Part shown: positions 1 through 64,000 of the stretch, piece by piece | Layout: each line of letters opens with the position of its first letter | Numbering within the stretch: position 1 is the stretch's first letter | Source: Solirubrobacterales bacterium | GTDB lineage: Bacteria > Actinomycetota > Thermoleophilia > Solirubrobacterales > 70-9 | Assembly: GCA_023958085.1 (NCBI GenBank) | Contig: JAMLGI010000003.1 | Span: forward strand, 1 to 64,000 | Length of the DNA: 64,000 nt | Reading direction: 5' to 3' | Made by a program: the position numbers and the translations under genes | The notes under the pieces: generated by a model | Told to the model about the DNA's origin: nothing | Seen by the model: the letters and a program-made list of their open reading frames with translations, nothing else | Databases searched by the model: none

Positions 1-143
1 CGGTTTATCAGCTCCTTGTAGGCATGGGCCAGCAGGTTCGAGGGGTGAAGGTCCTTGTAGTAGCCCTTCTCCTTGTGGCCGCGTCCAACCGGGGTACGAA
101 CCGCCTCCACGATTACGACTTCACGACCGCCGAACTTGCTCAT
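1..143 (-). CDS. Thiolase (acetyl-CoA acetyltransferase family), N-terminus only
   Basis: The first 47 codons of a gene that runs off the left edge. The peptide opens MSKFGGREVVIVEAVRTPVG; the VIVxAxRTPxG pattern is the N-terminal signature of thiolases, which cleave 3-ketoacyl-CoA or condense two acetyl-CoA. The ATG at 143 is preceded by an AGGAG-type ribosome site about 13 bases upstream. It is divergent from a 3-hydroxyacyl-CoA dehydrogenase at 331, and a palindrome lies between them, so both fit fatty-acid beta-oxidation or hydroxybutyrate metabolism. The catalytic Cys and His lie outside the window, so biosynthetic and degradative thiolase cannot be told apart. Confidence 0.85.
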   Translation of the reverse strand, partial: MSKFGGREVVIVEAVRTPVGRGHKEKGYYKDLHPSNLLAHAYKELIN

Positions 144-206
144 TTTCTGCCTTTCTTCTCCTGATTGATGGCTGGAAAGAGGGGTTGCAAACTTGTAACA
201 ATCGTA

Positions 207-228
207 GCTGATTGACTCGTCAGTCAGC
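207..228. promoter_or_regulatory. 22-bp near-perfect palindrome, FadR(TetR)-like operator candidate
   Basis: The half-sites GCTGATTGAC and GTCAGTCAGC flank a 2-bp centre and match as reverse complements at 9 of 10 positions. The inner 18 bases fit the Bacillus FadR box (TGAATGA-N4-TCATTCA as I recall it) at most positions. It sits between a divergent thiolase and a 3-hydroxyacyl-CoA dehydrogenase, which is where a beta-oxidation repressor would bind. The regulator itself is not in the window. Confidence 0.5.
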
Positions 229-330
229 CCGGGTTGGCGGACCCGGGAAGGCGAAATGAAGCGGTATCGGTGATGCTGATGGAAGCCACCAACGGTTCCG
301 GCACCGGCTGGACTTTCCGAGGATCCCCGC

Positions 331-1152
331 TTGAACGAAAACCCCTACCCCACTATCGCGGTCGCCGGAAACGGCGCCATCGCCACCGGGCTGGCCGCGC
401 TGGCCGCCTGTGAGTCGGACGTGATCGTGCTGGTTCGCAGTCGGGAGGCCGTCGGACGGGCGGGAGAGTCGCTCGACCGGGCCTGTCGGCGAGTCGAGGG
501 AGCCGACCGGGAGCGGATCTCATTGACCGTGGATTCGGAACGGCTGACCGGGGCCGACCTCGTGGTGGAGGCGGTGATCGAGGATCTCGATGCCAAATCG
601 AAGCTGCTGCGCCGGATCGGGGAGGTCACCGACGGTGATCTCGCCAGCACCACATCCTCCCTCTCGATCGGCGAGCTGGGTGACGCCTGCGGTCACCCGG
701 ACCGGCTGTTCGGACTTCACGTTTTCAATCCGGTGCCGGTGATGAAGCTGGTCGAGCTCTGCCTGCCGGACACGCTCGCGGACGGAATCGGCGGGCGAGC
801 CCGGGAGTGGTGCGAACATATCGGCAAGACCTGGGTGGAGACCCCCGACACCGCCGGATTCGCGGTGAACCGACTGCTCTTCCCCTACCTTTTCGATGCA
901 GTGCGGTACCAGGAGAGAACCGGCCTGGAACCGGCCGATGTGGACACCTGCATGACCCTCGGGGTCGCCCATCCCATGGGGCCGCTCGCCCTGCTGGACC
1001 TGGTCGGACTCGATGTGGCGATCGCGATCGGTCAGGCGATCCACCGTGAGTCGGGCAACCCGGAGCACCTCGCACCCGCGAGCGTGGTCGAACTGGTCGC
1101 CGGCGGTCACCTCGGCCGGAAGACCGGGCGCGGCTTTTACGAGTACGACTGA
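331..1152 (+). CDS. 3-hydroxyacyl-CoA (3-hydroxybutyryl-CoA) dehydrogenase
   Basis: A 273-aa NAD-dependent dehydrogenase oxidising (S)-3-hydroxyacyl-CoA to 3-ketoacyl-CoA. The Rossmann motif near the N-terminus is G13-x-G15-x-x-A18. The catalytic His130 followed by Asn133-Pro (LHVFNPVPVMKLVEL) and the C-terminal AHPMGPLALLDLVGLD segment are typical of the PaaH/FadB2 family, whose usual length is about 285 aa. The start is TTG at 331 with GAGGA about 8 bases upstream. The divergent thiolase would take the next step, so the two probably share regulation through the palindrome at 207-228. Substrate chain length cannot be read from the sequence. Confidence 0.88.
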   Translation: MNENPYPTIAVAGNGAIATGLAALAACESDVIVLVRSREAVGRAGESLDRACRRVEGADRERISLTVDSERLTGADLVVEAVIEDLDAKSKLLRRIGEVTDGDLASTTSSLSIGELGDACGHPDRLFGLHVFNPVPVMKLVELCLPDTLADGIGGRAREWCEHIGKTWVETPDTAGFAVNRLLFPYLFDAVRYQERTGLEPADVDTCMTLGVAHPMGPLALLDLVGLDVAIAIGQAIHRESGNPEHLAPASVVELVAGGHLGRKTGRGFYEYD

Positions 1153-1204
1153 ACCCGCGAAGTTCCGCTTCGAGGCAGCACGGGGATGATCCGATCCGGT
1201 CGGA

Positions 1205-1483
1205 TCACGCCAGCCCGTCGATCGCGGCAGCCAGCCGGAAATCCGCGTCTGTGATCCCACCCTCCGAATGAGTCGAGAGGCTCACCGTCACCCGGTTCCA
1301 GGAGATCACCAGATCCGGGTGGTGCCCCATCTCCTCGGCCGGACCGGTCAGGGCATTCACGAACTTGACCGACCCGAGGAAGTCATCGAACTCGTACTGC
1401 TTGACGATCGTGTCGCCCTCTCGTCTCCAGCCATCTGTCGCGCCGAGCTGCCGCTCGATCACTTGGTCGTCGAGTTGTGCCAT
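1205..1483 (-). CDS. 4a-hydroxytetrahydrobiopterin dehydratase (PCD/DCoH family)
   Basis: A small 92-aa protein of the pterin-4-alpha-carbinolamine dehydratase family, of normal length for the family. The signature residues are His54-His55-Pro56, then Trp/Asn-Arg-Val and Thr71-His72 followed by GGITDAD. The enzyme dehydrates 4a-hydroxytetrahydropterin so that the cofactor can be recycled. No aromatic amino-acid hydroxylase lies nearby, so the physiological partner is unclear. It converges with the dehydrogenase at 331-1152 and lies downstream of the rhomboid gene on the same strand, with about 50 bases between. Confidence 0.9.
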   Translation of the reverse strand: MAQLDDQVIERQLGATDGWRREGDTIVKQYEFDDFLGSVKFVNALTGPAEEMGHHPDLVISWNRVTVSLSTHSEGGITDADFRLAAAIDGLA

Positions 1484-1535
1484 GAGGCGAACCTACCCCT
1501 GTCCGGGGAATCCGAAGCCGGTCGGCCCGGATCGA

Positions 1536-2417
1536 TCAGAACGCCGGGCCGAGCAGGGCGAAGGTGATGCCCGGGATTGGTGAGGCAACGCTGATCGCCC
1601 CGATCACGGAGATCACGCCGACCGCGAGCATGCCGCTGTACTCGATCGCCTTGGCGCTCCGGCCGAGCCGTCCGCGTTCGCCGGCGATCACCAGGGCCCC
1701 GCAGATCGCTCCGCCGATCAGTCCGCCGATGTGACCGCCGATGCTGATCCCGTTGATCGTGAAGGTGAGCAGCAGGTTGATTCCGAGGATGATCCCGATC
1801 TGGCTGGCGATGCCGCTGAGCCCACGGCCCTGCGCGATCACAAACAGGGCCCCGAAAATCCCGAAGACCGCGCCGGAGGCCCCGACGGTGTTCGTCGCAT
1901 CGCCGCTCAGCAGCAGCGCACCGAATGAACCGGCCAGAAGCGAGGCGAAGTAGATCATCAGGAAGCGGACCGTTCCGATCGAGGGCTCCAGCACCTCGCC
2001 GATAAACCAGAGCGCGATCATGTTGAACGCGATGTGCATCAGACCGGCGTGGAGGAATCCGGCGGTGACGATCCGGTACCACTGTCCGTCCGCGACCGCC
2101 CCGCCGATCAGCCCGAAGTCCGAGATCAGCGACGACTGGGCGGAGCTGAATCCGCCCGAACCGGTGCCGAGCTCGGCCAGGAAGGCGACCAGATTGATCG
2201 CGATCAGGGCCACCGTGGCCGGTGAATCGCCAAGCCGCCCCCTTGTGTACTGGGACCCGCCCCGGGTCACCCGGGTCCGTTCCGAGGCGCACTCGGGACA
2301 GCGCATCCCGACCGGGGTCGGGGTCATGCAGTCGGGACAGATCGGCCGTCCACAGCTTGAGCAGGAGACGCCGGTCTCGACGTGGGGATGGCGGTAACAG
2401 GTGGCCAAGGACGGCAA
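1536..2417 (-). CDS. Rhomboid intramembrane serine protease with N-terminal zinc finger
   Basis: A 293-aa membrane protease. Residues 7-43 carry paired Cys/His (C7, H10, C19, C22, C27, C30, C40, C43), a B-box/zinc-ribbon-like head common in actinobacterial rhomboids. The protease core follows: HIAFN around 128-132, GASG with the nucleophile Ser181, and catalytic His229 in GGHIGG, spread over six or more hydrophobic segments. It would cleave membrane-anchored substrates in the bilayer. The start is TTG at 2417; a second in-frame TTG three codons later (2408) is equally possible, as no strong ribosome site decides. Substrate unknown. Confidence 0.9.
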   Translation of the reverse strand: MPSLATCYRHPHVETGVSCSSCGRPICPDCMTPTPVGMRCPECASERTRVTRGGSQYTRGRLGDSPATVALIAINLVAFLAELGTGSGGFSSAQSSLISDFGLIGGAVADGQWYRIVTAGFLHAGLMHIAFNMIALWFIGEVLEPSIGTVRFLMIYFASLLAGSFGALLLSGDATNTVGASGAVFGIFGALFVIAQGRGLSGIASQIGIILGINLLLTFTINGISIGGHIGGLIGGAICGALVIAGERGRLGRSAKAIEYSGMLAVGVISVIGAISVASPIPGITFALLGPAF

Positions 2418-2514
2418 AGCCTAGCCGCTCGGGGCCCGCCCCAAGGTCGCGGCCCTCCACCGTCGAGACGTTTCCCTGCGAGGCAGAAAGCGAAGGTCCG
2501 ACCCGATCGGAAGA

Positions 2515-3084
2515 ATGGCCATGGTGGAGCGAATCGCCTACGCCCGACTCTTCTCGACCGTGGTCGGCCTGTTGCTGGTCGTGCTCGGTCTCGCCGAGCT
2601 GCTCGCCTCGGCTGAGTTCCGCAATCCCGAGATCACCTCGGACCTGCTCGGCCTCTATCCGGCAAACGGCTGGGCCGCCTCCCTGCATCTGGTGATCGGG
2701 ATGATCGGGCTGGCGCTCGCCCGACCTCTGCCACGACTCTTCACGCTGCTGGCCGGGGTCATCTTCCTCGGGCTCGGCATCTGGGGGGTTCTCGCCCCGA
2801 ACGGTGATCTGCTGCTCGGGGTTCTGCCCGCAACCCGTACGGTCAACCTGCTGAATCTCCTGATCGGCGGGCTCGGTCTCCTTGCCTTTGCCGCATCCCG
2901 CTGGGATCGGATCCGGAATGCGGCCGGCGGCTGGCTTGAGAGATCTCGCCGCCGGAATGAGCGCCGCCGTCAGCGCAGGGGGCGCAGGCGGGCCACCCGC
3001 CGCCGCAGGACTACCGGCCAGAACACCCGCCAACCGGGGACAACTCGGGACCGAACCCCGAAGCCGGGCGGCCGGACCGGGTAG
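2515..3084 (+). CDS. DUF4383-type membrane protein with Arg-rich tail
   Basis: A 189-aa protein with four hydrophobic segments (about 14-32, 55-72, 74-92, 103-127). The spacing and the ANGWAASLHLVIGMIGL region resemble DUF4383 proteins, which have no known function. After the last membrane segment comes an unusual tail of about 50 residues made almost entirely of Arg, Gly, Thr and Pro, so the C-terminus is strongly basic and probably cytoplasmic. The start is ATG at 2515. It is divergent from the rhomboid gene and convergent with the 95-aa protein at 3097. Confidence 0.6.
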   Translation: MAMVERIAYARLFSTVVGLLLVVLGLAELLASAEFRNPEITSDLLGLYPANGWAASLHLVIGMIGLALARPLPRLFTLLAGVIFLGLGIWGVLAPNGDLLLGVLPATRTVNLLNLLIGGLGLLAFAASRWDRIRNAAGGWLERSRRRNERRRQRRGRRRATRRRRTTGQNTRQPGTTRDRTPKPGGRTG

Positions 3085-3096
3085 CCGGTTGTGGGG

Positions 3097-3384
3097 TCAG
3101 CTTCTCGGTCGGGTGCGGCGGCGAAAACCGACCAGGACGAGGGCTCCGGTGGCGATTCCGCCCGCCGCGATCGCCGCCACCGGCCGGACCCAGTTGCGTG
3201 GATCCTGGAGTGACCTGAGCTCGCTCTCCTCGAGTTCATCGGCCCATCCGCTCAGCTCGCTGGCCGCAGCTTCGGAGATCGCACTGAAGGTGCCGTGGAG
3301 CCGGTCGGAGAACCGTTCCGGCGGGTCGATCGGGCGCAGGGCGTCGGTCAGCAGTTGCTCGAGATCCAGCTCGTCAGGATTCAT
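3097..3384 (-). CDS. Small single-pass membrane protein, likely anti-sigma partner
   Basis: A 95-aa protein with an acidic N-terminal two-thirds (MNPDELDLEQLLTDALRPID...) and one hydrophobic segment near 68-86, followed by RRRTRPRS. Its start lies inside the last 11 bases of the upstream ECF sigma-factor gene, so the two are translationally coupled. Sigma genes are often followed by membrane-bound anti-sigma factors, and this size and topology would suit that. There is no recognisable zinc anti-sigma motif (HxxxCxxC), so the role is inferred from context only. Confidence 0.6.
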   Translation of the reverse strand: MNPDELDLEQLLTDALRPIDPPERFSDRLHGTFSAISEAAASELSGWADELEESELRSLQDPRNWVRPVAAIAAGGIATGALVLVGFRRRTRPRS

Positions 3385-3967
3385 CGCCGCCCTCCCCCGG
3401 AACGGGGTCGCCGAGTTGACCGCTCTGTTCGAGCCGCTCCTGGAGCTGCTTGATCGCCCGATGAATCAGAACCTTGGTCGCGCCGTCGGACTTGCCCATC
3501 GCCCGGGCGATCTCCCGGTTGTCCATACCGAGGGAGAAACGCATCACCAGCGCCTCGCGGCGATCGTCCGGAAGTCCCTTCAGCCCCTCGATCACCGCGC
3601 GGAGGTCGGCTCTGCCTTCGACCATGTCCTCGGTCGAGTGACGGGCAGACGGTGGCTCGATGCTGTCCAGAGGGGTCTGGGGCCGACGGGCGCGATCGCG
3701 GTGGTAGTTGATCGAGAGGTTGTGGGCGATCCGGATCAGCCAGGGCCTGAGCGGCCTGCCGTCCGATTCGCGAAGCGCCCTCGGAAAGTGTCGCCAGGCC
3801 TGGAGGAAGGTCTGTTCGGTGAGGTCCTCGGCGTCGTGATGGTTGCCGATCCGGTAGTACGAATACGAGTAGACGTCCCGCAGATGGTTGCGATAGAGCT
3901 CTTCGAACTCGCGTTCGATCTCGGCCCGGGACTCGCCCGGCAGAAGCTCTGGCTCCGACTCTGCCAC
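3374..3967 (-). CDS. ECF-type RNA polymerase sigma factor
   Basis: A 197-aa sigma-70 family protein. Region 2 (about 20-95) contains YRNHLRDVYSYSYYRIGNHH-type sequence, DAEDLTEQTFLQAW and RPWLIRIAHNLSINYHR. Region 4 (about 128-182) contains LPDDRREALVMRF, DNREIARAMGKSDGATKVLIHRA. There is no region 1.1 or 3, which defines the ECF group. GTG start at 3967. It would direct RNA polymerase to a small stress or envelope regulon. The overlapping membrane protein at 3097 is the probable antagonist. Confidence 0.9.
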   Translation of the reverse strand: MAESEPELLPGESRAEIEREFEELYRNHLRDVYSYSYYRIGNHHDAEDLTEQTFLQAWRHFPRALRESDGRPLRPWLIRIAHNLSINYHRDRARRPQTPLDSIEPPSARHSTEDMVEGRADLRAVIEGLKGLPDDRREALVMRFSLGMDNREIARAMGKSDGATKVLIHRAIKQLQERLEQSGQLGDPVPGEGGDES

Positions 3968-4021
3968 CGGCCCACCCTACCCCGGATCGGAACTCCGGTG
4001 GCTGTTCTCCCGGGTGGGGAA

Positions 4022-5686
4022 TCAGGCCGCCCTCCGGGAGTGGCCGGTGCGGCGCAGCCGGGCGACCCATTCATCCGAACTGATCCGTCCGGTGGCGAGA
4101 TCGGAGAGCCCCTGGAGAGCCTCGGCCGGGCACCCGGCCGCCGACACCGTTTCCGCGATCTTCGGAACGGAATCGAGCGCCTCGGAAGCCTGTCCGATCA
4201 GGTTGGGGATCTGGTCGGGGGCAGTTCCCCGGCCCAGCATCTCGCCCGCACGGCGGTTGCGGCTGCCGGAAGCGAGCACGGTCGCCATAAGGTCACCGAC
4301 CCCGGCCAGCCCGTGGAAGGTTGAGAGCTCGGCCCCGCGGGTGACCGCATAATCGACGCACTCCTCCCAGACTGCCGCAGCGGCGATCCCGGCCGCATTG
4401 AGGCCGTGGGGCTCGGCCGCGGCAGCGGCCAGCACCGCCGCGTTCTTCGCCGCACCGGCCATCTCCACCCCGATTGCGTCACGGGAGCGGTCGCAGACCA
4501 GCCCGGCGCGGTCGAACACATCTCCGAGCTGAGCCCGGAGATCCGCGTCCTCGCTGCCCAGAACCAGGGCGGCCGAGCCGGACACCGCTTCGCGTGCGTG
4601 GGCAGGTCCACCGAGGCAGGCCACTCCCCGGGCCCGGATTCGTTCGCTGACGTACTCGGTCGGCAACTGACCCCGGGGGGCAACCAGCCCTTTGGCGAGC
4701 AGCAGGACGCCGGCCCGGTTTCCGACCCGGTCGGCCAGCCCGCCCACCACCTGCGGGTAAGCGGCGGACGGCACGGCGATGCAGAGCAGGTCTACCGCCC
4801 CGAGTTCGATCTCTCCCGACGGCTTCACCTCGATCGAGTCGGGCAGGGACACGCCGGGCAGGTACCTGTCGTTCACCCGGCCGCTCGCGATCGCCTCGGC
4901 CTGATTTGGGGTGCGGGTACCGAGCTGGACCTCGAGTCCACCGCGGGCCAGCAGCACGGCGACCGCCGTACCCCAGGAGCCGGCCCCGATCACCGCCGCC
5001 CGGCGCATCGGCGGGAGTCCGCCGATGTCCTCCCACTGGAGCTCGATGTTGGGCCAGATGCGGGAGGTAACCGAACTGGCCAGCGCCGGCGAGGGTGCGT
5101 CCGCCTGCGGGAAAGTCATCGGCCGACCGACCCGGATCTTCACCTTGCGGGGCCGGATCCTGAGGCCGCGCCGCACATCCTCGCTGCCGCTCACCGCGAC
5201 CGGGAGAACCGGCGCCCCCGACCGCAGCGCGAGTCGGCCGACGCCGCGTTTCGGTCGTCCCAGCGACCCCTTCCGGATCCTGGTTCCCTCCGGGAAGATG
5301 CAGATCGAGCCGCCCCGGGCCAGCACCTGCTCGGCAGTTTCGATCGCCAGCTCGTCGGCTTCACCTCGACGGATCGGGAAAGCCCCCAGCCGGACCAGAA
5401 AGAATCCCTGCCAGCGCTTCTCGAACAGCTCGACCTTGGCCACGTAGTTCATCGGTTTCGACCAGGGAAGGCAGCAACCGATCACGAACGGATCGAGGAA
5501 ACTGCGGTGGTTGGCGGCCACGATGGTCGCACCCTTGATCCGGGAGTTCCTGCGCCCCTGACGCGAGAGGCGCAAGTAGACGAGAAAGAACGGGACCAGA
5601 ATCGCCCGCGCCACCAGGTACATGCCACGGTTCACCCCGTGGCGTCGGGTGAAGTCGTGATAGGCGAGAAGCTGCTCGTCGGTCAC
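4022..5686 (-). CDS. Fused 1-acylglycerol-3-phosphate acyltransferase / glycerol-3-phosphate dehydrogenase (PlsC-GpsA)
   Basis: A 554-aa single open frame carrying two phospholipid enzymes. Residues about 1-226 are a PlsC-type acyltransferase with the catalytic NHRSFLD box (59-65), the FPEGTR box (131-136) and an N-terminal hydrophobic segment. From Met227 a complete GpsA of about 328 aa follows, with GAGSWGTA at its start and active-site Lys in AKGL and GAAKNAAV. GpsA reduces dihydroxyacetone phosphate to glycerol-3-phosphate; PlsC acylates the 1-acyl derivative to phosphatidate. The two are usually separate neighbouring genes. The internal ATG (5008) could also start free GpsA, but the GGGAGGA site is 18 bases away. 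The next gene upstream is tRNA-Thr. Confidence 0.88.
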   Translation of the reverse strand: MTDEQLLAYHDFTRRHGVNRGMYLVARAILVPFFLVYLRLSRQGRRNSRIKGATIVAANHRSFLDPFVIGCCLPWSKPMNYVAKVELFEKRWQGFFLVRLGAFPIRRGEADELAIETAEQVLARGGSICIFPEGTRIRKGSLGRPKRGVGRLALRSGAPVLPVAVSGSEDVRRGLRIRPRKVKIRVGRPMTFPQADAPSPALASSVTSRIWPNIELQWEDIGGLPPMRRAAVIGAGSWGTAVAVLLARGGLEVQLGTRTPNQAEAIASGRVNDRYLPGVSLPDSIEVKPSGEIELGAVDLLCIAVPSAAYPQVVGGLADRVGNRAGVLLLAKGLVAPRGQLPTEYVSERIRARGVACLGGPAHAREAVSGSAALVLGSEDADLRAQLGDVFDRAGLVCDRSRDAIGVEMAGAAKNAAVLAAAAAEPHGLNAAGIAAAAVWEECVDYAVTRGAELSTFHGLAGVGDLMATVLASGSRNRRAGEMLGRGTAPDQIPNLIGQASEALDSVPKIAETVSAAGCPAEALQGLSDLATGRISSDEWVARLRRTGHSRRAA

Positions 5687-5728
5687 AAGGATCTCCTACA
5701 CGGTTGGGGCGACGGCGTTACAGCGAAA

Positions 5729-5802
5729 AGCCCGGCATGAGACTCGAACTCATAACCTCCTGTTTACAAGACAGGTGCTCTAGCCAGTTGAGCTAGCCGG
5801 GC
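5729..5802 (-). tRNA. tRNA-Thr (anticodon TGT)
   Basis: A complete cloverleaf read on the minus strand. The acceptor GCCCGGC pairs with GCCGGGC, the D stem is GCTC/GAGC with GG in the loop, the anticodon stem is CCTGT/ACAGG with loop CTTGTAA, the variable loop is AGGTT, and the T stem is ATGAG/CTCAT with loop TTCGAGT. The anticodon is TGT, reading ACA/ACG threonine codons. CCA is not encoded. Confidence 0.96.
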
Positions 5803-5835
5803 GAGTCCCCGATTCTCGCAGCCCGGCCAATTCCG

Positions 5836-7176
5836 ATGCCCGCTTCCCCGCCCCCAGATACCGTCGAGCCCGTCCGGACGCGGCAGCCGGACTCGGATTC
5901 TCCATCTTCCTGGCTTCCGCTCCTGATCGGAAGCATCGCGCTGGCAGGGGTCGCCGCCCTGCTGATCGTCCTGCTCCGCGGCGAGTCCTACTGGAACCTC
6001 TCCGATGGCGTCTACGCATACACGGCGCGGGCAGTGCTCCACGGGGGTGGGCTTTACGGGGAGATCGCTGCCGCCCAGCCGCCGCTGGTCTACCTGGCCG
6101 GCTCCGGCCTGCTGGCGATCTCGGACTCGGTCATGGGGCTCCGGATCGGGCTCGGCCTGTTTCAGGCCGTCGGAGCGGTGCTGGCCGCCGTTGCGATCCA
6201 CCGGCTCACCGGCAGTCGAGCTGCCGCGCTGGTCGGATCCGTGCTCACACTGATCGCCCCCCGCACCCTTCACGACTTCGCCAATCTGCTGCCCGAGACG
6301 ATCGGCGCACCGCTTGCGCTGGGAGCGGCCCTGGCGGCCTCCCGCCCGAAATGGTGCGTCCTCGCCGGAGTTCTCGGTGCGCTGGCGATCCTGACCAAAC
6401 TTCCCTTCCTCTTCCCGGTTGCGGCGATCTTCTGGTTTTCGGCCGACCGCCGCCGGTTCCTCGCCGCGACCGTGATCACCGGCCTGGGCCTGGCCGTCCT
6501 CTTCCTCGCGCTCTACGGAACGGAGTTCATCGAGGGAACCCTTTTCGCCCAGTCCGGATCCGGCCTGGCCGCTGCGGACCTGCTGTTCCGGGAGCTGGCC
6601 CAGGCGGCCTGGAACCTGTTGCCGATGCTGCCGCCCGCGGTGATCGCGGCCCTGGTGCTCGACCGGGCGAAGGATCCGCAGCTGGCCCGCCTGATCGTTG
6701 CCGGGGCAGCCGGATCACTGGCGATCTTCGTCACGGTGATCAAGCACGGCGCCTACATCAACCTGGCGGTAGCCGCCGAACCGTTCCTGGTCATCCTCGC
6801 CGTCTGCGGGACGGTGTGGGCAGTTCGCGAGATCGGGACGGGGCTGCCTGTGCTGGCCCTGGTCACCGCCTGCTGGGCCCTGTTTTTCGCCCAGGCGGTG
6901 TCGCTCCTGGCCGCCCCGGCGGCGCCGGAGGCGTTCGCCCAGCCGCTCGACAGCTCAAATCACGGTGAGATCGCATCGTCCCCGGAGGTCCGGCAGGGAG
7001 CCCGCCTTCTCGCGGCCGATCCGTGCAACAGGGCCGCGCCGTACTACTCTTCTCCGTTCATGGCATTCGCTGCCGACATCCGCATGCCCGGAAACCAGGG
7101 CGATCCGTTCATCATCCGCGTCTCCGATACGTACGAGAGGCAGCGGGAACTGGCGGAAGCCGAGGCTTGCAGATGA
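5836..7176 (+). CDS. Polytopic membrane glycosyltransferase-like protein (GT39/ArnT-like)
   Basis: A 446-aa integral membrane protein with about ten hydrophobic segments after a short proline/serine-rich cytoplasmic head. The first loop contains YWNLSDGVYAYTARAVLHGG followed by GEIAAAQPP, which resembles the acidic loop and substrate region of dolichyl/polyprenyl-phosphate-sugar mannosyltransferases. Such enzymes transfer sugars from polyprenyl phosphate outside the membrane. The stop codon overlaps the start of a GtrA protein (ATGA, 7173-7176), so the two form an operon for envelope glycan or lipid-linked sugar transfer. Family assignment is by pattern only. Confidence 0.7.
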   Translation: MPASPPPDTVEPVRTRQPDSDSPSSWLPLLIGSIALAGVAALLIVLLRGESYWNLSDGVYAYTARAVLHGGGLYGEIAAAQPPLVYLAGSGLLAISDSVMGLRIGLGLFQAVGAVLAAVAIHRLTGSRAAALVGSVLTLIAPRTLHDFANLLPETIGAPLALGAALAASRPKWCVLAGVLGALAILTKLPFLFPVAAIFWFSADRRRFLAATVITGLGLAVLFLALYGTEFIEGTLFAQSGSGLAAADLLFRELAQAAWNLLPMLPPAVIAALVLDRAKDPQLARLIVAGAAGSLAIFVTVIKHGAYINLAVAAEPFLVILAVCGTVWAVREIGTGLPVLALVTACWALFFAQAVSLLAAPAAPEAFAQPLDSSNHGEIASSPEVRQGARLLAADPCNRAAPYYSSPFMAFAADIRMPGNQGDPFIIRVSDTYERQRELAEAEACR

Positions 7177-7619
7177 ACCCCCGGATTCGCCGTTGGCTGG
7201 CTGACAACGAGACCGTCCGACCGCTGATCAAGTTCTGCCTGGTCGGTGCCAGCGGCTACGTGATCAATCTGGCCGTTTTCGCGGTCTCCAACGGGATGTT
7301 CGGCATCCACCACATGCTCGCCGCGGTCCTGGCATTTTCGGTGGCGGTGCTGAACAATTTCGTCTGGAACCGGATCTGGACCTTCCGGTCCACCGACGCC
7401 GACGTCGGCTTTCAGGCGCTCAGATTCCTCACCGTCTCGCTGGCCAGTCTCTGCCTGAACCTCGGCCTGCTCTCGCTGCTTCACGACCTCACCCCGATCA
7501 CCGAGCTCTGGGCCCAGGCGATTGCGGTGGCCGCGGTGATGCCGGTCAACTTCGGCCTGAACCGGATCTGGACCTTCGCGCGGACCTCCGGCGACGATCC
7601 GGTCACCGAGATCGCATAG
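7173..7619 (+). CDS. GtrA-family membrane protein
   Basis: A 148-aa protein with four hydrophobic segments and the GtrA hallmarks KFCLVGASGYVINLAVF near the start, NFVWNRIWTF in the middle and NFGLNRIWTF near the end. GtrA proteins are thought to flip or present polyprenyl-phosphate-linked sugars for membrane glycosyltransferases. An open frame extends upstream to 7023, but the ATG at 7173 overlaps the stop of the GT39-like gene and gives the normal family length. The last 17 bases overlap the 3' end of the convergent gene at 7603. Confidence 0.88.
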   Translation: MNPRIRRWLADNETVRPLIKFCLVGASGYVINLAVFAVSNGMFGIHHMLAAVLAFSVAVLNNFVWNRIWTFRSTDADVGFQALRFLTVSLASLCLNLGLLSLLHDLTPITELWAQAIAVAAVMPVNFGLNRIWTFARTSGDDPVTEIA

Positions 7620-9543
7620 ACCCTCCGGCGGGTGATTCCTCGGGGGATCGGCCGACAGGCTCACTGGTCAGCGCCATTGCCCAGAAGGCGAGGACGAACG
7701 GGGCCCCGGCGAGGATCAGCAGCACCCCGGAGTCATTGCCCGCGGCCCCGAACAGGAGGGCCGCCGCCGATGCCCACAGGCCGATCGCCAGACGGGTGCC
7801 CCGCAGCCGGTTGCCGAACCGGTCGGTGACCAGGGACAGGGCGGCTACCGAAAGCAGCACCAGCCCGAGGTACGGCCGATAAGTGACTGCGGTGAAGGTG
7901 TGAGCCGATTTCTGTAGTCGCGAGAGCAGCACCTCCCCGGCATCACCAAGAGAGTCCGCCCCGAGCACGGTCCGGGAAAAGTGACTGCTCCCGCCGGTGA
8001 CCGTGTCGATCAAGGCAAAGACCCCGACCAGCAGAAACGGGGTGAGGAGAACCGCCACGATCAGTTTCCAGGAACGCCGCAGGAGCAGAAGGCAGGCGGT
8101 TGCGGCCCCGGCCGCGACGGTGACCATCGCACCGACGTCCGCGCCGAAGCGGCCCGGAACCAGGACCAGCAGGGTTGCGGCCCCGGCGATCGCGTACATC
8201 CCGGCCAGGCGCCGACGGGCGATCCCCGGCCGGGCCTCGCCCCAGGCCGCCAGACCGAGCATGAGGCAGCAGGCCAGAATCGCCTCCAGCTCGTTGCCGA
8301 CCCCGAAGAAACGCACTCCGCCGATTGGATTGGAGCCGAGAACCGAGAACGGGGTCAGATCGAGATCGAAGACCAGGTCAATGGCAACCGTGGTGATGGC
8401 GATCCCGGCGGCAGCGGCAAAAGCGGGGAGATCGCCCAGTCGGCGACGCAGGACCCAGGCCCCGGCCGAAGCAAGGACGAAGACCAGGGGGAGCTCGGCC
8501 ACGGAGCCGAGCCTGAACGGGGTGACGACCAGCAGCAGTGAGACCGCCAGCGGCAGCCCCACCGCGGTCTGGGCCGATGCGAATCTGACCCCCACGCGGC
8601 CCTTGGAAAGGCCGGCCAGCAGAAAGAAGACGGCAACGAGTGCGCTGCCGTAGGTGAGCAGGTCCTGACGCCGGTCGCGCACCTGGTAGAGACGGGCCTC
8701 GGCCTGCCGGATCGATCCGAACCGAACGCTTCCACCGCCGGCCATCGGGGTGCCTTCCATCGCATCCGGGATCGGCAGCCCGAGGCGGGTGAGGATGGTG
8801 GGGGCGAGATCCACGCTCGAAACCAGGGGCGAGAGATGGGTGGTGGGCGAGCTGAGCTCGCCGGTGAACCCGGGCCCGGCAACCGCGATGTCCAGGGTGG
8901 CGGCTCCGGCGGGCATCTCCAGCGCAATCAGGAGATCGCCCCGGGGCAGACGGTTGCGCCACGACTCCAGGGAAAAAAGCGGAGCGACAACCACCCGCAG
9001 GCTTCGCCGGCCGGATGTCGGGCGGCCGATCGAACTCCGCTCGGGGTGCTCGGGGCTTGAGAAAGCGATCCGGGCCAGCCGGTCCCGGGTCAGCCGGACC
9101 GTGACCCCGGCCCGTTCCAGGGCGTTTCTCAGCGCTCCGACCTCGATCCGGTCGGAGGCCCCCGCGGCCCGTTGCCTGGCGAAATCGAGAAAGGCGGGAA
9201 CCGGCATGTAAGCCGGATCCGGGAGCGGCTCGCCGTAGGTCAGACTCGCCACCCTGGAACCCTGGCCGATGTCGAGCATGGTCTGGGCCGGGCTCACCCG
9301 TCCCATGCCGGCACTGATCAGACCGCGGGCCCATCTCGAGGAATCGAGGGTCGACAGGTCACTCGCCGGCGGCACCAGGATCACGGACACCGAACGGGAT
9401 GCCGAACCGCTGGGACTCTCCCCCGTTCCAGCCCGGGAACTGTCCGCAAGAGTGCCGAGCAGCAGGAGCAGCGTCGCGGACAGAATCAGGCAGACCCGGA
9501 CCAGCCACGGGTACGCCCTTGCCATTTTCAGATCAGCCACCAA
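7603..9543 (-). CDS. Large membrane protein with extracytoplasmic phosphatase-superfamily-like domain
   Basis: A 646-aa protein. A signal anchor (about 14-35) precedes an extracytoplasmic region of roughly 260 residues that contains SSVDLAPTILTRLGLPIPDAMEG. That phrase is typical of the C-terminal part of alkaline-phosphatase/sulfatase-superfamily domains. About ten membrane segments follow from about residue 295. I do not see the metal-binding Asp/Ser/Thr nucleophile motif normally found near the start of such domains, so it may be a degenerate, non-catalytic member. The start is TTG at 9543, GTG at 9540 or ATG at 9525. It converges with gtrA, and its position suggests envelope work. Precise function unknown. 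Confidence 0.7.
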   Translation of the reverse strand: MVADLKMARAYPWLVRVCLILSATLLLLLGTLADSSRAGTGESPSGSASRSVSVILVPPASDLSTLDSSRWARGLISAGMGRVSPAQTMLDIGQGSRVASLTYGEPLPDPAYMPVPAFLDFARQRAAGASDRIEVGALRNALERAGVTVRLTRDRLARIAFSSPEHPERSSIGRPTSGRRSLRVVVAPLFSLESWRNRLPRGDLLIALEMPAGAATLDIAVAGPGFTGELSSPTTHLSPLVSSVDLAPTILTRLGLPIPDAMEGTPMAGGGSVRFGSIRQAEARLYQVRDRRQDLLTYGSALVAVFFLLAGLSKGRVGVRFASAQTAVGLPLAVSLLLVVTPFRLGSVAELPLVFVLASAGAWVLRRRLGDLPAFAAAAGIAITTVAIDLVFDLDLTPFSVLGSNPIGGVRFFGVGNELEAILACCLMLGLAAWGEARPGIARRRLAGMYAIAGAATLLVLVPGRFGADVGAMVTVAAGAATACLLLLRRSWKLIVAVLLTPFLLVGVFALIDTVTGGSSHFSRTVLGADSLGDAGEVLLSRLQKSAHTFTAVTYRPYLGLVLLSVAALSLVTDRFGNRLRGTRLAIGLWASAAALLFGAAGNDSGVLLILAGAPFVLAFWAMALTSEPVGRSPEESPAGGSMRSR

Positions 9544-9640
9544 ATCCCGGTTCCGGAGTTGAACCGGAACCCAATCGCCTCAAACGGTCACTTGGACCGG
9601 AAACCCGGGCCGGGAAGAGTGCGGATTGTCGCAGCCGGAC

Positions 9641-10339
9641 TCAGGCCGCGACCTGACGCGACTCCAGGTGACGGATGACCTTGCGCTTGACCCGCTGGAG
9701 TGCGTTGTCGACCGTCTTGGTGTCGCACTCGAGCAGTCCTGCCACCTCTTCGTAGGAGCGATCTTCCAGGTAGTGGCCGAGAACCGCCGACTCCATCTCG
9801 GACAGGCTGCCCTTGAGCGAGGAGACAAGGCAGGCCAGTTCCTCCGATGAGATCGCCTGATTGGCCGGATCGAAGCAGGACGGGCCCGGGAGGATCTCCT
9901 CCATGGTGGTGTCGCTGTCCCCGGATGCGGCCGGAGACTGCCCGAACGAGACGTACTGATTGAGCGGAGCGTGCTTGTTCCGGGTGGCAGACTTGACCGC
10001 GGTGATGATCTGCCTGGTGATGCAGAGCTCGGCGAAACTGCGAAAGCTCGATTCACGGTCACTGCGGTAGTCCCTGATCGCCTTGTGCAGCCCGAGCAAC
10101 CCCTCCTGGACCAGGTCCTCGGAGTCTCCTCCGACCAGAAAGTAGGATGAGGCCTTGAGTCGCACGAACTTCTGGTAGCGCCTGATCAGGTGATCCGAGG
10201 CACGCAGGTCACCCGCCTTCGCCCTGGCGACCATGACCTGATCATCAGTCTCGGGTTTAGGTTGAGGGTATGACCGGAAAAACTCCGATCGGGCGTCGAT
10301 ACCGCGCTTTGATACTGGATTTGAGGTCGGGGTGGTCAC
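9641..10339 (-). CDS. SigH-like RNA polymerase sigma factor
   Basis: A 232-aa sigma-70 family protein. Region 2 includes LIRRYQKFVRLKASSYF, GGDSEDLVQEGLLGL and SFRSFAELCITRQIITAVK. Region 4 includes LSEMESAVLGHYLEDRSYEEVA and CDTKTVDNALQRVKRK. These match the SigH (Spo0H) branch rather than ECF factors, and the gene sits after cysS-rlmB exactly as sigH does in Bacillus. Endospore formation is not implied; in actinobacteria this branch may serve growth-phase or stress control. GTG start at 10339 with AAGAGGAG 8 bases upstream. A good promoter lies about 113 bases upstream, within a repeat-bearing leader. Confidence 0.9.
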   Translation of the reverse strand: MTTPTSNPVSKRGIDARSEFFRSYPQPKPETDDQVMVARAKAGDLRASDHLIRRYQKFVRLKASSYFLVGGDSEDLVQEGLLGLHKAIRDYRSDRESSFRSFAELCITRQIITAVKSATRNKHAPLNQYVSFGQSPAASGDSDTTMEEILPGPSCFDPANQAISSEELACLVSSLKGSLSEMESAVLGHYLEDRSYEEVAGLLECDTKTVDNALQRVKRKVIRHLESRQVAA

Positions 10340-10451
10340 CGCACATTCTCCTCTTGAAGAAGGCCTGTGACGCCACTTACCTCCCCTGGACGCCCTGTTC
10401 TAACGGATGAATCTCACACTCAAGTCGAGCTTCACCCTTTATCTGTCGATT

Positions 10452-10479
10452 AGTTTACGCATTCGCAGAGTTCTGTCAA
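10452..10479 (-). promoter_or_regulatory. Sigma-70-type promoter of the SigH-like gene
   Basis: Read on the minus strand, a perfect -35 TTGACA (10474-10479) is separated by 16 bases from TAAACT (10452-10457). Transcription would begin near 10445, about 105 bases before the GTG start of the sigma gene. Confidence 0.5.
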
Positions 10480-10541
10480 CCCCTCCCTGGGAATCTGCAA
10501 TTGCCGTTGCATCCTGAGGCTGCCCTCCAAGGCCCCATCCC

Positions 10542-10614
10542 CAATCGCCAGTGCTGTCGATCGGGGACCCGTTTGGGCTCCAACCGCCAGCACTACCGAT
10601 CCGGGCCCGGGGGT
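10542..10614 (+). repeat. 73-bp direct repeat, copy 1 (two 39-bp-spaced units)
   Basis: It begins CAATCGCCAGTGCT and ends CCGGGCCCGGGGGT. It differs from copy 2 at only a few positions. Within it, two units starting CAAYCGCCAG lie 39 bases apart (10542 and 10581); the unit cores AGTGCT and AGCACT are reverse complements, so a hairpin is possible. It lies just upstream of the sigma-gene promoter. Confidence 0.85.
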
Positions 10615-10678
10615 CTGGGGGCCGGGGTCCGGCACCCGGGGGGTCCGGCGCACCGGGAACCGGGGTCAAGGCCAACTC

Positions 10679-10751
10679 CAACCGCCAGTGCTATCGATCG
10701 GAGACCCGTTTGGGCTCCAACCGCCAGCACTACCGATCCGGGCCCGGGGGT
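10679..10751 (+). repeat. 73-bp direct repeat, copy 2
   Basis: Second copy of the 73-bp element, 137 bases after the first, again with two units 39 bases apart (10679 and 10718). The end of this copy lies within 10 bases of the rlmB stop codon. Confidence 0.85.
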
Positions 10752-10758
10752 GCCCGGG

Positions 10759-11424
10759 TCAGGACCGGCGTTGACGGACCGCTTCGAAGAGCAGGACCGA
10801 GGCTGCCGCCGAGACGTTGAGTGAGTCCGTCCTTCCGGCCTGCGGGATTGCCACCAGCCCGTCGCAGGAAGCAGCCACCCGGGGCCGCAGACCCTTCTCC
10901 TCGGTGCCCATGACCAGCACCGTGGATCCGGTCAGATCGACCTGCCAGGGGGTTGAATCCGCGGTTCCGTCCGCACCCCAGACCCAGAAACCGGCGGACT
11001 TGGCGGCGGTGATCCAGTCGCTCACGTTCCGCACCCTGGCGATCGCCAGGTGCTCGACCGCCCCGGCCGCGGCCTTCGCGGCGGCAGCGGTGACGGTAGC
11101 CGCCCGACGCTCGGGGATGACCACCCCGGCCGCCCCGGCAACCTCGGCCGATCGGCAGACCGCTCCGAGGTTGCGCGGATCCTGGATCTGGTCCAGGACC
11201 ACGATCAACGCGTCGTCCCCGATCAGAAGCTCATCCCCACCCACATACGGGTAAGGGTCCACCTCGGCGACCACACCCTGATGGTCGGGTGAACCGCAGA
11301 GATCGGTCAGTTGATCCGGTGAGCTTTCGGGGGTTCGCCAGATCCGGTGCACGCGGCGCCGTCCCCGTCCGGCTTCCTCCACCGGCCGCCGCCCGTAGAT
11401 CATCTCCGTTCGGCCCTCCGCCAT
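10759..11424 (-). CDS. rlmB: TrmH-family (RlmB-type) 23S rRNA 2'-O-methyltransferase
   Basis: A 221-aa SpoU/TrmH-class methyltransferase using S-adenosylmethionine. A short N-terminal substrate-binding part (MIYGRRPVEEA near the start) precedes the trefoil-knot domain, with motif 1 LDQIQDPRNLGAVCRSAEVAG, motif 2 VMGTEEKGLRP and motif 3 IPQAGRTDSLNVSAAASVLLFE. It methylates the ribose of a guanosine in 23S rRNA. A longer open frame reaches 11640, but the ATG at 11424 follows the cysS stop by 7 bases and gives the family layout. The cysS-rlmB-sigH order is conserved in Bacillus and, for cysS-rlmB, in mycobacteria. Confidence 0.9.
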   Translation of the reverse strand: MAEGRTEMIYGRRPVEEAGRGRRRVHRIWRTPESSPDQLTDLCGSPDHQGVVAEVDPYPYVGGDELLIGDDALIVVLDQIQDPRNLGAVCRSAEVAGAAGVVIPERRAATVTAAAAKAAAGAVEHLAIARVRNVSDWITAAKSAGFWVWGADGTADSTPWQVDLTGSTVLVMGTEEKGLRPRVAASCDGLVAIPQAGRTDSLNVSAAASVLLFEAVRQRRS

Positions 11425-11431
11425 CTGCCCG

Positions 11432-12790
11432 TCACTCCCCGGTACGCGGCACGAGCGTGGCACCACCGGCCCCGTCCCTGACCTCCCAGCCGAGTCCGGC
11501 CAGCCGCTCACGGATCCGGTCGGCGAGCTCCCACTCCTTGCCGGCGCGGGCGAGTTCCCGTTCCTTGAGCAGGGCCAGCGCCTCTTCGTCCGGGCCGCCC
11601 CCCTCGTCGGCGGCGAGCGACCCCAGCCCGACCAGTTCAAGCAATCCGGCGACCGCGGTACCGGCCCCGGCGACCCGGGACTGATTGCTCTGCCGGACCA
11701 GTTCGAAAAGCTCGCTCATCGCCCGAGGCGTGTTGAAGTCGTCCGCCAGGGCATCCCGGAACCGATCCGCGGCGGAAGCTGCAGCCGGTTCCGGCTCCTC
11801 GCCGGGCGGGTTCTCACGCAGGAAGTTCCGCAGTCGCTCCACCCTGGCCGCCGCCTCCTCAAGCTGCGCCTCGCCGAAAGCGAGCGGCTGGCGGTAGTGG
11901 CCGGAGATCAGGTAGGAGACCACGACCTCCGGGCCAAACCGATCGAGAGCTTCCGAGAGCTGGAAGATGTTCCCTTCGGACTTGGACATCTTCAGCGCGT
12001 CGGTCTCGAGCATCCCGTTATGCATCCAGATCCGGGCCAGCGGCCTTCCCCGGGCCGCCTCAGACTGGGCGATCTCGTTTTCGTGATGAGGAAAGACCAG
12101 GTCGGATCCACCCCCGTGGATCGCGAAGGGCAGCTCCCCGAGTTCGTTTTCAGCCATGGCAGAACACTCGATGTGCCAGCCGGGGCGACCGGGTCCCCAG
12201 GGCGACTCCCAGCTTGTGTCCTCACCCTCCTTCCGGCCCTTCCAGAGGGCGAAATCGAGCGGATCCCGCTTGCGGGTCGAGGCGTCGTCGCCCTCCCCCT
12301 GCTCCATGTCCTCGGTCGGCCGGTGGGAGAGCTTCCCGTAGCCCGCGAAACTGCGAACCGCGAAGTACACGTCTCCGGCGGACTCGTAAGCGTGACCGGA
12401 CTCGACCAGATCGGCGATCAGGTCGATGATCGGGCCGACCGTCTCGGTGGCCAGCGGCTCCGCATCCGGCCGGCCCAGCCCGAGCCGGGAGGTATCCTCA
12501 AAGTAGAACCCGGTCATCTCGCGGGCCAGATCCGGGGAGCCCACCCCCCGCTGCCGGGCGGCGTCATAGATCTTGTCGTTGATGTCGGTGACGTTGATCG
12601 CCAGACGGGTCCGGTAGCCCTCGCTGCGAAGGAATCGTGCCAGCAGGGAGAAGACCACGAAGGGTCTCGCGTTGCCGATGTGGATGCGGCTGTAGACGGT
12701 CGGGCCACAGGCGTAGATACCGATCTCTTCGGCCGGGTCGAGCGGGCAGAGCTCGCCGCTCATCGTGTCCCTGATCCTGACCGTACGCAT
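11432..12790 (-). CDS. cysS: Cysteinyl-tRNA synthetase
   Basis: A 452-aa class I synthetase that charges tRNA-Cys. The HIGH motif is HIGN at 37-40, the zinc ligands are likely Cys28, Cys209 and a His in FPHHENE (235-236), and the KMSKS loop is at 267-271. The ATG at 12790 opens MRTVRIRDTMSGE; the frame extends upstream without family similarity, so this start is chosen. The length is within the usual 450-490. It is coupled to rlmB downstream (7-base gap). In other actinobacteria it directly follows ispF, but here about 14 kb of other genes intervenes. Confidence 0.96.
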   Translation of the reverse strand: MRTVRIRDTMSGELCPLDPAEEIGIYACGPTVYSRIHIGNARPFVVFSLLARFLRSEGYRTRLAINVTDINDKIYDAARQRGVGSPDLAREMTGFYFEDTSRLGLGRPDAEPLATETVGPIIDLIADLVESGHAYESAGDVYFAVRSFAGYGKLSHRPTEDMEQGEGDDASTRKRDPLDFALWKGRKEGEDTSWESPWGPGRPGWHIECSAMAENELGELPFAIHGGGSDLVFPHHENEIAQSEAARGRPLARIWMHNGMLETDALKMSKSEGNIFQLSEALDRFGPEVVVSYLISGHYRQPLAFGEAQLEEAAARVERLRNFLRENPPGEEPEPAAASAADRFRDALADDFNTPRAMSELFELVRQSNQSRVAGAGTAVAGLLELVGLGSLAADEGGGPDEEALALLKERELARAGKEWELADRIRERLAGLGWEVRDGAGGATLVPRTGE

Positions 12791-12809
12791 GCCCACCCCG
12801 GACAACTGC

Positions 12810-13988
12810 TCAGAAGGTGCGATACCCGCCGGACCCGGGTCCACCCCGCCGCCGCGGACCGCGAGCTTCGTCGTCGGGTGAATCCTGTCCGGGGGTCGAC
12901 CGCTCCCACTCGGGTGCCGTGCTGGAAGCGGCACGAAGAGCTTCCTGGCGGGCCCGATCGGCGGCCGACTGAACCTCGTCCTCGGCCGACTGCCGGGCCA
13001 GCTCGGCCCGGCGTTCCGCCTCACGACGGATCCGGGCGTCCTCGTCCTCAAGACGTTCCTCGGCCCGGCGGCGGGCCTTGTCCTCGGCCTCGTTGCCGAA
13101 ACGCTCGATCAGCGCCTCGACCCGTTCCGCCGCCTCGCGCCGGATCCGCTCGGTTCCCTCCATCACCCGCTGGTCGATCTCGGCCTCGATCTCGGCGATC
13201 CGCTGACGGGCGAGCTGCTCGAACTCGTTCGCGTGGGCCTCGGCCTGGGCGGCCCGGTCCTGGGCCTTCTTCACCCGTTCCTCGTAGGCCTCGATCCGGC
13301 CCTGGGCTTCCCGCTCGGCCGCGTGGCGGGCCTCCCGGGCCAACCGTTCCGCGGTTTCCTCGAGGTGTCGGGTCCGGGCGGCGAGCCGCTCCTCACCCTC
13401 GGCTGCGACCTTGGCCATCGCCTCCTCGCGGCCGTCACGCTCCTCGTTCAGGGTGCCCTGTATCCGTTTCAGTTCCGCCTCGACCCGGGCCTGTGCCTCG
13501 CGCTGATCGGAGTCGCGCTTGGCCAGCGACTCGGCCTCGGTTTCGGCCTTCACCCGGGCCTCGCGGGCTTCCTCGATCTTCTCTCGCGCTTCGGCGCTCA
13601 GCTTCCGCAGGGTGTCGCGGGCCTTGGACTTGATCTCCTCCCGGGCCTCGGCCACCTCGCGGGCGGCCTGTGCCCTGGCGGCCTCGATCCGCTTGTCGGC
13701 AGTTTCGGCGAACCGGGTCGCCTCGGTGGCCTTCTGCTCGGATCGTTTCGCCTGTTCAACCGTCTCGCGGGCGGTCTCGAGTGCCTTGAGCTCCGCTTCG
13801 CGGGCAGCGATCTCGGCTTCTCTGGCCCGGGTTTCGCTGGCCGTCAGTTCCTTCGCCAGCGACTCGATCCGGGAGTTCAGCCGCTTCGAGGCTTCCCCCA
13901 CCGCACCGAGCTCGGACGGCAGCCCGTTCTCCTTTGCGTCTGTTCCAGACGCCTTCTCCTCCGACGAAGCCGGGGTCGAATCGCTCAT
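12810..13988 (-). CDS. Long Glu/Arg/Ala-rich coiled-coil protein
   Basis: A 392-aa cytoplasmic protein consisting almost entirely of charged heptad-like sequence (residues about 40-345), rich in Ala, Glu and Arg, with a Gly/Arg/Pro-rich tail ending GGPGSGGYRTF. There is no catalytic motif or membrane segment. It resembles scaffold or cytoskeletal coiled-coil proteins in composition, but low complexity makes homology unsafe. The ATG at 13988 (MSDSTPASSEEK) is preferred over the longer frame to 14063, which overlaps the upstream ligase gene. It lies 16 bases after the acyl-CoA ligase and 19 before cysS, so it is probably co-transcribed. Confidence 0.7.
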   Translation of the reverse strand: MSDSTPASSEEKASGTDAKENGLPSELGAVGEASKRLNSRIESLAKELTASETRAREAEIAAREAELKALETARETVEQAKRSEQKATEATRFAETADKRIEAARAQAAREVAEAREEIKSKARDTLRKLSAEAREKIEEAREARVKAETEAESLAKRDSDQREAQARVEAELKRIQGTLNEERDGREEAMAKVAAEGEERLAARTRHLEETAERLAREARHAAEREAQGRIEAYEERVKKAQDRAAQAEAHANEFEQLARQRIAEIEAEIDQRVMEGTERIRREAAERVEALIERFGNEAEDKARRRAEERLEDEDARIRREAERRAELARQSAEDEVQSAADRARQEALRAASSTAPEWERSTPGQDSPDDEARGPRRRGGPGSGGYRTF

Positions 13989-14004
13989 CGTCCGCCCAAA
14001 CTTA

Positions 14005-15636
14005 CTACGCCAGCTCCCGTTTGACGATCTTGCCGGTGGCATTGCGCGGCAGCTCCGCAACAAAAACCACGTCCCGGGGCGTCTTGTAGGAGGCCAGATT
14101 GGCCTTGACGAAGGACCGGATCCCCGGTTCGTCGATACCGCCCTGGCGTCGCAGCACGACGAATGCCCGCAGCGCCTGACCGAAGCGTTCGTCCTCGACC
14201 CCGATCACCGCCACCTCCTCGACCTCGATGTGCCCGGCGATCAGATCCTCGACCTCGGCGGGGAAGATGTTCTCCCCACCGGAGACGATCATCTCGTCGT
14301 CGCGACCGTCGATCACGAGCCGACCGCTCTGGTCGAAATGCCCGATGTCGCCGCTGGAGACGAAACCGTCCAGCCGCTCCTTGTCCTTGCCGCCGGTGTA
14401 GCCCTCGAACACCATCTCGTTGCTGATGAAGATCCGGCCGGTCTCTCCCCGGGCGACCTCACGACCGTCGTCGCCCACGAGGCGAATCGTGGTTCCACGC
14501 GGAATCCAGCCCGCGGTGGCCGGGTCATCCCGCAGGTCCTCGGGACCGGCGATCGAGGCGAAGGCGACCTCGGTCGAACCGTAGAGGCTGTAGAGGTTGT
14601 CCCCGTAGCGATCCATCCAGCGGGTCGCGAGGCCGCCGGGCAGGGCCGAGCCGGAGAGCGTGGTGATCCGGAGCTGCCCGGCGCGGAAGTCCCGGCTGTC
14701 CTCCTCGTCCAGCTCGAGGATCCGCTGCAGCATCACCGGTACGGCGACCAGCACCTCGGCCCGGTGGCGATCGACCAGTTCCATCGTCCTGGCCGGGTCG
14801 AATCGCCGGTCCATCACCAGTCTCGCGCCGAGTGAGAGACCGATCACCGAGTTGATGAAGCCCCATGAATGGAACATCGGTGCAGCCATCACCATGGTCT
14901 GCCCGGACCGATGCGGCACCCGGTCCAGCAGAGCGAGGAACATGCCGAGCCCCTCGGGGCTCGATCGCTGGGCGCCCTTGGGGGTGCCGGTGGTGCCCGA
15001 GGTGAGAATCACGTAGCGGGAAGCGCGATCGGGCAGCGGCAGATCGGAATCGTCCTCGCCGGCGATCAACTGGTCGAGTCCGGCGACGAACCGGTCCGGA
15101 ATCCTTCCGGTGTCCCGGCGTTCCGCGAAACCGCAGACCCTGGTCACCGTTTCCGGGATCCCGGAGAGCAGCCCGGAGAACTCCTCGTCGGCGACCAGCA
15201 GCTTCGGGTCCTCCCGCTCGACCACCTCGGCCAGCTGCGGCCCGGAAAACATCGTGTTGAGGAAGATCACGGTGGCACCGAGCTTGGATGCGGCGAGATT
15301 GGACTCGATGAACCCCCGATGGTTACGACACATCAGGGCGATACGTTCGCCGGGCTCCACCCCGCGGGCGGCGAACGCCCGGGCCAGTGCGTTGGTTCGC
15401 CGGTCAACTTCGGCGAAGGTGAGCGACCCGATCTCGTCAACGATGTACTCGCTGTCGGGCCGCTTGATCCGGGCGATCCGGATCGCCGAGGCGGGAGTTG
15501 CCCCCCCTCGCCTCAGGGTGGCGAGGACCCGGGCGGCCCGGTCGGGCCGGAGCCCGCCGATCATCCCCGTGTCCCGCATCACCCTCAGCTCGAAGGCGGA
15601 ATCGGCGACTTTGCGGGAGATGGACTGGGCGTTCAT
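14005..15636 (-). CDS. Acyl-CoA synthetase (fatty-acid--CoA ligase family)
   Basis: A 543-aa AMP-forming ligase of the ANL superfamily, activating a carboxylate (probably a fatty acid) to acyl-AMP and then acyl-CoA. The P-loop LTSGTTGTPK is at 211-220; later come YGSTEV (A5), GDIGHFD (A7), DGRDDEMIVSGGENIFPAEVE (A8) and the catalytic Lys in NATGKIVKREL near the C-terminus. The ATG at 15636 gives the normal family length; the open frame continues upstream only as an antisense shadow of the secreted gene. Its intergenic region with the divergent gene A1 is 216 bp. Substrate length is not determinable. Confidence 0.92.
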   Translation of the reverse strand: MNAQSISRKVADSAFELRVMRDTGMIGGLRPDRAARVLATLRRGGATPASAIRIARIKRPDSEYIVDEIGSLTFAEVDRRTNALARAFAARGVEPGERIALMCRNHRGFIESNLAASKLGATVIFLNTMFSGPQLAEVVEREDPKLLVADEEFSGLLSGIPETVTRVCGFAERRDTGRIPDRFVAGLDQLIAGEDDSDLPLPDRASRYVILTSGTTGTPKGAQRSSPEGLGMFLALLDRVPHRSGQTMVMAAPMFHSWGFINSVIGLSLGARLVMDRRFDPARTMELVDRHRAEVLVAVPVMLQRILELDEEDSRDFRAGQLRITTLSGSALPGGLATRWMDRYGDNLYSLYGSTEVAFASIAGPEDLRDDPATAGWIPRGTTIRLVGDDGREVARGETGRIFISNEMVFEGYTGGKDKERLDGFVSSGDIGHFDQSGRLVIDGRDDEMIVSGGENIFPAEVEDLIAGHIEVEEVAVIGVEDERFGQALRAFVVLRRQGGIDEPGIRSFVKANLASYKTPRDVVFVAELPRNATGKIVKRELA

Positions 15637-15748
15637 GGAGAAACCATATGTGACACGAATCCGTGCCGTGGCCCCGATCCCCAGATGTGGGACCCGCAGC
15701 CCGCCAACCGGCAGGGGCTCGGCCCCATCACCACGTTCGTGGTGGTAC

Positions 15749-15760
15749 CGCAACTTTCTT
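15749..15760 (+). promoter_or_regulatory. Conserved upstream element CGCAACTTTCTT (A1)
   Basis: A CGCAACTTT(T)CT element about 95 bases before the A1 start codon. The same word occurs at nearly the same distance before A2 (19469) and A3 (23267). It may be a promoter -35-like box, an operator or a leader element. A perfect 7-bp stem hairpin (15807-15824) follows it in the leader of A1 only. Confidence 0.35.
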
Positions 15761-15852
15761 TCCAGATCCGGTTTGCTAGTTTGCCGCATCACAAACAGTG
15801 CGGTACGGGGAGGAGCCCCTCCCCGGAACACGAAACTACGGGGGAAAGTTCG

Positions 15853-18800
15853 ATGCGAGATACCAGGGTCTTCGCGAGGTTCACCGGCAGGTGGACATCG
15901 TCGGCCATGCTGGTTGCATTTCTGGTTGTTGGTGCGGTATTGATCGGATTCTCGTCCCCGGCAGACGCCGCGGACCCGGTCGTCAATCCCGGTTCCAACT
16001 TCAAGGCCACGGTCAGCGGCGGCCAGCTCAAGGTGAACACCAAGCTCGATCTGGACGTCGGGACGATGAGTCCGGCCCCGCGGATCGATGACATCACGGT
16101 CGATGCCAACGGCAACCTGTCCGCAGCCGCGACCAGTTTCGTGTTCCCGCAGCAGGTGATGCAGGTGGACACGCCGATCGGCAGCAAGGACATCTTCATC
16201 AACATCCGGGCCAAGGATCCGATCACCGGCACGATCGACCCCGAGACGGGCGAGGTCCACATCAACACCTCGCTGACGATCCAGCTGACTAGCAACGACA
16301 ACATCGTCGCGCTGGGCAACAACTGTTACGTCGGCAGCCCATCCAGCCCGATCCCGTTCAGCGCGACCGCCCTGCCGGACGACAGCAAGGGTATCCACTA
16401 CGACCAGTACAGCGGCGAGACCACGGTGGTCGACGACACGATCGCGATCCCGGCCGCCAGCGGCTGCCCGACCATCCTCGGCAACAACGTCAACGACATC
16501 GTAAACAGCGAGCTCGGCCTGCCCTCGGCCTCCGGCCAGAACGTGGTCCGGTTCGCCCTGCGGTTCAATCCGGCTCCACACGGCCCCACCTGGATCGACC
16601 CGAACGGGCCCGGGCACATTGACCCGGTGATCGTCAACGACACCAAGGTCCAGACCAAGCCCGGTCTTGAGCAGCGCTCCTGGCTGGAGAGCTTCGCGAT
16701 CAGCAACGGCACCACCGCCGGCCGCAACGGCAACACGGTCAGGGTCTCGCTGCTGGTCAAGCACGACCCCGGTCGCAGCGTCACCGGACTGAAGATCGAC
16801 GACGACTGGAACGGAAGCGAGGACTCGACCGCCAAGCCGGTCAAGCCCGTGACCACCCAGCAGCCGGTGGTGCAGGGTGGTTTCAACTACTCCCGGGTCA
16901 GCTTCTCGTACCTGGCTCCGCAGGCGGGGATGAACATCGCCTGTGATCCGAACATTTTCGCCGCCGTCGGTGACATGAGCGTCACCCGGGACATCAGCGT
17001 CCGCGCGGTGCTCGATGACGCCACCGAGTCCGAGGCCTCGGCCACCAAGGTCCGGATCGTGCGGGAAGACTGCAACAACCACCGGGACATCCCGATGATC
17101 TACGACCAGGTCCAGAACACCCCGACCCCGGTCGGTGGATTCAAGCCCGGCGACACGATCAACTTCGGCTTCAAAGGCGACGACACCGACGGCAACACGG
17201 CCACCTACTCGAACCGGTTCGCGGGGTTCAACTACCGGTTCCGCAACCTGGATACGGGACAGATCGCCGGAGCCGGCGCCTACTGCGCCCCCGGCAATGA
17301 CAACCAGGACGGGGTCGCACAGTCGGTCAACAGTGGCAACGCCACGGCACCCGCCCGCGGACGCTGGGTGATGGAAGCCGAACTCCTCAGCCGGCCGTAC
17401 CCGCTGGGCAATGGATGCATCTTCGAGAGCAACCCGGATGACGGCGGCTGGGGCGACGGCAGCCGCCACTGGCTCTGGATCGGTGCGATCGACGTGAACT
17501 CGCCCCAGGAATCGGGTGGTGATTTCAGTCCCAGCGTGACCCTCAACGTTCCGGCCCGTCCGGGCGTGGATGGATCACTCCCGGTTTCGGTGGCGACCAG
17601 CGACAGCTTCGACGCCCTGGCCGGCGGCAAGACATCGTGGATCGAGTGGGACCTCGACGGCGACAATCTGAACGGTGTCGACGGCTTCGAGACCGCCCGC
17701 CTTGGCGACAGCCGGACCGGGATGAGCCCGGGCCAGAACCAGATCCTGCTCGACACCTCGGCCAAGTCACCCGGGATCTACCCGGTGCGGGTCAGGGTCG
17801 GGGACAACGGTGCGCTGGGCGGGGCCGACGACATCCGCCGCACCACCGTCTCGGACACCAAGAGCTACATGGTCAACACCCCGCCGACCGCCCAGGACCT
17901 GTCGGTGACCACCGAGTACGGCAAGTCGGTCGCGACTCCACTGGTTGCGGGTGACACGAACGCGGACAACTCCCATGATCCGCTGACCTGGTCGCTGGTG
18001 AACCCGCCGGCCCACGGCTACCTGGCCGGGGAGTGGCCGAACCGGTCGTACCACCCGGATGGTGGCTTCTCCGGACCAGACAGCTTCACCTACCGGGTGA
18101 ACGACGGCTTCGGCGGCAGCGCCACGGCCACGGTCAGCATCACTGTCCAGGCCAAGCCGGCCGACCCGGTCGATCCGGAGCCCGACCCCGACAATCCGAA
18201 GCGGGACCACCTCGAGGCAGCCTTCCCCGAGGGACGGATGAACCTGAACGAGGCGGGCGGCCCCTCAACCTCCGGGATCAAGGTGGTCGACTCGGCGATC
18301 AACGACGCGCCGGTCACCTTCAAGACCGAGTACTGGAACAGCCAGACCGGTGAGATCAACGCTCCGGCGTCCGACTTCAGCTTCCCGTCGAAGTCGGTCC
18401 AGTTGAGCGTCACCGAGCCGATCCCGCTCGATCTCGACGTGAAGATCGAGTTCGGAGCGCTCGGAAACATCACCGGCAACTACAACCAGACCACCGGGGC
18501 GATGAGGCTCAACCTCAACGCTCACGCCCTGATCACAATCACCGCCGGGGGTGGAAACATCCAGGTGATGACCTGTGATGTGACCCCGATCCCGCTCAGT
18601 TTCATCTCGAACGGGGCGGATCTGGTCGATCCGGGCGAGACCGGAAAGCGCCCGCCGAAGAACTGGAAGGCGGCTGCCTTCTCACCGCCGGCCCGGGACG
18701 GCGCGGTCACCTCGCTCTGGAACTCGCTGCCGGCCTCAACCCCGCTCAGCGAGCCCCTGAAGCCGACCGCGAGCTGCGGCGGCACCCTGGACGCGATGAT

Positions 18801-19275
18801 CGGCGGCAAGGGCGGCTTCTGGCTCGGAGGCAAGGTCAAGGTGGCCGGCACCACCGGCCCGGGCAAGACCCCGCAGCCGACCGCCAGCACCGCCGTGTTC
18901 GACGGCAAGCGGCTGCATGTACGGCTCAAGTGCGGGCCGCAGTACCGCCCGAGCTGCAACATGACCGCGGCCCCGGTGACCGGCAAGGACCGCAAGGTCA
19001 AGAAGGTCCGCAAGGGCAGGAAGACCGTGAAGGTCATCAAGGGCAAGCCGATGGCCAAACCGCTCCGGAAGAAGATCAAGGCCGGCAAGTGGATCAAGGT
19101 CACCTTCCTGATCAAGCCGAAGTACCGGGCGAAGGTCAGGGCGATGTCGAAAAAGAAGAGCAAGCAGCTCTACGTCCAGCAGAAGATCCGCTCGAAGAAG
19201 ATCGGCAGGAAGAAGTTCAAGGGCAAGAAGCCCCGGATCGTCTACCACCGGTACAAGGTGCGATCCGCCGGCTGA
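15853..19275 (+). CDS. Secreted multidomain protein A1 (beta-sandwich, PKD-like, Big_9, Lys-rich tail)
   Basis: A 1140-aa exported protein. The signal peptide covers about 1-39 (hydrophobic core 18-33, cleavage near ADA/A). A beta-rich domain at about 45-235 contains a CysxxGSP and paired Cys. Ig-like segments follow, then a PKD-like part with WDLDGD near 596, and a Big_9/cadherin-like domain at about 675-766. A second domain at about 784-1000 resembles the N-terminal one. Residues 1013-1140 form a Lys/Arg-rich module (FDGKRLHVRLKCG to YHRYKVRSAG) with a Cys pair. There is no LPXTG or SLH anchor. The ATG at 15853 follows GGGGGAAAG. First of three tandem paralogues, with its own terminator. 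Function unknown; surface adhesin or structural protein is inferred. Confidence 0.85.
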   Translation: MRDTRVFARFTGRWTSSAMLVAFLVVGAVLIGFSSPADAADPVVNPGSNFKATVSGGQLKVNTKLDLDVGTMSPAPRIDDITVDANGNLSAAATSFVFPQQVMQVDTPIGSKDIFINIRAKDPITGTIDPETGEVHINTSLTIQLTSNDNIVALGNNCYVGSPSSPIPFSATALPDDSKGIHYDQYSGETTVVDDTIAIPAASGCPTILGNNVNDIVNSELGLPSASGQNVVRFALRFNPAPHGPTWIDPNGPGHIDPVIVNDTKVQTKPGLEQRSWLESFAISNGTTAGRNGNTVRVSLLVKHDPGRSVTGLKIDDDWNGSEDSTAKPVKPVTTQQPVVQGGFNYSRVSFSYLAPQAGMNIACDPNIFAAVGDMSVTRDISVRAVLDDATESEASATKVRIVREDCNNHRDIPMIYDQVQNTPTPVGGFKPGDTINFGFKGDDTDGNTATYSNRFAGFNYRFRNLDTGQIAGAGAYCAPGNDNQDGVAQSVNSGNATAPARGRWVMEAELLSRPYPLGNGCIFESNPDDGGWGDGSRHWLWIGAIDVNSPQESGGDFSPSVTLNVPARPGVDGSLPVSVATSDSFDALAGGKTSWIEWDLDGDNLNGVDGFETARLGDSRTGMSPGQNQILLDTSAKSPGIYPVRVRVGDNGALGGADDIRRTTVSDTKSYMVNTPPTAQDLSVTTEYGKSVATPLVAGDTNADNSHDPLTWSLVNPPAHGYLAGEWPNRSYHPDGGFSGPDSFTYRVNDGFGGSATATVSITVQAKPADPVDPEPDPDNPKRDHLEAAFPEGRMNLNEAGGPSTSGIKVVDSAINDAPVTFKTEYWNSQTGEINAPASDFSFPSKSVQLSVTEPIPLDLDVKIEFGALGNITGNYNQTTGAMRLNLNAHALITITAGGGNIQVMTCDVTPIPLSFISNGADLVDPGETGKRPPKNWKAAAFSPPARDGAVTSLWNSLPASTPLSEPLKPTASCGGTLDAMIGGKGGFWLGGKVKVAGTTGPGKTPQPTASTAVFDGKRLHVRLKCGPQYRPSCNMTAAPVTGKDRKVKKVRKGRKTVKVIKGKPMAKPLRKKIKAGKWIKVTFLIKPKYRAKVRAMSKKKSKQLYVQQKIRSKKIGRKKFKGKKPRIVYHRYKVRSAG

Positions 19276-19295
19276 GCCCAACCGCCAGGACCCAC

Positions 19296-19328
19296 GAGAA
19301 AGGCCCCTCCACGGGGCCTTTCTCTTTG
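19296..19328 (+). terminator. Rho-independent terminator of A1
   Basis: A 12-bp perfect stem GAGAAAGGCCCC/GGGGCCTTTCTC with a 5-base TCCAC loop, followed by TTTGG. It lies 20 bases after the A1 stop. The same hairpin follows A2 and A3. Confidence 0.85.
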
Positions 19329-19468
19329 GTCGGGCGCCGGGACGTGCGTCCGACGGGGCCTCGGGTCCGGGTCGGGAACGGGACGATCTTCCCCGGTGAA
19401 ATGTGATCTCGTCACAGTTGAATGCGATACGACATCGATTCATGTAACATAGTCCGCCTCAAATTTTC

Positions 19469-19480
19469 CGCAACTTTTCT
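19469..19480 (+). promoter_or_regulatory. Conserved upstream element CGCAACTTTTCT (A2)
   Basis: Second copy of the shared upstream word, about 95 bases before the A2 ATG. The 299-bp gap between A1 and A2 otherwise holds the A1 terminator and an AT-richer stretch around 19420-19475. That stretch includes TAACAT, but no well-spaced -35 box is seen. Confidence 0.35.
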
Positions 19481-19574
19481 GTACCCCGGTGTTTGGACGT
19501 TGGAGTACTTGGGAAAGCGGGACGGGGAGCCGGTCTCCTCGCGACAACAACGTTACGAGAGGATCGACTGTTTC

Positions 19575-22500
19575 ATGGATGACACCAGGACCCTTGCGCG
19601 CTTTTCGGCCTTCACAGGCCCGCTGGCCGCGCTGATCGCCCTGTTTCTGATCGGGATCGCCACGCTGGCCTCGGCCTCCGCGGCCGACGCGGCCGTGGTC
19701 GCCAACCCGGACAAGAGCCCCTTCAAGGCCACCATCGGTGGTGGCCAGCTCAAGGTGAACACCAAGCTCGACATGGACATCGGCACGATGAGCCCCTCCC
19801 CGACCCTCGAGAACGTGATCCTCGACGCGGACGGCAACCTCTCCGCCCCGGCCGCGGGGCTCAAGTTCCCGAAGCAGGTGATGCAGGTAAGCACCCCGGT
19901 CGGCACCAAGGACATCTTCATCGACATCCGGGCAAACGACCCGATCACCGGCACTCTCGACCCGAGCACCGGTGAGGTTCACATCAACACCAACCTGGTG
20001 ATCCAGCTGACCAGCAACGATTCGATCGTGGCCCTCGGCAGCAACTGCTACGTCGGCAGTCCATCCAACCCGATTCCGTTCCATGCCTCGGCCCTGCCGG
20101 ACGACAGCAAGGGAGTCCACTACGACCAGTACACCGCCGAAGCCACGGTGGTGGACGACACCCTCACGATCCCGGCCGCTTCCGGCTGCCCGACCATCCT
20201 CGGCAACAACGTCAACACGATCGTCAACGGGGAACTGAACCTGCCCTCGGCCTCCGGACAGAACGTGGTCCGGCTGGCGATGCGCTTCAGGCAGCAGGCT
20301 CCCCGAGGCGAGAACTGGGTGGACCCGAACGGCCCCGGGCACATCGATCCGGTGATCGTCAACGACCAGACCGTGAACATCCCCGGGATCGGAGACATGC
20401 GTTCCTGGCTGGAGAGCTTCACGCTCACCGACACATCGATGCGCGCCGGCGGCAACACCCTGCGACTCTCGCTGCTGGTCCAGCACGATCCGGGACTCAC
20501 GGTCACCGGAATCAAGCTGGACGACGACTGGAACTCAAGCGAGGATTCGGACAGCAAGGGCATCAAGTCGGTGACCGCCCAGCAGCCGGTGGTCCACGAC
20601 GGCTACAACTACTCCCGGGTCACCTGGGAGGGCATCGTGAATCACTCCACCATGGGTGTTTCCGGCATGTGGCGCCTGGCCGATGTCAGCGTCCGGGCCG
20701 TTCTCAGCGACAACTCCCAGACCGAGGCCTCCAGCTCGAAGATCGGGCTGACCCGAGGCCAGGACGGGGAGCTCTTCGGGACAAACGACGCACCCTCGAT
20801 CTACGCCTGGGCCCCCCAGTCCGACACGGCGGTCACCCCCGGCACCAACGTCACCTTCAAGTTCACCGGCGACGACGCCGACGGTGGGCTGATCTCACCG
20901 CGGGACTTCGGCGGTGTCTACTGGCGCTGGCGGAACGTCGACACCGGATCGGTGACCGGCACCACCAAGCGCTGCGTCGGCGGCAACCAGGACAACGCCC
21001 AGCAGACCCTCACCCTCCCGGCCCCGAACCGGGGACGCTGGGTGCTGGAAGCTTCGCTTGCGAACACCGACAACAGCTGCAACTACATCGAGTTCCCCGG
21101 CCTCTACTTCTACCTCGGGGCGATCGATGTGAACTCTCCGCAGGAGCTGAGTGGCGACAACAGTCCGGCGGTCACCCTGAACGTCCCTGCCCGTCCCGAG
21201 GTGGACGGCTCACTTCCGATCTCGGTGATCACCAGCGATCCGTTCGACTCCAATCCCGGCCCGCTGGCGCGGCCAGGCAGGGTCCAGTCGATCGAGTGGG
21301 ATCTCGACGGCGATGCGACGAACACCCCGGCGGCGCCAGACGGCTTCGAGGAAGTCCGTCTCGGCGATTGGCGCACCGGCATGGGTCCGGGCCAGAAGCA
21401 GGTACTGCTCGACACCTCGAACCTCGCCCCCGGGATCTACCCGGTCCGGGTCAGGGCCGGTGACAATGGGGCGCTCGGCGGAGCCGACAACATCCGCCGG
21501 ACCACCATCGACAGTGGCAGCTACATGGTCAACACCCCGCCGGTCACCCAGAACGAGCAGGTGACGACCGACACTCGGACCGCGGTCCCGGTAACGGTCA
21601 CGGCCAGCGACACCAACGCCGACAACTCGCACGACCCGCTGACCTGGTCGCTCAAGACCGCGCCGGACCACGGGTTCGTGTCCGGCAACTGGCCGAGCGT
21701 GACCTACCACCCGGACGGCTCGTTCGTCGGAACCGACTCGTTTGAGTTCCAGGTGAGCGACGGCTTCGGCGGTATCGCCACCGGCACGGTCGAGGTCACG
21801 GTCGAGCAGCGGCACTTCATGCTCAGCGTGAACCGAGCCGGTGAAGGTGACGGCCGGGTGACCTCAAGCCCGGCCGGCATTGACTGCGGCCAGAGCTGCC
21901 AGGCCGAGTACAGCTCCTCTGACACGGTCACCCTGACTGCGATCGAGGGCAACAACTCGACCTTCACCGGCTGGTCCGGCGGGGGCTGCACCGGTACCGG
22001 CACCTGCGATGTGGCGATGGACCAGGCCAGAGCGGTAACCGCCACCTTCGACCGTGCCGGCCCGACCGGTCCCGGCTACCTGCGGGTTGCGTTCGAGGAG
22101 GGCCGGATGAACCTGAACGAAAATGCCGGACCTTCCACCTCGGGCGTCAAGGTGGTGGACTCCACCGTCCCGGACGTCCCGGTCGTCTTCCGGACCGACA
22201 GCTGGGACCGTGACACCGGTGCGATCAACGCTCCGGCCAGTGGACTCGTCTTCCCGGCGAAGACGCTGCAACTGAACGCCGGCGGGTTCGATGTGGACGC
22301 GAAGATCGAGTTCAGCGCCCTCGGAAACATCACCGGCAATTACAACCAGGGAAGCGGTGCGCTCAACCTCGACATGAACGTCCGGGTCCGGATCACGGTC
22401 ACCGTGCCGGCGCTCGGCGGACTCGAAGCACTGAAGTGCGACGTAACCCCGATCCCACTGCAGCTCTCAACCGGGGGTTCGCCCCTGGTCGATCCGGGCG

Positions 22501-23186
22501 AGGGAGCGCCGATCAACCGGCCGGCCCACAACTGGGAGGCCGCCCTCTTCCAGGCTCAGGGCAACAACCCGCCGGAAGGCGCGGTAACCAACCTGTGGAA
22601 CTCGCTGCCGGCCTCAACCGCGATCAACCAGGCGCTCCCGGATGTGGCCACCTGCGCCGACACTCTGGATCCGATGCTCGGCGGCAAGGGCGGGCTCTGG
22701 CTCGGCGGGAAGGTGACGTTCGACGCCACCGAAGAACCGGTTGGACCCACCGGCCCGACCGGCCCCACCGGCCCGACGAGTCCGACCGGCCCGACCGGTC
22801 CGCCGGTTCAGCCGGTTGATCCGGGCAAGCTGGTCACCAACACGACCGGTGTGTTCGACGGCAAGCGGCTCCACATCCGGCTCAAGTGCGGACCGCAGTA
22901 CCGGCCGAGCTGCAACATGAGTGCGGTACCGGTGACCAGGAAGGGCAAGAAGGGCAAGCCGATGGCCAAACCGCTCCGCAAGAAAATCAAGGCCGGCAAG
23001 TGGATCAAGGTCACCTTCCTGATCAAGCCGAAATACCGGGCGACACTCACCGCGATGTCGAAAAAGAAGAGCAAACAGCTCTACGTCCAGCAGAAGGTGA
23101 AGTCGAAGAAGCTCGGACGGAAGAAGTTCAAGGGCAAGAAACCGCGGATCGTCTACCACCGCTACAAGGTGCGCTCCACCGGCTGA
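19575..23186 (+). CDS. Secreted multidomain protein A2 (as A1, with an InlB-like repeat and GPT linker)
   Basis: A 1203-aa paralogue of A1. Signal peptide about 1-38 (ASAADAA cleavage region), N-terminal beta domain, Ig/PKD-like centre (WDLDGD near 572) and Big_9 domain about 652-743. Unlike A1 and A3, a divergent InlB-type repeat (about 745-830; GRVTSSPAGIDCG, then FTGWSGGGC) is inserted before the second beta domain (833-1052). A collagen-like Gly-Pro-Thr linker (1057-1078) then leads to the Lys-rich module 1091-1203, where the variable basic stretch after PVT is shorter. The ATG at 19575 is chosen from the signal peptide and alignment with A1; GAGAGGA lies 12 bases upstream. Function unknown. 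Confidence 0.85.
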   Translation: MDDTRTLARFSAFTGPLAALIALFLIGIATLASASAADAAVVANPDKSPFKATIGGGQLKVNTKLDMDIGTMSPSPTLENVILDADGNLSAPAAGLKFPKQVMQVSTPVGTKDIFIDIRANDPITGTLDPSTGEVHINTNLVIQLTSNDSIVALGSNCYVGSPSNPIPFHASALPDDSKGVHYDQYTAEATVVDDTLTIPAASGCPTILGNNVNTIVNGELNLPSASGQNVVRLAMRFRQQAPRGENWVDPNGPGHIDPVIVNDQTVNIPGIGDMRSWLESFTLTDTSMRAGGNTLRLSLLVQHDPGLTVTGIKLDDDWNSSEDSDSKGIKSVTAQQPVVHDGYNYSRVTWEGIVNHSTMGVSGMWRLADVSVRAVLSDNSQTEASSSKIGLTRGQDGELFGTNDAPSIYAWAPQSDTAVTPGTNVTFKFTGDDADGGLISPRDFGGVYWRWRNVDTGSVTGTTKRCVGGNQDNAQQTLTLPAPNRGRWVLEASLANTDNSCNYIEFPGLYFYLGAIDVNSPQELSGDNSPAVTLNVPARPEVDGSLPISVITSDPFDSNPGPLARPGRVQSIEWDLDGDATNTPAAPDGFEEVRLGDWRTGMGPGQKQVLLDTSNLAPGIYPVRVRAGDNGALGGADNIRRTTIDSGSYMVNTPPVTQNEQVTTDTRTAVPVTVTASDTNADNSHDPLTWSLKTAPDHGFVSGNWPSVTYHPDGSFVGTDSFEFQVSDGFGGIATGTVEVTVEQRHFMLSVNRAGEGDGRVTSSPAGIDCGQSCQAEYSSSDTVTLTAIEGNNSTFTGWSGGGCTGTGTCDVAMDQARAVTATFDRAGPTGPGYLRVAFEEGRMNLNENAGPSTSGVKVVDSTVPDVPVVFRTDSWDRDTGAINAPASGLVFPAKTLQLNAGGFDVDAKIEFSALGNITGNYNQGSGALNLDMNVRVRITVTVPALGGLEALKCDVTPIPLQLSTGGSPLVDPGEGAPINRPAHNWEAALFQAQGNNPPEGAVTNLWNSLPASTAINQALPDVATCADTLDPMLGGKGGLWLGGKVTFDATEEPVGPTGPTGPTGPTSPTGPTGPPVQPVDPGKLVTNTTGVFDGKRLHIRLKCGPQYRPSCNMSAVPVTRKGKKGKPMAKPLRKKIKAGKWIKVTFLIKPKYRATLTAMSKKKSKQLYVQQKVKSKKLGRKKFKGKKPRIVYHRYKVRSTG
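22743..22808 (+). repeat. Gly-Pro-Thr collagen-like linker in A2
   Basis: Encodes four GPT triplets, one SPT, one GPT and GPPV. The same 22-residue string, with SPT at the same place, is encoded in protein B2 at 59108-59173, with different synonymous codons. Confidence 0.9.
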
Positions 23187-23203
23187 CCCGAACCGGCATG
23201 ACC

Positions 23204-23238
23204 AACGAGAAAGGCCCCTCCACGGGGCCTTTCTCGTT
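23204..23238 (+). terminator. Rho-independent terminator of A2
   Basis: A 15-bp perfect stem beginning AACGAGAAAGGCCCC with a TCCAC loop. It is the same hairpin as after A1 and A3; the preceding 20 bases also match the A3 copy. Confidence 0.85.
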
Positions 23239-23266
23239 CACGGGATGCGGCACCGTTCCGGCAAAA

Positions 23267-23278
23267 CGCAACTTTTCT
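23267..23278 (+). promoter_or_regulatory. Conserved upstream element CGCAACTTTTCT (A3)
   Basis: Third copy of the shared word, about 105 bases before the A3 ATG. Here CAACTT is followed, after 17 bases, by TACATT, which could be a -10 box; the other two copies do not keep that spacing. Confidence 0.35.
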
Positions 23279-23382
23279 CCGGTGCATCGGTTACATTCAC
23301 ATTGGACCGGAAACATTCCGGTACGGGAGAAGTCCAGCTCCTGACAGGACGTTACGGAAGGGACACTGGAGGGTTGTTTGAG

Positions 23383-26300
23383 ATGAACGGTCAGCGACGG
23401 ATCGCGGCCCGGGGGCCACGCATTGCAATGCTCATCCTGATTCTGGCGGGATTCGCCGGGCTCGGGTTCACTTCTGCCGCCCAGGCGGACCTGGTGGCAA
23501 ACCCGGGAAACAGTTTCGCGGCAACGGTCACCGGGGGTGAACTCAAGGTGGGATCGGATCTCGATCCGATCGACGTCGCCGAGATGAGCCCGTCACCGCG
23601 ACTTCGGAATGTGACCGTCAACGCGGACGGCACTCTGACCGCGGCCCCCGAGGACTTCGTGTTCCCGCAGCTGACCCTCTCGATCGACACCCCGATCGGC
23701 AAGAAAGACATCTTCATCCAGCTCAGGGCGGCACAGCCGGTGACCGGCAGCATCGATCCGGTTACCGGGGCGACCGAGCTTCACACCGCGCTGACGATCC
23801 AGCTGACCAGCAACGACTCGCTGATCGCCCTCGGCAACAACTGCTATGTCGGCACTCCGTCGAACCCGATCCAGTTCAACGCATATGCGGCAGCGGATGA
23901 CAGCAAGGGCGTCCATTACGACCAGTACAGCGGTGAGGTCCAGCTGATCGAGGACACGCTCGAGATCCCCGCGGCGACCGGCTGTCCGACCATTCTCGGC
24001 CAGAACGTCAACGAGATCGCCAACACCCAGCTCGGCCTCCCCTCCCCGTCCGGCAACAACCTGATCCGGCTCGAGATGCGGTTCAAGGCCCCCACCCCGC
24101 ACTCCGAGGACTGGATCGATCCCGAAGGTCCGGGGCACATCGACCCGGTGATCGTCAACGACACCGAGGTCACCAACTCGAGCGGCACCTACCGCTCCTG
24201 GCTGGAGAGCCTCGCGATCACCAACAACACCAGGTACGACTCCTTTGACAACTTGCTCCAGGGCGTCACCTACCAGACCGGACGCAAGGGGAATACGGTC
24301 AGGATCTCGCTGCTGGTGAAGCATGATCCCGGCCGGTCCGTGACCGGACTGAAAATCGACGACGACTGGAACGCGACCGACGACTCGGACGGCGCCACGG
24401 CGAAGGTGGTGTCCTCGATTCAACCGGTCGTCCAGGGCGGTTTCAACTACTCGCGGATCACGTTTGACTATCTTGCCCCGACTGCGGGCATGGGGGTCAC
24501 CTGCCCGAACGCCGCCTCCGGCAACGGCCCCGGCACGAACCGACGGGTGACGAAGATCAGCGTCCGCGCCGTACTCGACAATGACACAGAGTCCAACTCA
24601 TCACAGTCGGACATCGCGATCAGCCGGGAGGACTGCGACGCGAGCAGACCGGACGGCGCGATGTTCTACGGCTGGGAGCCGCAGGTACCGGGACCGGTGA
24701 CTGCCGTGACCCCGGGAACACCCGTCACCTTCAAGTTCAGGGGAGTCGATACCGACACGATCGGGTCCCCGCTCGAGTTCGGCGGCTTCAACTTCCGTTT
24801 CCGTAACCTCGACACCGGCCAGGTCTCAAGCTTCCCGAATCCGACCTGCACGGCGTCGAACCAGGATGATCACGTTCAGACCCTGAACCTGAACGCCCCT
24901 GGCCGGGGACGCTGGGTGCTGGAGGGTGAACCGTTGAGCCATCCCGAAGGCCTGTTCGACCCCAAGAACTGCAGCCGCCGCGAGTTCGCGGACTACTGGT
25001 ACTGGATCGGGGCGATCGACGTGAACTCGCCCCAGGAGCTGAGCGGAACCTACAGCCCCGAGGTCACCCTGAACGTACCCGCCCGACCGGGTGTGGACGG
25101 CTCGCTACCGATCTCGGTCGAAACCCGGGACGCGCTGGACCTGAATCCCGGTCCGTCCGCAGCACAGGGCAAGACCCAACTGATCGAGTGGGATCTCGAT
25201 GGTGATGACACCAACGGGGTGGACGGTTTCGAGACGACCCGCCTTGGTGACAGCGAGACCGGCATGGGTCCGGGCCAGAACCAGAGGTTGATCGATACGT
25301 CGGAGATGGAGCCCGGGATCTATCCGGTACGGGTCCGGGTCGGTGACAATGGCGCCCTCGGTGCCGCTGACGAGATTCGCCGGACCACGGTTTCCGACAC
25401 GAAAACGTACATGGTCAACACGCCGCCGTCCGCAAACGGGCTTTCGGTGACAACCGATTACGGAAAGTCGGTGGCCACCCCGCTGGTCGCCGCCGACACG
25501 AACGCGGACAGTTCGCATGACCCGCTCACCTGGACCATGATCACCCCGCCGGCCCACGGCTACCTCGCCGGTGAGTGGCCGAACCGCGTCTTCCATCCGG
25601 ACAGCGGCTACTCGGGCCCGGACAGCTTCACCTACCGGGTGGATGACGGTTTCGGCGGGTCGGCAACGGCCACGGTCAGCATCACGGTCAAGGCGAAACC
25701 GGCCGATCCGGTTGACCCCGGACCCGATCCGGACAACCCGAAGCGGGATCACCTCAAAGCGTCCTTCCCGGAGGGCCGGATGAATCTGAACGAAGCAGGC
25801 GGCCCCTCCACATCCGGAGTGAAGGTCGTGGATTCAGCGGTGCCGGACCCACCGGTCGTCTTCGAGACCGACCACTGGAACAAGACGACCGGTGAGATCA
25901 ACGCTCCCGCCACCGATCTGAAGTTCCCGTCGAAATCGGTTCAGATGAGCGTAACCGATCCGATTCCGCTTGATCTCGATGTGAAGATCGAGTTCGGCGC
26001 AATCGGCAACATCACCGGAAACTACAGTCAGTCGACCGGGGCGATGAAGCTGAACTTCAACGCCCACGCCCTGATCACAATCACCGCCGGTGGCGGCAAC
26101 CTCCGGGTGATGACCTGTGATGTGACCCCGATTCCGCTGGCTTTCAGCTCCGCCGGAGCCGATCTGGTCGACCCGGGTGAAACCGGCAAGCGCCCGGCAA
26201 GGAACTGGAAGGCAAAGGCGTTCTCACCACCCTCCCGTGACGGGGCGATCACCAGCCTCTGGAACTCGCTGCCCGCCTCAAAGGGAATCAGCGAACCGAT

Positions 26301-26820
26301 GGCGCCGACCGCGAGTTGCGGTGGCACGCTGGACAGCCTGATCGGTGGCAAGGGCGGCTTCTGGCTCGGTGGCAAGGTCAGCGTTGCCGGCAGCACAAAC
26401 CCCGACCCGCCGAACGGAAGCACCGTGATTTTCGACGGCAAGCGGCTCCATCTTCGCCTCAAGTGCGGTCCCCAGTACCGGCCGGCATGCAACATGGTTG
26501 CCGTCCCGGTAACGGCGAAGGACCGGAAGACCGTCAGGAAAATCAAGCGCGGCAAGAAGGTGAAGCGGATCGTGAAGATCAGGAAGGGCAAGCCGATGGC
26601 CAGACCGCTCCGGAAGAAGATCAAGGCCGGCAAGTGGATCAGGGCCAGCTTCCTGATCAAGCCGCAGTACCGGGCGAAGGTGCTGGCGATGTCGAGAAAG
26701 AAGAGCAAACAGCTCTACGTCCAGCAGAAGGTGAAATCGAAGAAGCTCGGCAAGAAGAAGTTCAAGGGCAAGAAACCGCGGATCGTCTACCACCGCTACA
26801 GGGTGCGATCCGCCGGCTGA
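23383..26820 (+). CDS. Secreted multidomain protein A3 (beta-sandwich, PKD-like, Big_9, Lys-rich tail)
   Basis: A 1145-aa paralogue of A1 with the same order of parts. Signal peptide about 1-36 (hydrophobic core MLILILAGFAGLGF, ending AAQA), N-terminal beta domain, Ig/PKD-like centre with WDLDGD, Big_9 domain about 677-767, second beta domain about 788-1003, and Lys-rich module 1014-1145. The basic module keeps LKCGPQYRPAC and ends YHRYRVRSAG; its variable stretch is the longest of the A set. The ATG at 23383 has GGAGGG 9 bases upstream; an in-frame TTG at 23374 is too close to that site. It is followed by the shared terminator. Function unknown; surface role inferred. Confidence 0.85.
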   Translation: MNGQRRIAARGPRIAMLILILAGFAGLGFTSAAQADLVANPGNSFAATVTGGELKVGSDLDPIDVAEMSPSPRLRNVTVNADGTLTAAPEDFVFPQLTLSIDTPIGKKDIFIQLRAAQPVTGSIDPVTGATELHTALTIQLTSNDSLIALGNNCYVGTPSNPIQFNAYAAADDSKGVHYDQYSGEVQLIEDTLEIPAATGCPTILGQNVNEIANTQLGLPSPSGNNLIRLEMRFKAPTPHSEDWIDPEGPGHIDPVIVNDTEVTNSSGTYRSWLESLAITNNTRYDSFDNLLQGVTYQTGRKGNTVRISLLVKHDPGRSVTGLKIDDDWNATDDSDGATAKVVSSIQPVVQGGFNYSRITFDYLAPTAGMGVTCPNAASGNGPGTNRRVTKISVRAVLDNDTESNSSQSDIAISREDCDASRPDGAMFYGWEPQVPGPVTAVTPGTPVTFKFRGVDTDTIGSPLEFGGFNFRFRNLDTGQVSSFPNPTCTASNQDDHVQTLNLNAPGRGRWVLEGEPLSHPEGLFDPKNCSRREFADYWYWIGAIDVNSPQELSGTYSPEVTLNVPARPGVDGSLPISVETRDALDLNPGPSAAQGKTQLIEWDLDGDDTNGVDGFETTRLGDSETGMGPGQNQRLIDTSEMEPGIYPVRVRVGDNGALGAADEIRRTTVSDTKTYMVNTPPSANGLSVTTDYGKSVATPLVAADTNADSSHDPLTWTMITPPAHGYLAGEWPNRVFHPDSGYSGPDSFTYRVDDGFGGSATATVSITVKAKPADPVDPGPDPDNPKRDHLKASFPEGRMNLNEAGGPSTSGVKVVDSAVPDPPVVFETDHWNKTTGEINAPATDLKFPSKSVQMSVTDPIPLDLDVKIEFGAIGNITGNYSQSTGAMKLNFNAHALITITAGGGNLRVMTCDVTPIPLAFSSAGADLVDPGETGKRPARNWKAKAFSPPSRDGAITSLWNSLPASKGISEPMAPTASCGGTLDSLIGGKGGFWLGGKVSVAGSTNPDPPNGSTVIFDGKRLHLRLKCGPQYRPACNMVAVPVTAKDRKTVRKIKRGKKVKRIVKIRKGKPMARPLRKKIKAGKWIRASFLIKPQYRAKVLAMSRKKSKQLYVQQKVKSKKLGKKKFKGKKPRIVYHRYRVRSAG

Positions 26821-26840
26821 TCCGAACCGGCATGACCAAC

Positions 26841-26873
26841 GAGAAAGGCCCCTCCACGGGGCCTTTCTCTTTG
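26841..26873 (+). terminator. Rho-independent terminator of A3
   Basis: The same 12-bp stem and TCCAC loop as after A1 and A2, followed by TTTG. It lies between A3 and the convergent alkA end at 26889 and may serve as a barrier between them. Confidence 0.85.
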
Positions 26874-26888
26874 CCCGGAGGGGTTGGC

Positions 26889-27758
26889 TCAGGCAGTGAC
26901 CTGTTGCCAGAGGTGAACTGCGGCGTAGCTTCGCCACGGGGACCATCCGGCAGCACGGGCCACTGCCTCCCGGTCGCTCGGGACATTCAGAGCCCTCCGC
27001 AGCACCGCGTCACCCGGTGGAAAAGCGTCCGGGTCATCCAGCCCCCGGATCGAGAGGTATCCAGCGGTCCAGGGACCGACACCCGGGACCGCGAGCAGGC
27101 GCTTCCTCGCGGCCCCGGGGTCAACCCCCGGCCCCAACCGGAACCCGCTGGCGAAGAGTTCCGCGACCGCCTTCAGGGTCGCGGTCCGGGCCCGGGTGAG
27201 TCCGATCTGCTCCCGCAGGCGAGCGGTTGGATGGTCCAGAATCCATTCCGGCTCGGGAAAGACGGCCAGGCCACCGGGTCCCCGTCGTCCCAACGCCCGC
27301 AGGAGCCGTTCGGCGAACGTGTTGCCCGCCGCAACCGAAACCTGCTGGCCCAGAACCACCCGGACCGCGGCCTCGAAGCCATCCGGGTAGCGGACGATCC
27401 GCAGACCCGGCCGACGGCGAACGGCCGGGCCGAGCAGCGGATCGGCACCGAGGGCTGCTTCGACCGGCTCCAGGTCCCGGTCCAGGTCGAACCAGAATCT
27501 GGCGATCCGGATCAGCTCGTCGAGGACCGCACGGTCGCCATTTTCGGTGCGAAGCAGAACCCCGTCGCGGTCGAGACGAATCCTCACCGGTCGGGGCTTT
27601 CCATGCACCCTGAGCAGCCGAGCGTACTCACGACGCTCCGGATCAACGTCCTCCAGCCCGCGGATCGCGTGACGGGAGAGCGGGGCCACGTTCGCGTCCG
27701 GATCGAAAGCGCCGTTGGCTTCCAGCCGGAGTTCCACCGGAAGGGGCGGTCCGGCCAC
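26889..27758 (-). CDS. DNA-3-methyladenine glycosylase II (AlkA-like)
   Basis: A 289-aa base-excision-repair glycosylase of the HhH-GPD superfamily, removing alkylated bases such as 3-methyladenine. An N-terminal AlkA_N-like beta domain (about 1-100) precedes VVLGQQVSVAAGNTFAERL and the helix-hairpin-helix LLAVPGVGPWTAGYLSIRG. The catalytic Asp lies in PPGDAVLRRAL. GTG at 27758 starts one base after the ispF stop; a TTG at 27782 is an alternative that overlaps ispF. It is the last gene of the radA-disA-carD-ispD-PHP-ispF run and converges with A3. Nothing links it functionally to isoprenoid synthesis; DNA-damage genes radA and disA are in the same run. Confidence 0.85.
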   Translation of the reverse strand: MAGPPLPVELRLEANGAFDPDANVAPLSRHAIRGLEDVDPERREYARLLRVHGKPRPVRIRLDRDGVLLRTENGDRAVLDELIRIARFWFDLDRDLEPVEAALGADPLLGPAVRRRPGLRIVRYPDGFEAAVRVVLGQQVSVAAGNTFAERLLRALGRRGPGGLAVFPEPEWILDHPTARLREQIGLTRARTATLKAVAELFASGFRLGPGVDPGAARKRLLAVPGVGPWTAGYLSIRGLDDPDAFPPGDAVLRRALNVPSDREAVARAAGWSPWRSYAAVHLWQQVTA

Positions 27759-27759
27759 C

Positions 27760-28221
27760 TCAGGCCAGATCGACGGAGGCAACTGCCATCGCGGCGACGC
27801 CCTCGCCGCGGCCGATCCAGCCCATGCCCTCGTTGGTGGTCGCCTTGACCCCGACCCGGGCCGAGGTGACTTCCGAGAGCCGGTGGGTGATCTCCGCCCG
27901 ATGCGGTCCGATCTTCGGCTGCTCGCAGATCACGGTCGCATCGATATTGATGATCGGGCCGCGGATCATTCCGACCACGGTCCGCAGAAGCTCGATCGAG
28001 TCCGCATCCCGCCAGGCAGGATCGGTGTCGGGGAAGAGCGTGCCGATGTCACCGAGGCCCGCCGCCCCCAGCACCGCGTCGATCACCGCGTGGGCGAGCA
28101 CATCCGCATCGGAGTGCCCGGCGAGACCACGTTCATACGGAATCTCGATCCCGCCGAGGATCAGCGGCCGGTCGGCAGCGAACCGGTGGCTGTCGTACCC
28201 GATGCCGATACATATGCTCAC
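27760..28221 (-). CDS. ispF: 2-C-methyl-D-erythritol 2,4-cyclodiphosphate synthase
   Basis: A 153-aa enzyme of the MEP isoprenoid pathway that cyclises CDP-methylerythritol 2-phosphate with release of CMP. It has GIGYDSHRF near the start (metal-binding Asp and His), then GGIEIPYERGLAGHSDADVLAHAVIDAVLGAAGLGDIG, FPDTDP and the C-terminal ATTNEGMGWIGRGEGVAA. Its length is normal. The GTG start (28221) overlaps the stop of the PHP gene (GTGA), so the two are coupled. IspD, which makes its precursor two steps earlier, lies about 900 bases upstream in the same run. Confidence 0.96.
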   Translation of the reverse strand: MSICIGIGYDSHRFAADRPLILGGIEIPYERGLAGHSDADVLAHAVIDAVLGAAGLGDIGTLFPDTDPAWRDADSIELLRTVVGMIRGPIINIDATVICEQPKIGPHRAEITHRLSEVTSARVGVKATTNEGMGWIGRGEGVAAMAVASVDLA

Positions 28222-29081
28222 CGGAGGCTTTCCGACCTGAGTGAGCCGAGCGGAGCGGTCCGCCGTTCCCTGCCGGAAAAGACGGCAAGCTCGTTGACCT
28301 TGTGGTCAGCCAGGAACCGGAGGGCGTCCTCGTAGCGGAAGCCGATCTGGGCCGGTTCGTGGGCGTCCGAGGAGAGGGCGAACACGGCTCTCGCATCGAC
28401 GCACATCTCCATGAAGGCCGGGGCCGGATATATCTCCCCCACACCCTTCCGCAGCCCGGCGGTTGAGACTTCGACCGCGATGCCGGACTCCGCAATCGCC
28501 TCGATCGCCGGCTCGTAGAAGAACTTCGGGTCCCGGGAGGGCGTCCTTCCGGCCCGACCCCAGACCTTGACCAGATCCGGGTGGGCGAGGATGTCGAACA
28601 GGCCGGAACGGGCAGCATGGGCCAGGGTCTCGAAGTAGCGCTCCCAGATCCGGTCGGGATCGCTGCCTCCCTCCCAGACCGTGTACTCCTCGGTGTCGAG
28701 CGAACGGTCGCCGATGAAGTGGACCGAGCCGACCACGTACTCGAACGGTCGCGGTGAAAGCAGCTTGTCGAGCTTCTCTTCCGCCCCGAGGATGTAGTCG
28801 GCTTCGATCCCGAGCTTGATCGGACTGGCGGCAACCGTCTCGCAGTAGCGATCGAGGTCGTCCAGCGCCCACTCCTCCCAGAACGGGTGCTGCCAGACAT
28901 CGAGCGCCTCGGTGAAGCGATACATGTGTTCGGCGCAGCCGAGGTCGGTCACTCCAACCCGTCCGGCCGCTTCGACGTAGCGGGAGATGTTCTCCGGTGT
29001 GAACTGCTCCTCGGCCCGGGCGTCGATGTCGTCTGCCCGCAGGTGGAGGTGGTAGTCGGTGATCACTGGGTCGGGGTTCAT
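28218..29081 (-). CDS. PHP-domain phosphoesterase (histidinol-phosphatase-like)
   Basis: A 287-aa PHP-superfamily metal hydrolase. Metal-binding motifs in order are DYHLHLR (H11, H13), CAEH, GIEADY, GSVHFIG, LAHPDLVKVWG and SSDAHEP. This set matches HisK-type histidinol-phosphatases, which remove phosphate from histidinol phosphate, but no other his genes are near. Placed between ispD and ispF and overlapping ispF by 4 bases, it could instead act on another small phosphate ester. The substrate is therefore open; the fold is secure. Confidence 0.85.
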   Translation of the reverse strand: MNPDPVITDYHLHLRADDIDARAEEQFTPENISRYVEAAGRVGVTDLGCAEHMYRFTEALDVWQHPFWEEWALDDLDRYCETVAASPIKLGIEADYILGAEEKLDKLLSPRPFEYVVGSVHFIGDRSLDTEEYTVWEGGSDPDRIWERYFETLAHAARSGLFDILAHPDLVKVWGRAGRTPSRDPKFFYEPAIEAIAESGIAVEVSTAGLRKGVGEIYPAPAFMEMCVDARAVFALSSDAHEPAQIGFRYEDALRFLADHKVNELAVFSGRERRTAPLGSLRSESLR

Positions 29082-29131
29082 TCAGTTCTGCCTGTTCGGA
29101 ATACGGGTCGGTTCGGTCGCCGGTGGACCGT

Positions 29132-29803
29132 TCATGCCCGCTCTCTGTGGGCCAGCATCAGGGCGGCGAACTCGAGATCGTCCGGAACCGTGACCTTGAT
29201 GTTGCCGGACGGAGCCTCAACCGTGCCGACCGACCCTCCGGCAGCCTCGATCAGCGAGGCGTCATCGGTGGCGTTCTCGGGCTCGCCGGACGCCATCGCC
29301 CGCCGCAGCGAGGCGGTGCGAAAGACCTGGGGGGTCTGGACCATCCGGAGCCGGGAGCGGTCGAGGGTCGCCGTGACCGTGCCCTGCCCGTCGACCTGCT
29401 TGATCGTGTCGGTCGCCGGGGCGGCGGCGATCATCGCGTCGAACCCGGGAGAACCCTCGAGGGCAGACACACACTCATCGATCAGGTCGGGGGTGACCAG
29501 CGGCCGGGCCGCATCGTGGACCATGACCAGCTCCGACTCGACCAGTTCCAGGCCGCGGGCGACCGATTCGGAGCGAGTGGCTCCGCCGGCCACCACTTCC
29601 ACCCCGTCCCGCCCGAACCGGGCCAGTTCCGTGGCCGGGGCGGCAATGATCACCGGTCCGGTCGAACCGGCCTTGCGACAGGCGTCGAGCGACCACTCGA
29701 AGAGCGGTCGCCCGGCCAGTTCGACCAGGGCTTTCGGCCGGCCGGCTCCGAACCTCTGCCCGGAGCCGGCGGCAACGATCAGGGCAGTGGCGCCCCGGAT
29801 CAA
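29132..29803 (-). CDS. ispD: 2-C-methyl-D-erythritol 4-phosphate cytidylyltransferase
   Basis: A 223-aa nucleotidyltransferase that joins CTP and methylerythritol 4-phosphate. The CTP-binding glycine loop is ALIVAAGSGQRFG near the start with RPKAL after it; VMVHDAARPLVTPDLI, AAPATDTIKQV and LRMVQTPQVFR are the other family motifs. Length and start (ATG at 29803, 15 bases after carD) are normal. The carD-ispD-ispF order is known from mycobacteria. The pathway partner ispF is in the same run; ispE is not in the window. Confidence 0.95.
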   Translation of the reverse strand: MIRGATALIVAAGSGQRFGAGRPKALVELAGRPLFEWSLDACRKAGSTGPVIIAAPATELARFGRDGVEVVAGGATRSESVARGLELVESELVMVHDAARPLVTPDLIDECVSALEGSPGFDAMIAAAPATDTIKQVDGQGTVTATLDRSRLRMVQTPQVFRTASLRRAMASGEPENATDDASLIEAAGGSVGTVEAPSGNIKVTVPDDLEFAALMLAHRERA

Positions 29804-29818
29804 TCAGGCCCGCCTCTG

Positions 29819-30469
29819 TCAGGCGGCAGCGGCGGCAGCCACCGAAGCCTCAAAGCGCTCCTCGAGCAGGCTGTCGAGATACTCCTCGGCACCTTCCTCA
29901 TCCTTGTCGAGCGCGTACATGAACTCGGATGCGAGGATCTTCTTGGCCCGGGTGTACATCTGCTTCTCACCGGTGGAGAGACCCTTTTCCATCTCGCGCA
30001 GGGCGAGGTTGCGGACCACCTCGGCCAGCTCGAAGACGTTGCCGGTCTTGATCTTTTCCTTGTTGTACTTGAACCGGCGATTCCAGTTTTTCGGCATGTC
30101 GGAAACCTCGTCCGAGAGCACCGAGATCACCTTCTTGATCTCGTCCTCGTCGATCACCCGCCGGAGTCCGGCCTCGCCGGCCTTCGCGGTCGGGACCCGG
30201 ACGGTGAGGTCGTTGTGAAGGATCTTGATGGTCAGGTACTCGCGGACCTCGCCCATCAGTTCGGCATCGGCCTTTTCCATCACGACGCCGGCCCCGTGGT
30301 GGGGATAGACGACCTTGTCGCCCTCCTCAAAATCGCACACATACGGTGCCAGCTCGAGATCCTCTTCGGTGGCGCCGCTGTCTACTGCTTCTGTATCGGA
30401 AATCAGATGCTCCTTTCTCGGTGGGGAATGCCGACCCGGACGGGCCGGCCCTGGTGACGGGAAGGTCAA
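29819..30469 (-). CDS. carD: CarD-family RNA polymerase-binding regulator
   Basis: About 195-216 aa. The N-terminal RNA-polymerase-interaction (TRCF-RID-like) domain starts FEEGDKVVYPHHGAGVV; the C-terminal half is the helical DNA-contacting domain (NWNRRFKYNKEKIKTGNVFELAEVVRNL). CarD stabilises open promoter complexes at rRNA and many other promoters. The tail is Ala-rich. The 5' end is odd: TTG at 30469 overlaps the disA stop, but the first 22 residues look non-coding. AAGGAG at 30409-30414 points to a start at ATT (30403) or CTG (30406), with no ATG available before the domain. Both choices keep the domain intact. Confidence 0.92.
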   Translation of the reverse strand: MTFPSPGPARPGRHSPPRKEHLISDTEAVDSGATEEDLELAPYVCDFEEGDKVVYPHHGAGVVMEKADAELMGEVREYLTIKILHNDLTVRVPTAKAGEAGLRRVIDEDEIKKVISVLSDEVSDMPKNWNRRFKYNKEKIKTGNVFELAEVVRNLALREMEKGLSTGEKQMYTRAKKILASEFMYALDKDEEGAEEYLDSLLEERFEASVAAAAAA

Positions 30470-31590
30470 GCGTTCATCAAGGGGTCGATCACAACGGCGG
30501 ATTCCCGTACCCGCCGCATGCCTTCACGGATCTCCTTGGCCCGGTCGGCTCCGACCCCTTCGACCGAACCGAGCTCCTGGTCGGATGCCGCAAGGGCCTC
30601 TTCGAGACTGCCGAAGCGCCGCACGATCTTCTGGACGACCAGCCGCGGCAGCCGCGGAACCTGCCCCAGCAGGCGGTAGCCCCGAGGCTCGACCTGAAAG
30701 TCGAGGGTGTTCACCTTGCGGTCGTAGCCCAGCACCTCGGCCAGACGACCGAAGTCGATCACGTCCTGGTGGGAGAGTCCGGAGATCGCCTCGGTCATGT
30801 ACTGGAAGGACTCTTCGCTGTCCTCGAGTGCGTAGTCCCGGATCAGCGCCATCCGTTCGGCGCTCACCCCGAGCATCGCCTCCTCCAGCTGCATCTCGAT
30901 CAGGCGGCCCTCGTTGCCGAGCTCGACGATGTAGCGCTCCACCTCGGCGGCCATCCGGGAAACCAGTTCGGAACGTTGAAGTACCGCCAGGGCGTCGTAG
31001 AGAACCGCCCGTCCGCTGAACTCGGAGCGAGTGAGCCGCTGGGAGAGCTCGTCCAGACGGAACCGGTACCGGTTCAGGGTGGCCAGCGCCTGGTTCGACT
31101 TGGCGAGCACGGTGGGGATGTCCTGGAGGATGTACTTGATCCCGTCCAGGTAGAGCGAAACCACGTCGCGGCGCTCCGAGATCGCGACGACCAGCGCATC
31201 AACCTGTTTGGCGATGCGTTCGGCGGTGCGGTGGCGGGTGCCGGTTTCACCCGAGTGGATGGTCGGATCGGGCATCATCTGCACGTTCGCCCAGGTGATC
31301 CGGCGGGCATCCGGGCTGACCAGGATCGCACCATCCATCTTTGCCACCTGGTAGAGCATCGCCGGCGAGTAGTCGACGTCGATCCGAATCCCGCCGGAGA
31401 GCATGAAGGCGAGGTCTTCGGTCTCGCCGAAAACGATCAGCCCACCGGTGCTGGCGTGAACGATGTTGTCGATGCCCTCGCGCAGCGCGGTTCCGGGGGC
31501 AACCGCGTCGAGAGCCCGAAGCAGCCTTGGATCAGGACGTTCAGAAAATAGAGCCAGATCACTTTCGACTGCCAAAGACATCCCCTGCAT
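30466..31590 (-). CDS. disA: DisA diadenylate cyclase / DNA integrity scanning protein
   Basis: A 374-aa protein that makes cyclic di-AMP from two ATP and scans DNA for branched structures. The N-terminal DAC domain (about 10-150) has the DGA motif (KMDGAILVS) and the RHRT motif (GTRHRTAERI). The central helical spine (about 150-290) follows, and the C-terminal HhH domain includes LPRLPRLVVQKIVRRFGS and SVEGVGADRAKEIREGMRR. The family length is about 360. It lies after radA, as in Bacillus and mycobacteria, and its stop overlaps the TTG of carD. DisA links DNA damage to c-di-AMP signalling. Confidence 0.96.
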   Translation of the reverse strand: MQGMSLAVESDLALFSERPDPRLLRALDAVAPGTALREGIDNIVHASTGGLIVFGETEDLAFMLSGGIRIDVDYSPAMLYQVAKMDGAILVSPDARRITWANVQMMPDPTIHSGETGTRHRTAERIAKQVDALVVAISERRDVVSLYLDGIKYILQDIPTVLAKSNQALATLNRYRFRLDELSQRLTRSEFSGRAVLYDALAVLQRSELVSRMAAEVERYIVELGNEGRLIEMQLEEAMLGVSAERMALIRDYALEDSEESFQYMTEAISGLSHQDVIDFGRLAEVLGYDRKVNTLDFQVEPRGYRLLGQVPRLPRLVVQKIVRRFGSLEEALAASDQELGSVEGVGADRAKEIREGMRRVRESAVVIDPLMNA

Positions 31591-31669
31591 TATGCCAGAT
31601 TCCGCTTGTCTATGCGGTCTGAGGGTCTTTTGGGTGCCTGTTTGCGCCGCTTCGGGGATCGGCCCGCGA

Positions 31670-33073
31670 TCAGGCCGCAGCGGCGTCCCGGGCGGGGCCG
31701 GTGGACTGAAACGACCGGCCGATCGCCTCCCGAATCGTGGTACAGCCGGTGGCCCCCCGAACCGGGTCAGCTCCGGCCGGCACCACCACCGGTCCCAGAC
31801 CGAACTTGACCGCTTCCCCGACCCTTCGATCGGCGTGCGCCACCTGGCGCAGGTCCCCGGTCAGCCCCAGCTCACCGAAACAGGCCAGAGGTCTGCCCCC
31901 GGCTCCGGCCAGCGGCTCACCCCGCTGCGCCGACGCGACCGCCAGCGCCACGGCGAGATCGGCCCCCGGTTCGTCGACCCGGACCCCGCCGATCACGTTG
32001 ACGAAGACGTCGGCGCTGCCCAGCCCGAGCCGGGCGTGGCGGGCGAGCACCGCGAGGACCATGTTGAGCCGGTTGCGGTCGATCCCGTTGACCACCCGCC
32101 TGGGGATCTCGAGTTCGCTGGGTGAAACCAGCGCCTGAACCTCGACCAGCACCGGCCGGGTCCCTTCCATCGAGGCCAGCACCACCGAGCCGAGCGCACC
32201 GGTCGCCTCCTCGACGAAACGGGCCGACGGATCGAGCACCTCGGCCAGCCCCCCGGCCCGCATCTCGAACACGCCGACCTCGCTGGTCGCGCCGAACCGG
32301 TTCTTGATCGCCCGCAGGACCCGCCAGGTCCGTTCCCGCTCGCCCTCAAACTGCAACACACAGTCGACCAGGTGCTCCAGCACCCGTGGTCCGGCCAGCC
32401 CTCCCTCCTTGTTTACGTGGCCAACCAGGATCGTCGCCACATCGAGCCGCTTCGCCTGCTCGGCCAGGGCGTTCGCGCACTCCCGGACCTGCCCGACCGA
32501 GCCGGGCGATCCGCTCAGGTCGGGGCTGTGCAGAGTCTGGATCGAGTCGATCACGCAGACCTCGGGGCGCTCGGTCTCGATCGTGGCGAGGACCGTTTCG
32601 AGCGAACTCTCGGCGATCGCGGGTACCTCCAGGGCGGCCGGCCCCAGCCGCTCGGCCCGAAGCCGGATCTGGGCGGCAGACTCCTCACCGGACACGTAGA
32701 GCGTCCGACGTCCGTCGGCAGAGAGGTTCGCCATCGCCATTCCGGTCAGGGTGCTCTTGCCGATCCCGGGAGAACCGCCGAGCAGGACCAGTGACCCGGG
32801 CACGATTCCGCCTCCGAGAACCCGGTCGAGCTCGCCGATACCGGTTGCCAGACGGTCCACTCCCGCCGCCTCGACCGCCTTCAGGGGAACCGGCTTCGCG
32901 GCCGCGCCGGCCCGGCCGACGCCGGAACCCCCGGGTTTCGCCGCTGCCGCGGGCCGCGGGTTGACCCGCTCGACCAGGGTGTTCCACTCCCCGCAGTCGG
33001 GGCAGCGTCCCGACCAGGCCGGGGCCACGTGGCCACAGCTCTGGCAGACATGTCTCGACCGGATCTTCGCCAT
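31670..33073 (-). CDS. radA: DNA repair protein RadA
   Basis: A 467-aa branch-migration ATPase in recombination repair. The zinc finger has Cys at 10, 13, 24 and 27. The RecA-like domain carries Walker A GGSPGIGKST and the RadA-specific KNRFG motif, and a Lon-protease-like C-terminal domain ends around GATGCTTIREAIGRSF. The N-terminus MAKIRSRHVCQSCG fixes the ATG at 33073. It is 79 bases upstream of disA and is known to restrain DisA activity in other bacteria. It is divergent from the small membrane gene at 33164. Confidence 0.96.
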   Translation of the reverse strand: MAKIRSRHVCQSCGHVAPAWSGRCPDCGEWNTLVERVNPRPAAAAKPGGSGVGRAGAAAKPVPLKAVEAAGVDRLATGIGELDRVLGGGIVPGSLVLLGGSPGIGKSTLTGMAMANLSADGRRTLYVSGEESAAQIRLRAERLGPAALEVPAIAESSLETVLATIETERPEVCVIDSIQTLHSPDLSGSPGSVGQVRECANALAEQAKRLDVATILVGHVNKEGGLAGPRVLEHLVDCVLQFEGERERTWRVLRAIKNRFGATSEVGVFEMRAGGLAEVLDPSARFVEEATGALGSVVLASMEGTRPVLVEVQALVSPSELEIPRRVVNGIDRNRLNMVLAVLARHARLGLGSADVFVNVIGGVRVDEPGADLAVALAVASAQRGEPLAGAGGRPLACFGELGLTGDLRQVAHADRRVGEAVKFGLGPVVVPAGADPVRGATGCTTIREAIGRSFQSTGPARDAAAA

Positions 33074-33163
33074 CTCGCTTCAGGTTAAGGCCGGGGCAGG
33101 ACGAACTCGCCCCCGGGACCGGCCCGCGACCAAACCGGCTGCGACCTCAATATCCTCTCCGGC

Positions 33164-33538
33164 ATGACTTTCTGGACCATTCTGGTGTTCCTGCACGCGA
33201 TCGGATGGGCGACCTTCCTCGGCGGTCAGATCATGCTCGGCTTCATGGTTGTCCCGGCCCTGAGGAACGACGACCCGGAGGGCCTCCGGAAGATCGCCCG
33301 CAGTTTCGGTGTCGCTTCCCTGATCGCCCTCGGCCTGCTGATCCTCACCGGGATGATGCTCGCCTCCCACTTCCACCTGTGGAGCTACGGCCCCTTCCAC
33401 GTGAAGATGGCTCTGGCGACGCTCACCGTGATCGCGGTCCTGGTCCACCTGAAGTGGGCCAACGCCCACTGGCTGATGGGGCTCGTGTTCCTGCTCACGC
33501 TGGCGACCGTGTACTCCGGCATCAACCTGATGCACTGA
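33164..33538 (+). CDS. Small four-helix membrane protein
   Basis: A 124-aa protein with four hydrophobic segments (about 3-28, 47-68, 80-97, 102-122) and conserved-looking His residues (FLHAIGWATFLGGQ, SHFHLWSYGPFHVK, NAHW, LMH at the end). The arrangement recalls CopD/DUF2269-like membrane proteins, some of which are thought to handle heme or copper, but the match is only by pattern. The ATG at 33164 follows CTCTCCGGC; no clear ribosome site is seen. It is followed after one base by the DUF3817-like gene, so the two are probably one transcript with pepF. Confidence 0.65.
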   Translation: MTFWTILVFLHAIGWATFLGGQIMLGFMVVPALRNDDPEGLRKIARSFGVASLIALGLLILTGMMLASHFHLWSYGPFHVKMALATLTVIAVLVHLKWANAHWLMGLVFLLTLATVYSGINLMH

Positions 33539-33539
33539 G

Positions 33540-33881
33540 ATGACCGGCGACAAGAGTCCGGCTCCGGCCGCCGAAATCCGTTTCCTCAACCTGATCGCGA
33601 TCGTCGCGATCATCGACGTCCTGCTGCTGATCCCGCTGGTCTGGGCCTCACGCTGGTTTGCCCACAAGGAGGACCTCGTGGGCATCCTCGGACCGCTCCA
33701 CGGGATGCTGTTCATCGTGCTGATCGGCCTCTGCGCCTGGGGTGCAAACAGGCGCTGGTGGGGTTGGTGGTTTCCCCTGATCACGGTGGTCACCTTCGGA
33801 CCGCCCGGTTCGCTGATCGGCGACTTCATCATTCGGCGGCAGCTCCGGCTGGCTGATCCGGCCGAAAGCGGCACCGAGTGA
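33540..33881 (+). CDS. DUF3817-like small membrane protein
   Basis: A 113-aa protein with three hydrophobic segments. The region IRFLNLIAIVAIIDVLLLI, then GPLHGMLFIVLIGLCAW and GPPGSLIGDFIIRRQL, resembles DUF3817 proteins, which are common in actinobacteria and of unknown function. It starts one base after the stop of the preceding gene and ends in a 4-base overlap (GTGA) with the peptidase gene, so translation of the three is coupled. No catalytic motif. Confidence 0.7.
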   Translation: MTGDKSPAPAAEIRFLNLIAIVAIIDVLLLIPLVWASRWFAHKEDLVGILGPLHGMLFIVLIGLCAWGANRRWWGWWFPLITVVTFGPPGSLIGDFIIRRQLRLADPAESGTE

Positions 33882-35686
33882 CCGCGCTGGAGGACGTCAC
33901 CTGGCAGCTCGACGATCTGCTCGAGGGCGAGCCGGGCGAAACCCCGGAGGACCGGGTAGACGCGTTGCTGGAGGAGGCAGCACGAGCCTCGGAGAAGTTC
34001 GCCGAGGCCTACGAGGGGCAGGTCGCCGGGCTCGACGGGCCGGGGCTGATCGTGGCGATGACCAAACTCGCGGACATCTCGGACCGGGTCGGCCGCGCCC
34101 TGAACTACGCCCATCTGCGATTTGCCGCCGATACCGCCGACCCGGCCAACGGCGCCCTCCTTCAGAGCTCCTCGGAACGGGCCACCAGGATCCAGACCGG
34201 GCTGCTCTTCTTCGACCTTGAGTGGGCGGCGCTGGACGACGAATCGGCAGAGCGGCTGCTGGCGACGCCGGGACTCGAGTTCGCCTCGCACCACCTCGAG
34301 ACCGAGCGCCGCTACCGGGACCACCTGCTTTCGGCCCCGGAGGAACGAATCGCGACCGAACTCTCGGTCACCGGGGCGGGCGCCTGGAGCCGGCTGTTCG
34401 ACGAGTTGACCGCCGCGATCCGGATCGACCTGCCGGACGGCGAGGAGCCGGTCAGCCTCGACATCGCCCTGGCGAAACTCCACGACCCCGACCGGGAGGT
34501 CCGCCGCCAGACCGCGGAGGCCGTCACCCTCGGACTCGAACCGGGTCTGCGAACCCGGGCATACGTCTTCAACACCCTGCTCCAGGACAAGGCGATCAAG
34601 GACCGCCTGCGCTCCTACCCGCACTGGCTGGCCGGGCGGAACCTCTCGAATGAGGCTTCCGACGAATCGGTCCGGGCGCTGATCGAGGCGGTCAAGGGTC
34701 GCTACGACCTGGCCCGTGACTGGTACCGGACCAAGGCGGAGCTGCTCGGGATCGAGCGCCTGGCCGACTACGACCGGATGGCCGCGATCGCCAGCGACGA
34801 TGTCGAGATCGGCTGGGACCAGGGACGCGAGACCGTCCAGTCCGCCTTTGACTCGCTCGCGCCCGAAGCGGGAGCGGTGGTGGGCCGGTTCTTCGAACAG
34901 GGCTGGATCGACGCACCGCCCGGGCCGAACAAGCGGGGGGGCGCCTTCTCCGCCTCGACCGTGCCGGCGGTGCATCCGTACGTGATGCTGAACTACACGG
35001 GCCGCCGCCGGGACGTCCTCACCCTCGCCCACGAACTCGGCCACGGGCTGCATCAGGCGCTCGCCGCCCGGCAGGGGATCTTCCATCAGGACACTCCCCT
35101 GACCGTCGCCGAAACCGCCTCGGTGTTCGCCGAGGAACTCGTTTTCGGCCGGTTGCTGGCTGCCGAGGAGGATCCCGCCGCCCGGCTCGGGCTGCTTTCC
35201 GAGGCGGTTGAAGGGCAGATCGCAACCGTGTTCCGCCAGGTGGCGATGAACCAGTTCGAGGATCGGGTCCACACCACCCGTCGGGAAGCAGGCGAGATCT
35301 CGGTGGAACGCTTCGGCGAGCTCTGGGCCGAAACCCAGACCGAACTGCTCGGGGACTCGGTCGAGGTGACCGACGGCTACCGCACCTGGTGGTCCTACGT
35401 TCCGCACTTCATCGGTTCTCCGGGCTACGTCTACGCCTACGCCTACGGCCAGCTGCTGGCCCTCTCGGTCTACCGGATCTACGAGGAGCGGGGTGACGAG
35501 ATCGTGCCCGGCTATCTCGAGATGCTGGCTGCCGGCGGATCGCGATCCCCGGAGGAGCTTGGGACCCTGGTCGGGGTAGACCTGACCGACCCGGCTTTCT
35601 GGGACCGCGGTCTCGACCTGGTCGCGGGCCAGATCGAGGCCGCCCAGGCTGCCGCCCGAGAGGTGATCGCCACCAGCAACGGCTGA
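33878..35686 (+). CDS. Oligoendopeptidase F-type M3 metallopeptidase
   Basis: A 602-aa cytoplasmic zinc peptidase cleaving short peptides. The M3 active site HELGH lies near 385-389 (LAHELGHGLHQALAARQG) with the third ligand Glu in TVAETASVFAEELVF about 30 residues on. An N-terminal helical region of about 180 residues precedes it, as in PepF. The GTG start at 33878 overlaps the upstream stop. PepF normally recycles peptides or trims signal peptides. The length is typical (about 600). Confidence 0.93.
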   Translation: MTALEDVTWQLDDLLEGEPGETPEDRVDALLEEAARASEKFAEAYEGQVAGLDGPGLIVAMTKLADISDRVGRALNYAHLRFAADTADPANGALLQSSSERATRIQTGLLFFDLEWAALDDESAERLLATPGLEFASHHLETERRYRDHLLSAPEERIATELSVTGAGAWSRLFDELTAAIRIDLPDGEEPVSLDIALAKLHDPDREVRRQTAEAVTLGLEPGLRTRAYVFNTLLQDKAIKDRLRSYPHWLAGRNLSNEASDESVRALIEAVKGRYDLARDWYRTKAELLGIERLADYDRMAAIASDDVEIGWDQGRETVQSAFDSLAPEAGAVVGRFFEQGWIDAPPGPNKRGGAFSASTVPAVHPYVMLNYTGRRRDVLTLAHELGHGLHQALAARQGIFHQDTPLTVAETASVFAEELVFGRLLAAEEDPAARLGLLSEAVEGQIATVFRQVAMNQFEDRVHTTRREAGEISVERFGELWAETQTELLGDSVEVTDGYRTWWSYVPHFIGSPGYVYAYAYGQLLALSVYRIYEERGDEIVPGYLEMLAAGGSRSPEELGTLVGVDLTDPAFWDRGLDLVAGQIEAAQAAAREVIATSNG

Positions 35687-35754
35687 CCCCGGTTTCACCG
35701 CTCGAGGATCGGCCGGAAAACGATCGGGGACGGCAACCTGAAAGAGTCGGAGGG

Positions 35755-36921
35755 GTGGAAACCGGCGACAATCTGAACCGTGAGCTCACCGGGATCACAC
35801 CTGGCCGGCTCAGACAGCGGACCAGCGCCAAGTGGACCCGCTACCCGGACGATGTGCTGCCGGCCTGGGTCGCGGAGATGGACTTTCCGCTCGCCGACCC
35901 GGTCCGCCAGGCCCTGACCGAAGCGATCGAGCTGGGAGACTGCGGTTACGCCTCACCGGCCGAGTCCGGCCTGGCCGAAGCCTTCGCCGGATTCGCCAAA
36001 CGCCGGCTGGACTGGCCGGTCGACCCGGACTCGGTCACGACCTCTCCCGATGTGGTCGGGGCGATCATCTCGCTGCTGAAGGTGCTGGTGCCGCCCGGCG
36101 GACCGGTCGCGATCAACCCACCCGTCTACCACCCCTTCTTCACGGTTGCCGCCGAGGCCGGGCGCGACCTGGTCGAGGTGCCGCTCCTCGAAGGGCACCG
36201 GCTTGATCCGGAAGCGATCGACGCCGCCTTCGCCGGCGGCGTGAAGGCCCTGATTCTCTGCAACCCGCACAACCCGACCGGCCGGACCGCCCGGCCGGTC
36301 GAGCTGGAAGCGATCGCCGAGTCCGCCCTCCGTCACGGCGCCTGGGTGATCTCCGACGAGATTCACGCCCCCCTGACCCTGCCCGGGGCCGTCCACACTC
36401 CCTTCCTCACGCTCTCGGAGGCGGCCGCCGAACGCGGAATCGCCTTGATCTCCGCGTCCAAGACGTTCAACATCGCCGGTCTGATGTGCGCCGAGATCGT
36501 CACCGCCTCGGACTCGGCTGCGGCAGCGGTGGCCAGACTGCCGTCCGGTGCCACCCACTGCGGCCATCTCGGGGTGATCGGCTCCACCACCGCCTTCCGG
36601 GACGGTGACCGCTGGCTGGACGACGTGCTGGCGGTCATCGACCACAACCGCAACCTGCTCGCCGACCTGCTGACGGAAAGGCTGCCGGAGGCCGGCTACC
36701 GTCCCCCGGAGGCCGGCTACCTGGCCTGGCTCGATCTTCGGGACGCCGGCCTCGGCGACGACCCGTCGGTGCCGATCCTCGAACGGGGCCGACTGGCGCT
36801 GAGCCCCGGGCCGGAGTTCGGCCGGGAGGGGCGAGGGTTTGCCCGGCTCAACTTCGGCACCACCCCGGACCTGCTCGAACAGGCGGTTGACCGGATCGGC
36901 AGGGCGGTACACCGTGCCTGA
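35755..36921 (+). CDS. PatB/MalY-type PLP-dependent aminotransferase or C-S lyase
   Basis: A 388-aa fold-type I PLP enzyme. It has WVAEMDFPLADPV near the start, NPPVYHPFFTV, LCNPHNPTGR, the SDEIHAPL loop and the PLP-binding Lys near 236 in SASKTFNIAGL. PatB/MalY proteins cleave cystathionine or cysteine to pyruvate, ammonia and a thiol. GTG start at 35755, 68 bases after pepF. It overlaps the following amidohydrolase gene by 8 bases. Substrate not determinable from sequence. Confidence 0.88.
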   Translation: METGDNLNRELTGITPGRLRQRTSAKWTRYPDDVLPAWVAEMDFPLADPVRQALTEAIELGDCGYASPAESGLAEAFAGFAKRRLDWPVDPDSVTTSPDVVGAIISLLKVLVPPGGPVAINPPVYHPFFTVAAEAGRDLVEVPLLEGHRLDPEAIDAAFAGGVKALILCNPHNPTGRTARPVELEAIAESALRHGAWVISDEIHAPLTLPGAVHTPFLTLSEAAAERGIALISASKTFNIAGLMCAEIVTASDSAAAAVARLPSGATHCGHLGVIGSTTAFRDGDRWLDDVLAVIDHNRNLLADLLTERLPEAGYRPPEAGYLAWLDLRDAGLGDDPSVPILERGRLALSPGPEFGREGRGFARLNFGTTPDLLEQAVDRIGRAVHRA

Positions 36922-38059
36922 CCACCCCGATGCGGCCACCGCTTTCCGGGAGGCACTCCGGGCCGAGTCCCGCCGCTGGTTCGATGCGACCCTGCGGGAA
37001 ACGGGGCCGCTCGCCCTGTTCGACACCCACACCCATATCGGCCAGAACGATCCGGACGGCTTCACCCAGGCCCCGGAGGAGCTGCTGGGGGCACTCGACC
37101 GGGCCGACGGTGCCCGGGCGATCACCTTCCCGATGTGCGAGCCGGACGGTTACGGCCCGGCCAACGATGCGGTCCGGGCCGTCGCCGACAACTCCGGTGG
37201 GCGGCTGGCCTGGTTCTGCCGGGTGAATCCTCACTCTGACCCGGTCGCCGAGGCCCGCCGCTGCCTCGACCTCGGCGCCGCCGGAATCAAACTGCACCCG
37301 CGGGCAGAGCAGTTCGGCCTGGGCCAACCGTCCGTCGAGCGGCTGGTCGCGCTGGCCGACGAGCGACAGGTGCCGGTCCTGATTCACGCCGGTCGCGGAA
37401 TCCCGGCGCTCGGCCGGGACACCGTTGATCTGGCCTCCCGATATCGGGAGGCGAAACTGATCCTCGCCCACGCGGCGGTCAGCGACCTCGCCTGGCTGAC
37501 ACCGCTGATCCGGGATCTGCCGAATCTCTTCATCGACACCTCCTGGTGGAACCCGGCCGATCTGCTCGCCCTGTTTGCCCTGGTGCCCCCGGGTCAGATC
37601 CTGTGGGCCAGCGACTCTCCCTACGGCGACCCGGTCGCCTCGGCCGCCCTTCAGCTGCGACTCGCGCTTACCGCCGGGCTGGACCGCGAGCGGATCACCT
37701 TGATCACCGGTGGCCAGATCGAACGAATTCTGACCGGTGAGGAACCGGTCGATCTCGGCCCACCTCCGGGCGAGCCCGGACGGCTGAGTCTCGAGCTGGA
37801 ACGGATCTGTTCACACCTGCTGGACGCGATCGGCCGGGCGCTGGCCGAAGGCGACCCGACCGAACCGGTGGAACTGGCCCGGCTTGCATGCGAAACCAGG
37901 GGGGAACACGCAGCAGTCTGCTCCGAGATCAGACATCTCCTGTCCCTCTACGAAACCCATCGGGCGGCACCCTGGCGCGGACATGTTTTCAGTGGCGGGA
38001 TGCAGTTTCTGATCATGGCCCTGTTCGTCGCCCGCAGCCCGGATGTCGCTCTTCCCTGA
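36914..38059 (+). CDS. Amidohydrolase-family (amidohydrolase_2) metal hydrolase
   Basis: A 381-aa TIM-barrel hydrolase. The metal motif DTHTHIG is at 37-43, followed by GIKLHPRAEQF, LIHAGRG, ILAHAAVSDLAWL and the metal Asp in LWASDSPYGDP. This matches amidohydrolase_2 proteins (decarboxylases or lactonases). The last 100 residues, after about 280, form an extra helical domain not usual for the family. The GTG at 36914 overlaps the PatB stop; a longer frame to 36839 overlaps that gene deeply. Reaction unknown. Confidence 0.78.
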   Translation: MPDHPDAATAFREALRAESRRWFDATLRETGPLALFDTHTHIGQNDPDGFTQAPEELLGALDRADGARAITFPMCEPDGYGPANDAVRAVADNSGGRLAWFCRVNPHSDPVAEARRCLDLGAAGIKLHPRAEQFGLGQPSVERLVALADERQVPVLIHAGRGIPALGRDTVDLASRYREAKLILAHAAVSDLAWLTPLIRDLPNLFIDTSWWNPADLLALFALVPPGQILWASDSPYGDPVASAALQLRLALTAGLDRERITLITGGQIERILTGEEPVDLGPPPGEPGRLSLELERICSHLLDAIGRALAEGDPTEPVELARLACETRGEHAAVCSEIRHLLSLYETHRAAPWRGHVFSGGMQFLIMALFVARSPDVALP

Positions 38060-38098
38060 GTTAAGGCGACGCAAAACCTGCTCTGCGAAACTGGGTCG

Positions 38099-38815
38099 GT
38101 GCGTCTTCGCCACATCCTCACCGCGATCTCCTCGATCTTCTGCCTGGCCGCGCTGCTCATGCCGGTTGTGGCGTCCGCCAGGAGCAGCAAGACCCGTCCG
38201 GTCGGGTGGGGTCCGCGCAGCTCGAAAGCGGCGGCGAAGCTGGTCACCCGCAACCGGTGGGAACCACGGCCGGCCAACCGCAAGGCCAACCACCGGGTGC
38301 CCTCGACGAAGCTCCTGCTCCGCTGGCGACGAAGCAGCGAGATGCCCTACCGGCGGTTCGTCGACGGCCGCTTCCGCGGAACCACCGACGAGATCATCCA
38401 GTGGGCATCCCTCAAGTGGGGGATCAACACCGAAACGATGCGGGCGGTGGCGACGGTCGAGTCCTGGTGGGAGATGTCCACCCTCGGCGACAACGGCGAC
38501 TCCTTCGGCCTGTTTCAGGTGCGACGCCCGTACCACTGCAAGGCCGGCTGCGAGATCGCCCGCTACTACACCGCTTTCAACGCCGACTACTACGGGGCGA
38601 TCATCCGTTCCTACTACGACGGCAAACAGACCTGGCTGAACACGGTCGAGGGCAACGGCCGTCCCTACCGGGCCGGTGACCTGGTCGGCAGCATGGGCGC
38701 CTGGTACTCCGGTCGCTGGTACAGCACCGAACGCCCGATCGAGCCTTACATCACGGCGATCCGGCATCGCCGGGCCGAGAAGACCTGGCGCCAGCCCTAC
38801 TTCGTAGGTCGCTAG
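38099..38815 (+). CDS. Secreted lysozyme-fold (transglycosylase-like) protein
   Basis: A 238-aa exported protein with a signal peptide at about 1-27 (LTAISSIFCLAALLMPVVASA). A basic linker leads to a lysozyme/SLT-like domain: MRAVATVESWWEMS carries the probable catalytic Glu near 121, then GDSFGLFQV and paired Cys in YHCKAGCEIA, ending in an aromatic-rich tail. It would cut peptidoglycan glycan strands in the cell wall. GTG start at 38099, 40 bases after the amidohydrolase. It is convergent with the polyamine transporter operon. Confidence 0.78.
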   Translation: MRLRHILTAISSIFCLAALLMPVVASARSSKTRPVGWGPRSSKAAAKLVTRNRWEPRPANRKANHRVPSTKLLLRWRRSSEMPYRRFVDGRFRGTTDEIIQWASLKWGINTETMRAVATVESWWEMSTLGDNGDSFGLFQVRRPYHCKAGCEIARYYTAFNADYYGAIIRSYYDGKQTWLNTVEGNGRPYRAGDLVGSMGAWYSGRWYSTERPIEPYITAIRHRRAEKTWRQPYFVGR

Positions 38816-38825
38816 GTCTGTCCCG

Positions 38826-39644
38826 TTACGTCTTTGCGGCGGCCTGTCGGCGGCGCCAGGCGATCACCTGGGCGAGAATCACGGTGCTGATCGCGACCAG
38901 GAACATGATCGTCGCGACCACGTTGACCTGCGGCGGAACGCCCCGGCGGGCCGCCCCCCAGATGAACACCGGGAAGGTCACATCGGAACCGGCGGTGAAG
39001 TTGGTGATGATGAAGTCGTCGAACGAAAGCGCGAAGGAGATCAGCGCCGCGGCGGCGATTCCGGGCAGCACCAGGGGCAGAGTCACCCGGCGGAAGGTCC
39101 TCCACCTGGTCGCGTAGAGGTCCTGGGCCGCCTCTTCCAGATCGTCATCCATCCCGGCCAGCCTGGCCCTGACCGTAACCACCACAAAGCTGAGACAGAA
39201 CATCACGTGGGCCAGCAGGATGGTGGTGAACCCGAGCTCCATCTTGAGGTTGACGAACAGGGTGAGCAGCGAGGCCCCGAGTACCACCTCCGGCATGGTC
39301 ATCGGCAGCAGGACCATCACGTTGGTCACCGAGCGTCCCCTGAACCGGTAGCGGATCAGGGCGAAGGCCATCAAAGTCCCGAGGATGGTCGCGATCAGGG
39401 TGGCGAGCAGGGCGATCTTGAGCGAGAGCGCGACCCCGCCGCACATCCCCTCGACCCCGCAGAGGTTGGTCCAGTTGTCGGTGGTGAAGCCGCTCCAGGT
39501 GAAGTTGTAGCGGCCGGCCGGATTGTTGAACGAGAACCCGATCACCACCGCGATCGGCAGCATCATGAAGGCGAGGGTTCCCATTCCGGCAACCACGACC
39601 AGGTTACGGCCGATGAAGGAGCGGATACGGGCGGTGGTGCTCAC
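38826..39644 (-). CDS. Polyamine-type ABC transporter permease (PotC-like)
   Basis: A 272-aa inner-membrane permease with six hydrophobic segments. The EAA loop, which docks to the ATPase, reads EEAAQDLYATRWRTFRRVTLPLVLPGIAAA. It belongs to the PotC class of spermidine/putrescine importers. It overlaps the potB-like gene by 4 bases and is the last gene of a four-gene operon (binding protein, ATPase, two permeases) read leftwards. Substrate is inferred from the binding protein: spermidine, putrescine or a related cation. Confidence 0.9.
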   Translation of the reverse strand: MSTTARIRSFIGRNLVVVAGMGTLAFMMLPIAVVIGFSFNNPAGRYNFTWSGFTTDNWTNLCGVEGMCGGVALSLKIALLATLIATILGTLMAFALIRYRFRGRSVTNVMVLLPMTMPEVVLGASLLTLFVNLKMELGFTTILLAHVMFCLSFVVVTVRARLAGMDDDLEEAAQDLYATRWRTFRRVTLPLVLPGIAAAALISFALSFDDFIITNFTAGSDVTFPVFIWGAARRGVPPQVNVVATIMFLVAISTVILAQVIAWRRRQAAAKT

Positions 39645-40492
39645 ATCAGCTCCTCGGATGCAGTTCGGCGCACGTAGATCGAGACCGGCACGATGATCAG
39701 GATCATCAGGATCACCGAGAGGGCCGCCGCCATCGGGTAGTCGAGCACCCGCAGGAACTGGCTGTCGATCACGTTGCCGACCATCAGACTGGACGAGTTG
39801 CCGAGCAACTGGGCGTTGATGAAGTCACCGGCGGCCGGGATGAAGCAGAGCAGGGTACCGGCGACCACCCCCGGTAGAGAAAGCGGAAAGGTGACCCGCC
39901 GGAAGGCCCGCGAGCTGGAGGCGTACAGGTCCTGGGCGGCGTCCAGCATCCGGATGTCGAAGCGGTCGAGGCTGAGGAAGATCGGCAGGACCATGAAGGG
40001 AAGGAAGTTGTAGGTCAGGCCGGCGACGACCGCCACCGGGGTGGCAAGCAGGTGGTCGGTCGGGCCGAGGATGCCGATGCCGCGCAGCACACTCACCACG
40101 ATTCCGGTGTCGGAGAGGATCGAGCTCCAGGCGATCGTCCGCACCAGGAAACTGGCGAAAAACGGCGCCACCACCAGAGTGACCAGGACGTACTTGAACC
40201 GGCCCGACCGGAGCGCGATCGTGTAGGCGAGCGGATACCCGATCACCAGCGCCAGCACCGTGGCAATCCCCGAGTAGAGGAAGGATCGGACGAACCAGGC
40301 CCCGTAATCCCCCAGTGCCGTGGCGAAGTTCCCGAACTCCCAGGTGAGGGTGTAGCCGGTGGTGAAGGTGCCGCTTTGCAGCGACATCTGGATCAGCGTG
40401 ACCAGCGGGATCACGAAGAAGAAGGCCAGCCAGGCCATCCCCGGCAGCAGGAGCAGGTAGGCGACGCTGGGAAGCTGACGCTTCCGGGTCAC
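39641..40492 (-). CDS. Polyamine-type ABC transporter permease (PotB-like)
   Basis: A 283-aa inner-membrane permease with six hydrophobic segments; the EAA loop is LDAAQDLYASSSRAFRRVTFPLSLPGVVAG. An N-terminal segment YLLLLPGMAWLAFFFVIPLV is typical of PotB. ATG start at 40492 in a 4-base overlap with the ATPase gene, and a 4-base overlap with potC at its end. The two permeases should pair as a heterodimer under the PotA-like ATPase. Confidence 0.92.
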   Translation of the reverse strand: MTRKRQLPSVAYLLLLPGMAWLAFFFVIPLVTLIQMSLQSGTFTTGYTLTWEFGNFATALGDYGAWFVRSFLYSGIATVLALVIGYPLAYTIALRSGRFKYVLVTLVVAPFFASFLVRTIAWSSILSDTGIVVSVLRGIGILGPTDHLLATPVAVVAGLTYNFLPFMVLPIFLSLDRFDIRMLDAAQDLYASSSRAFRRVTFPLSLPGVVAGTLLCFIPAAGDFINAQLLGNSSSLMVGNVIDSQFLRVLDYPMAAALSVILMILIIVPVSIYVRRTASEELM

Positions 40493-41640
40493 GAATCCGT
40501 CCCGATGCGCATGTGAACGTCGCCAGGCTGAACCGCCCCGGCATCGGAATCCGAATCCGCACCGGGTTCGAGGGCAAAGGTGTGTTCCGGCTCCCAGTGC
40601 AGCCGCACCCGATCGCCGACCGTGAGCCGCGCGCCGGTGGCCAGGTTCTGGGCGAACGCCACCACCTCCTGTCCGGTTCCGAGCCGCACCTGGAACTGGG
40701 TGCCGATCCCGGTGAACGCATCGCCCACGATCTCGCCGTCGAGCACATTGTGGCCCTCCGGGGCCGATTCGCCGTCAGCGATGACGTGAAGCTTCTCGGG
40801 ACGAACCCCGACCCGGATTTCAGCGTCCGAAGCGAGATTGCGGGAGGCGGGAACGATCAGGTCCCGTCCGTTCACGTTGACCACGACCGCCTCGCCCTTC
40901 TGCCCGGTGATCCTTCCGGGAAGCAGATTGGAAACGCCGAGGAAGTTGGCGACGAAGGCGGTCCGGGGATGCTCGTAGAGATCCACCGGACTTCCCATCT
41001 GCACGATTCTCCCCTCGTTCATCACCGCGATCGTGTCGGCCATGGTCATGGCCTCCTCCTGATCGTGGGTGACGTGGACAAAGGTGAGCCCGAGGTCGGT
41101 CTGGATCCCCTTGAGCTCCAGTTGCATCTGGTGCCGCAGCTTCAGGTCGAGAGCGCCGAGCGGCTCGTCCAGCAGCAGCACCTGGGGCCGGTTGACCAGG
41201 GCCCGGGCCAGGGCCACCCGCTGCTGCTGACCGCCGGAAAGCTGGCTCGGCTTGCGGTCACCGAACTGCTCCAGCTCGACCAGCCGGAGCATCTCCGCCA
41301 CCTTCTCCTTGATCTGCTTCTGTCGGCGTTCCTTCAGTCCAAAGGCCACGTTGTCGGCGATGGTCAGGTGGGGGAACAGCGCGTAGCTCTGGAACACCGT
41401 GTTCAGCGGGCGCTTGAACGCCCGGTCGTGGGTGATGTCGTTGCCGTCGAGCACGATCCGGCCGGCGTCCGGCCGTTCCAGCCCGGCCACCATCCGCAGC
41501 GTGGTCGTCTTGCCGCAGCCGGAGGCCCCAAGCATCGCGAAGAACGACCCCTGCGGGATCTCGACGCTGAGATCATCGACAACCGTGTTGTCCCCGAACC
41601 GCTTGGTCAGGTTCAGCAGCTCGAGTTTTCCGGCGGTCAT
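40489..41640 (-). CDS. Polyamine-type ABC transporter ATPase (PotA-like)
   Basis: A 383-aa ATPase. Walker A is GASGCGKTT (about 37-45), the Q-loop NTVFQSYALFPHLT, signature LSGGQQQRVALARAL, Walker B LLLDEPLGALD and H-loop HVTHDQEEA. A C-terminal TOBE regulatory domain (about 245-370) follows. The ATG at 41640 opens MTAGKLELLNLTKRFG; the open frame extends far upstream only as a shadow of the binding-protein gene. It energises the two permeases downstream. Confidence 0.95.
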   Translation of the reverse strand: MTAGKLELLNLTKRFGDNTVVDDLSVEIPQGSFFAMLGASGCGKTTTLRMVAGLERPDAGRIVLDGNDITHDRAFKRPLNTVFQSYALFPHLTIADNVAFGLKERRQKQIKEKVAEMLRLVELEQFGDRKPSQLSGGQQQRVALARALVNRPQVLLLDEPLGALDLKLRHQMQLELKGIQTDLGLTFVHVTHDQEEAMTMADTIAVMNEGRIVQMGSPVDLYEHPRTAFVANFLGVSNLLPGRITGQKGEAVVVNVNGRDLIVPASRNLASDAEIRVGVRPEKLHVIADGESAPEGHNVLDGEIVGDAFTGIGTQFQVRLGTGQEVVAFAQNLATGARLTVGDRVRLHWEPEHTFALEPGADSDSDAGAVQPGDVHMRIGTDS

Positions 41641-41651
41641 GTGGCTCTGGC

Positions 41652-42872
41652 CTAAAGGCCGATCGTCCGCTCGAACTCGGACTGGTACTTGGCCGCCTGT
41701 TCGATGCTGAGCGGCATGTACCCGTGCATCTTGTCCATCGATGCCTTGTCGGGGAAGATCAGCTGGTTGTCGACCAGGCTCGGATCGATCTTCTTCATCG
41801 CCTCCTGGGCACCCTCCACCGGGCAGAAGGCGTTGACGTAGGAGGCAACCTGGGCGGCCACCTTGGGCTCGTAGTAGTAGTTGATCAGCTCGGTTGCCCC
41901 GACCGTGTTGGGTGCCTTGCTCGGAATCATCAGCACGTCTTCCAGCAGCATCGCCCCGGTGTCGGGAATGAAGAACTTGATCTTCGGGTTGTCCCGGTTG
42001 AGCTGCACCACGTCGCCGGCCCAGGCGAAGCAGGCCGCGATGTTGCCCTGGGCGAGGTCCGGGGCGTAGTCGTTGCCGGTGAACCGCCGAAGCTGGCCGG
42101 AGTCGAGCGCCTTGGTGATGTCGTCGAGTGCCTGGTTGAACTGCTCCTCGGTGAAATCGCTCGGGTTGGCCCCGTTGTTCAGCATCAGCAGGCCGGTGGT
42201 CTCCCGCAGCTCGCTGAGCAGAGCCACCTTGCCCTTGAGGTCGGGCGCGGTCAGCAACTCGTCCACCGAGGTGATGTCCCGGCCGGTGACCGAGGTGTTG
42301 ACCGCGATCCCGGCGATCCAGCCCTGCCAGGCCAGCGAGAACTTGCGGTCCGGATCGAACGGCGGATGGGCGAAGGCGGGCAGCAGGTTCTTCGAGTTCG
42401 GGATCTTGTCGAAGTTGAGTGGCTGGACCCAGTTCAGTTCGATCATCCGGCCACCCATCCAGTCGGTCGGGCTGACCAGGGAGGCCGGAATGCCCTGACC
42501 GCTCTTCATCAACGGCTGGATCTTGGCGAACCACTCATCGTTGCTGTTGATCTCGGCGACGTACTTGACGTTGATCCCGGTCTGTTTCTTGAACTGGGCC
42601 AGGCTGGGGATGTTCCCCTTCGAGTCGGTGTCGACCGAAAGCGGCCAGTTCGCCCAGGTGAGCTGCTTGGAGGAGGTGTTGGTCATCTCGGCCGCTCCGC
42701 CCCCGCCCCCGCTGGTGTCGGTGCCGCAGGCCGCGAGGAAGGATCCTGCCGCGGTCATGCCGAACCCGGCCATCGCCGCGTTCCTCAGGAACTGCCGCCG
42801 ACCCATTCCGGGGCCGCTCTCGCTGAGCAGACGCTCCAGCGCTTTCCGTGGGTCGGGCTCTCTCGCCGCCAT
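41652..42872 (-). CDS. Polyamine-type ABC transporter substrate-binding lipoprotein (PotD-like)
   Basis: A 406-aa exported binding protein. The N-terminus shows a twin-arginine motif GRRQFLRNAAMAG and then a lipobox LAAC, so it is a Tat-exported lipoprotein held at the outer face of the membrane. The mature part (after a Gly-rich linker) resembles PotD/PotF proteins: LTWANWPLSVDTDSKGN, GYDLVSPTDW-like ASLVSPTDWMGG, FAWAGDV and YYYEPKVAAQVA. First gene of the pot operon, with a promoter and palindrome about 95-118 bases upstream. Confidence 0.9.
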   Translation of the reverse strand: MAAREPDPRKALERLLSESGPGMGRRQFLRNAAMAGFGMTAAGSFLAACGTDTSGGGGGAAEMTNTSSKQLTWANWPLSVDTDSKGNIPSLAQFKKQTGINVKYVAEINSNDEWFAKIQPLMKSGQGIPASLVSPTDWMGGRMIELNWVQPLNFDKIPNSKNLLPAFAHPPFDPDRKFSLAWQGWIAGIAVNTSVTGRDITSVDELLTAPDLKGKVALLSELRETTGLLMLNNGANPSDFTEEQFNQALDDITKALDSGQLRRFTGNDYAPDLAQGNIAACFAWAGDVVQLNRDNPKIKFFIPDTGAMLLEDVLMIPSKAPNTVGATELINYYYEPKVAAQVASYVNAFCPVEGAQEAMKKIDPSLVDNQLIFPDKASMDKMHGYMPLSIEQAAKYQSEFERTIGL

Positions 42873-42966
42873 TCGCTCTCTCCTCGGGTTGCCGATCGGT
42901 CGAAAGACGAATCTCCGCGAACCGGTGGGAGACCTCTCGGACCCCTCCTCGCCTCTCTCGAAGATC

Positions 42967-42990
42967 AGTATAGGCCGGTCCGGAGGACCG
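42967..42990 (-). promoter_or_regulatory. Promoter -10 box with adjoining palindrome upstream of the pot operon
   Basis: On the minus strand a TATACT -10 box (42967-42972) directly follows an inverted repeat CGGTCC-GGA-GGACCG (42976-42990), which fills the spacer where a repressor would block transcription. No good -35 hexamer is seen 16-18 bases upstream, so activation could be required. The leader to the binding-protein ATG is about 90 bases. Confidence 0.4.
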
Positions 42991-43071
42991 AACCAGAATT
43001 ACGAAACGTCGAAAGGCGGGCGGAAGAGTTCACGCTTCGACCGGGGGCCACCCGATTCTGTGGTGGTCGCC

Positions 43072-45699
43072 TCAGCCGGCGGCGGATTCAGCGGTGCCGC
43101 CGGAACCGGAGGCGGGCTCGTCCGGGCGGGACGGAGCAGGCGGAGCGGTCGGGCCGGCAACTCCGACCTTCTCGGGCTCGTCGGCCTCGGACTTCTTCGC
43201 CTTCTTCTTCCGCGGCTTGGTGATCTTCATCTTCAGCGGATGGTCCTCGTCACCGGACTTGTCGAGCTTGACGGTGACCAGGGAGCCGGAAACCGAGTCT
43301 CCGCCGCCGGCCTTCAGGACCTCGTCGGCCAGCGGATCCTCGATGTAGCGCTGGATCGCCCGGCGGAGCGGACGGGCGCCCATGGCCGGATCCCAGCCCT
43401 TCTCGACCAGCAGGTCCTTGGCGTCGTCATCCAGCTCAAGCATCAGCTCGTGCTCGGCCACCTGGACCCGGACCCGGCCGATCATCAGTTCGACGATCTC
43501 CCGGACCTGTTCGCGATCCAGTTTGTGGAACACGATCACTTCGTCAATCCGGTTGAGGAACTCGGGACGGAACACCTTGCGGAGCTCGCCCATGATCCGG
43601 CCCTTCATGTCGTCGTACGAAATCCCGGTCTCGTCCGACACGGTGAAACCGATGCCCTGGTTCCTGGCGATCTCGCCGGCCCCGATGTTCGAGGTCATGA
43701 TGATGATCGAGTTGCGGAAGTCCACGGTGCGACCCTGGGAGTCGGTCAGGCGGCCGTCCTCGAGGATCTGAAGCAGGATGTTGAACACATCCGGGTGAGC
43801 CTTCTCGATCTCGTCCAGCAGCAGCACCGAGTAGGGCTTGCGCCGGACGGCCTCGGTCAGCTGGCCGCCCTCGTCGTAGCCGACGTAGCCGGGCGGTGAA
43901 CCGACCAGACGACTGACCGCATGCTTCTCCATGTACTCGGACATGTCGATCCGGACCATCGATTCCTCGTCCCCGAACAGGAACTCGGCAAGGGTGCGGG
44001 CCAGCTCGGTCTTGCCGACCCCGGATGGGCCGAGGAAGACGAACGAACCGGCCGGACGCTTCGGATCCTTGATTCCGGCCCGAGAGCGGCGGATCGCCTT
44101 GGAGACTGCCTCGATCGCCGCTTCCTGGCCGATCACCCGCTTGTGCAGCTCGCCCTCCATCTGGATCAGGCGCTTGGATTCGGCCTCGGTCAGCTTGAAG
44201 ACGGGGATCCCGGTCCACATCGAGACGATGTCGGCGATCTCGTCCTCGCCCAGCACCGGACGCTCGGCGTCTTCGCCTTCGGCCCACTCCTCTTCCAGCT
44301 CCCGCTTGCGGGCGGTGAGCTGGCGCTCGGTGTCGCGAAGGTTTGCCGCCTTCTCGAACTCCTGGGCCTCGATCGCGGCTTCCTTCTCACGGCGGGCCTC
44401 CTCGATCTCGTCTTCGAGATCACGGTAGACCGGCGGCGAGGACATCGACTTGATCCGCATCCGGGAGGCGGCTTCATCGATCAGATCGATCGCCTTGTCC
44501 GGCAGGAAGCGTTCCGAGATGTAGCGGTCAGCCAGTTCGGCCGCGGCCTCCAGAGCCTCGTCCGAGATCTGGACCCGATGGTGCTGCTCGTAGCGTTCGC
44601 GCAGTCCCTCGAGGATCTTCACGGTCTGTTCCGGGGTGGGCTGATCCACCTTGATCTGCTGGAAGCGCCGCTCAAGGGCGGAGTCGCGTTCGAGGTACTT
44701 GCGGTACTCGTCGAGAGTGGTCGCACCGATCGTCTGGATCTCGCCCCGGGCCAGGGCCGGCTTCAGGATCGAGGCGGCGTCGATCGCCCCCTCGGCCGCT
44801 CCGGCGCCGACCAGGTTGTGGATCTCGTCGATGAAGAGAACGATGTCGCCACGCTGGGCGATCTCCTTCATCACCTTCTTCAGGCGCTCCTCGAACTCGC
44901 CGCGGTACTTCGACCCGGCGACCAGGGCGGCCAGGTCCAGGGTGTAGATCTGCTTGTTGCGGAGCATCTCCGGCACTTCGCCGTTGATGATCCGGGCGGC
45001 CAGCCCCTCGACCACCGCGGTCTTGCCGACCCCGGGTTCACCGAGCAGCACCGGATTGTTCTTGGTCCGGCGGGAGAGGATCTGCATGATCCTCTCGATC
45101 TCGATCTCACGGCCAACCACCGGGTCGAGCTTGCCGTCCTCGGCCAGCTTGGTCAGGTTTCGACCGAACTGGTCAAGCAGCTTGGATGACTTCTTGCCGG
45201 CGGGGGCGCTGCCCTCGGCCGGCCCCGAACCGGCACTCTGGCTCTGGCCGGGTCGACGGCCACCGGGGCCGGAAAGCATGCGGATCACCTCGCCCCGGAT
45301 CTTGTCCGAGTCGGCGTCGAAATCGAGCAGGATACGAGCGGCAACGCCCTCGTTCTCACGCACCAGGCCGAGCAGGATGTGCTCGGTGCCGATGTAGTTG
45401 TGGCCGAGGCTGAGTGCCTCCCGCAGAGCGAGTTCAAGCACCTTCTTGGCCCGCGGGGTGAACGGGATCTGGCCGGAGGTGACCTCCTCGCCGGACCCGA
45501 CGATCCGGACCACCTGGGCCCGCACCCGCTCGACCGTGATCTCGAGCGACTCCAGCACCCGGGCGGCCAGGCCTTCCTCCTCACGGAGCAGGCCGAGCAG
45601 GATGTGTTCGGTGCCGATGTAGTTGTGCTTGAGCGACCGTGCCTCTTCCTGGGCCAGGACGACTACTTGACGGGCGCGCTCTGTGAATCTCTCGAACAA
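43072..45699 (-). CDS. clpC: ClpC-type AAA+ unfoldase, Clp protease ATP-binding subunit
   Basis: An 875-aa Hsp100 protein. Two Clp N-repeats lie at about 1-145 ([22 protein letters not shown] and the repeat [14 protein letters not shown]). The first AAA domain has Walker [10 protein letters not shown], a UVR-like middle domain follows (about 420-460), then the second AAA domain with GPSGVGKTE and the ClpP-docking region. The last 60 residues are an acidic/Lys-rich extension. It feeds substrates to ClpP and controls stress proteolysis. TTG start at 45699 with GAGGTAA about 10 bases upstream. No ctsR or mcsAB genes adjoin it, unlike in Bacillus. Confidence 0.96.
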
Positions 45700-46012
45700 G
45701 GTGCTCTGTTACCTCAAACCTCGGTGGTTGGTTGAGTATCGGTCATCGGTCGGCGGTTTGTGAGGACGGTCCATCGCCGGCTGCCCCATCACGGTCCGGT
45801 CTGTTCTCCGGTCTGCGCGATCTGACCTCCGGTTGTCGGGTACGGGCGAATAGCCAAGTATAACGAGCGCCTCCCGCCGCCACCCGGGGCCACATCCGGG
45901 TGGATCGACCCGCCCGCACCGCCTGACCGGGACTGCGAGCTGGCCGGACCAGGGGCGAATCGAGGGCGGGAACTGAACCGGCATCCGGGCGGCAGCAGGC
46001 GACGGATCACCG
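45700..46012. other. 313-bp gap between clpC and crcB: clpC leader and promoter
   Basis: No credible gene. It holds the long clpC leader, a -10 box TATACT (45857-45862, minus strand) and an inverted repeat CCACCCGG-N8-CCGGGTGG (45880-45903). The hairpin lies between the end of the crcB operon and the clpC promoter. It has no T tract after it, so it may be a weak terminator or a clpC operator. Confidence 0.55.
45857..45862 (-). promoter_or_regulatory. Candidate -10 box of clpC
   Basis: TATACT on the minus strand in the context GTTATACTTGG, giving a leader of about 150 bases. No convincing -35 hexamer is present, only the adjacent inverted repeat, so the box is suggestive only. Confidence 0.3.
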
Positions 46013-46381
46013 CTACCGGAGGGCGGCTCCGAGGGCGTGGGCGAGGGCTGCGGCGGCAAGACCGAGAGCCAGGGGCAGGGCGAGATTGAGAACGGCGGCA
46101 GCCGGCCCGCGCTCTCCTGCCAATCGGTCGGTGGCGAGAATCCAGCCGGAGAAGGTCGTGTAGGAGCCGAGCGCTGCGGTGCCGAGCAGAACCCGGAGCG
46201 ACTGATCGGGAGCGAGCCCGACCACGAACCCGAGAGCCAGGGCACCGGAGAGGTTCACCACGGTCGTGCCCCAGGGCAACCGGCGGCCGAGACGTCCGGT
46301 CACGGCCGACTCGACCAGCCAGCGGCAGACTGCACCGCAGCCTCCGGCCAGCCCGACACCGATCCAGAGCCAGACCGTCAT
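46013..46381 (-). CDS. crcB: CrcB-family fluoride channel subunit 1
   Basis: A 122-aa protein with four membrane segments. The Fluc family core is visible as GAVCRWLVESAV, WGTTVVNLSGALALGFVVGL and LGSYTTFSGWILAT. CrcB/Fluc proteins export fluoride as dual-topology dimers. Here two unequal genes stand side by side, so the channel is probably a heterodimer. ATG at 46381 overlaps the stop of the second crcB by 4 bases. No fluoride riboswitch precedes the pair. Confidence 0.92.
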   Translation of the reverse strand: MTVWLWIGVGLAGGCGAVCRWLVESAVTGRLGRRLPWGTTVVNLSGALALGFVVGLAPDQSLRVLLGTAALGSYTTFSGWILATDRLAGERGPAAAVLNLALPLALGLAAAALAHALGAALR

Positions 46382-46767
46382 GCCTCCACCCGTCGGCCAG
46401 GGTCGCGGCGGGCAAGTCTGACCGCCAGGAGGAAGAGACCGACCCCGGCGAGCAGCGAGATCCCGGCGTAGGCCGTGGCCAACCCCGTGTGCCCCGCCTC
46501 GATCAGATCGAGCAGCTCAATCTGAAGGGTCGAAAAGGTGGTGAGACCACCGCAGAAACCGGTGATCAGCAGCGGGTGCCGACCGCCGTGGTAGCCGTCG
46601 GCCAGGCGGGTGACGAACCAGCCGGCGAGGAATGCCCCGAGCAGGTTCGCGACCAGAGTCGGCCACGGCCAGCTTCCCGGGATGACCGGGAGGGCCTCGG
46701 TCAGCAGCACCCGAAGAAGCGTTCCGGCCGCTCCCCCGACAAAGACGGCACTCGCCTCCCGCCTCAT
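46378..46767 (-). CDS. crcB: CrcB-family fluoride channel subunit 2
   Basis: A 129-aa four-segment membrane protein, with GTLLRVLLTEAL, PTLVANLLGAFLAGW and ITGFCGGLTTFSTLQIE. It keeps the Fluc phenylalanine-box and TTFST motifs more exactly than its partner. Overlaps of 4 bases with glycerate kinase upstream and the other crcB downstream show one transcript. The charged ends differ from subunit 1, consistent with opposite orientation in the membrane; this is inference. Confidence 0.92.
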   Translation of the reverse strand: MRREASAVFVGGAAGTLLRVLLTEALPVIPGSWPWPTLVANLLGAFLAGWFVTRLADGYHGGRHPLLITGFCGGLTTFSTLQIELLDLIEAGHTGLATAYAGISLLAGVGLFLLAVRLARRDPGRRVEA

Positions 46768-47759
46768 CGCCCGGCTCCACCCAACTCAAGCGCCAGCCGG
46801 TGGCCCGCGTCCCGGATCGTTCCCCCGGTGCCGGCCTCGACAGCCCGGATCAGTCCCAGCCGATCGATCTCCTGCGACCCGAGGTCGAGCTCCCCCACCA
46901 CCGCCGCGGCCGGAAGGCCGGCGGACGCGGCGCGGGCGGCGACCACCGCCACCGCCTTGCCACCTGCGGTCTGTGCGTCCAGCCGCCCCTCTCCGGTAAT
47001 CACCGCTTCGCAGCCCGCCAGGATCCGGTCGAAACCGATTGCGTCGAGAACCAGGTCGGCCCCGGCCACGAGCTCGGCATCGAGGCAGGCCCAGAGCCCT
47101 CCCGACACGCCGCCGCCACATCCGGTGCGGACCCGGCCGCGAGGATCGCGGGGAAAGGAACCGGCCAGGCGATCGAGCCTCACCTCCAGCTCCCGGACCT
47201 GGCCGGGGTCGGCGCCCTTCTGGGGAGCGAAGACGGGGGCTGCCTGCTCGAAGGCGTGCTCAACGTCGCAGGCAACCGTGATCCGGGGCCTGACCCCCGC
47301 TCCCTCCAGCACCTCGAGCAGACCCCGGCCGCCGTCGGTGGATGCGCTGCCACCCGGGGCGAAGATGATCTCCCCGGCCCCCCTCTCTACCGCCGCGGCG
47401 ATCAGCATCCCCCCGCCCCGGGAGGTTGCCGCGAGGGGATCGAGCCGGTCCGGGTCGGTTCCTCCAAGTCCGGCGACCTCGGCCAGTTCGACCACGGCCC
47501 GGGAGCCGTCGCCGACCAGGGCGAAGCGACCGGTGGCCGGGTTGCCGAGGACGTCCGCGGATGGTGCCTCCACCCAGGCGCCTCCGAGCGCCGACATCAA
47601 TGCGTCTGCGGTCCCATCCCCACCGTCGGCGACCGGCAACTCGACCGCCTCCGCCCCGGTTTCGCGAATCCCGTCGCCGATCAGTCGCGCGACCTCACCC
47701 GCGGTGAAGGTGCCCTTGAACTTGTCGGGCGCGACCAGGAAGCGGGTCGCCCTTGCCAT
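46764..47759 (-). CDS. Glycerate kinase (GlxK/GarK family)
   Basis: A 331-aa kinase that phosphorylates glycerate to 2- or 3-phosphoglycerate. Family marks: APDKFKGTFTAGEVA near the start, LPVADGGDGTADAL, GGSASTDGGRGLLEVL and VITGEGRLDAQTAGGKA. Its length is slightly shorter than the usual 370-380. The ATG at 47759 lies 3 bases after the lysS stop, and the gene overlaps crcB2 at its end. Its link to fluoride export may be physiological, since fluoride inhibits enolase, just downstream of 2-phosphoglycerate; this is inference. Confidence 0.92.
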   Translation of the reverse strand: MARATRFLVAPDKFKGTFTAGEVARLIGDGIRETGAEAVELPVADGGDGTADALMSALGGAWVEAPSADVLGNPATGRFALVGDGSRAVVELAEVAGLGGTDPDRLDPLAATSRGGGMLIAAAVERGAGEIIFAPGGSASTDGGRGLLEVLEGAGVRPRITVACDVEHAFEQAAPVFAPQKGADPGQVRELEVRLDRLAGSFPRDPRGRVRTGCGGGVSGGLWACLDAELVAGADLVLDAIGFDRILAGCEAVITGEGRLDAQTAGGKAVAVVAARAASAGLPAAAVVGELDLGSQEIDRLGLIRAVEAGTGGTIRDAGHRLALELGGAGR

Positions 47760-47762
47760 CGG

Positions 47763-49277
47763 TCAGTCGCGCATCGCCGGGAAGAGCACCACCTCGCGCA
47801 GGGAGTTGGCGCCGGTCAGCATCATGACCAGGCGGTCGATGCCGAGACCGACCCCGCCGGTCGGCGGCATCCCCTGTTCGAGCGCCTCGACGAAGGCCTC
47901 GTCGAAGGGGTGGGCCTCGTCGTCACCGCGTTCGATCTCGGCGATCTGCTGTTCGAAGCGGCGGCGCTGCTCGTCCGGGTCGTTCAGTTCGGTGAAGGAG
48001 TTGGCAATCTCGACCCCGCCGATGAAGGCCTCCCAGCGTTCCACCTTGTCCGGGTTGTCGCGATGGCGCTTGGCGAACGGCGAGAGCTCCTCGGGATAGT
48101 CGAGGACGAAGGTCGGCTCGACCAGGGTCGGCTCGACCTGTTTCGAGAAGACGGTGTCGACCAGTTTGCCCCAGCCGGCGGTGTCGTCCTCGTTGCCGAT
48201 CGCCTCCGAAAGCGCATCCCGGTCGGTCAGTTGGTCGATGTCGATCCCGGAATGCTCGAGGATCGCGTCCCGCATCGTCACCCGATGCCACGGGGCCCGG
48301 AGGCTGATCGTGCGACCGTCGCGCTCGATTTCCGGTCTGCCCAGCACGTTCCCGGCCACCTCGGAGACCAGACTCTCAAGGGCCGCCGCGGTGTCGCCGT
48401 AGTCGGCATAGGCCTCGTACCACTCGAGCATCGTGAACTCGGGGTTGTGTTTCATCGAGATGCCTTCGTTGCGGAAGTCCTTGCCCAGCTCGTACACCCG
48501 GTCGATCCCGCCGACCACGCAGCGTTTCAGGTAGAGCTCGGTCGCGATCCGCAGGTAGAGCTTGCGGTCGAGTGCATTGTGGTGGGTGGTGAACGGCCGG
48601 GCCAGGGCACCCCCGTAGAGCGGCTGCAGGACCGGGGTCTCGACCTCGAAGAATCCGCGGTCGTCAAGCCAGCGGCGGACCTCGCTGATCGTGCGGGCCC
48701 GGGTCCGGAAGATCTCACGACTCTCCCGGTTGGCGATCAGGTCCAGTTCACGGTGGCGGTAGCGGGTCTCGGTGTCTTCGAGCCCGTGGAACTTGTCCGG
48801 CGGCGGACGGAGCGACTTGGCCAGCAGTCGCCAGCCGGTCGCTTCGATCGAGAGCTGGCCGCGGCGGGTGACGATCGCCCGTCCCTCGACCCCGAGGATG
48901 TCTCCCAGATCGAGGCTCTCCAGCAGCCCGTACGCCTCGCCGAGCACATCCGACTTGGCGTGGATCTGGATCTGGCCGGTCGCATCCCGGAGATCGAGAA
49001 AGGCAGCCTTGCCGTGGCCCCGGCGACCGACGATCCGTCCCGCGACCCGGTGAACCGAATCGGTCTCCACCCCGGCCTCGAGGGCGGCGTGCGTCTCCAG
49101 GACGCCGTCGATCTCCTCACGACGGGGAAAGTCGTGGGGGAACGGCTCCACTCCCGCCGCCTTCAGCCGTTCGAGTTTCTCCCGGCGCTCGGCCAGGATC
49201 GAGCCGGCCCCGGACTCCTCCCCGTCGGACCCGGGGGTTTCGGGGGCGCTGCCGGTCTCGGGGTCGGACTCGGTCAT
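47763..49277 (-). CDS. lysS: Lysyl-tRNA synthetase, class II
   Basis: A 504-aa enzyme charging tRNA-Lys. It has an N-terminal OB-fold anticodon domain (about 70-165; VAGRIVGRRGHGKAAFLDLRD) and a class II catalytic domain with motif 1 around FFEVETPVLQPLYGGALARPF, motif 2 FRNEGISMKHNPEFTMLEWYEAY and motif 3 GGVGLGIDRLVMMLTG. The N-terminal 28 residues are an acidic extension. The ATG at 49277 (MTESDPETGS) is chosen over the longer frame, which overlaps greA. It lies 19 bases after greA, and a lysS-greA pairing is common. Confidence 0.96.
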   Translation of the reverse strand: MTESDPETGSAPETPGSDGEESGAGSILAERREKLERLKAAGVEPFPHDFPRREEIDGVLETHAALEAGVETDSVHRVAGRIVGRRGHGKAAFLDLRDATGQIQIHAKSDVLGEAYGLLESLDLGDILGVEGRAIVTRRGQLSIEATGWRLLAKSLRPPPDKFHGLEDTETRYRHRELDLIANRESREIFRTRARTISEVRRWLDDRGFFEVETPVLQPLYGGALARPFTTHHNALDRKLYLRIATELYLKRCVVGGIDRVYELGKDFRNEGISMKHNPEFTMLEWYEAYADYGDTAAALESLVSEVAGNVLGRPEIERDGRTISLRAPWHRVTMRDAILEHSGIDIDQLTDRDALSEAIGNEDDTAGWGKLVDTVFSKQVEPTLVEPTFVLDYPEELSPFAKRHRDNPDKVERWEAFIGGVEIANSFTELNDPDEQRRRFEQQIAEIERGDDEAHPFDEAFVEALEQGMPPTGGVGLGIDRLVMMLTGANSLREVVLFPAMRD

Positions 49278-49296
49278 CGCGGGCGCCCGATCGGGC

Positions 49297-49776
49297 TCAG
49301 GCGGTCTCGATCTTGGTGATCTTGAACTGCTTCTCCGGACCACGGGGTGAGGGCACGACCACGACCTGGTTGACCTTCCCACCAATCAAGGCGGAACCGA
49401 TCGGCGACTCGCTGGACAGCTTCCCGCCGGCGAGATCGGCCTCGGTCGAACCGACGATCTGGAACTTGCGGGAGGTCCCGGATTCCTGATCCTTGATGTG
49501 GACGATCGAACCGAACTCGACCGAACCGGTCGCCTGGCCCCCGTCCTCGACCACCGTCGAGCGGCGCAGCCGCTCCTCAAGCTGGACGATCTGGGCTTCG
49601 AGCTGGGCCTGCTCGTTCTTGGCGTCGTCGTACTCGGCGTTCTCGGAGATGTCACCGAAATCACGGGCTTCGCGAATCCGTTCGGCGACCTCCCGCCGAC
49701 GCACGGTCGACAGGTGCTCGATCTCTTCTTCGAGCTTCTTCAGGCCTTCGGGGGTGATCTCTGCTTGGCGGCTCAC
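49297..49776 (-). CDS. greA: Transcription elongation factor GreA
   Basis: A 159-aa protein that rescues backtracked RNA polymerase by stimulating RNA cleavage. The N-terminal coiled coil (about 8-80) carries the tip region ARDFGDISENAEYDDAKNEQ with the conserved acidic residues; the C-terminal domain holds GSIVHIKDQESG and SPIGSALIGGKVNQVVVV. Normal length. GTG start at 49776 with AGAGG upstream and a consensus -10 box 117 bases before. Read together with lysS. Confidence 0.95.
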   Translation of the reverse strand: MSRQAEITPEGLKKLEEEIEHLSTVRRREVAERIREARDFGDISENAEYDDAKNEQAQLEAQIVQLEERLRRSTVVEDGGQATGSVEFGSIVHIKDQESGTSRKFQIVGSTEADLAGGKLSSESPIGSALIGGKVNQVVVVPSPRGPEKQFKITKIETA

Positions 49777-49892
49777 TTGATCTGAACCTCTCTCGGGTCA
49801 TGCGCCCACAGGTGGCGGGCGGGTCCACAAATAACGCCCTGTGGTGGCACCCGGGAGGTCCGGGGATCCGCCGACAGGGCAATCGACGGGCG

Positions 49893-49898
49893 ATTATA
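49893..49898 (-). promoter_or_regulatory. Consensus -10 box upstream of greA
   Basis: A perfect TATAAT on the minus strand overlaps the TAA stop codon of the preceding hydrolase gene (49894-49896). The -35 region would lie inside that gene and is not a good match. It suggests that greA-lysS-glxK-crcB has its own promoter. Confidence 0.4.
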
Positions 49899-50775
49899 GC
49901 GAGGCCGACCGTCCGGGCATGACCTCGGCGAGCCTGCGGGCCAACTCCTCCGGCACCTCAAGCTGCGGGTAGTGGCCGGCGGTTTCGAAGCGGGTCACCG
50001 GGAGCCCCGGACGGAGCTCGATCAGTCCGTCCAGTACGTCGGTCACCGCGACCGGATCGAGCAGACCCCATCCGACCGCGAGGTCCCCCTCCCAGCGGGC
50101 GATTGCTCCGTGCCAACGGTCGGCGTAGATCACCCGTTCGTCCATGTAGGAGATCAGCTTGTGACCGAGCCGATGCCCGTCGTTGAAACAGATCAGGGAC
50201 CACTGGTCCTCGAGCTCCTCGTCACTGACCGGATGATCGCCGGGGAACAGGGAGGAGAGCTGGTGGCGGAAAAAGGACTCGTTGGTGAGTCGTGACGCGA
50301 CCGGACCGAGCGATCCCCTGAGCAGCCGCTGCCCGAGGGTCGGGTGGGAACGCTCAAGCAGAATCGAACCATTGAACAGAAAGGCGCCGTTCAGCTCGAA
50401 CTCGAGTTCACCGGCCATCTCCCGGGCCATCAGTTCGGTCGCCACCGAGCTGCCCAGGTCGTGCGCGCAGACGAAGGCCGTGCCGCCGATCCGGCCGACC
50501 AGGTGCTCGACCAGATCGGCCTGCCAGGACAGGGTGTAGGAGTGATCCCGGGGCTTGTCGGAAAGGCCGAACCCGAGGAAGTCGAAAGCAAGGATCTCCC
50601 GGTCGGGCAGCAGCGCGATCAGTTCACGGAAGTCGTATGAGCAGGTCGGGAAGCCGTGGAGAAGGACCAGCGGGATGCCCTCCCCCGGCTGGTGGAAGGT
50701 GTGGATGCGGTGACCACGGAACTCCTCAAGGCGGCCACGGGCCTGCCACGCTTCTGCTCTCTCGGTAAGTGACAT
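49894..50775 (-). CDS. Alpha/beta hydrolase (haloalkane dehalogenase/epoxide hydrolase-like)
   Basis: A 293-aa alpha/beta-fold hydrolase. The oxyanion motif is HGFP (40-43), the nucleophile elbow AHDLGSS puts Asp106 rather than Ser at the nucleophile position, and the catalytic His is in AGHYPQLEVPEE near the end. An Asp nucleophile points to haloalkane dehalogenases, epoxide hydrolases or fluoroacetate dehalogenase-like enzymes rather than esterases. ATG at 50775, 21 bases after dusB. Substrate unknown. Confidence 0.85.
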   Translation of the reverse strand: MSLTERAEAWQARGRLEEFRGHRIHTFHQPGEGIPLVLLHGFPTCSYDFRELIALLPDREILAFDFLGFGLSDKPRDHSYTLSWQADLVEHLVGRIGGTAFVCAHDLGSSVATELMAREMAGELEFELNGAFLFNGSILLERSHPTLGQRLLRGSLGPVASRLTNESFFRHQLSSLFPGDHPVSDEELEDQWSLICFNDGHRLGHKLISYMDERVIYADRWHGAIARWEGDLAVGWGLLDPVAVTDVLDGLIELRPGLPVTRFETAGHYPQLEVPEELARRLAEVMPGRSASL

Positions 50776-50796
50776 CGGGATGATTTCGGGGGTGGT

Positions 50797-51837
50797 TCAG
50801 ACGAGGACCGGGTCACCGGCGCGGATCTCCGCGGCGATCTCCCGGGCCCGCTCAAGTCCGGCGGACTGGCACAACTCGTTCCGGACCACCTTGGGGACAT
50901 CGATCCGGTCGAGGTACCACGGATAGAACTTTCGCAGGTATCGGCCGGCCCGGTCGGTACCGAGGTGTTCCTCGGCCCGGTCCATCACCCAGGCGAGTTC
51001 ATCCATGATCGCTTCCCGGTCCGGTTCCGGGACTTCGGTGCCGGTGAGTTCGGCGAAGATCCAGGGGTAGCCGAAGGATCCGCGGGCGATCATCACCGCG
51101 TCGGCGCCGGACTCGGCGTAGGCCCGACGGGCGGCTTCGGCCGAGGAGAGGCCGCCGGTGATGATCATCGGCACCTCGAGGATTTCGTTCAGTTCGCGGG
51201 CCATCGCGTAGTCCGGCTGCCCCTTGTGGCCCTGTTTGGCGACCCGGGGGTGAAAGCCGATTCCGGCGGCACCGGCCTCCTCGGCCAGCCTGACCGCCAG
51301 ATCGAACCCGGATCGGTCGCCCGGCATCAACCCGGAGCGCAGCTTCACGGTGACCGGCAGGTTGCTGCCCTCGATTGCGGCCCGGGTCAGTTTGATCGCC
51401 AGTTCCGGGTCGGAGAGCAGCTGAGCCCCGGCTCCGGTCTTCCTCACCTTCGGTACCGGACAGCCCATGTTGATGTCGATCAGGTCGGCCCCGGAACGGG
51501 CGGCGATCTCGGCGGCGGAACGCATCGCCTCGGGGTCCGGTCCGAAGAGCTGGATCGAGACCGGATGCTCGTCCGGGTGGATCCGCATCAGCTCGTTCAT
51601 GGTCTTCTCGTTGCCGTAGTGAAGCCCGAAACTGGAGACCATCTCGGACACCGCGAGACCGGCCCCGAACCGTTTTGCCTGGAGGCGAACAAACCAGTTG
51701 CCGATCGCGGCCAGCGGAGCCAGCAGCACGCGATTCGAGATCGGGACACCGCCGATCTCGAACGGATCGGTCAGTGCCGGACGTCCGGCGGGCAGGTCGG
51801 GTTCGACCGGTCGGCTTTCAGCTTCGGTTGCGCTCAT
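50797..51837 (-). CDS. tRNA-dihydrouridine synthase (DusB-like)
   Basis: A 346-aa flavoenzyme that reduces uridines in tRNA to dihydrouridine. The TIM-barrel part has the FMN-binding loop VLLAPLAAIGNWFVR and the catalytic Cys in NMGCPVPKVRKTGAGAQLL, with RGSFGYPWIF near the end; a helical C-terminal domain follows. In Bacillus dusB stands just before lysS, and here greA and a hydrolase lie between. The start overlaps the end of coaX by 20 bases, so the pair is coupled. Confidence 0.93.
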   Translation of the reverse strand: MSATEAESRPVEPDLPAGRPALTDPFEIGGVPISNRVLLAPLAAIGNWFVRLQAKRFGAGLAVSEMVSSFGLHYGNEKTMNELMRIHPDEHPVSIQLFGPDPEAMRSAAEIAARSGADLIDINMGCPVPKVRKTGAGAQLLSDPELAIKLTRAAIEGSNLPVTVKLRSGLMPGDRSGFDLAVRLAEEAGAAGIGFHPRVAKQGHKGQPDYAMARELNEILEVPMIITGGLSSAEAARRAYAESGADAVMIARGSFGYPWIFAELTGTEVPEPDREAIMDELAWVMDRAEEHLGTDRAGRYLRKFYPWYLDRIDVPKVVRNELCQSAGLERAREIAAEIRAGDPVLV

Positions 51838-52585
51838 GGATCAGTCGCAGGCCCTTGAGGGTCAGCAGGTCGTCGATCTCGGTGATCTGTTCCGAGTGGG
51901 GCACGATCTCGCCGGCGAGTCCGCCGGTGGCGATGAACCTGGCCTTGCCACCGAGCTCGGCGTTGATCCGCCGGGCGATCCCGTCAACCAGCCCGGCAAA
52001 ACCGTAGAGCACTCCCGACTGGATTGCCGCCTTCGAGCTGGTTCCGATCGTGGTCGCCGGCTCGGCCAGGTCGATCCGGGAGATCCGGGCGGCCCGTTCG
52101 GTCAGGGCGGTCAGCGAGATTTCGACCCCCGGCGCGATCGCCCCACCGAGGTAACTGCCCTCGGCCGAAACCGCGTCAAAGTTGATTCCGGTGCCGAAAT
52201 CGACACAGACGCATACGTCCTGGACCTGCTCGTAGGCAGCGATCGCGTTGACCAGCCGATCCGCCCCGACCTCGGCCGGATTGTCGATCTCGACCTTCAT
52301 CCCGGTGCGTACCCCCGGACCCACCACCAGACACTCGACGTCCAGGTACTCCTGTGCGAGACGTCCGTACTCGGTGCCGAGTGGTGGCACCACCGAGGAG
52401 ACGACCACTCCGTCGAGGTCACCGAAGCCGAGTCCGCGCAGGGCGAGGAGACCGGCCAGCCGTTCGGCCAGTTCGTCGCCGGTGGCCCCGGCCCGGGTCT
52501 GAAAACGCCAGTGCCGGGTGAGGTTCTCGCCCACGAAAGCACCAACGTGGGTCTGGGTGTTGCCCACATCAATCGCCAGAAGCAT
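51818..52585 (-). CDS. coaX: Type III pantothenate kinase
   Basis: A 255-aa kinase catalysing the first step of coenzyme A synthesis, pantothenate to 4'-phosphopantothenate. The phosphate loop is DVGNTQTHVG (6-15). GADRLVNAIAAY, the second metal/ATP site CVDFGTGINFDAV and GGAIAPGVEISLTALTERAARI are family motifs, followed by FIATGGLAGEI. The ATG at 52585 is fixed by these. It is divergent from the GST-like gene 42 bases away and overlaps dusB downstream. Confidence 0.95.
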   Translation of the reverse strand: MLLAIDVGNTQTHVGAFVGENLTRHWRFQTRAGATGDELAERLAGLLALRGLGFGDLDGVVVSSVVPPLGTEYGRLAQEYLDVECLVVGPGVRTGMKVEIDNPAEVGADRLVNAIAAYEQVQDVCVCVDFGTGINFDAVSAEGSYLGGAIAPGVEISLTALTERAARISRIDLAEPATTIGTSSKAAIQSGVLYGFAGLVDGIARRINAELGGKARFIATGGLAGEIVPHSEQITEIDDLLTLKGLRLIHERNRS

Positions 52586-52627
52586 CGTCCCCAGAGTGTG
52601 CCATGAACCGGAGCTAGACTCCCCGAC

Positions 52628-53380
52628 ATGAGCAAGGCGACGCTTTTCAGTCTTCCCGGTTCCCATCCCGCCCGGGCCGCGGCGATGATGCTGGACTTCA
52701 AGGGGATCGAGTACCGCAAGGTTGATCTGCTGCCGGTCGCACACAAGGCGATCGTCCGGCTGGCGGGTTTCAAAGGTTCGACCGTGCCCGCCCTGAAGTT
52801 CAACGGCGAGAAGGTGATCGGTTCGATCGAGATCGCCCGGGCCCTGGACCGCCTGGTGCCGGAACCACCGCTGCTTCCCGGCGACGAGGAGCTGCGATCC
52901 GAGGTACTGAAGGCGGAAGCCTTCGGTGAGTCCGAACTTCAGGACGCGACGCGCCGGATCCTCTGGAACACGGTGCGACGCAAACCCCGTTCGATCGCCA
53001 CCTTCCTCGAAGGGTCCACCCTGCCGCTGCCGCCAAAGGTGGCCGAGTTCACCAGCGGACCGATCATCCTCGGCGAGTACCGGATCAACGACTCCGGGGA
53101 CGAGAACGTGATCGCCGACCTGGCGGCCCTGCCGGGCTGGCTGGATCGGATGGACAGCTGGGTCGAGGCAGGAGTGCTCGGGGGCGAGAACCCGAATGCG
53201 GCCGACTTCCAGGTGCTGACCTCGGTTCAGCTCCTGATGCGGCTCCGGGACCTGCGTCCGCACATCGAAACCCGCCCGATCGGCGAGGCGGCGAAAAGGC
53301 TGATCCCGGACTATCCGGGGGACGTTCCGCCGGCCTTGCCGGCAGAGTGGCTGGAACCGCTTGCGGGGTCAGGACAGTAG
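52628..53380 (+). CDS. Glutathione S-transferase-like protein
   Basis: A 250-aa protein with a thioredoxin-like N-terminal domain (LFSLPGSHPARAAAMMLDFKGIEY, then cis-Pro segment STVPALKFNGEKVIGSIEIARAL) and an all-helical C-terminal domain ending in LRPHIETRPIGEAAKRL. This is the GST fold. Actinobacteria usually use mycothiol rather than glutathione, so the thiol cofactor is uncertain. ATG at 52628. It converges with the ferredoxin-reductase-like gene with a 12-base overlap. Confidence 0.78.
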   Translation: MSKATLFSLPGSHPARAAAMMLDFKGIEYRKVDLLPVAHKAIVRLAGFKGSTVPALKFNGEKVIGSIEIARALDRLVPEPPLLPGDEELRSEVLKAEAFGESELQDATRRILWNTVRRKPRSIATFLEGSTLPLPPKVAEFTSGPIILGEYRINDSGDENVIADLAALPGWLDRMDSWVEAGVLGGENPNAADFQVLTSVQLLMRLRDLRPHIETRPIGEAAKRLIPDYPGDVPPALPAEWLEPLAGSGQ

Positions 53381-54589
53381 CGAGGTCAGATCGGTGTCCG
53401 GGTCGGCAAGGGCCTTCCGATCGACCTCGACCCGGGCCTTGATCAGCTCCTTGATCGGATCGCTCACGTCCCAGATGTTCACGTTCATTCCGGCGGCGAT
53501 CCGGTTGTCCTGGAGCCAGAAAGCGATGAACTCGCGGGCGTCGGTGTCGCCGCGGATCACCACTTCATCCTCCCCGGAGGCGTAGCCGACGTACTCCATG
53601 CCGACGTCGTACTGGTCGGAGAAGAAGTACGGAATCTCGTCGTAGGAGACCTCCTCCCCGGCCAGCGCCCGTCCGGCGGCGGGACCCTGTTTCATCGCGT
53701 TGTTCCAGTGTTCAACCCGGATCCGTCGCTCGTAGAACGGGTGGTAGGCGTTGGCGACGTCACCGGCCGCATATACCCCGGGAACATTGGTCTGAAGTGA
53801 GGCGTTGGTGAGGATGCCGTTCTCGCATGCGACCCCCATCTCTTCGGCCAGGGAGGTCCGCGGGATCACCCCGATCCCGACCACCACCAGGTCGGCCTCG
53901 ACCGTTCTGCCGTCACTGGTCCGGACCCGTTCGACCCGTTCGGAACCCTCGAAGGCCTCCACCCCGGTCCCGAGCATCATCTGGACCCCCTGATCGAGGT
54001 GGACGTCGCGGTAGATCCCGCCCATCTGTTTGCCCAGCACCCGTTCCAGCGGCACCTCGGCCGGTTCGATCACGGTGACCTCGCAGCCTTTCTGGCGGGC
54101 CGAGGCGGCGACCTCGGAGCCGATCCAGCCGGCCCCGACCACCACCACCCGGGCGGAGCCGCCCTGGATTGCGGCGCCGAGCGAGTCCGAACTTTCGAGA
54201 GTTCGCAGATAGTGAACCCCGGTCAGGTCATGCCCGGGGATCCCGATCCGGCGCGGTTCGGCGCCGGTGGCGAAAAGCAGCCTGTCCCAGGGGACCGGAT
54301 CGGCACCGTCGACCACCACCCGGGACTCGTCCGGATCGATCGCGGTGACCCTGTGCCCGGTCAGCAGCTCGACGTTGTGCTCGTCGTACCAGCCGGCGTC
54401 ATGGACCCAGGGAGCGTCGTCGCGCTCCCCCCGCAGGTAGGCCTTCGAAAGGGGCGGGCGTTCATAGGGACGGTGGGGTTCGTCCCCGATCAGCACGACC
54501 CGGTTCTCGTTGCCGGTTTCGCGCAGTGCCTCGACCGCCTTTGCCGCCGTCAGTCCGGCACCCACCACCACAATCGTCTCGTCAGCCAT
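53369..54589 (-). CDS. FAD-dependent NAD(P)H oxidoreductase (ferredoxin reductase-like)
   Basis: A 406-aa two-dinucleotide-binding flavoprotein. The FAD motif is VVVGAGLTAAKAVEAL at the start, the NAD(P) motif VVVVGAGWIGSEVA near 165-178, and the second FAD signature YAAGDVANAYHPFY near 300. A reductase_C-type tail follows (about 315-400). It resembles reductases of [2Fe-2S] ferredoxins that feed P450s or dioxygenases, but no partner is in the window. ATG at 54589 with AGGAGACGG just upstream. Confidence 0.9.
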   Translation of the reverse strand: MADETIVVVGAGLTAAKAVEALRETGNENRVVLIGDEPHRPYERPPLSKAYLRGERDDAPWVHDAGWYDEHNVELLTGHRVTAIDPDESRVVVDGADPVPWDRLLFATGAEPRRIGIPGHDLTGVHYLRTLESSDSLGAAIQGGSARVVVVGAGWIGSEVAASARQKGCEVTVIEPAEVPLERVLGKQMGGIYRDVHLDQGVQMMLGTGVEAFEGSERVERVRTSDGRTVEADLVVVGIGVIPRTSLAEEMGVACENGILTNASLQTNVPGVYAAGDVANAYHPFYERRIRVEHWNNAMKQGPAAGRALAGEEVSYDEIPYFFSDQYDVGMEYVGYASGEDEVVIRGDTDAREFIAFWLQDNRIAAGMNVNIWDVSDPIKELIKARVEVDRKALADPDTDLTSLLS

Positions 54590-54725
54590 CGTCCGTCTCC
54601 TGAGTTTCGGTTGGTCGGCTCTGAGCGGTGACGTCCAGGGTTTCTTTCCCGGGAGTCGATGTTCCGCCCATCCGCCTACACCGTATGCGTACCCGGAAAT
54701 CGGTTTCTTACCGAACCCGTCCGTC

Positions 54726-54857
54726 GGCACCCCGATTGACCTCTCCCCTACCGGAGAGAGTGTGATCAACACCGCTGTCTTCGACGGCACGAAGCGCTTC
54801 AGGGGCAAGAGCCCGAGAGTCATCTACCGAAGCTTCCGGGTTCAGGGCACCGGATGA
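54726..54857 (+). pseudogene. Remnant of a B-type secreted gene with an internally deleted Lys-rich module
   Basis: One frame reads GTPIDLSPTGES (like the FGTPVDLSAPGE phrase of the propeller repeat), then VINTAVFDG (first residues of the Lys-rich module), and then directly the module's last residues in diverged form (RFRGKSPRVIYRSFRVQGTG, then stop). About 80-100 residues of the module's middle are missing, along with the InlB repeat and everything upstream. It has no start or signal peptide. A deletion-decayed paralogue of B2/B3 is the simplest reading. Confidence 0.7.
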
Positions 54858-54921
54858 CCCCCGGCAGGAGGCGATCGGGAATCGGGCAGGGTCGGGGTTG
54901 GATCCGATTTCGGGAACCCGC

Positions 54922-54950
54922 TTGCATCCACGGGTCAGCGCGGCTAACGT
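54922..54950 (+). promoter_or_regulatory. Sigma-70-type promoter of B1
   Basis: TTGCAT (54922-54927), 17-base spacer, TAACGT (54945-54950); transcription would start about 35 bases before the GTG of B1. Confidence 0.45.
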
Positions 54951-54992
54951 CGGGGGTACGAACCGCACAACAGCCCGGAAAGAAGGGGACGG

Positions 54993-57203
54993 GTGTTGAG
55001 CATCGGACAGATCCATCGACCGGCCATTACCGGAGGTCCGAGCGTCCGGCCGGTATGTAGCTGCTTGAACCGGTTCGTCGGCCTGGCGGTAGCGGTTCTC
55101 ACGATCCTCTTGCTGTCGGTCTGGACGCCGACCCGGGCTGCAGCGATCCCCCCGGGGCCGTGGGTCTTGCCGGCGAGCGATCTCTCCTCGGTCCAGCCGG
55201 CCACCTACCCCCAGATCGCCTTCGGCCCGGATGGCAGCGCGACCGCGGTGTGGCTCTACCAGGGTCAGGGCATCCAGGCTGCGACCCGGCCACCGGGTGG
55301 CAGCTTCGGAACCCCTCAGGATCTGGTCGCCGTCGGGTTCAATGCCCAGACTCCCCAGGTCGGGATCGGAGCGGACGGCACCACCGTCGCCGTCTGGTCA
55401 CGCAGCAACGGCAGTAACTACGTCATCGAGGCCGCAACCCGACCGCCCGGCGGCAGCTTCGGGCCACCCGAAAGCCTTTCCGCGGCAGGCCAGACCGCCA
55501 ACCAACCGCAGGTTGCGGTCGGACCGGATGGCACCACGATCGTGATCTGGGGACGGTTCAACGGCAGCAACAACATCATCCAGGCCACGGTCCGACCACC
55601 GGGCGGGAACTTCGGGACACCGGTTGATCTCTCGGCGGTCGGAGCGAGCGCCGACGGTCCACAGATCGCCATCCTGCCCGACGGCAGCGCAACTGCCGTC
55701 TGGGGCAGGGGCATGAATGCAGCCGCCCGGATCCAGGCGTCAACCCGTCCGGCCGGCGGCACTTTCGGGCCGTCAACCGACCTCTCGGACCCGGGCCTCG
55801 GTGCGTTCGGACCCCAAATCGGGGTCGCCGCAGACGGCGAGACCACGGTTTCCTGGAGTGGTCACCATGGCGGCATCTGGACGATCCGGGCCGCGATCCG
55901 TCCGCCCGGCGGGAGCTTCGGATCACCGATCGATATCTCCGGCACAGACCAGGGGTGGTTTGCCGACGTCGCGGTCACCCCGGACGGCGGCACCTCGATC
56001 GACTGGTCCGGGTACGACCCGGTCACCAACAAGGCGGTTGTCCGGGCGGCGGTCCGCCCTCCCGGCGGCAGCTTTGCGCCGCCGGCCGATCTCACCGCGC
56101 CGGACCAGGACGTCCAGGCCAACACGGTCAGGGTCGGCGCCGCACCGGACGGCACCTCGACCGCCATCTGGTCCCGCTCCGACGGAAGCAACGACATCGT
56201 CCAGACCTCGACCCGGCCGCCAAGCGGGAGCTTCGGGCCACCGGTCGACCTGTCGGCGCCCGGACAGAACGCCGAGAGCCCCCAGATCGCCTTTGCCCCG
56301 GACGACACCGGAATCGGCACCGCGATCTGGAGCCGACATGACGGTGGCAAGTTCGTAACCCAGGCCGCCTCCACCACCACACCGAACCTTCATCTCACCG
56401 TCGGCCGGGCCGGAAACGGTGAGGGGAGCGTCACCTCCGGTCTCGGCGGCATCGACTGCGGTGCCGTCTGCACCTCGGATCTGCCTGCCTACACCGAGGT
56501 CACCCTGACCGCCAATCCCGGCGGGGGTTCCGCTTTCTCCGGCTGGAGCGGTGCCTGCACCGGCACGCAGCCAGACTGCCTGATCCGGATGGACCAGGCG
56601 CGAAACGTCACCGCCACGTTCGTCGCGACCACCCGTCAGCTCACCGTGAGCCGAACCGGCAGCGGTCAGGGGCTGGTCACCTCGAATGCCGGCGGGATCG
56701 GCTGCGGGACCGTCTGTGCCGCCGCGCTCCCGGCGGGCAGCGAGGTGACCCTGACCGCCATGCCCGCCGAGGGCTCTGTCTTCAGCGGCTGGACCGGGGA
56801 CTGCTCCGGATCCGCGACAACCTGTGTGTTGCGGATGGATGACCCCCGCAGCGTGACCGCAACCTTCACCGCCATCACGAAGCCCCCGGATCCATGCCGG
56901 GCAGCGACGATGAAACTCGGACGAGTGTCCCTGAACCGACGGCGAGGCACCGCCCGGATCACCGCCACCATCGGCGCCCCGGGAAGGCTGACCATCCGGG
57001 GGACCCGGCTGGTCAGGGCGACCAGCCGGTCTGCCCGCCGGGCAGGCCGGTTGAAACTGAACATCCGGACTCGCGGCAGGGCGCTTCGTCAACTTCGACG
57101 CCGGGGGAGTACCCGGGTCCGGGTGGACGTGACCTTCCGGCCGGGCAGTGGCTGCCCCGGCCGGAGCCGGACCAGGACCGTCCGGCTGATCCGGCGCCGC
57201 TGA
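54993..57203 (+). CDS. Secreted propeller-repeat protein B1 with two InlB-like repeats and Arg-rich tail
   Basis: A 736-aa exported protein with a signal peptide at about 1-50 (core FVGLAVAVLTILLLSVW). Eight repeats of about 50 residues follow (65-455; motif PQIAxxPDGTxTAVWxRxxGxNxIxQAxxRPPGGSFGxPxDLSA), likely blades of a beta-propeller. Two divergent InlB-type repeats with Cys pairs (about 465-545 and 548-628) come next. The tail, residues 635-736, is Arg-rich with two Cys and ends TRTVRLIRRR; it differs from the Lys-rich module of B2/B3 but matches the end of B4. GTG at 54993 with AAGGGGA upstream; TTG 54996 is an alternative. Ligand unknown. Confidence 0.82.
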   Translation: MLSIGQIHRPAITGGPSVRPVCSCLNRFVGLAVAVLTILLLSVWTPTRAAAIPPGPWVLPASDLSSVQPATYPQIAFGPDGSATAVWLYQGQGIQAATRPPGGSFGTPQDLVAVGFNAQTPQVGIGADGTTVAVWSRSNGSNYVIEAATRPPGGSFGPPESLSAAGQTANQPQVAVGPDGTTIVIWGRFNGSNNIIQATVRPPGGNFGTPVDLSAVGASADGPQIAILPDGSATAVWGRGMNAAARIQASTRPAGGTFGPSTDLSDPGLGAFGPQIGVAADGETTVSWSGHHGGIWTIRAAIRPPGGSFGSPIDISGTDQGWFADVAVTPDGGTSIDWSGYDPVTNKAVVRAAVRPPGGSFAPPADLTAPDQDVQANTVRVGAAPDGTSTAIWSRSDGSNDIVQTSTRPPSGSFGPPVDLSAPGQNAESPQIAFAPDDTGIGTAIWSRHDGGKFVTQAASTTTPNLHLTVGRAGNGEGSVTSGLGGIDCGAVCTSDLPAYTEVTLTANPGGGSAFSGWSGACTGTQPDCLIRMDQARNVTATFVATTRQLTVSRTGSGQGLVTSNAGGIGCGTVCAAALPAGSEVTLTAMPAEGSVFSGWTGDCSGSATTCVLRMDDPRSVTATFTAITKPPDPCRAATMKLGRVSLNRRRGTARITATIGAPGRLTIRGTRLVRATSRSARRAGRLKLNIRTRGRALRQLRRRGSTRVRVDVTFRPGSGCPGRSRTRTVRLIRRR
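55180..56370 (+). repeat. Eight propeller-like repeats in B1
   Basis: About 150-nt units encoding PQ(I/V)-x4-PDG-x4-W as the core of each blade. The last blade has PDD plus two extra residues before the T-A-x-W, as in the last blades of B2 and B3. Identity between units is moderate, so this array is older or less homogenised than that in B3. Confidence 0.8.
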
Positions 57204-57219
57204 CCGCAGTCCCCGCAAC

Positions 57220-57247
57220 TTGACTCAGGGGTGAGCGCCGTTATAGG
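57220..57247 (+). promoter_or_regulatory. Sigma-70-type promoter of B2
   Basis: TTGACT (57220-57225), 16-base spacer, TATAGG (57242-57247). Transcription would begin near 57254, leaving a leader of about 54 bases to the B2 ATG. Confidence 0.5.
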
Positions 57248-57307
57248 TTCTCCCAATCGCATCTAATGGTTCCGCCGATCGGTGGAAGTCCAGACCGGAG
57301 GGTGAAC

Positions 57308-59611
57308 ATGGGACGGCTGAAGCAGGCAGGGCGGGGATCCGCGCGGCAGGGGAGCACCAGACATCTCCCGGAACGAGTGGTTGGCCTTGTGGCGGTTGCA
57401 GCGGCCTTGCTCACCATGTTCACAGCCTCTCTGGCCCAGGCCACGCCGCCGGGGCCGTGGGTCCTGCCTGCGATCGAGATCTCGACCGAAGAGCAGGCCG
57501 GATACCCGGAGCTGGCCTTCGCCCCGGACGGTTCCGCCACCGCGGTCTGGGGAAGCACCGACGGGATCGACGCCACACTTCAGGTCGCCACCAGGCCGCC
57601 GGGCGGGAACTTCGGGACGCCGGTCGAGATCGCGACGGTTGAAGTTGTGGACCCGAACCTCCGGATCTCGATCGAGCCGGACGGCAGCACCGTGATCGTG
57701 TGGCGGCATCAATACAGCATCTCGCCGGACCATTTCAACATCCGGGCTGCGATCCGGCCGGCCGGGGAGAGTGCTTTTGGACCGGCCTTCGACGTTTCAC
57801 CCAGGGACGGGTGGAGCGACTCGTTCCCGATGGTCGGGTCCGGTCCGGATGGCACCACCGTCGTCTGGACCCGGGATGACGGTCTCAACCGGACGATCCA
57901 TTCGGCAACCCGGCCGACCGGCGGGGTCTTCGGAGCCCCGGAAATGATCTCGTACAGCCTGGGGACCTCCGAGGAAGCCCGGATGGCGGTCGGTCCGGAC
58001 GGTACCGATGCGGTTGTCTGGAGGCGCCCGGTTGGAGCCAAGTCGGTCATTCAGGCGGTGACCCGGGCCCCCGGAGAGAGCAGCTGGTCTCCGGCCAACC
58101 TGTCGGAGCCGATCCCGGACTACGACGTGATGAGACCCCGGGTGGCGGTCGGACCGGACGGCACGGTCACCGCGGTCTGGCATCTCGACGATCAGATGTC
58201 GGTGACCGTCCAGTCAGCCACTCTGGATCCGGGCGAGGTGCTCTGGGACCGGACCAACCTGAGCCAGCCCGGACAGCACTCCGGACATGCCTGGGTTGCG
58301 TTCGCACCGGACGGAACTACCACCGCAGTCTGGATCAGGCAGGGCGACGCCGGAACCGTGGTCCAGTCGGCAACCCGACCCCCAGGCGGGAACTTCGGTT
58401 CCCCGGTCCCAGTGTTCACGACCCCCAACGCGACCAACGAGCCGGAAGTCCGGATCGCGTCCGACGGGACTGCCGTCGCCTCCTGGCTGACCGACACCGG
58501 GGGTTTCGACACGGCCTGGGCGGCAACCCGGGAACCCGGCGGAACCACCTGGAACGCCGAGGCCATCTCGGACGCCGGCCTGGAAGTCCTGATGCCCCCC
58601 GACCTGGCCCTCGCCAAGGACGGTTCCGCGACCGCGATCTGGACGGTGGATGACGGAGTGACCAATACGGTTCAGAGCGCGACCCGCCCGGCCGGTGGGG
58701 GTTTCGGCGCGCCGGTGAACCTCTCGCCGTTCGACGCGCAGACCTCGATGTTTCCCCGGATCGCCGCCGCCCCGGATGGCACCGGGATAACCACGGCCCT
58801 CTGGGCCGACGAAGACAACGGCCGCAGCCTCGTCCAGACAGCCTCGACCGCCACTCCGGAGCTTGGGTTGTCCCTGACCAGATCCGGCAGCGGCACGGGG
58901 ACGGTCACCTCCAGCCCGGCCGGCATCGAGTGTGGCTCGACCTGTGAGACGGATCTGCCCGCCTACGCGGAGATCACTCTCACGGCCACTGCCGCCGAGG
59001 GTTCCGCCTTTGCCGGCTGGGGCGGCGCCTGCTCCGGGACCGGCGCGACCTGCCAGCTGCGGATGGATGACGCCAGGAATGTGACCGCGATCTTCACCGA
59101 TACAACCGGTCCGACCGGCCCCACAGGACCCACCGGTCCGACCGGCCCAACGAGCCCGACCGGTCCGACCGGCCCGCCGGTCGATCCGGGTCCGGCCGGA
59201 GTCACCGCCACCACCGCGATCTTCGACGGCAAGCGGCTCCACGTGCGCCTGAAATGCGGCCTGAGGTTCAAGCCGCGCTGCAACACAACCGCGGTCCCGG
59301 TGACAAAGAAGGACCGGAAGGTCACCAGGAAGAGGAAGAAGGGCAAGAAGGTAGTCAAGGTGGTCACGGTGACCAAGGGCAAACCGATGGCCAAACCGAT
59401 CAAGAGGAAGATCAAGGCCGGCAAGTGGATCAAGGTCTCCTTCCTGATCAAGCCGAGCTACCGGGCGGCCCTGTCCGCGATGTCGAAAAAGAAGGGCAAG
59501 ACCCTGCTGGTCCAGCAGAAGATCCGTTCGAAGAAGATCGGCAAGAAGAAGTTCAAGGGCAAGAAACCCCGAACCGTCTATCACCGCTACCGGGTGCGCT
59601 CCACCGGCTGA
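57308..59611 (+). CDS. Secreted propeller-repeat protein B2 with GPT linker and Lys-rich tail
   Basis: A 767-aa exported protein. Signal peptide about 1-39 (VVGLVAVAAALLTMFTASLAQA), then TPPGPWVLPA and about nine propeller-like repeats (50-515). One divergent InlB-type repeat with Cys pairs (about 520-598) follows, then the Gly-Pro-Thr linker (601-622) shared with A2, and the Lys-rich module 636-767 (FDGKRLHVRLKCG ... YHRYRVRSTG). In this module the Cys-flanked segment is GLRFKPRC instead of GPQYRPxC. ATG at 57308 with GGAGGGTG upstream; the frame extends to 57266 without signal. Surface-located; ligand unknown. Confidence 0.83.
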   Translation: MGRLKQAGRGSARQGSTRHLPERVVGLVAVAAALLTMFTASLAQATPPGPWVLPAIEISTEEQAGYPELAFAPDGSATAVWGSTDGIDATLQVATRPPGGNFGTPVEIATVEVVDPNLRISIEPDGSTVIVWRHQYSISPDHFNIRAAIRPAGESAFGPAFDVSPRDGWSDSFPMVGSGPDGTTVVWTRDDGLNRTIHSATRPTGGVFGAPEMISYSLGTSEEARMAVGPDGTDAVVWRRPVGAKSVIQAVTRAPGESSWSPANLSEPIPDYDVMRPRVAVGPDGTVTAVWHLDDQMSVTVQSATLDPGEVLWDRTNLSQPGQHSGHAWVAFAPDGTTTAVWIRQGDAGTVVQSATRPPGGNFGSPVPVFTTPNATNEPEVRIASDGTAVASWLTDTGGFDTAWAATREPGGTTWNAEAISDAGLEVLMPPDLALAKDGSATAIWTVDDGVTNTVQSATRPAGGGFGAPVNLSPFDAQTSMFPRIAAAPDGTGITTALWADEDNGRSLVQTASTATPELGLSLTRSGSGTGTVTSSPAGIECGSTCETDLPAYAEITLTATAAEGSAFAGWGGACSGTGATCQLRMDDARNVTAIFTDTTGPTGPTGPTGPTGPTSPTGPTGPPVDPGPAGVTATTAIFDGKRLHVRLKCGLRFKPRCNTTAVPVTKKDRKVTRKRKKGKKVVKVVTVTKGKPMAKPIKRKIKAGKWIKVSFLIKPSYRAALSAMSKKKGKTLLVQQKIRSKKIGKKKFKGKKPRTVYHRYRVRSTG
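57480..58860 (+). repeat. About nine propeller-like repeats in B2
   Basis: Units of roughly 150 nt with the (A/V)-x5-PDG-x4-V-W core. They are more diverged from each other than in B3, and one unit has KDG in place of PDG. The last unit ends PDGTGITTALW, the same last-blade pattern as in B1 and B3. Confidence 0.75.
59108..59173 (+). repeat. Gly-Pro-Thr collagen-like linker in B2
   Basis: Encodes the same 22-residue GPT/SPT/GPPV string as A2 (22743-22808), with the single Ser substitution in the same triplet. It joins the InlB-like repeat to the Lys-rich module. Confidence 0.9.
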
Positions 59612-59626
59612 TCCGCCCGGAAAGTC

Positions 59627-59655
59627 TTGCTGCCGCGGCGAACGCGGGTTATGTT
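59627..59655 (+). promoter_or_regulatory. Sigma-70-type promoter of B3
   Basis: TTGCTG (59627-59632), 17-base spacer, TATGTT (59650-59655), starting just 16 bases after the B2 stop. The leader to the B3 ATG is about 37 bases. No terminator hairpin is seen between B2 and B3. Confidence 0.45.
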
Positions 59656-59698
59656 GACCGAAAGGGGCAGTTGAACAGACTGGAAGTGGGGTCGCAGA

Positions 59699-61534
59699 AT
59701 GAAGTACGACGGAACCGGCCAACCGCGAACGGCGGCCTTGGAGATGAGAGTCCATCGGCGGGTCGGGGGACGTCTGACTACTGCGTCTGCCCTGGGGCTG
59801 CTGACCCTGATTTCCCTCCTGTCGGGAGGCTCCCTGGCGTCAGCGCTCGCACCGGGCCCATGGGTCTCTCCGGCGTCAAACCTTTCGACGCCGGGGCTAG
59901 ACGCTGGCGACCCGCAGCTTGCGGTCGCCCCGGACGGCGCCACCACCGCGGTCTGGTACAGCAGCAGCGGCAGCAACATCGTTCAGGCCGCGACCCGGCC
60001 ACCCGGCGGGAGCTTCGGGACGCCGGTTGACCTCTCCGCAGCCGGGGAGGACGCGCACGACCCGCAGATCGCGGTCTCCCCGGACGGCACCACAACCGTG
60101 ACCTGGCGCCGCTACAACGGCGGCAACTACATCGTTCAGGCCGCGACCCGGCCACCCGGCGGGAGCTTCGGTGCACCATTTGATCTCTCCGCCCCGGGAA
60201 AGAACGCGTTTGACCCGCAGATCGCGGTCTCCCCGGACGGCACCACAACCGCGGTCTGGCGTCGCGACGACGGCAGCAACTACATCATTCAGGCTGTGAT
60301 CAGTCCACCCGGCGGGAGCTTCGGGGTGCCGGTTGATCTCTCTGCCATCGGACGGAACGCGTACAGTCCGCAGATCGCGATCTCCCCGGACGGGACCACG
60401 ACCGCGGTCTGGCGTCGCTACAACGGCAGCGACTACATCACTCAAGCCGCCACCCGGCCGGCCGGCGGGAGCTTCGGGACGCCGGTTGATCTCTCCGCCC
60501 CTGGCGAGGATGCGTTTGACCAACAATTGGTGGCCGCCCCGGACGGGGCCAGCACCGTGGTCTGGCGCCGCTACAACGGCAGCAACTACGTCGTTCAGGC
60601 CACCATCCGGCCGGCCGGCGGGAGCTTCGGGACGCCGGTGGACCTCTCCGCCGCCGGACAGAACGCTTTCTATCCGCAAGTAGCGGCCTTCCCGGACGGC
60701 ACCACCACCGCAGTCTGGCACCGCGACAATGGCGGCAACTACGTCGTTCAGGCCACCATCCGGCCACCCGGCGGGAACTTCGGGATGCCGGTTGATCTCT
60801 CCGCCGCCGGACAGGACGCGGAGGACCCACAGGTGGTGGCAGCTCCGGACGAGACCGGGATCATCACTGCAGTCTGGCAACGCGATGACGGGTCAAACGA
60901 TTCGATTCAGGCAGCATCCACGGTGACCCCGTCCCTGCTCCTCGCGGTTGCCCGGACGGGCAGCGGCCAGGGCGCCGTCGCCTCGGATGTCGGCGGAATC
61001 AACTGCGGTGTGGTCTGTGCGGTCAATCTGGCCGCCTACACCAAGGTCGCTCTGACCGCAACCGCGAAACCGGGCTCCACCTTCACCGGCTGGGGTGGCG
61101 TCTGCTCGGGAACCGAGCCGACCTGCACGATGACCATGAACCAGGCACGGAACGTGACCGCGAAGTTCAGCAAGATCCTCCAGCCCACCGACACCACCGC
61201 GATCTTCGACGGCACCCGGCTTCACATCCGGCTGAAATGCGGTCCGCAGTACCGGCCGAAATGCGTGATGTCCGCCGTACCGGTCACCAGGCAGGGCAGG
61301 AAGGGCAAACCGATGGCCAAACCGGTGAAGAAAAAGATCAAGGCCGGCAAATGGATCAAGGTCAGCTTCCTGATCACGCCGAAATACCGGGCGACGCTCA
61401 CCGCGATGTCGAAGAAGGCGGGCAAGACCGTGTTCGTCCAGCAGAAGATCCGTTCGAAAAAGATCGGCAAGAAGAAGTTCAAGGGCAAGAAACCCCGAAC
61501 CGTCTATCACCGCTACCGGGTGCGCTCCACCTGA
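59699..61534 (+). CDS. Secreted propeller-repeat protein B3 with Lys-rich tail
   Basis: A 611-aa exported protein. The signal peptide is at about 1-50 (core TTASALGLLTLISLLSGGSLASA). Exactly seven repeats of 51 residues follow (about 60-410), each PQ(I/V)AxxPDGTTTAVWRRYNGxNYxVQA..RPPGGSFGxPVDLSAxG; seven is a standard blade number for a closed propeller. One divergent InlB-type repeat (about 418-495) leads to the Lys-rich module 500-611, the shortest form, ending VRST without the final Gly. ATG at 59699; an in-frame ATG at 59744 would shorten the signal region. B3 has the most regular repeats of the B proteins. Ligand unknown. Confidence 0.83.
   Translation: MKYDGTGQPRTAALEMRVHRRVGGRLTTASALGLLTLISLLSGGSLASALAPGPWVSPASNLSTPGLDAGDPQLAVAPDGATTAVWYSSSGSNIVQAATRPPGGSFGTPVDLSAAGEDAHDPQIAVSPDGTTTVTWRRYNGGNYIVQAATRPPGGSFGAPFDLSAPGKNAFDPQIAVSPDGTTTAVWRRDDGSNYIIQAVISPPGGSFGVPVDLSAIGRNAYSPQIAISPDGTTTAVWRRYNGSDYITQAATRPAGGSFGTPVDLSAPGEDAFDQQLVAAPDGASTVVWRRYNGSNYVVQATIRPAGGSFGTPVDLSAAGQNAFYPQVAAFPDGTTTAVWHRDNGGNYVVQATIRPPGGNFGMPVDLSAAGQDAEDPQVVAAPDETGIITAVWQRDDGSNDSIQAASTVTPSLLLAVARTGSGQGAVASDVGGINCGVVCAVNLAAYTKVALTATAKPGSTFTGWGGVCSGTEPTCTMTMNQARNVTAKFSKILQPTDTTAIFDGTRLHIRLKCGPQYRPKCVMSAVPVTRQGRKGKPMAKPVKKKIKAGKWIKVSFLITPKYRATLTAMSKKAGKTVFVQQKIRSKKIGKKKFKGKKPRTVYHRYRVRST
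59867..60920 (+). repeat. Seven tandem 153-nt propeller repeats in B3
   Basis: Units of 153 nt (51 codons). Long stretches are identical between neighbouring units, for example CGCAGATCGCGGTCTCCCC at 60063 and 60216. Such homogeneity points to recent unit duplication or recombination and predicts copy-number variation between strains. Confidence 0.85.
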
Positions 61535-61564
61535 AACGGCAGCCCGACCGGGAGTGGTGACGAG

Positions 61565-62134
61565 TCAGGAGTCCCGAAGCGGGCCGGTGTTGCTCACGGT
61601 CTGGTTTTCTCCGGTCTCCTCGACCTCCGCTTCGAGAGCCGCCATCGCGTCTGCCAGGCGAACGCCGTCCGGAAGGGTCAGCCCGGGATCGAGTTCGAGC
61701 AGCGGAGCGAGGACGAAGCGGCGGGAGGTGACCTCGCGGTGTGGCAGCCTCAGCCGGTCCGACTCGTACTCGAGGTCACCCATCAGCAACAGGTCGATAT
61801 CGATCACGCGGGGCGAGTGACGTGGCCGTCCGGTCCGGCGTCCGATCGCCCGTTCGATCTCCTTGAGCAGATCGAGTAGTTCCTCCGGTTCAAGCGGGGT
61901 GCGGATCCTGACCGCCGCGTTGAGGAAGTCCGGCTGGTCGAGAATCAGACCGACCGGGGCGGTTTCCCAGCCGGAGGAAACGGCCTCCACCTCGATTCCG
62001 GCACCGAGCAGCCGGTCGATCGCCTGGTTCAGGTATCCGTGGCGGTCACCGATGTTGGAACCGAGACCGAGAAAGACCACCCTGCTCTCGACCGGACCGT
62101 CATCCCTGCCGGCATCGACGGTCGGTTGGCTCAC
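61565..62134 (-). CDS. folK: 2-amino-4-hydroxy-6-hydroxymethyldihydropteridine diphosphokinase
   Basis: A 189-aa pyrophosphokinase of folate synthesis, transferring pyrophosphate from ATP to hydroxymethyl-dihydropterin. Motifs: VVFLGLGSNIGDRHGYL, SSGWETAPVG, DFLNAAVRIRT and the metal site RVIDIDLLLMGD, then PHREVTSRRFVLAPLLELDP. The GTG at 62134 overlaps the folB stop (GTGA) and opens MSQPTVDAGRDDG; the longer frame to 62629 is a shadow of folB. Last gene of folP-folB-folK; it converges with B3. Confidence 0.95.
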   Translation of the reverse strand: MSQPTVDAGRDDGPVESRVVFLGLGSNIGDRHGYLNQAIDRLLGAGIEVEAVSSGWETAPVGLILDQPDFLNAAVRIRTPLEPEELLDLLKEIERAIGRRTGRPRHSPRVIDIDLLLMGDLEYESDRLRLPHREVTSRRFVLAPLLELDPGLTLPDGVRLADAMAALEAEVEETGENQTVSNTGPLRDS

Positions 62135-62511
62135 GGTTCCCCGGCTCGCGTCCGGGTGATCTCGACCGAGGCGCCATCCACCTGGAACGGAATCGGCGGG
62201 ACCGGCTTTGTCGCCCGGACCGTGATCGAGGCAGCGGTCGGGAACCGGTCCAGAGTCCGTTCCGCGATCACGGTCACCAGCCGCTCCAGGGTGCGGTAAC
62301 TCCCGCCCCCCGCGGTCTCCGCCACAAGATCGGTCAGCTCGCCGTAGTCGACCGTCCCGGCGACCTCGTCGCTCACCATCGCATCGCAGGTGGCGGGGAT
62401 CAGTTCGAGATCGAAGACCATCCGCTGCCCGACCTTGCGTTCGGCCTCCTCCACCCCGTGATGGGTGTACAGGGTCAGTCCGTTGATCCGGATGATCGGA
62501 GATTGCGTCAC
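62131..62511 (-). CDS. folB: Dihydroneopterin aldolase
   Basis: A 126-aa enzyme that splits dihydroneopterin to hydroxymethyl-dihydropterin and glycolaldehyde. It has IIRINGLTLYTHHGVEEAERKVGQ near the start, DYGELTDLVAETAGGGSYRTLERLVTVIAERTLDRFP in the middle and VRATKPVPPI at the end. Normal length. It lies 9 bases after folP and overlaps folK by 4 bases. Its product goes straight to FolK. Confidence 0.95.
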   Translation of the reverse strand: MTQSPIIRINGLTLYTHHGVEEAERKVGQRMVFDLELIPATCDAMVSDEVAGTVDYGELTDLVAETAGGGSYRTLERLVTVIAERTLDRFPTAASITVRATKPVPPIPFQVDGASVEITRTRAGEP

Positions 62512-62520
62512 CGGGCAAAC

Positions 62521-63306
62521 CTACCCGGCGGTCTCGATCGCCTCGGCCACGGTCAGCGCCTGGGCGACCTCGGCCACATCGTGGACCCGGACCATCTTCG
62601 CCCCGTTTCGACGGGCGGCAAGACAGCAAGAGATCGTTCCTCCAAGCCGCTCGCTCTCGGGGACATCATGGTCGAGCCGGCCGATGAAGGTCTTGCGCGA
62701 TGGGCCGACCAGCACCGGGACTCCGGTCGCGGCGAAACGATCGAGTGCCGCGAGCAGGGTCAAGTTGTGACCAACCGTCTTGCCGAAGCCGATTCCCGGA
62801 TCGATCCAGAGGTTCCTGCGATCGATTCCGGACGCCACGGCAGCTTCAGTCCGTTCCTCCAGAAACCGGAGGATCTCACCGACCACGTCCTCGTAGCGCG
62901 GATCGTCCTGCATGGTTCGCGGGGTGCCGAGCATGTGCATCAGCACCACCTCCACCCCGGACCCGGCACAGAGCGGCGCCATCTCCGGATGCCCGAGCGC
63001 GGTCACATCGTTGACCATCGTCGCTCCCGCCTCGATTGCCCGTTCGGCAACCTCCGGCTTCACCGTGTCGATCGAGATCGGGGCAGTCCCGGACAGGCCT
63101 TCGATCACCGGGATCACCCGGTCAAGTTCCTCTGCCGCTCCTACCGGTTCAGCGCCCGGCCGGGTCGATTCACCACCAACATCGAGAACATCCGCTCCTT
63201 CCGCGGCCAGCTTGCGTCCGTGGGCGATCGCCAGTTCCGGGTCGCAGAACCGGCCCCCGTCCGAAAACGAGTCCGGGGTCACGTTGACGATCCCCATGAT
63301 CTTCAC
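62521..63306 (-). CDS. folP: Dihydropteroate synthase
   Basis: A 261-aa TIM-barrel enzyme joining p-aminobenzoate and hydroxymethyl-dihydropterin diphosphate; it is the target of sulfonamides. Signatures: IMGIVNVTPDSFSDGG (3-18), DVLDVGGESTRPGA, TVKPEVAERAIEAGATMVNDV, NLWIDPGIGFGKTVGHNL and PVLVGPSRKTFIG, ending RVHDVAEVAQAL. ATG at 63306. First gene of the folP-B-K run; the partial secreted gene B4 lies 67 bases upstream in the same direction. Confidence 0.96.
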   Translation of the reverse strand: MKIMGIVNVTPDSFSDGGRFCDPELAIAHGRKLAAEGADVLDVGGESTRPGAEPVGAAEELDRVIPVIEGLSGTAPISIDTVKPEVAERAIEAGATMVNDVTALGHPEMAPLCAGSGVEVVLMHMLGTPRTMQDDPRYEDVVGEILRFLEERTEAAVASGIDRRNLWIDPGIGFGKTVGHNLTLLAALDRFAATGVPVLVGPSRKTFIGRLDHDVPESERLGGTISCCLAARRNGAKMVRVHDVAEVAQALTVAEAIETAG

Positions 63307-63373
63307 GGTGGCAACCCTAACTACTGATCAATCGCGGTATGGAGATGTGCTCAGAATAGTCCCGGCCAGGCGA

Positions 63374-64000
63374 TCACCGGACCAGTTTCACTGTCCGGGT
63401 GCGGGTCCTGGCTTTGCAACCGTTCTTTGGCCGGAAGGTGATCCTGAGTTTCAACCTGACCGAACCGGTTCGCCCGAGTTTCCTGGCGGCCCTGCCTCTG
63501 GCCTTCACCCTAAGCGCGACCGTGCCCTTCCGGCTCCGTTTCCTCACCGACTTGCGGACCGACTTTGAACCGTTCAGGGTCACCGTTCCGGCCGTCCCGA
63601 TCCTCGCCTTCAGGGTGCCGGTGCCCTTCCTGCGGTTCACCTTGAACCGACCCGTCTTCAGGGTGGCCCCGGTGCAAACCAGGGCAAACCGGGCGTTCAC
63701 CGACTCCGCCTCCAGCATCGTCACCTCACAGGTCGGTGTCGATCCGGAACAGCCCCCGTCCCATCCCGCGAAACTGCTGCCCGAATCCGGAGTGGCAGAC
63801 AGGGTCACCCTGGTGTAGGAGAGGTAGTTCGCGGCGCAGGTCGCACCGCAGTCAATCCCGGCCGGACTCGAAACAACCCTGCCGTGACCAGAACCGGAAC
63901 GAGACACACTCAACACCGGACTCGGCTGAGCAGTCGACGCCGACTGGATGATGACGTGGGTGCCGTTGCTGCGACTCCAGACCGCTGTAGCGGAGCCGTC
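63374..64000 (-). CDS. Secreted propeller-repeat protein B4, C-terminal part only
   Basis: The last 208 residues of a gene cut by the right edge. The frame starts DGSATAVWSRSNGTHVIIQSAST, which is the end of a propeller repeat as in B1. One divergent InlB-type repeat follows (GRVVSSPAGIDCG, SFAGWDGGCSG), and then the Arg/Lys-rich tail CTGATLKTGRFKVNRRKGT to RTRTVKLVR, the same tail class as B1. It lies on the opposite strand to B1-B3. A GTG at 63916 could mimic a start, but similarity continues upstream of it. Confidence 0.85.
   Translation of the reverse strand, partial: DGSATAVWSRSNGTHVIIQSASTAQPSPVLSVSRSGSGHGRVVSSPAGIDCGATCAANYLSYTRVTLSATPDSGSSFAGWDGGCSGSTPTCEVTMLEAESVNARFALVCTGATLKTGRFKVNRRKGTGTLKARIGTAGTVTLNGSKSVRKSVRKRSRKGTVALRVKARGRAARKLGRTGSVRLKLRITFRPKNGCKARTRTRTVKLVR

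What the first reader, a model, noticed from the sequence alone, without database searches (positions are those of the whole stretch)
54726..54857. Fossil of a B-type gene with the middle of the tail deleted
A 44-residue frame contains the end of a propeller repeat (GTPIDLSPTGES), then the first residues of the Lys-rich module (NTAVFDG), then directly its last 20 or so residues in diverged form. The intervening module, InlB repeat, signal peptide and start are absent. It marks an earlier, now collapsed copy and shows that the array gains and loses members. Its retained frame up to the stop suggests recent decay or use as a recombination donor.
Basis: seen in the sequence. Interest (0 to 1): 0.6.

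Follow-up and report, generated by a model that had tools for sequence, protein, structure and literature searches.

The report
Collapsed remnant of a tandem gene
A 132-base stretch just upstream of a row of related bacterial surface-protein genes is the leftover of a lost row member, reduced to scraps of its repeat region and tail by internal deletions; it is an ordinary pseudogene remnant that records turnover of the gene row.

Summary
Window 54726-54857 (+) encodes 43 residues that join three pieces of the neighbouring B genes, collinear and in one frame: part of a propeller repeat (GTPIDLSPTGES), the first residues of the Lys-rich C-terminal module (NTAVFDG) and its last ~22 residues up to the stop. 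None of the three is a chance match (0 of 3,000 control windows each). The second junction lies on CGGCA, which in intact copies belongs to a short direct repeat (5-10 bp) at the two ends of the module, 261-321 bp apart in the same codon phase. One deletion between such repeats gives the in-frame scar. The remnant sits 135 bp upstream of B1, in the array's orientation, as a lost first member (B0). The orthologous locus in the two relatives where it is contiguous has no B gene. Ordinary pseudogene remnant, low interest.

The parts
54711..54759 (+). remnant of a propeller repeat (..PNPSVGTPIDLSPTGES)
   Evidence: 80% DNA identity over 35 nt to B3 60015-60049; protein score 56, 0 of 3000 control windows reach it
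54760..54766 (+). first junction, of undetermined parentage (loss of further repeats and the InlB repeat)
   Evidence: no significant match to either side
54767..54790 (+). remnant of the start of the Lys-rich C-terminal module (NTAVFDG)
   Evidence: 87.5% over 24 nt to B3 61192-61215; score 37, 0 of 3000 controls
54785..54789 (+). second junction, CGGCA shared by both parent pieces
   Evidence: overlap of the two DNA matches; intact copies carry CGGCAAG or a shorter, longer or near version at both places, same codon phase, 261-321 bp apart
54785..54857 (+). remnant of the end of the Lys-rich module with its stop codon; weak similarity continues to about 54869
   Evidence: 67-69% DNA identity to six intact module ends; score 76, control maximum 36
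54993..57203 (+). B1, intact propeller gene with two InlB repeats and a different, Arg-rich tail
57266..59611 (+). B2, intact propeller gene with the Lys-rich module
59699..61534 (+). B3, intact propeller gene with the Lys-rich module
53372..54592 (-). FAD-dependent reductase-like gene, left neighbour; part of a conserved order lysS-abh-dus-panK-GST-red-(gap)-folK-folP

Best explanation
It is a pseudogene remnant ('B0') of the first member of a tandem array of secreted propeller-InlB-tail genes. Shown: three collinear, same-frame pieces of such a gene, in array orientation and at about array spacing, and a junction on a 5-bp word shared by both ends of the tail module. Inferred: at least two deletions removed the signal peptide, most of the propeller, the InlB repeat and the middle of the tail. 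The last-named deletion arose by slippage or recombination between short direct repeats (CGGCA/CGGCAAG) in the same codon phase, which is why the frame survives. The lost gene was a divergent paralog rather than a recent twin of B2 or B3, and the scar is now most likely untranslated.
For: Three collinear matches beyond chance. Same-phase direct repeat at the module ends of intact copies and CGGCA at the fossil junction. 135 bp from the stop to B1, against 62 and 87 bp between B1/B2 and B2/B3. No Pfam or NCBIfam domain left. Long branch of the tail end, 0.39 against at most 0.09 for intact copies. No similar short form in 17 other genomes of the genus. A relative carries a tandem pair of B-type genes, one with a premature stop in its propeller, so losses recur in the family.
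Against: The changes in the tail end are more conservative than a neutral simulation gives (P 0.0002-0.013 depending on the parent; 0.011 for the A3 parent when conditioned on detectability). This fits earlier constraint in the living gene but would also fit a constrained short product. The parent sequence at the first junction is unknown. The genome is a 31-contig draft without reads on hand.
Confidence: 0.85

Rival explanations
1. A functional small protein or leader derived from the tail, for example from the in-frame GTG at 54762 (31 residues), still under constraint.
For: Open frame; conservative replacements in the tail end; a GGAGAG lies just upstream of the GTG.
Against: The GGAGAG lies only 3 nt from the GTG, too close for a good ribosome site; no signal peptide, although the other module carriers seen are long proteins; the near-invariant His of the module end is lost; no sigma-70-like promoter found; no short counterpart in the genus.
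Confidence: 0.07
2. A stray tail fragment that never was a B gene: the module end of another carrier (Ig-type or RCC1-type protein) copied here, with a chance propeller-like or linker-derived front piece.
For: The tail end is about equally far from the B, Ig-type and RCC1-type carriers; the B2 linker aligns to the front piece plus module start as one block with score 53.
Against: The front piece scores 56 against propeller repeats (control maximum 44) and 35 against the linker; the DNA match is 80% over 35 nt; it lies at the head of a propeller array.
Confidence: 0.06
3. Assembly artefact: an intact gene collapsed by the assembler at repeated tails.
For: Draft assembly in 31 contigs; the tail module is repeated in the genome.
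Against: The junction repeat is only 5-7 bp, and the remnant shares no exact run over 13 nt with any copy, too short to confuse an assembler.
Confidence: 0.02

Closest known systems
Bacterial pseudogene remnants left by deletion between short direct repeats (general knowledge)
   Same: Short word shared at the junction, loss of the intervening DNA, collinear pieces of a paralog left
   Different: Nothing essential; the repeat lies in the same codon phase, so the frame is kept
Truncated copies within tandem surface-protein arrays (general knowledge)
   Same: Same orientation and spacing as intact members, head of the array
   Different: No evidence here that the copy serves as a gene-conversion donor

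Membership tests
pseudogene of the B (propeller-InlB-Lys-rich tail) family | significant collinear homology to intact members | tested here: met
pseudogene of the B (propeller-InlB-Lys-rich tail) family | loss of parts needed for the product (signal peptide, most of the propeller, InlB repeat, module core) | tested here: met
pseudogene of the B (propeller-InlB-Lys-rich tail) family | relaxed selection after the collapse | tested here: inconclusive
   codon-position differences flat at 8/8/7, but replacements conservative
pseudogene of the B (propeller-InlB-Lys-rich tail) family | no transcript or peptide | not testable with these tools
   no expression data
gene-conversion donor cassette | long tracts identical to the expressed copies | tested here: not met
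   longest exact match 13 nt
conserved small protein | same short form in relatives | tested here: not met
   no match in 17 other genomes of the genus

The most novel reading that the evidence does not exclude
The scar is a short, still constrained peptide made from the tail module, for instance a free tail that competes for whatever the Lys-rich module binds.
Probability: 0.04. Interest if true: 0.45.

Novelty: new member of a known kind. Interest (0 to 1): 0.15.

Why it matters
It shows that the array once had at least one more member and how that copy was cut down (a short direct repeat at the ends of the tail module). Its wider value is limited to the history of this genus-restricted family of secreted proteins.

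Tried and rejected
(1) Intact ortholog in relatives: the locus is contiguous in G010 and G001 but holds other genes (in G010 a kinase-like gene and others, in both a DUF2855-like gene by my reading of the translation) and no B gene; in several relatives folK lies close to the GST gene without the reductase. (2) A genome-contig scan with B3 found no relative; a scan with a reductase alignment gave 80 loci, none with a tail or propeller match. (3) Front piece as B2-type linker instead of propeller repeat: weaker. (4) Recent decay read from the open frame: rejected by the background rate. (5) Conversion donor: rejected by the short exact matches. (6) Promoter or terminator in the scar: none found. 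(7) Flank similarity to the red-folK region of relatives: only weak background matches. (8) Literature: nothing specific.

Full report
Observation. The plus strand at 54705-54857 reads FLPNPSVGTPIDLSPTGESVINTAVFDGTKRFRGKSPRVIYRSFRVQGTG*. A blastn search with small words against the rest of the window and two further stretches of the same genome finds three pieces in order: 54724-54758 to a propeller repeat of B3 (80% over 35 nt), 54767-54790 to the start of the Lys-rich module (87.5% over 24 nt), and 54785-54869 to the ends of six intact modules (67-69%, best E 6e-7). At protein level the pieces score 56, 37 and 76; the best of 3,000 control windows each reached 44, 34 and 36. The three pieces share one frame and the order of an intact gene. 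The described feature is real.

Alternative for the front piece. In B2 a Pro/Gly/Thr linker precedes the tail, and it aligns with the front piece and the module start as a single block (score 53). That reading would need one deletion fewer. But the front piece alone scores 35 against the linker and 56 against a propeller repeat, with much better DNA identity to the repeat. I keep the propeller reading and leave the first junction (54760-54766) unassigned.

Mechanism. The second junction lies on CGGCA, common to both parent pieces. Intact copies carry, at the start and the end of the module, the same-phase words CGGCAAG (B2, A3), CGGCA (B3), CGGCAAGCGG (C1) or a near version (for A1 and A2 the longest shared word in the compared stretches is GGCAAG), 261-321 bp apart. 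A deletion between such repeats removes a multiple of three, so the open frame to the stop follows from the repeat phase. The open frame is uninformative anyway: 51% of random 150-nt windows of this DNA are open.

Place and history. The remnant lies in the array's orientation, 135 bp before B1 (spacings B1/B2 62 bp, B2/B3 87 bp), so it reads as a former first member. A fourth propeller gene (B4) lies just beyond the window on the other strand, past folP. folK-folP is kept, but the gap holds other genes and no B gene. The array is therefore particular to this lineage as far as the held genomes show, and no orthologous scar exists to test selection. No short form was found in 17 other genomes of the genus.

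Age and constraint. The last 22 codons differ from the intact modules by 22-25 of 66 nt, whereas intact ones differ by 0-16, and the remnant's branch is the longest (0.39). Differences are spread 8/8/7 over the codon positions, but intact pairs show little bias either, so this has little power. The replacements are more conservative than a neutral simulation predicts (P 0.0002-0.013 by parent; 0.011 for the A3 parent conditioned on detectability). The comparison includes divergence that arose in living genes, so the simplest reading is that the lost gene was already a divergent paralog. A constrained short product remains possible but lacks a good start signal, a signal peptide and any counterpart.

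Donor idea. The longest exact match between the remnant and any intact copy is 13 nt. B2 and B3, by contrast, are identical over about 71 nt in the same module end while 86% identical over the whole module, the kind of tract that conversion or a recent shared origin leaves. The remnant takes no part in this.

Family context. The Lys-rich module occurs in 9 of 50 genomes of the family searched, all in this genus, at the C-terminus of different long proteins: in this genome propeller, Ig-type and RCC1-type ones. In G010 a tandem pair of B-type genes has one member with a premature TAG in the propeller, and in G015 a frame holding only the second part of the module lies downstream of an intact carrier. 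Loss and truncation of members thus recur.

Verdict. Ordinary pseudogene remnant, well supported. Interest is low.

Noticed in passing
59530-59611 and 61456-61534: B2 and B3 are identical over about 71 nt at the module end although 86% identical over the whole module, which suggests recent gene conversion between them.
   Followed up: partly
18886-19275, 22842-23186, 26419-26820, 59210-59611, 61190-61534: A Lys-rich, genus-restricted C-terminal module is shared by otherwise unrelated secreted proteins (propeller, Ig-type and, on another contig, RCC1-type), with no Pfam or NCBIfam match reported for it; it might be an anchoring or sorting module.
   Followed up: partly
54993-57203 and L048:3375-5267: B1 and B4 carry another, Arg/Lys-rich tail in place of the Lys-rich module, so the array mixes two tail types.
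   Followed up: no
L201:3335-3694: In G015 a short frame holds only the second part of the tail module, downstream of an intact carrier: a second truncated tail in the genus.
   Followed up: partly
L050 (G010:C7, about 345638-346300): A tandem pair of B-type genes in a relative, one with a single premature TAG in its propeller.
   Followed up: partly
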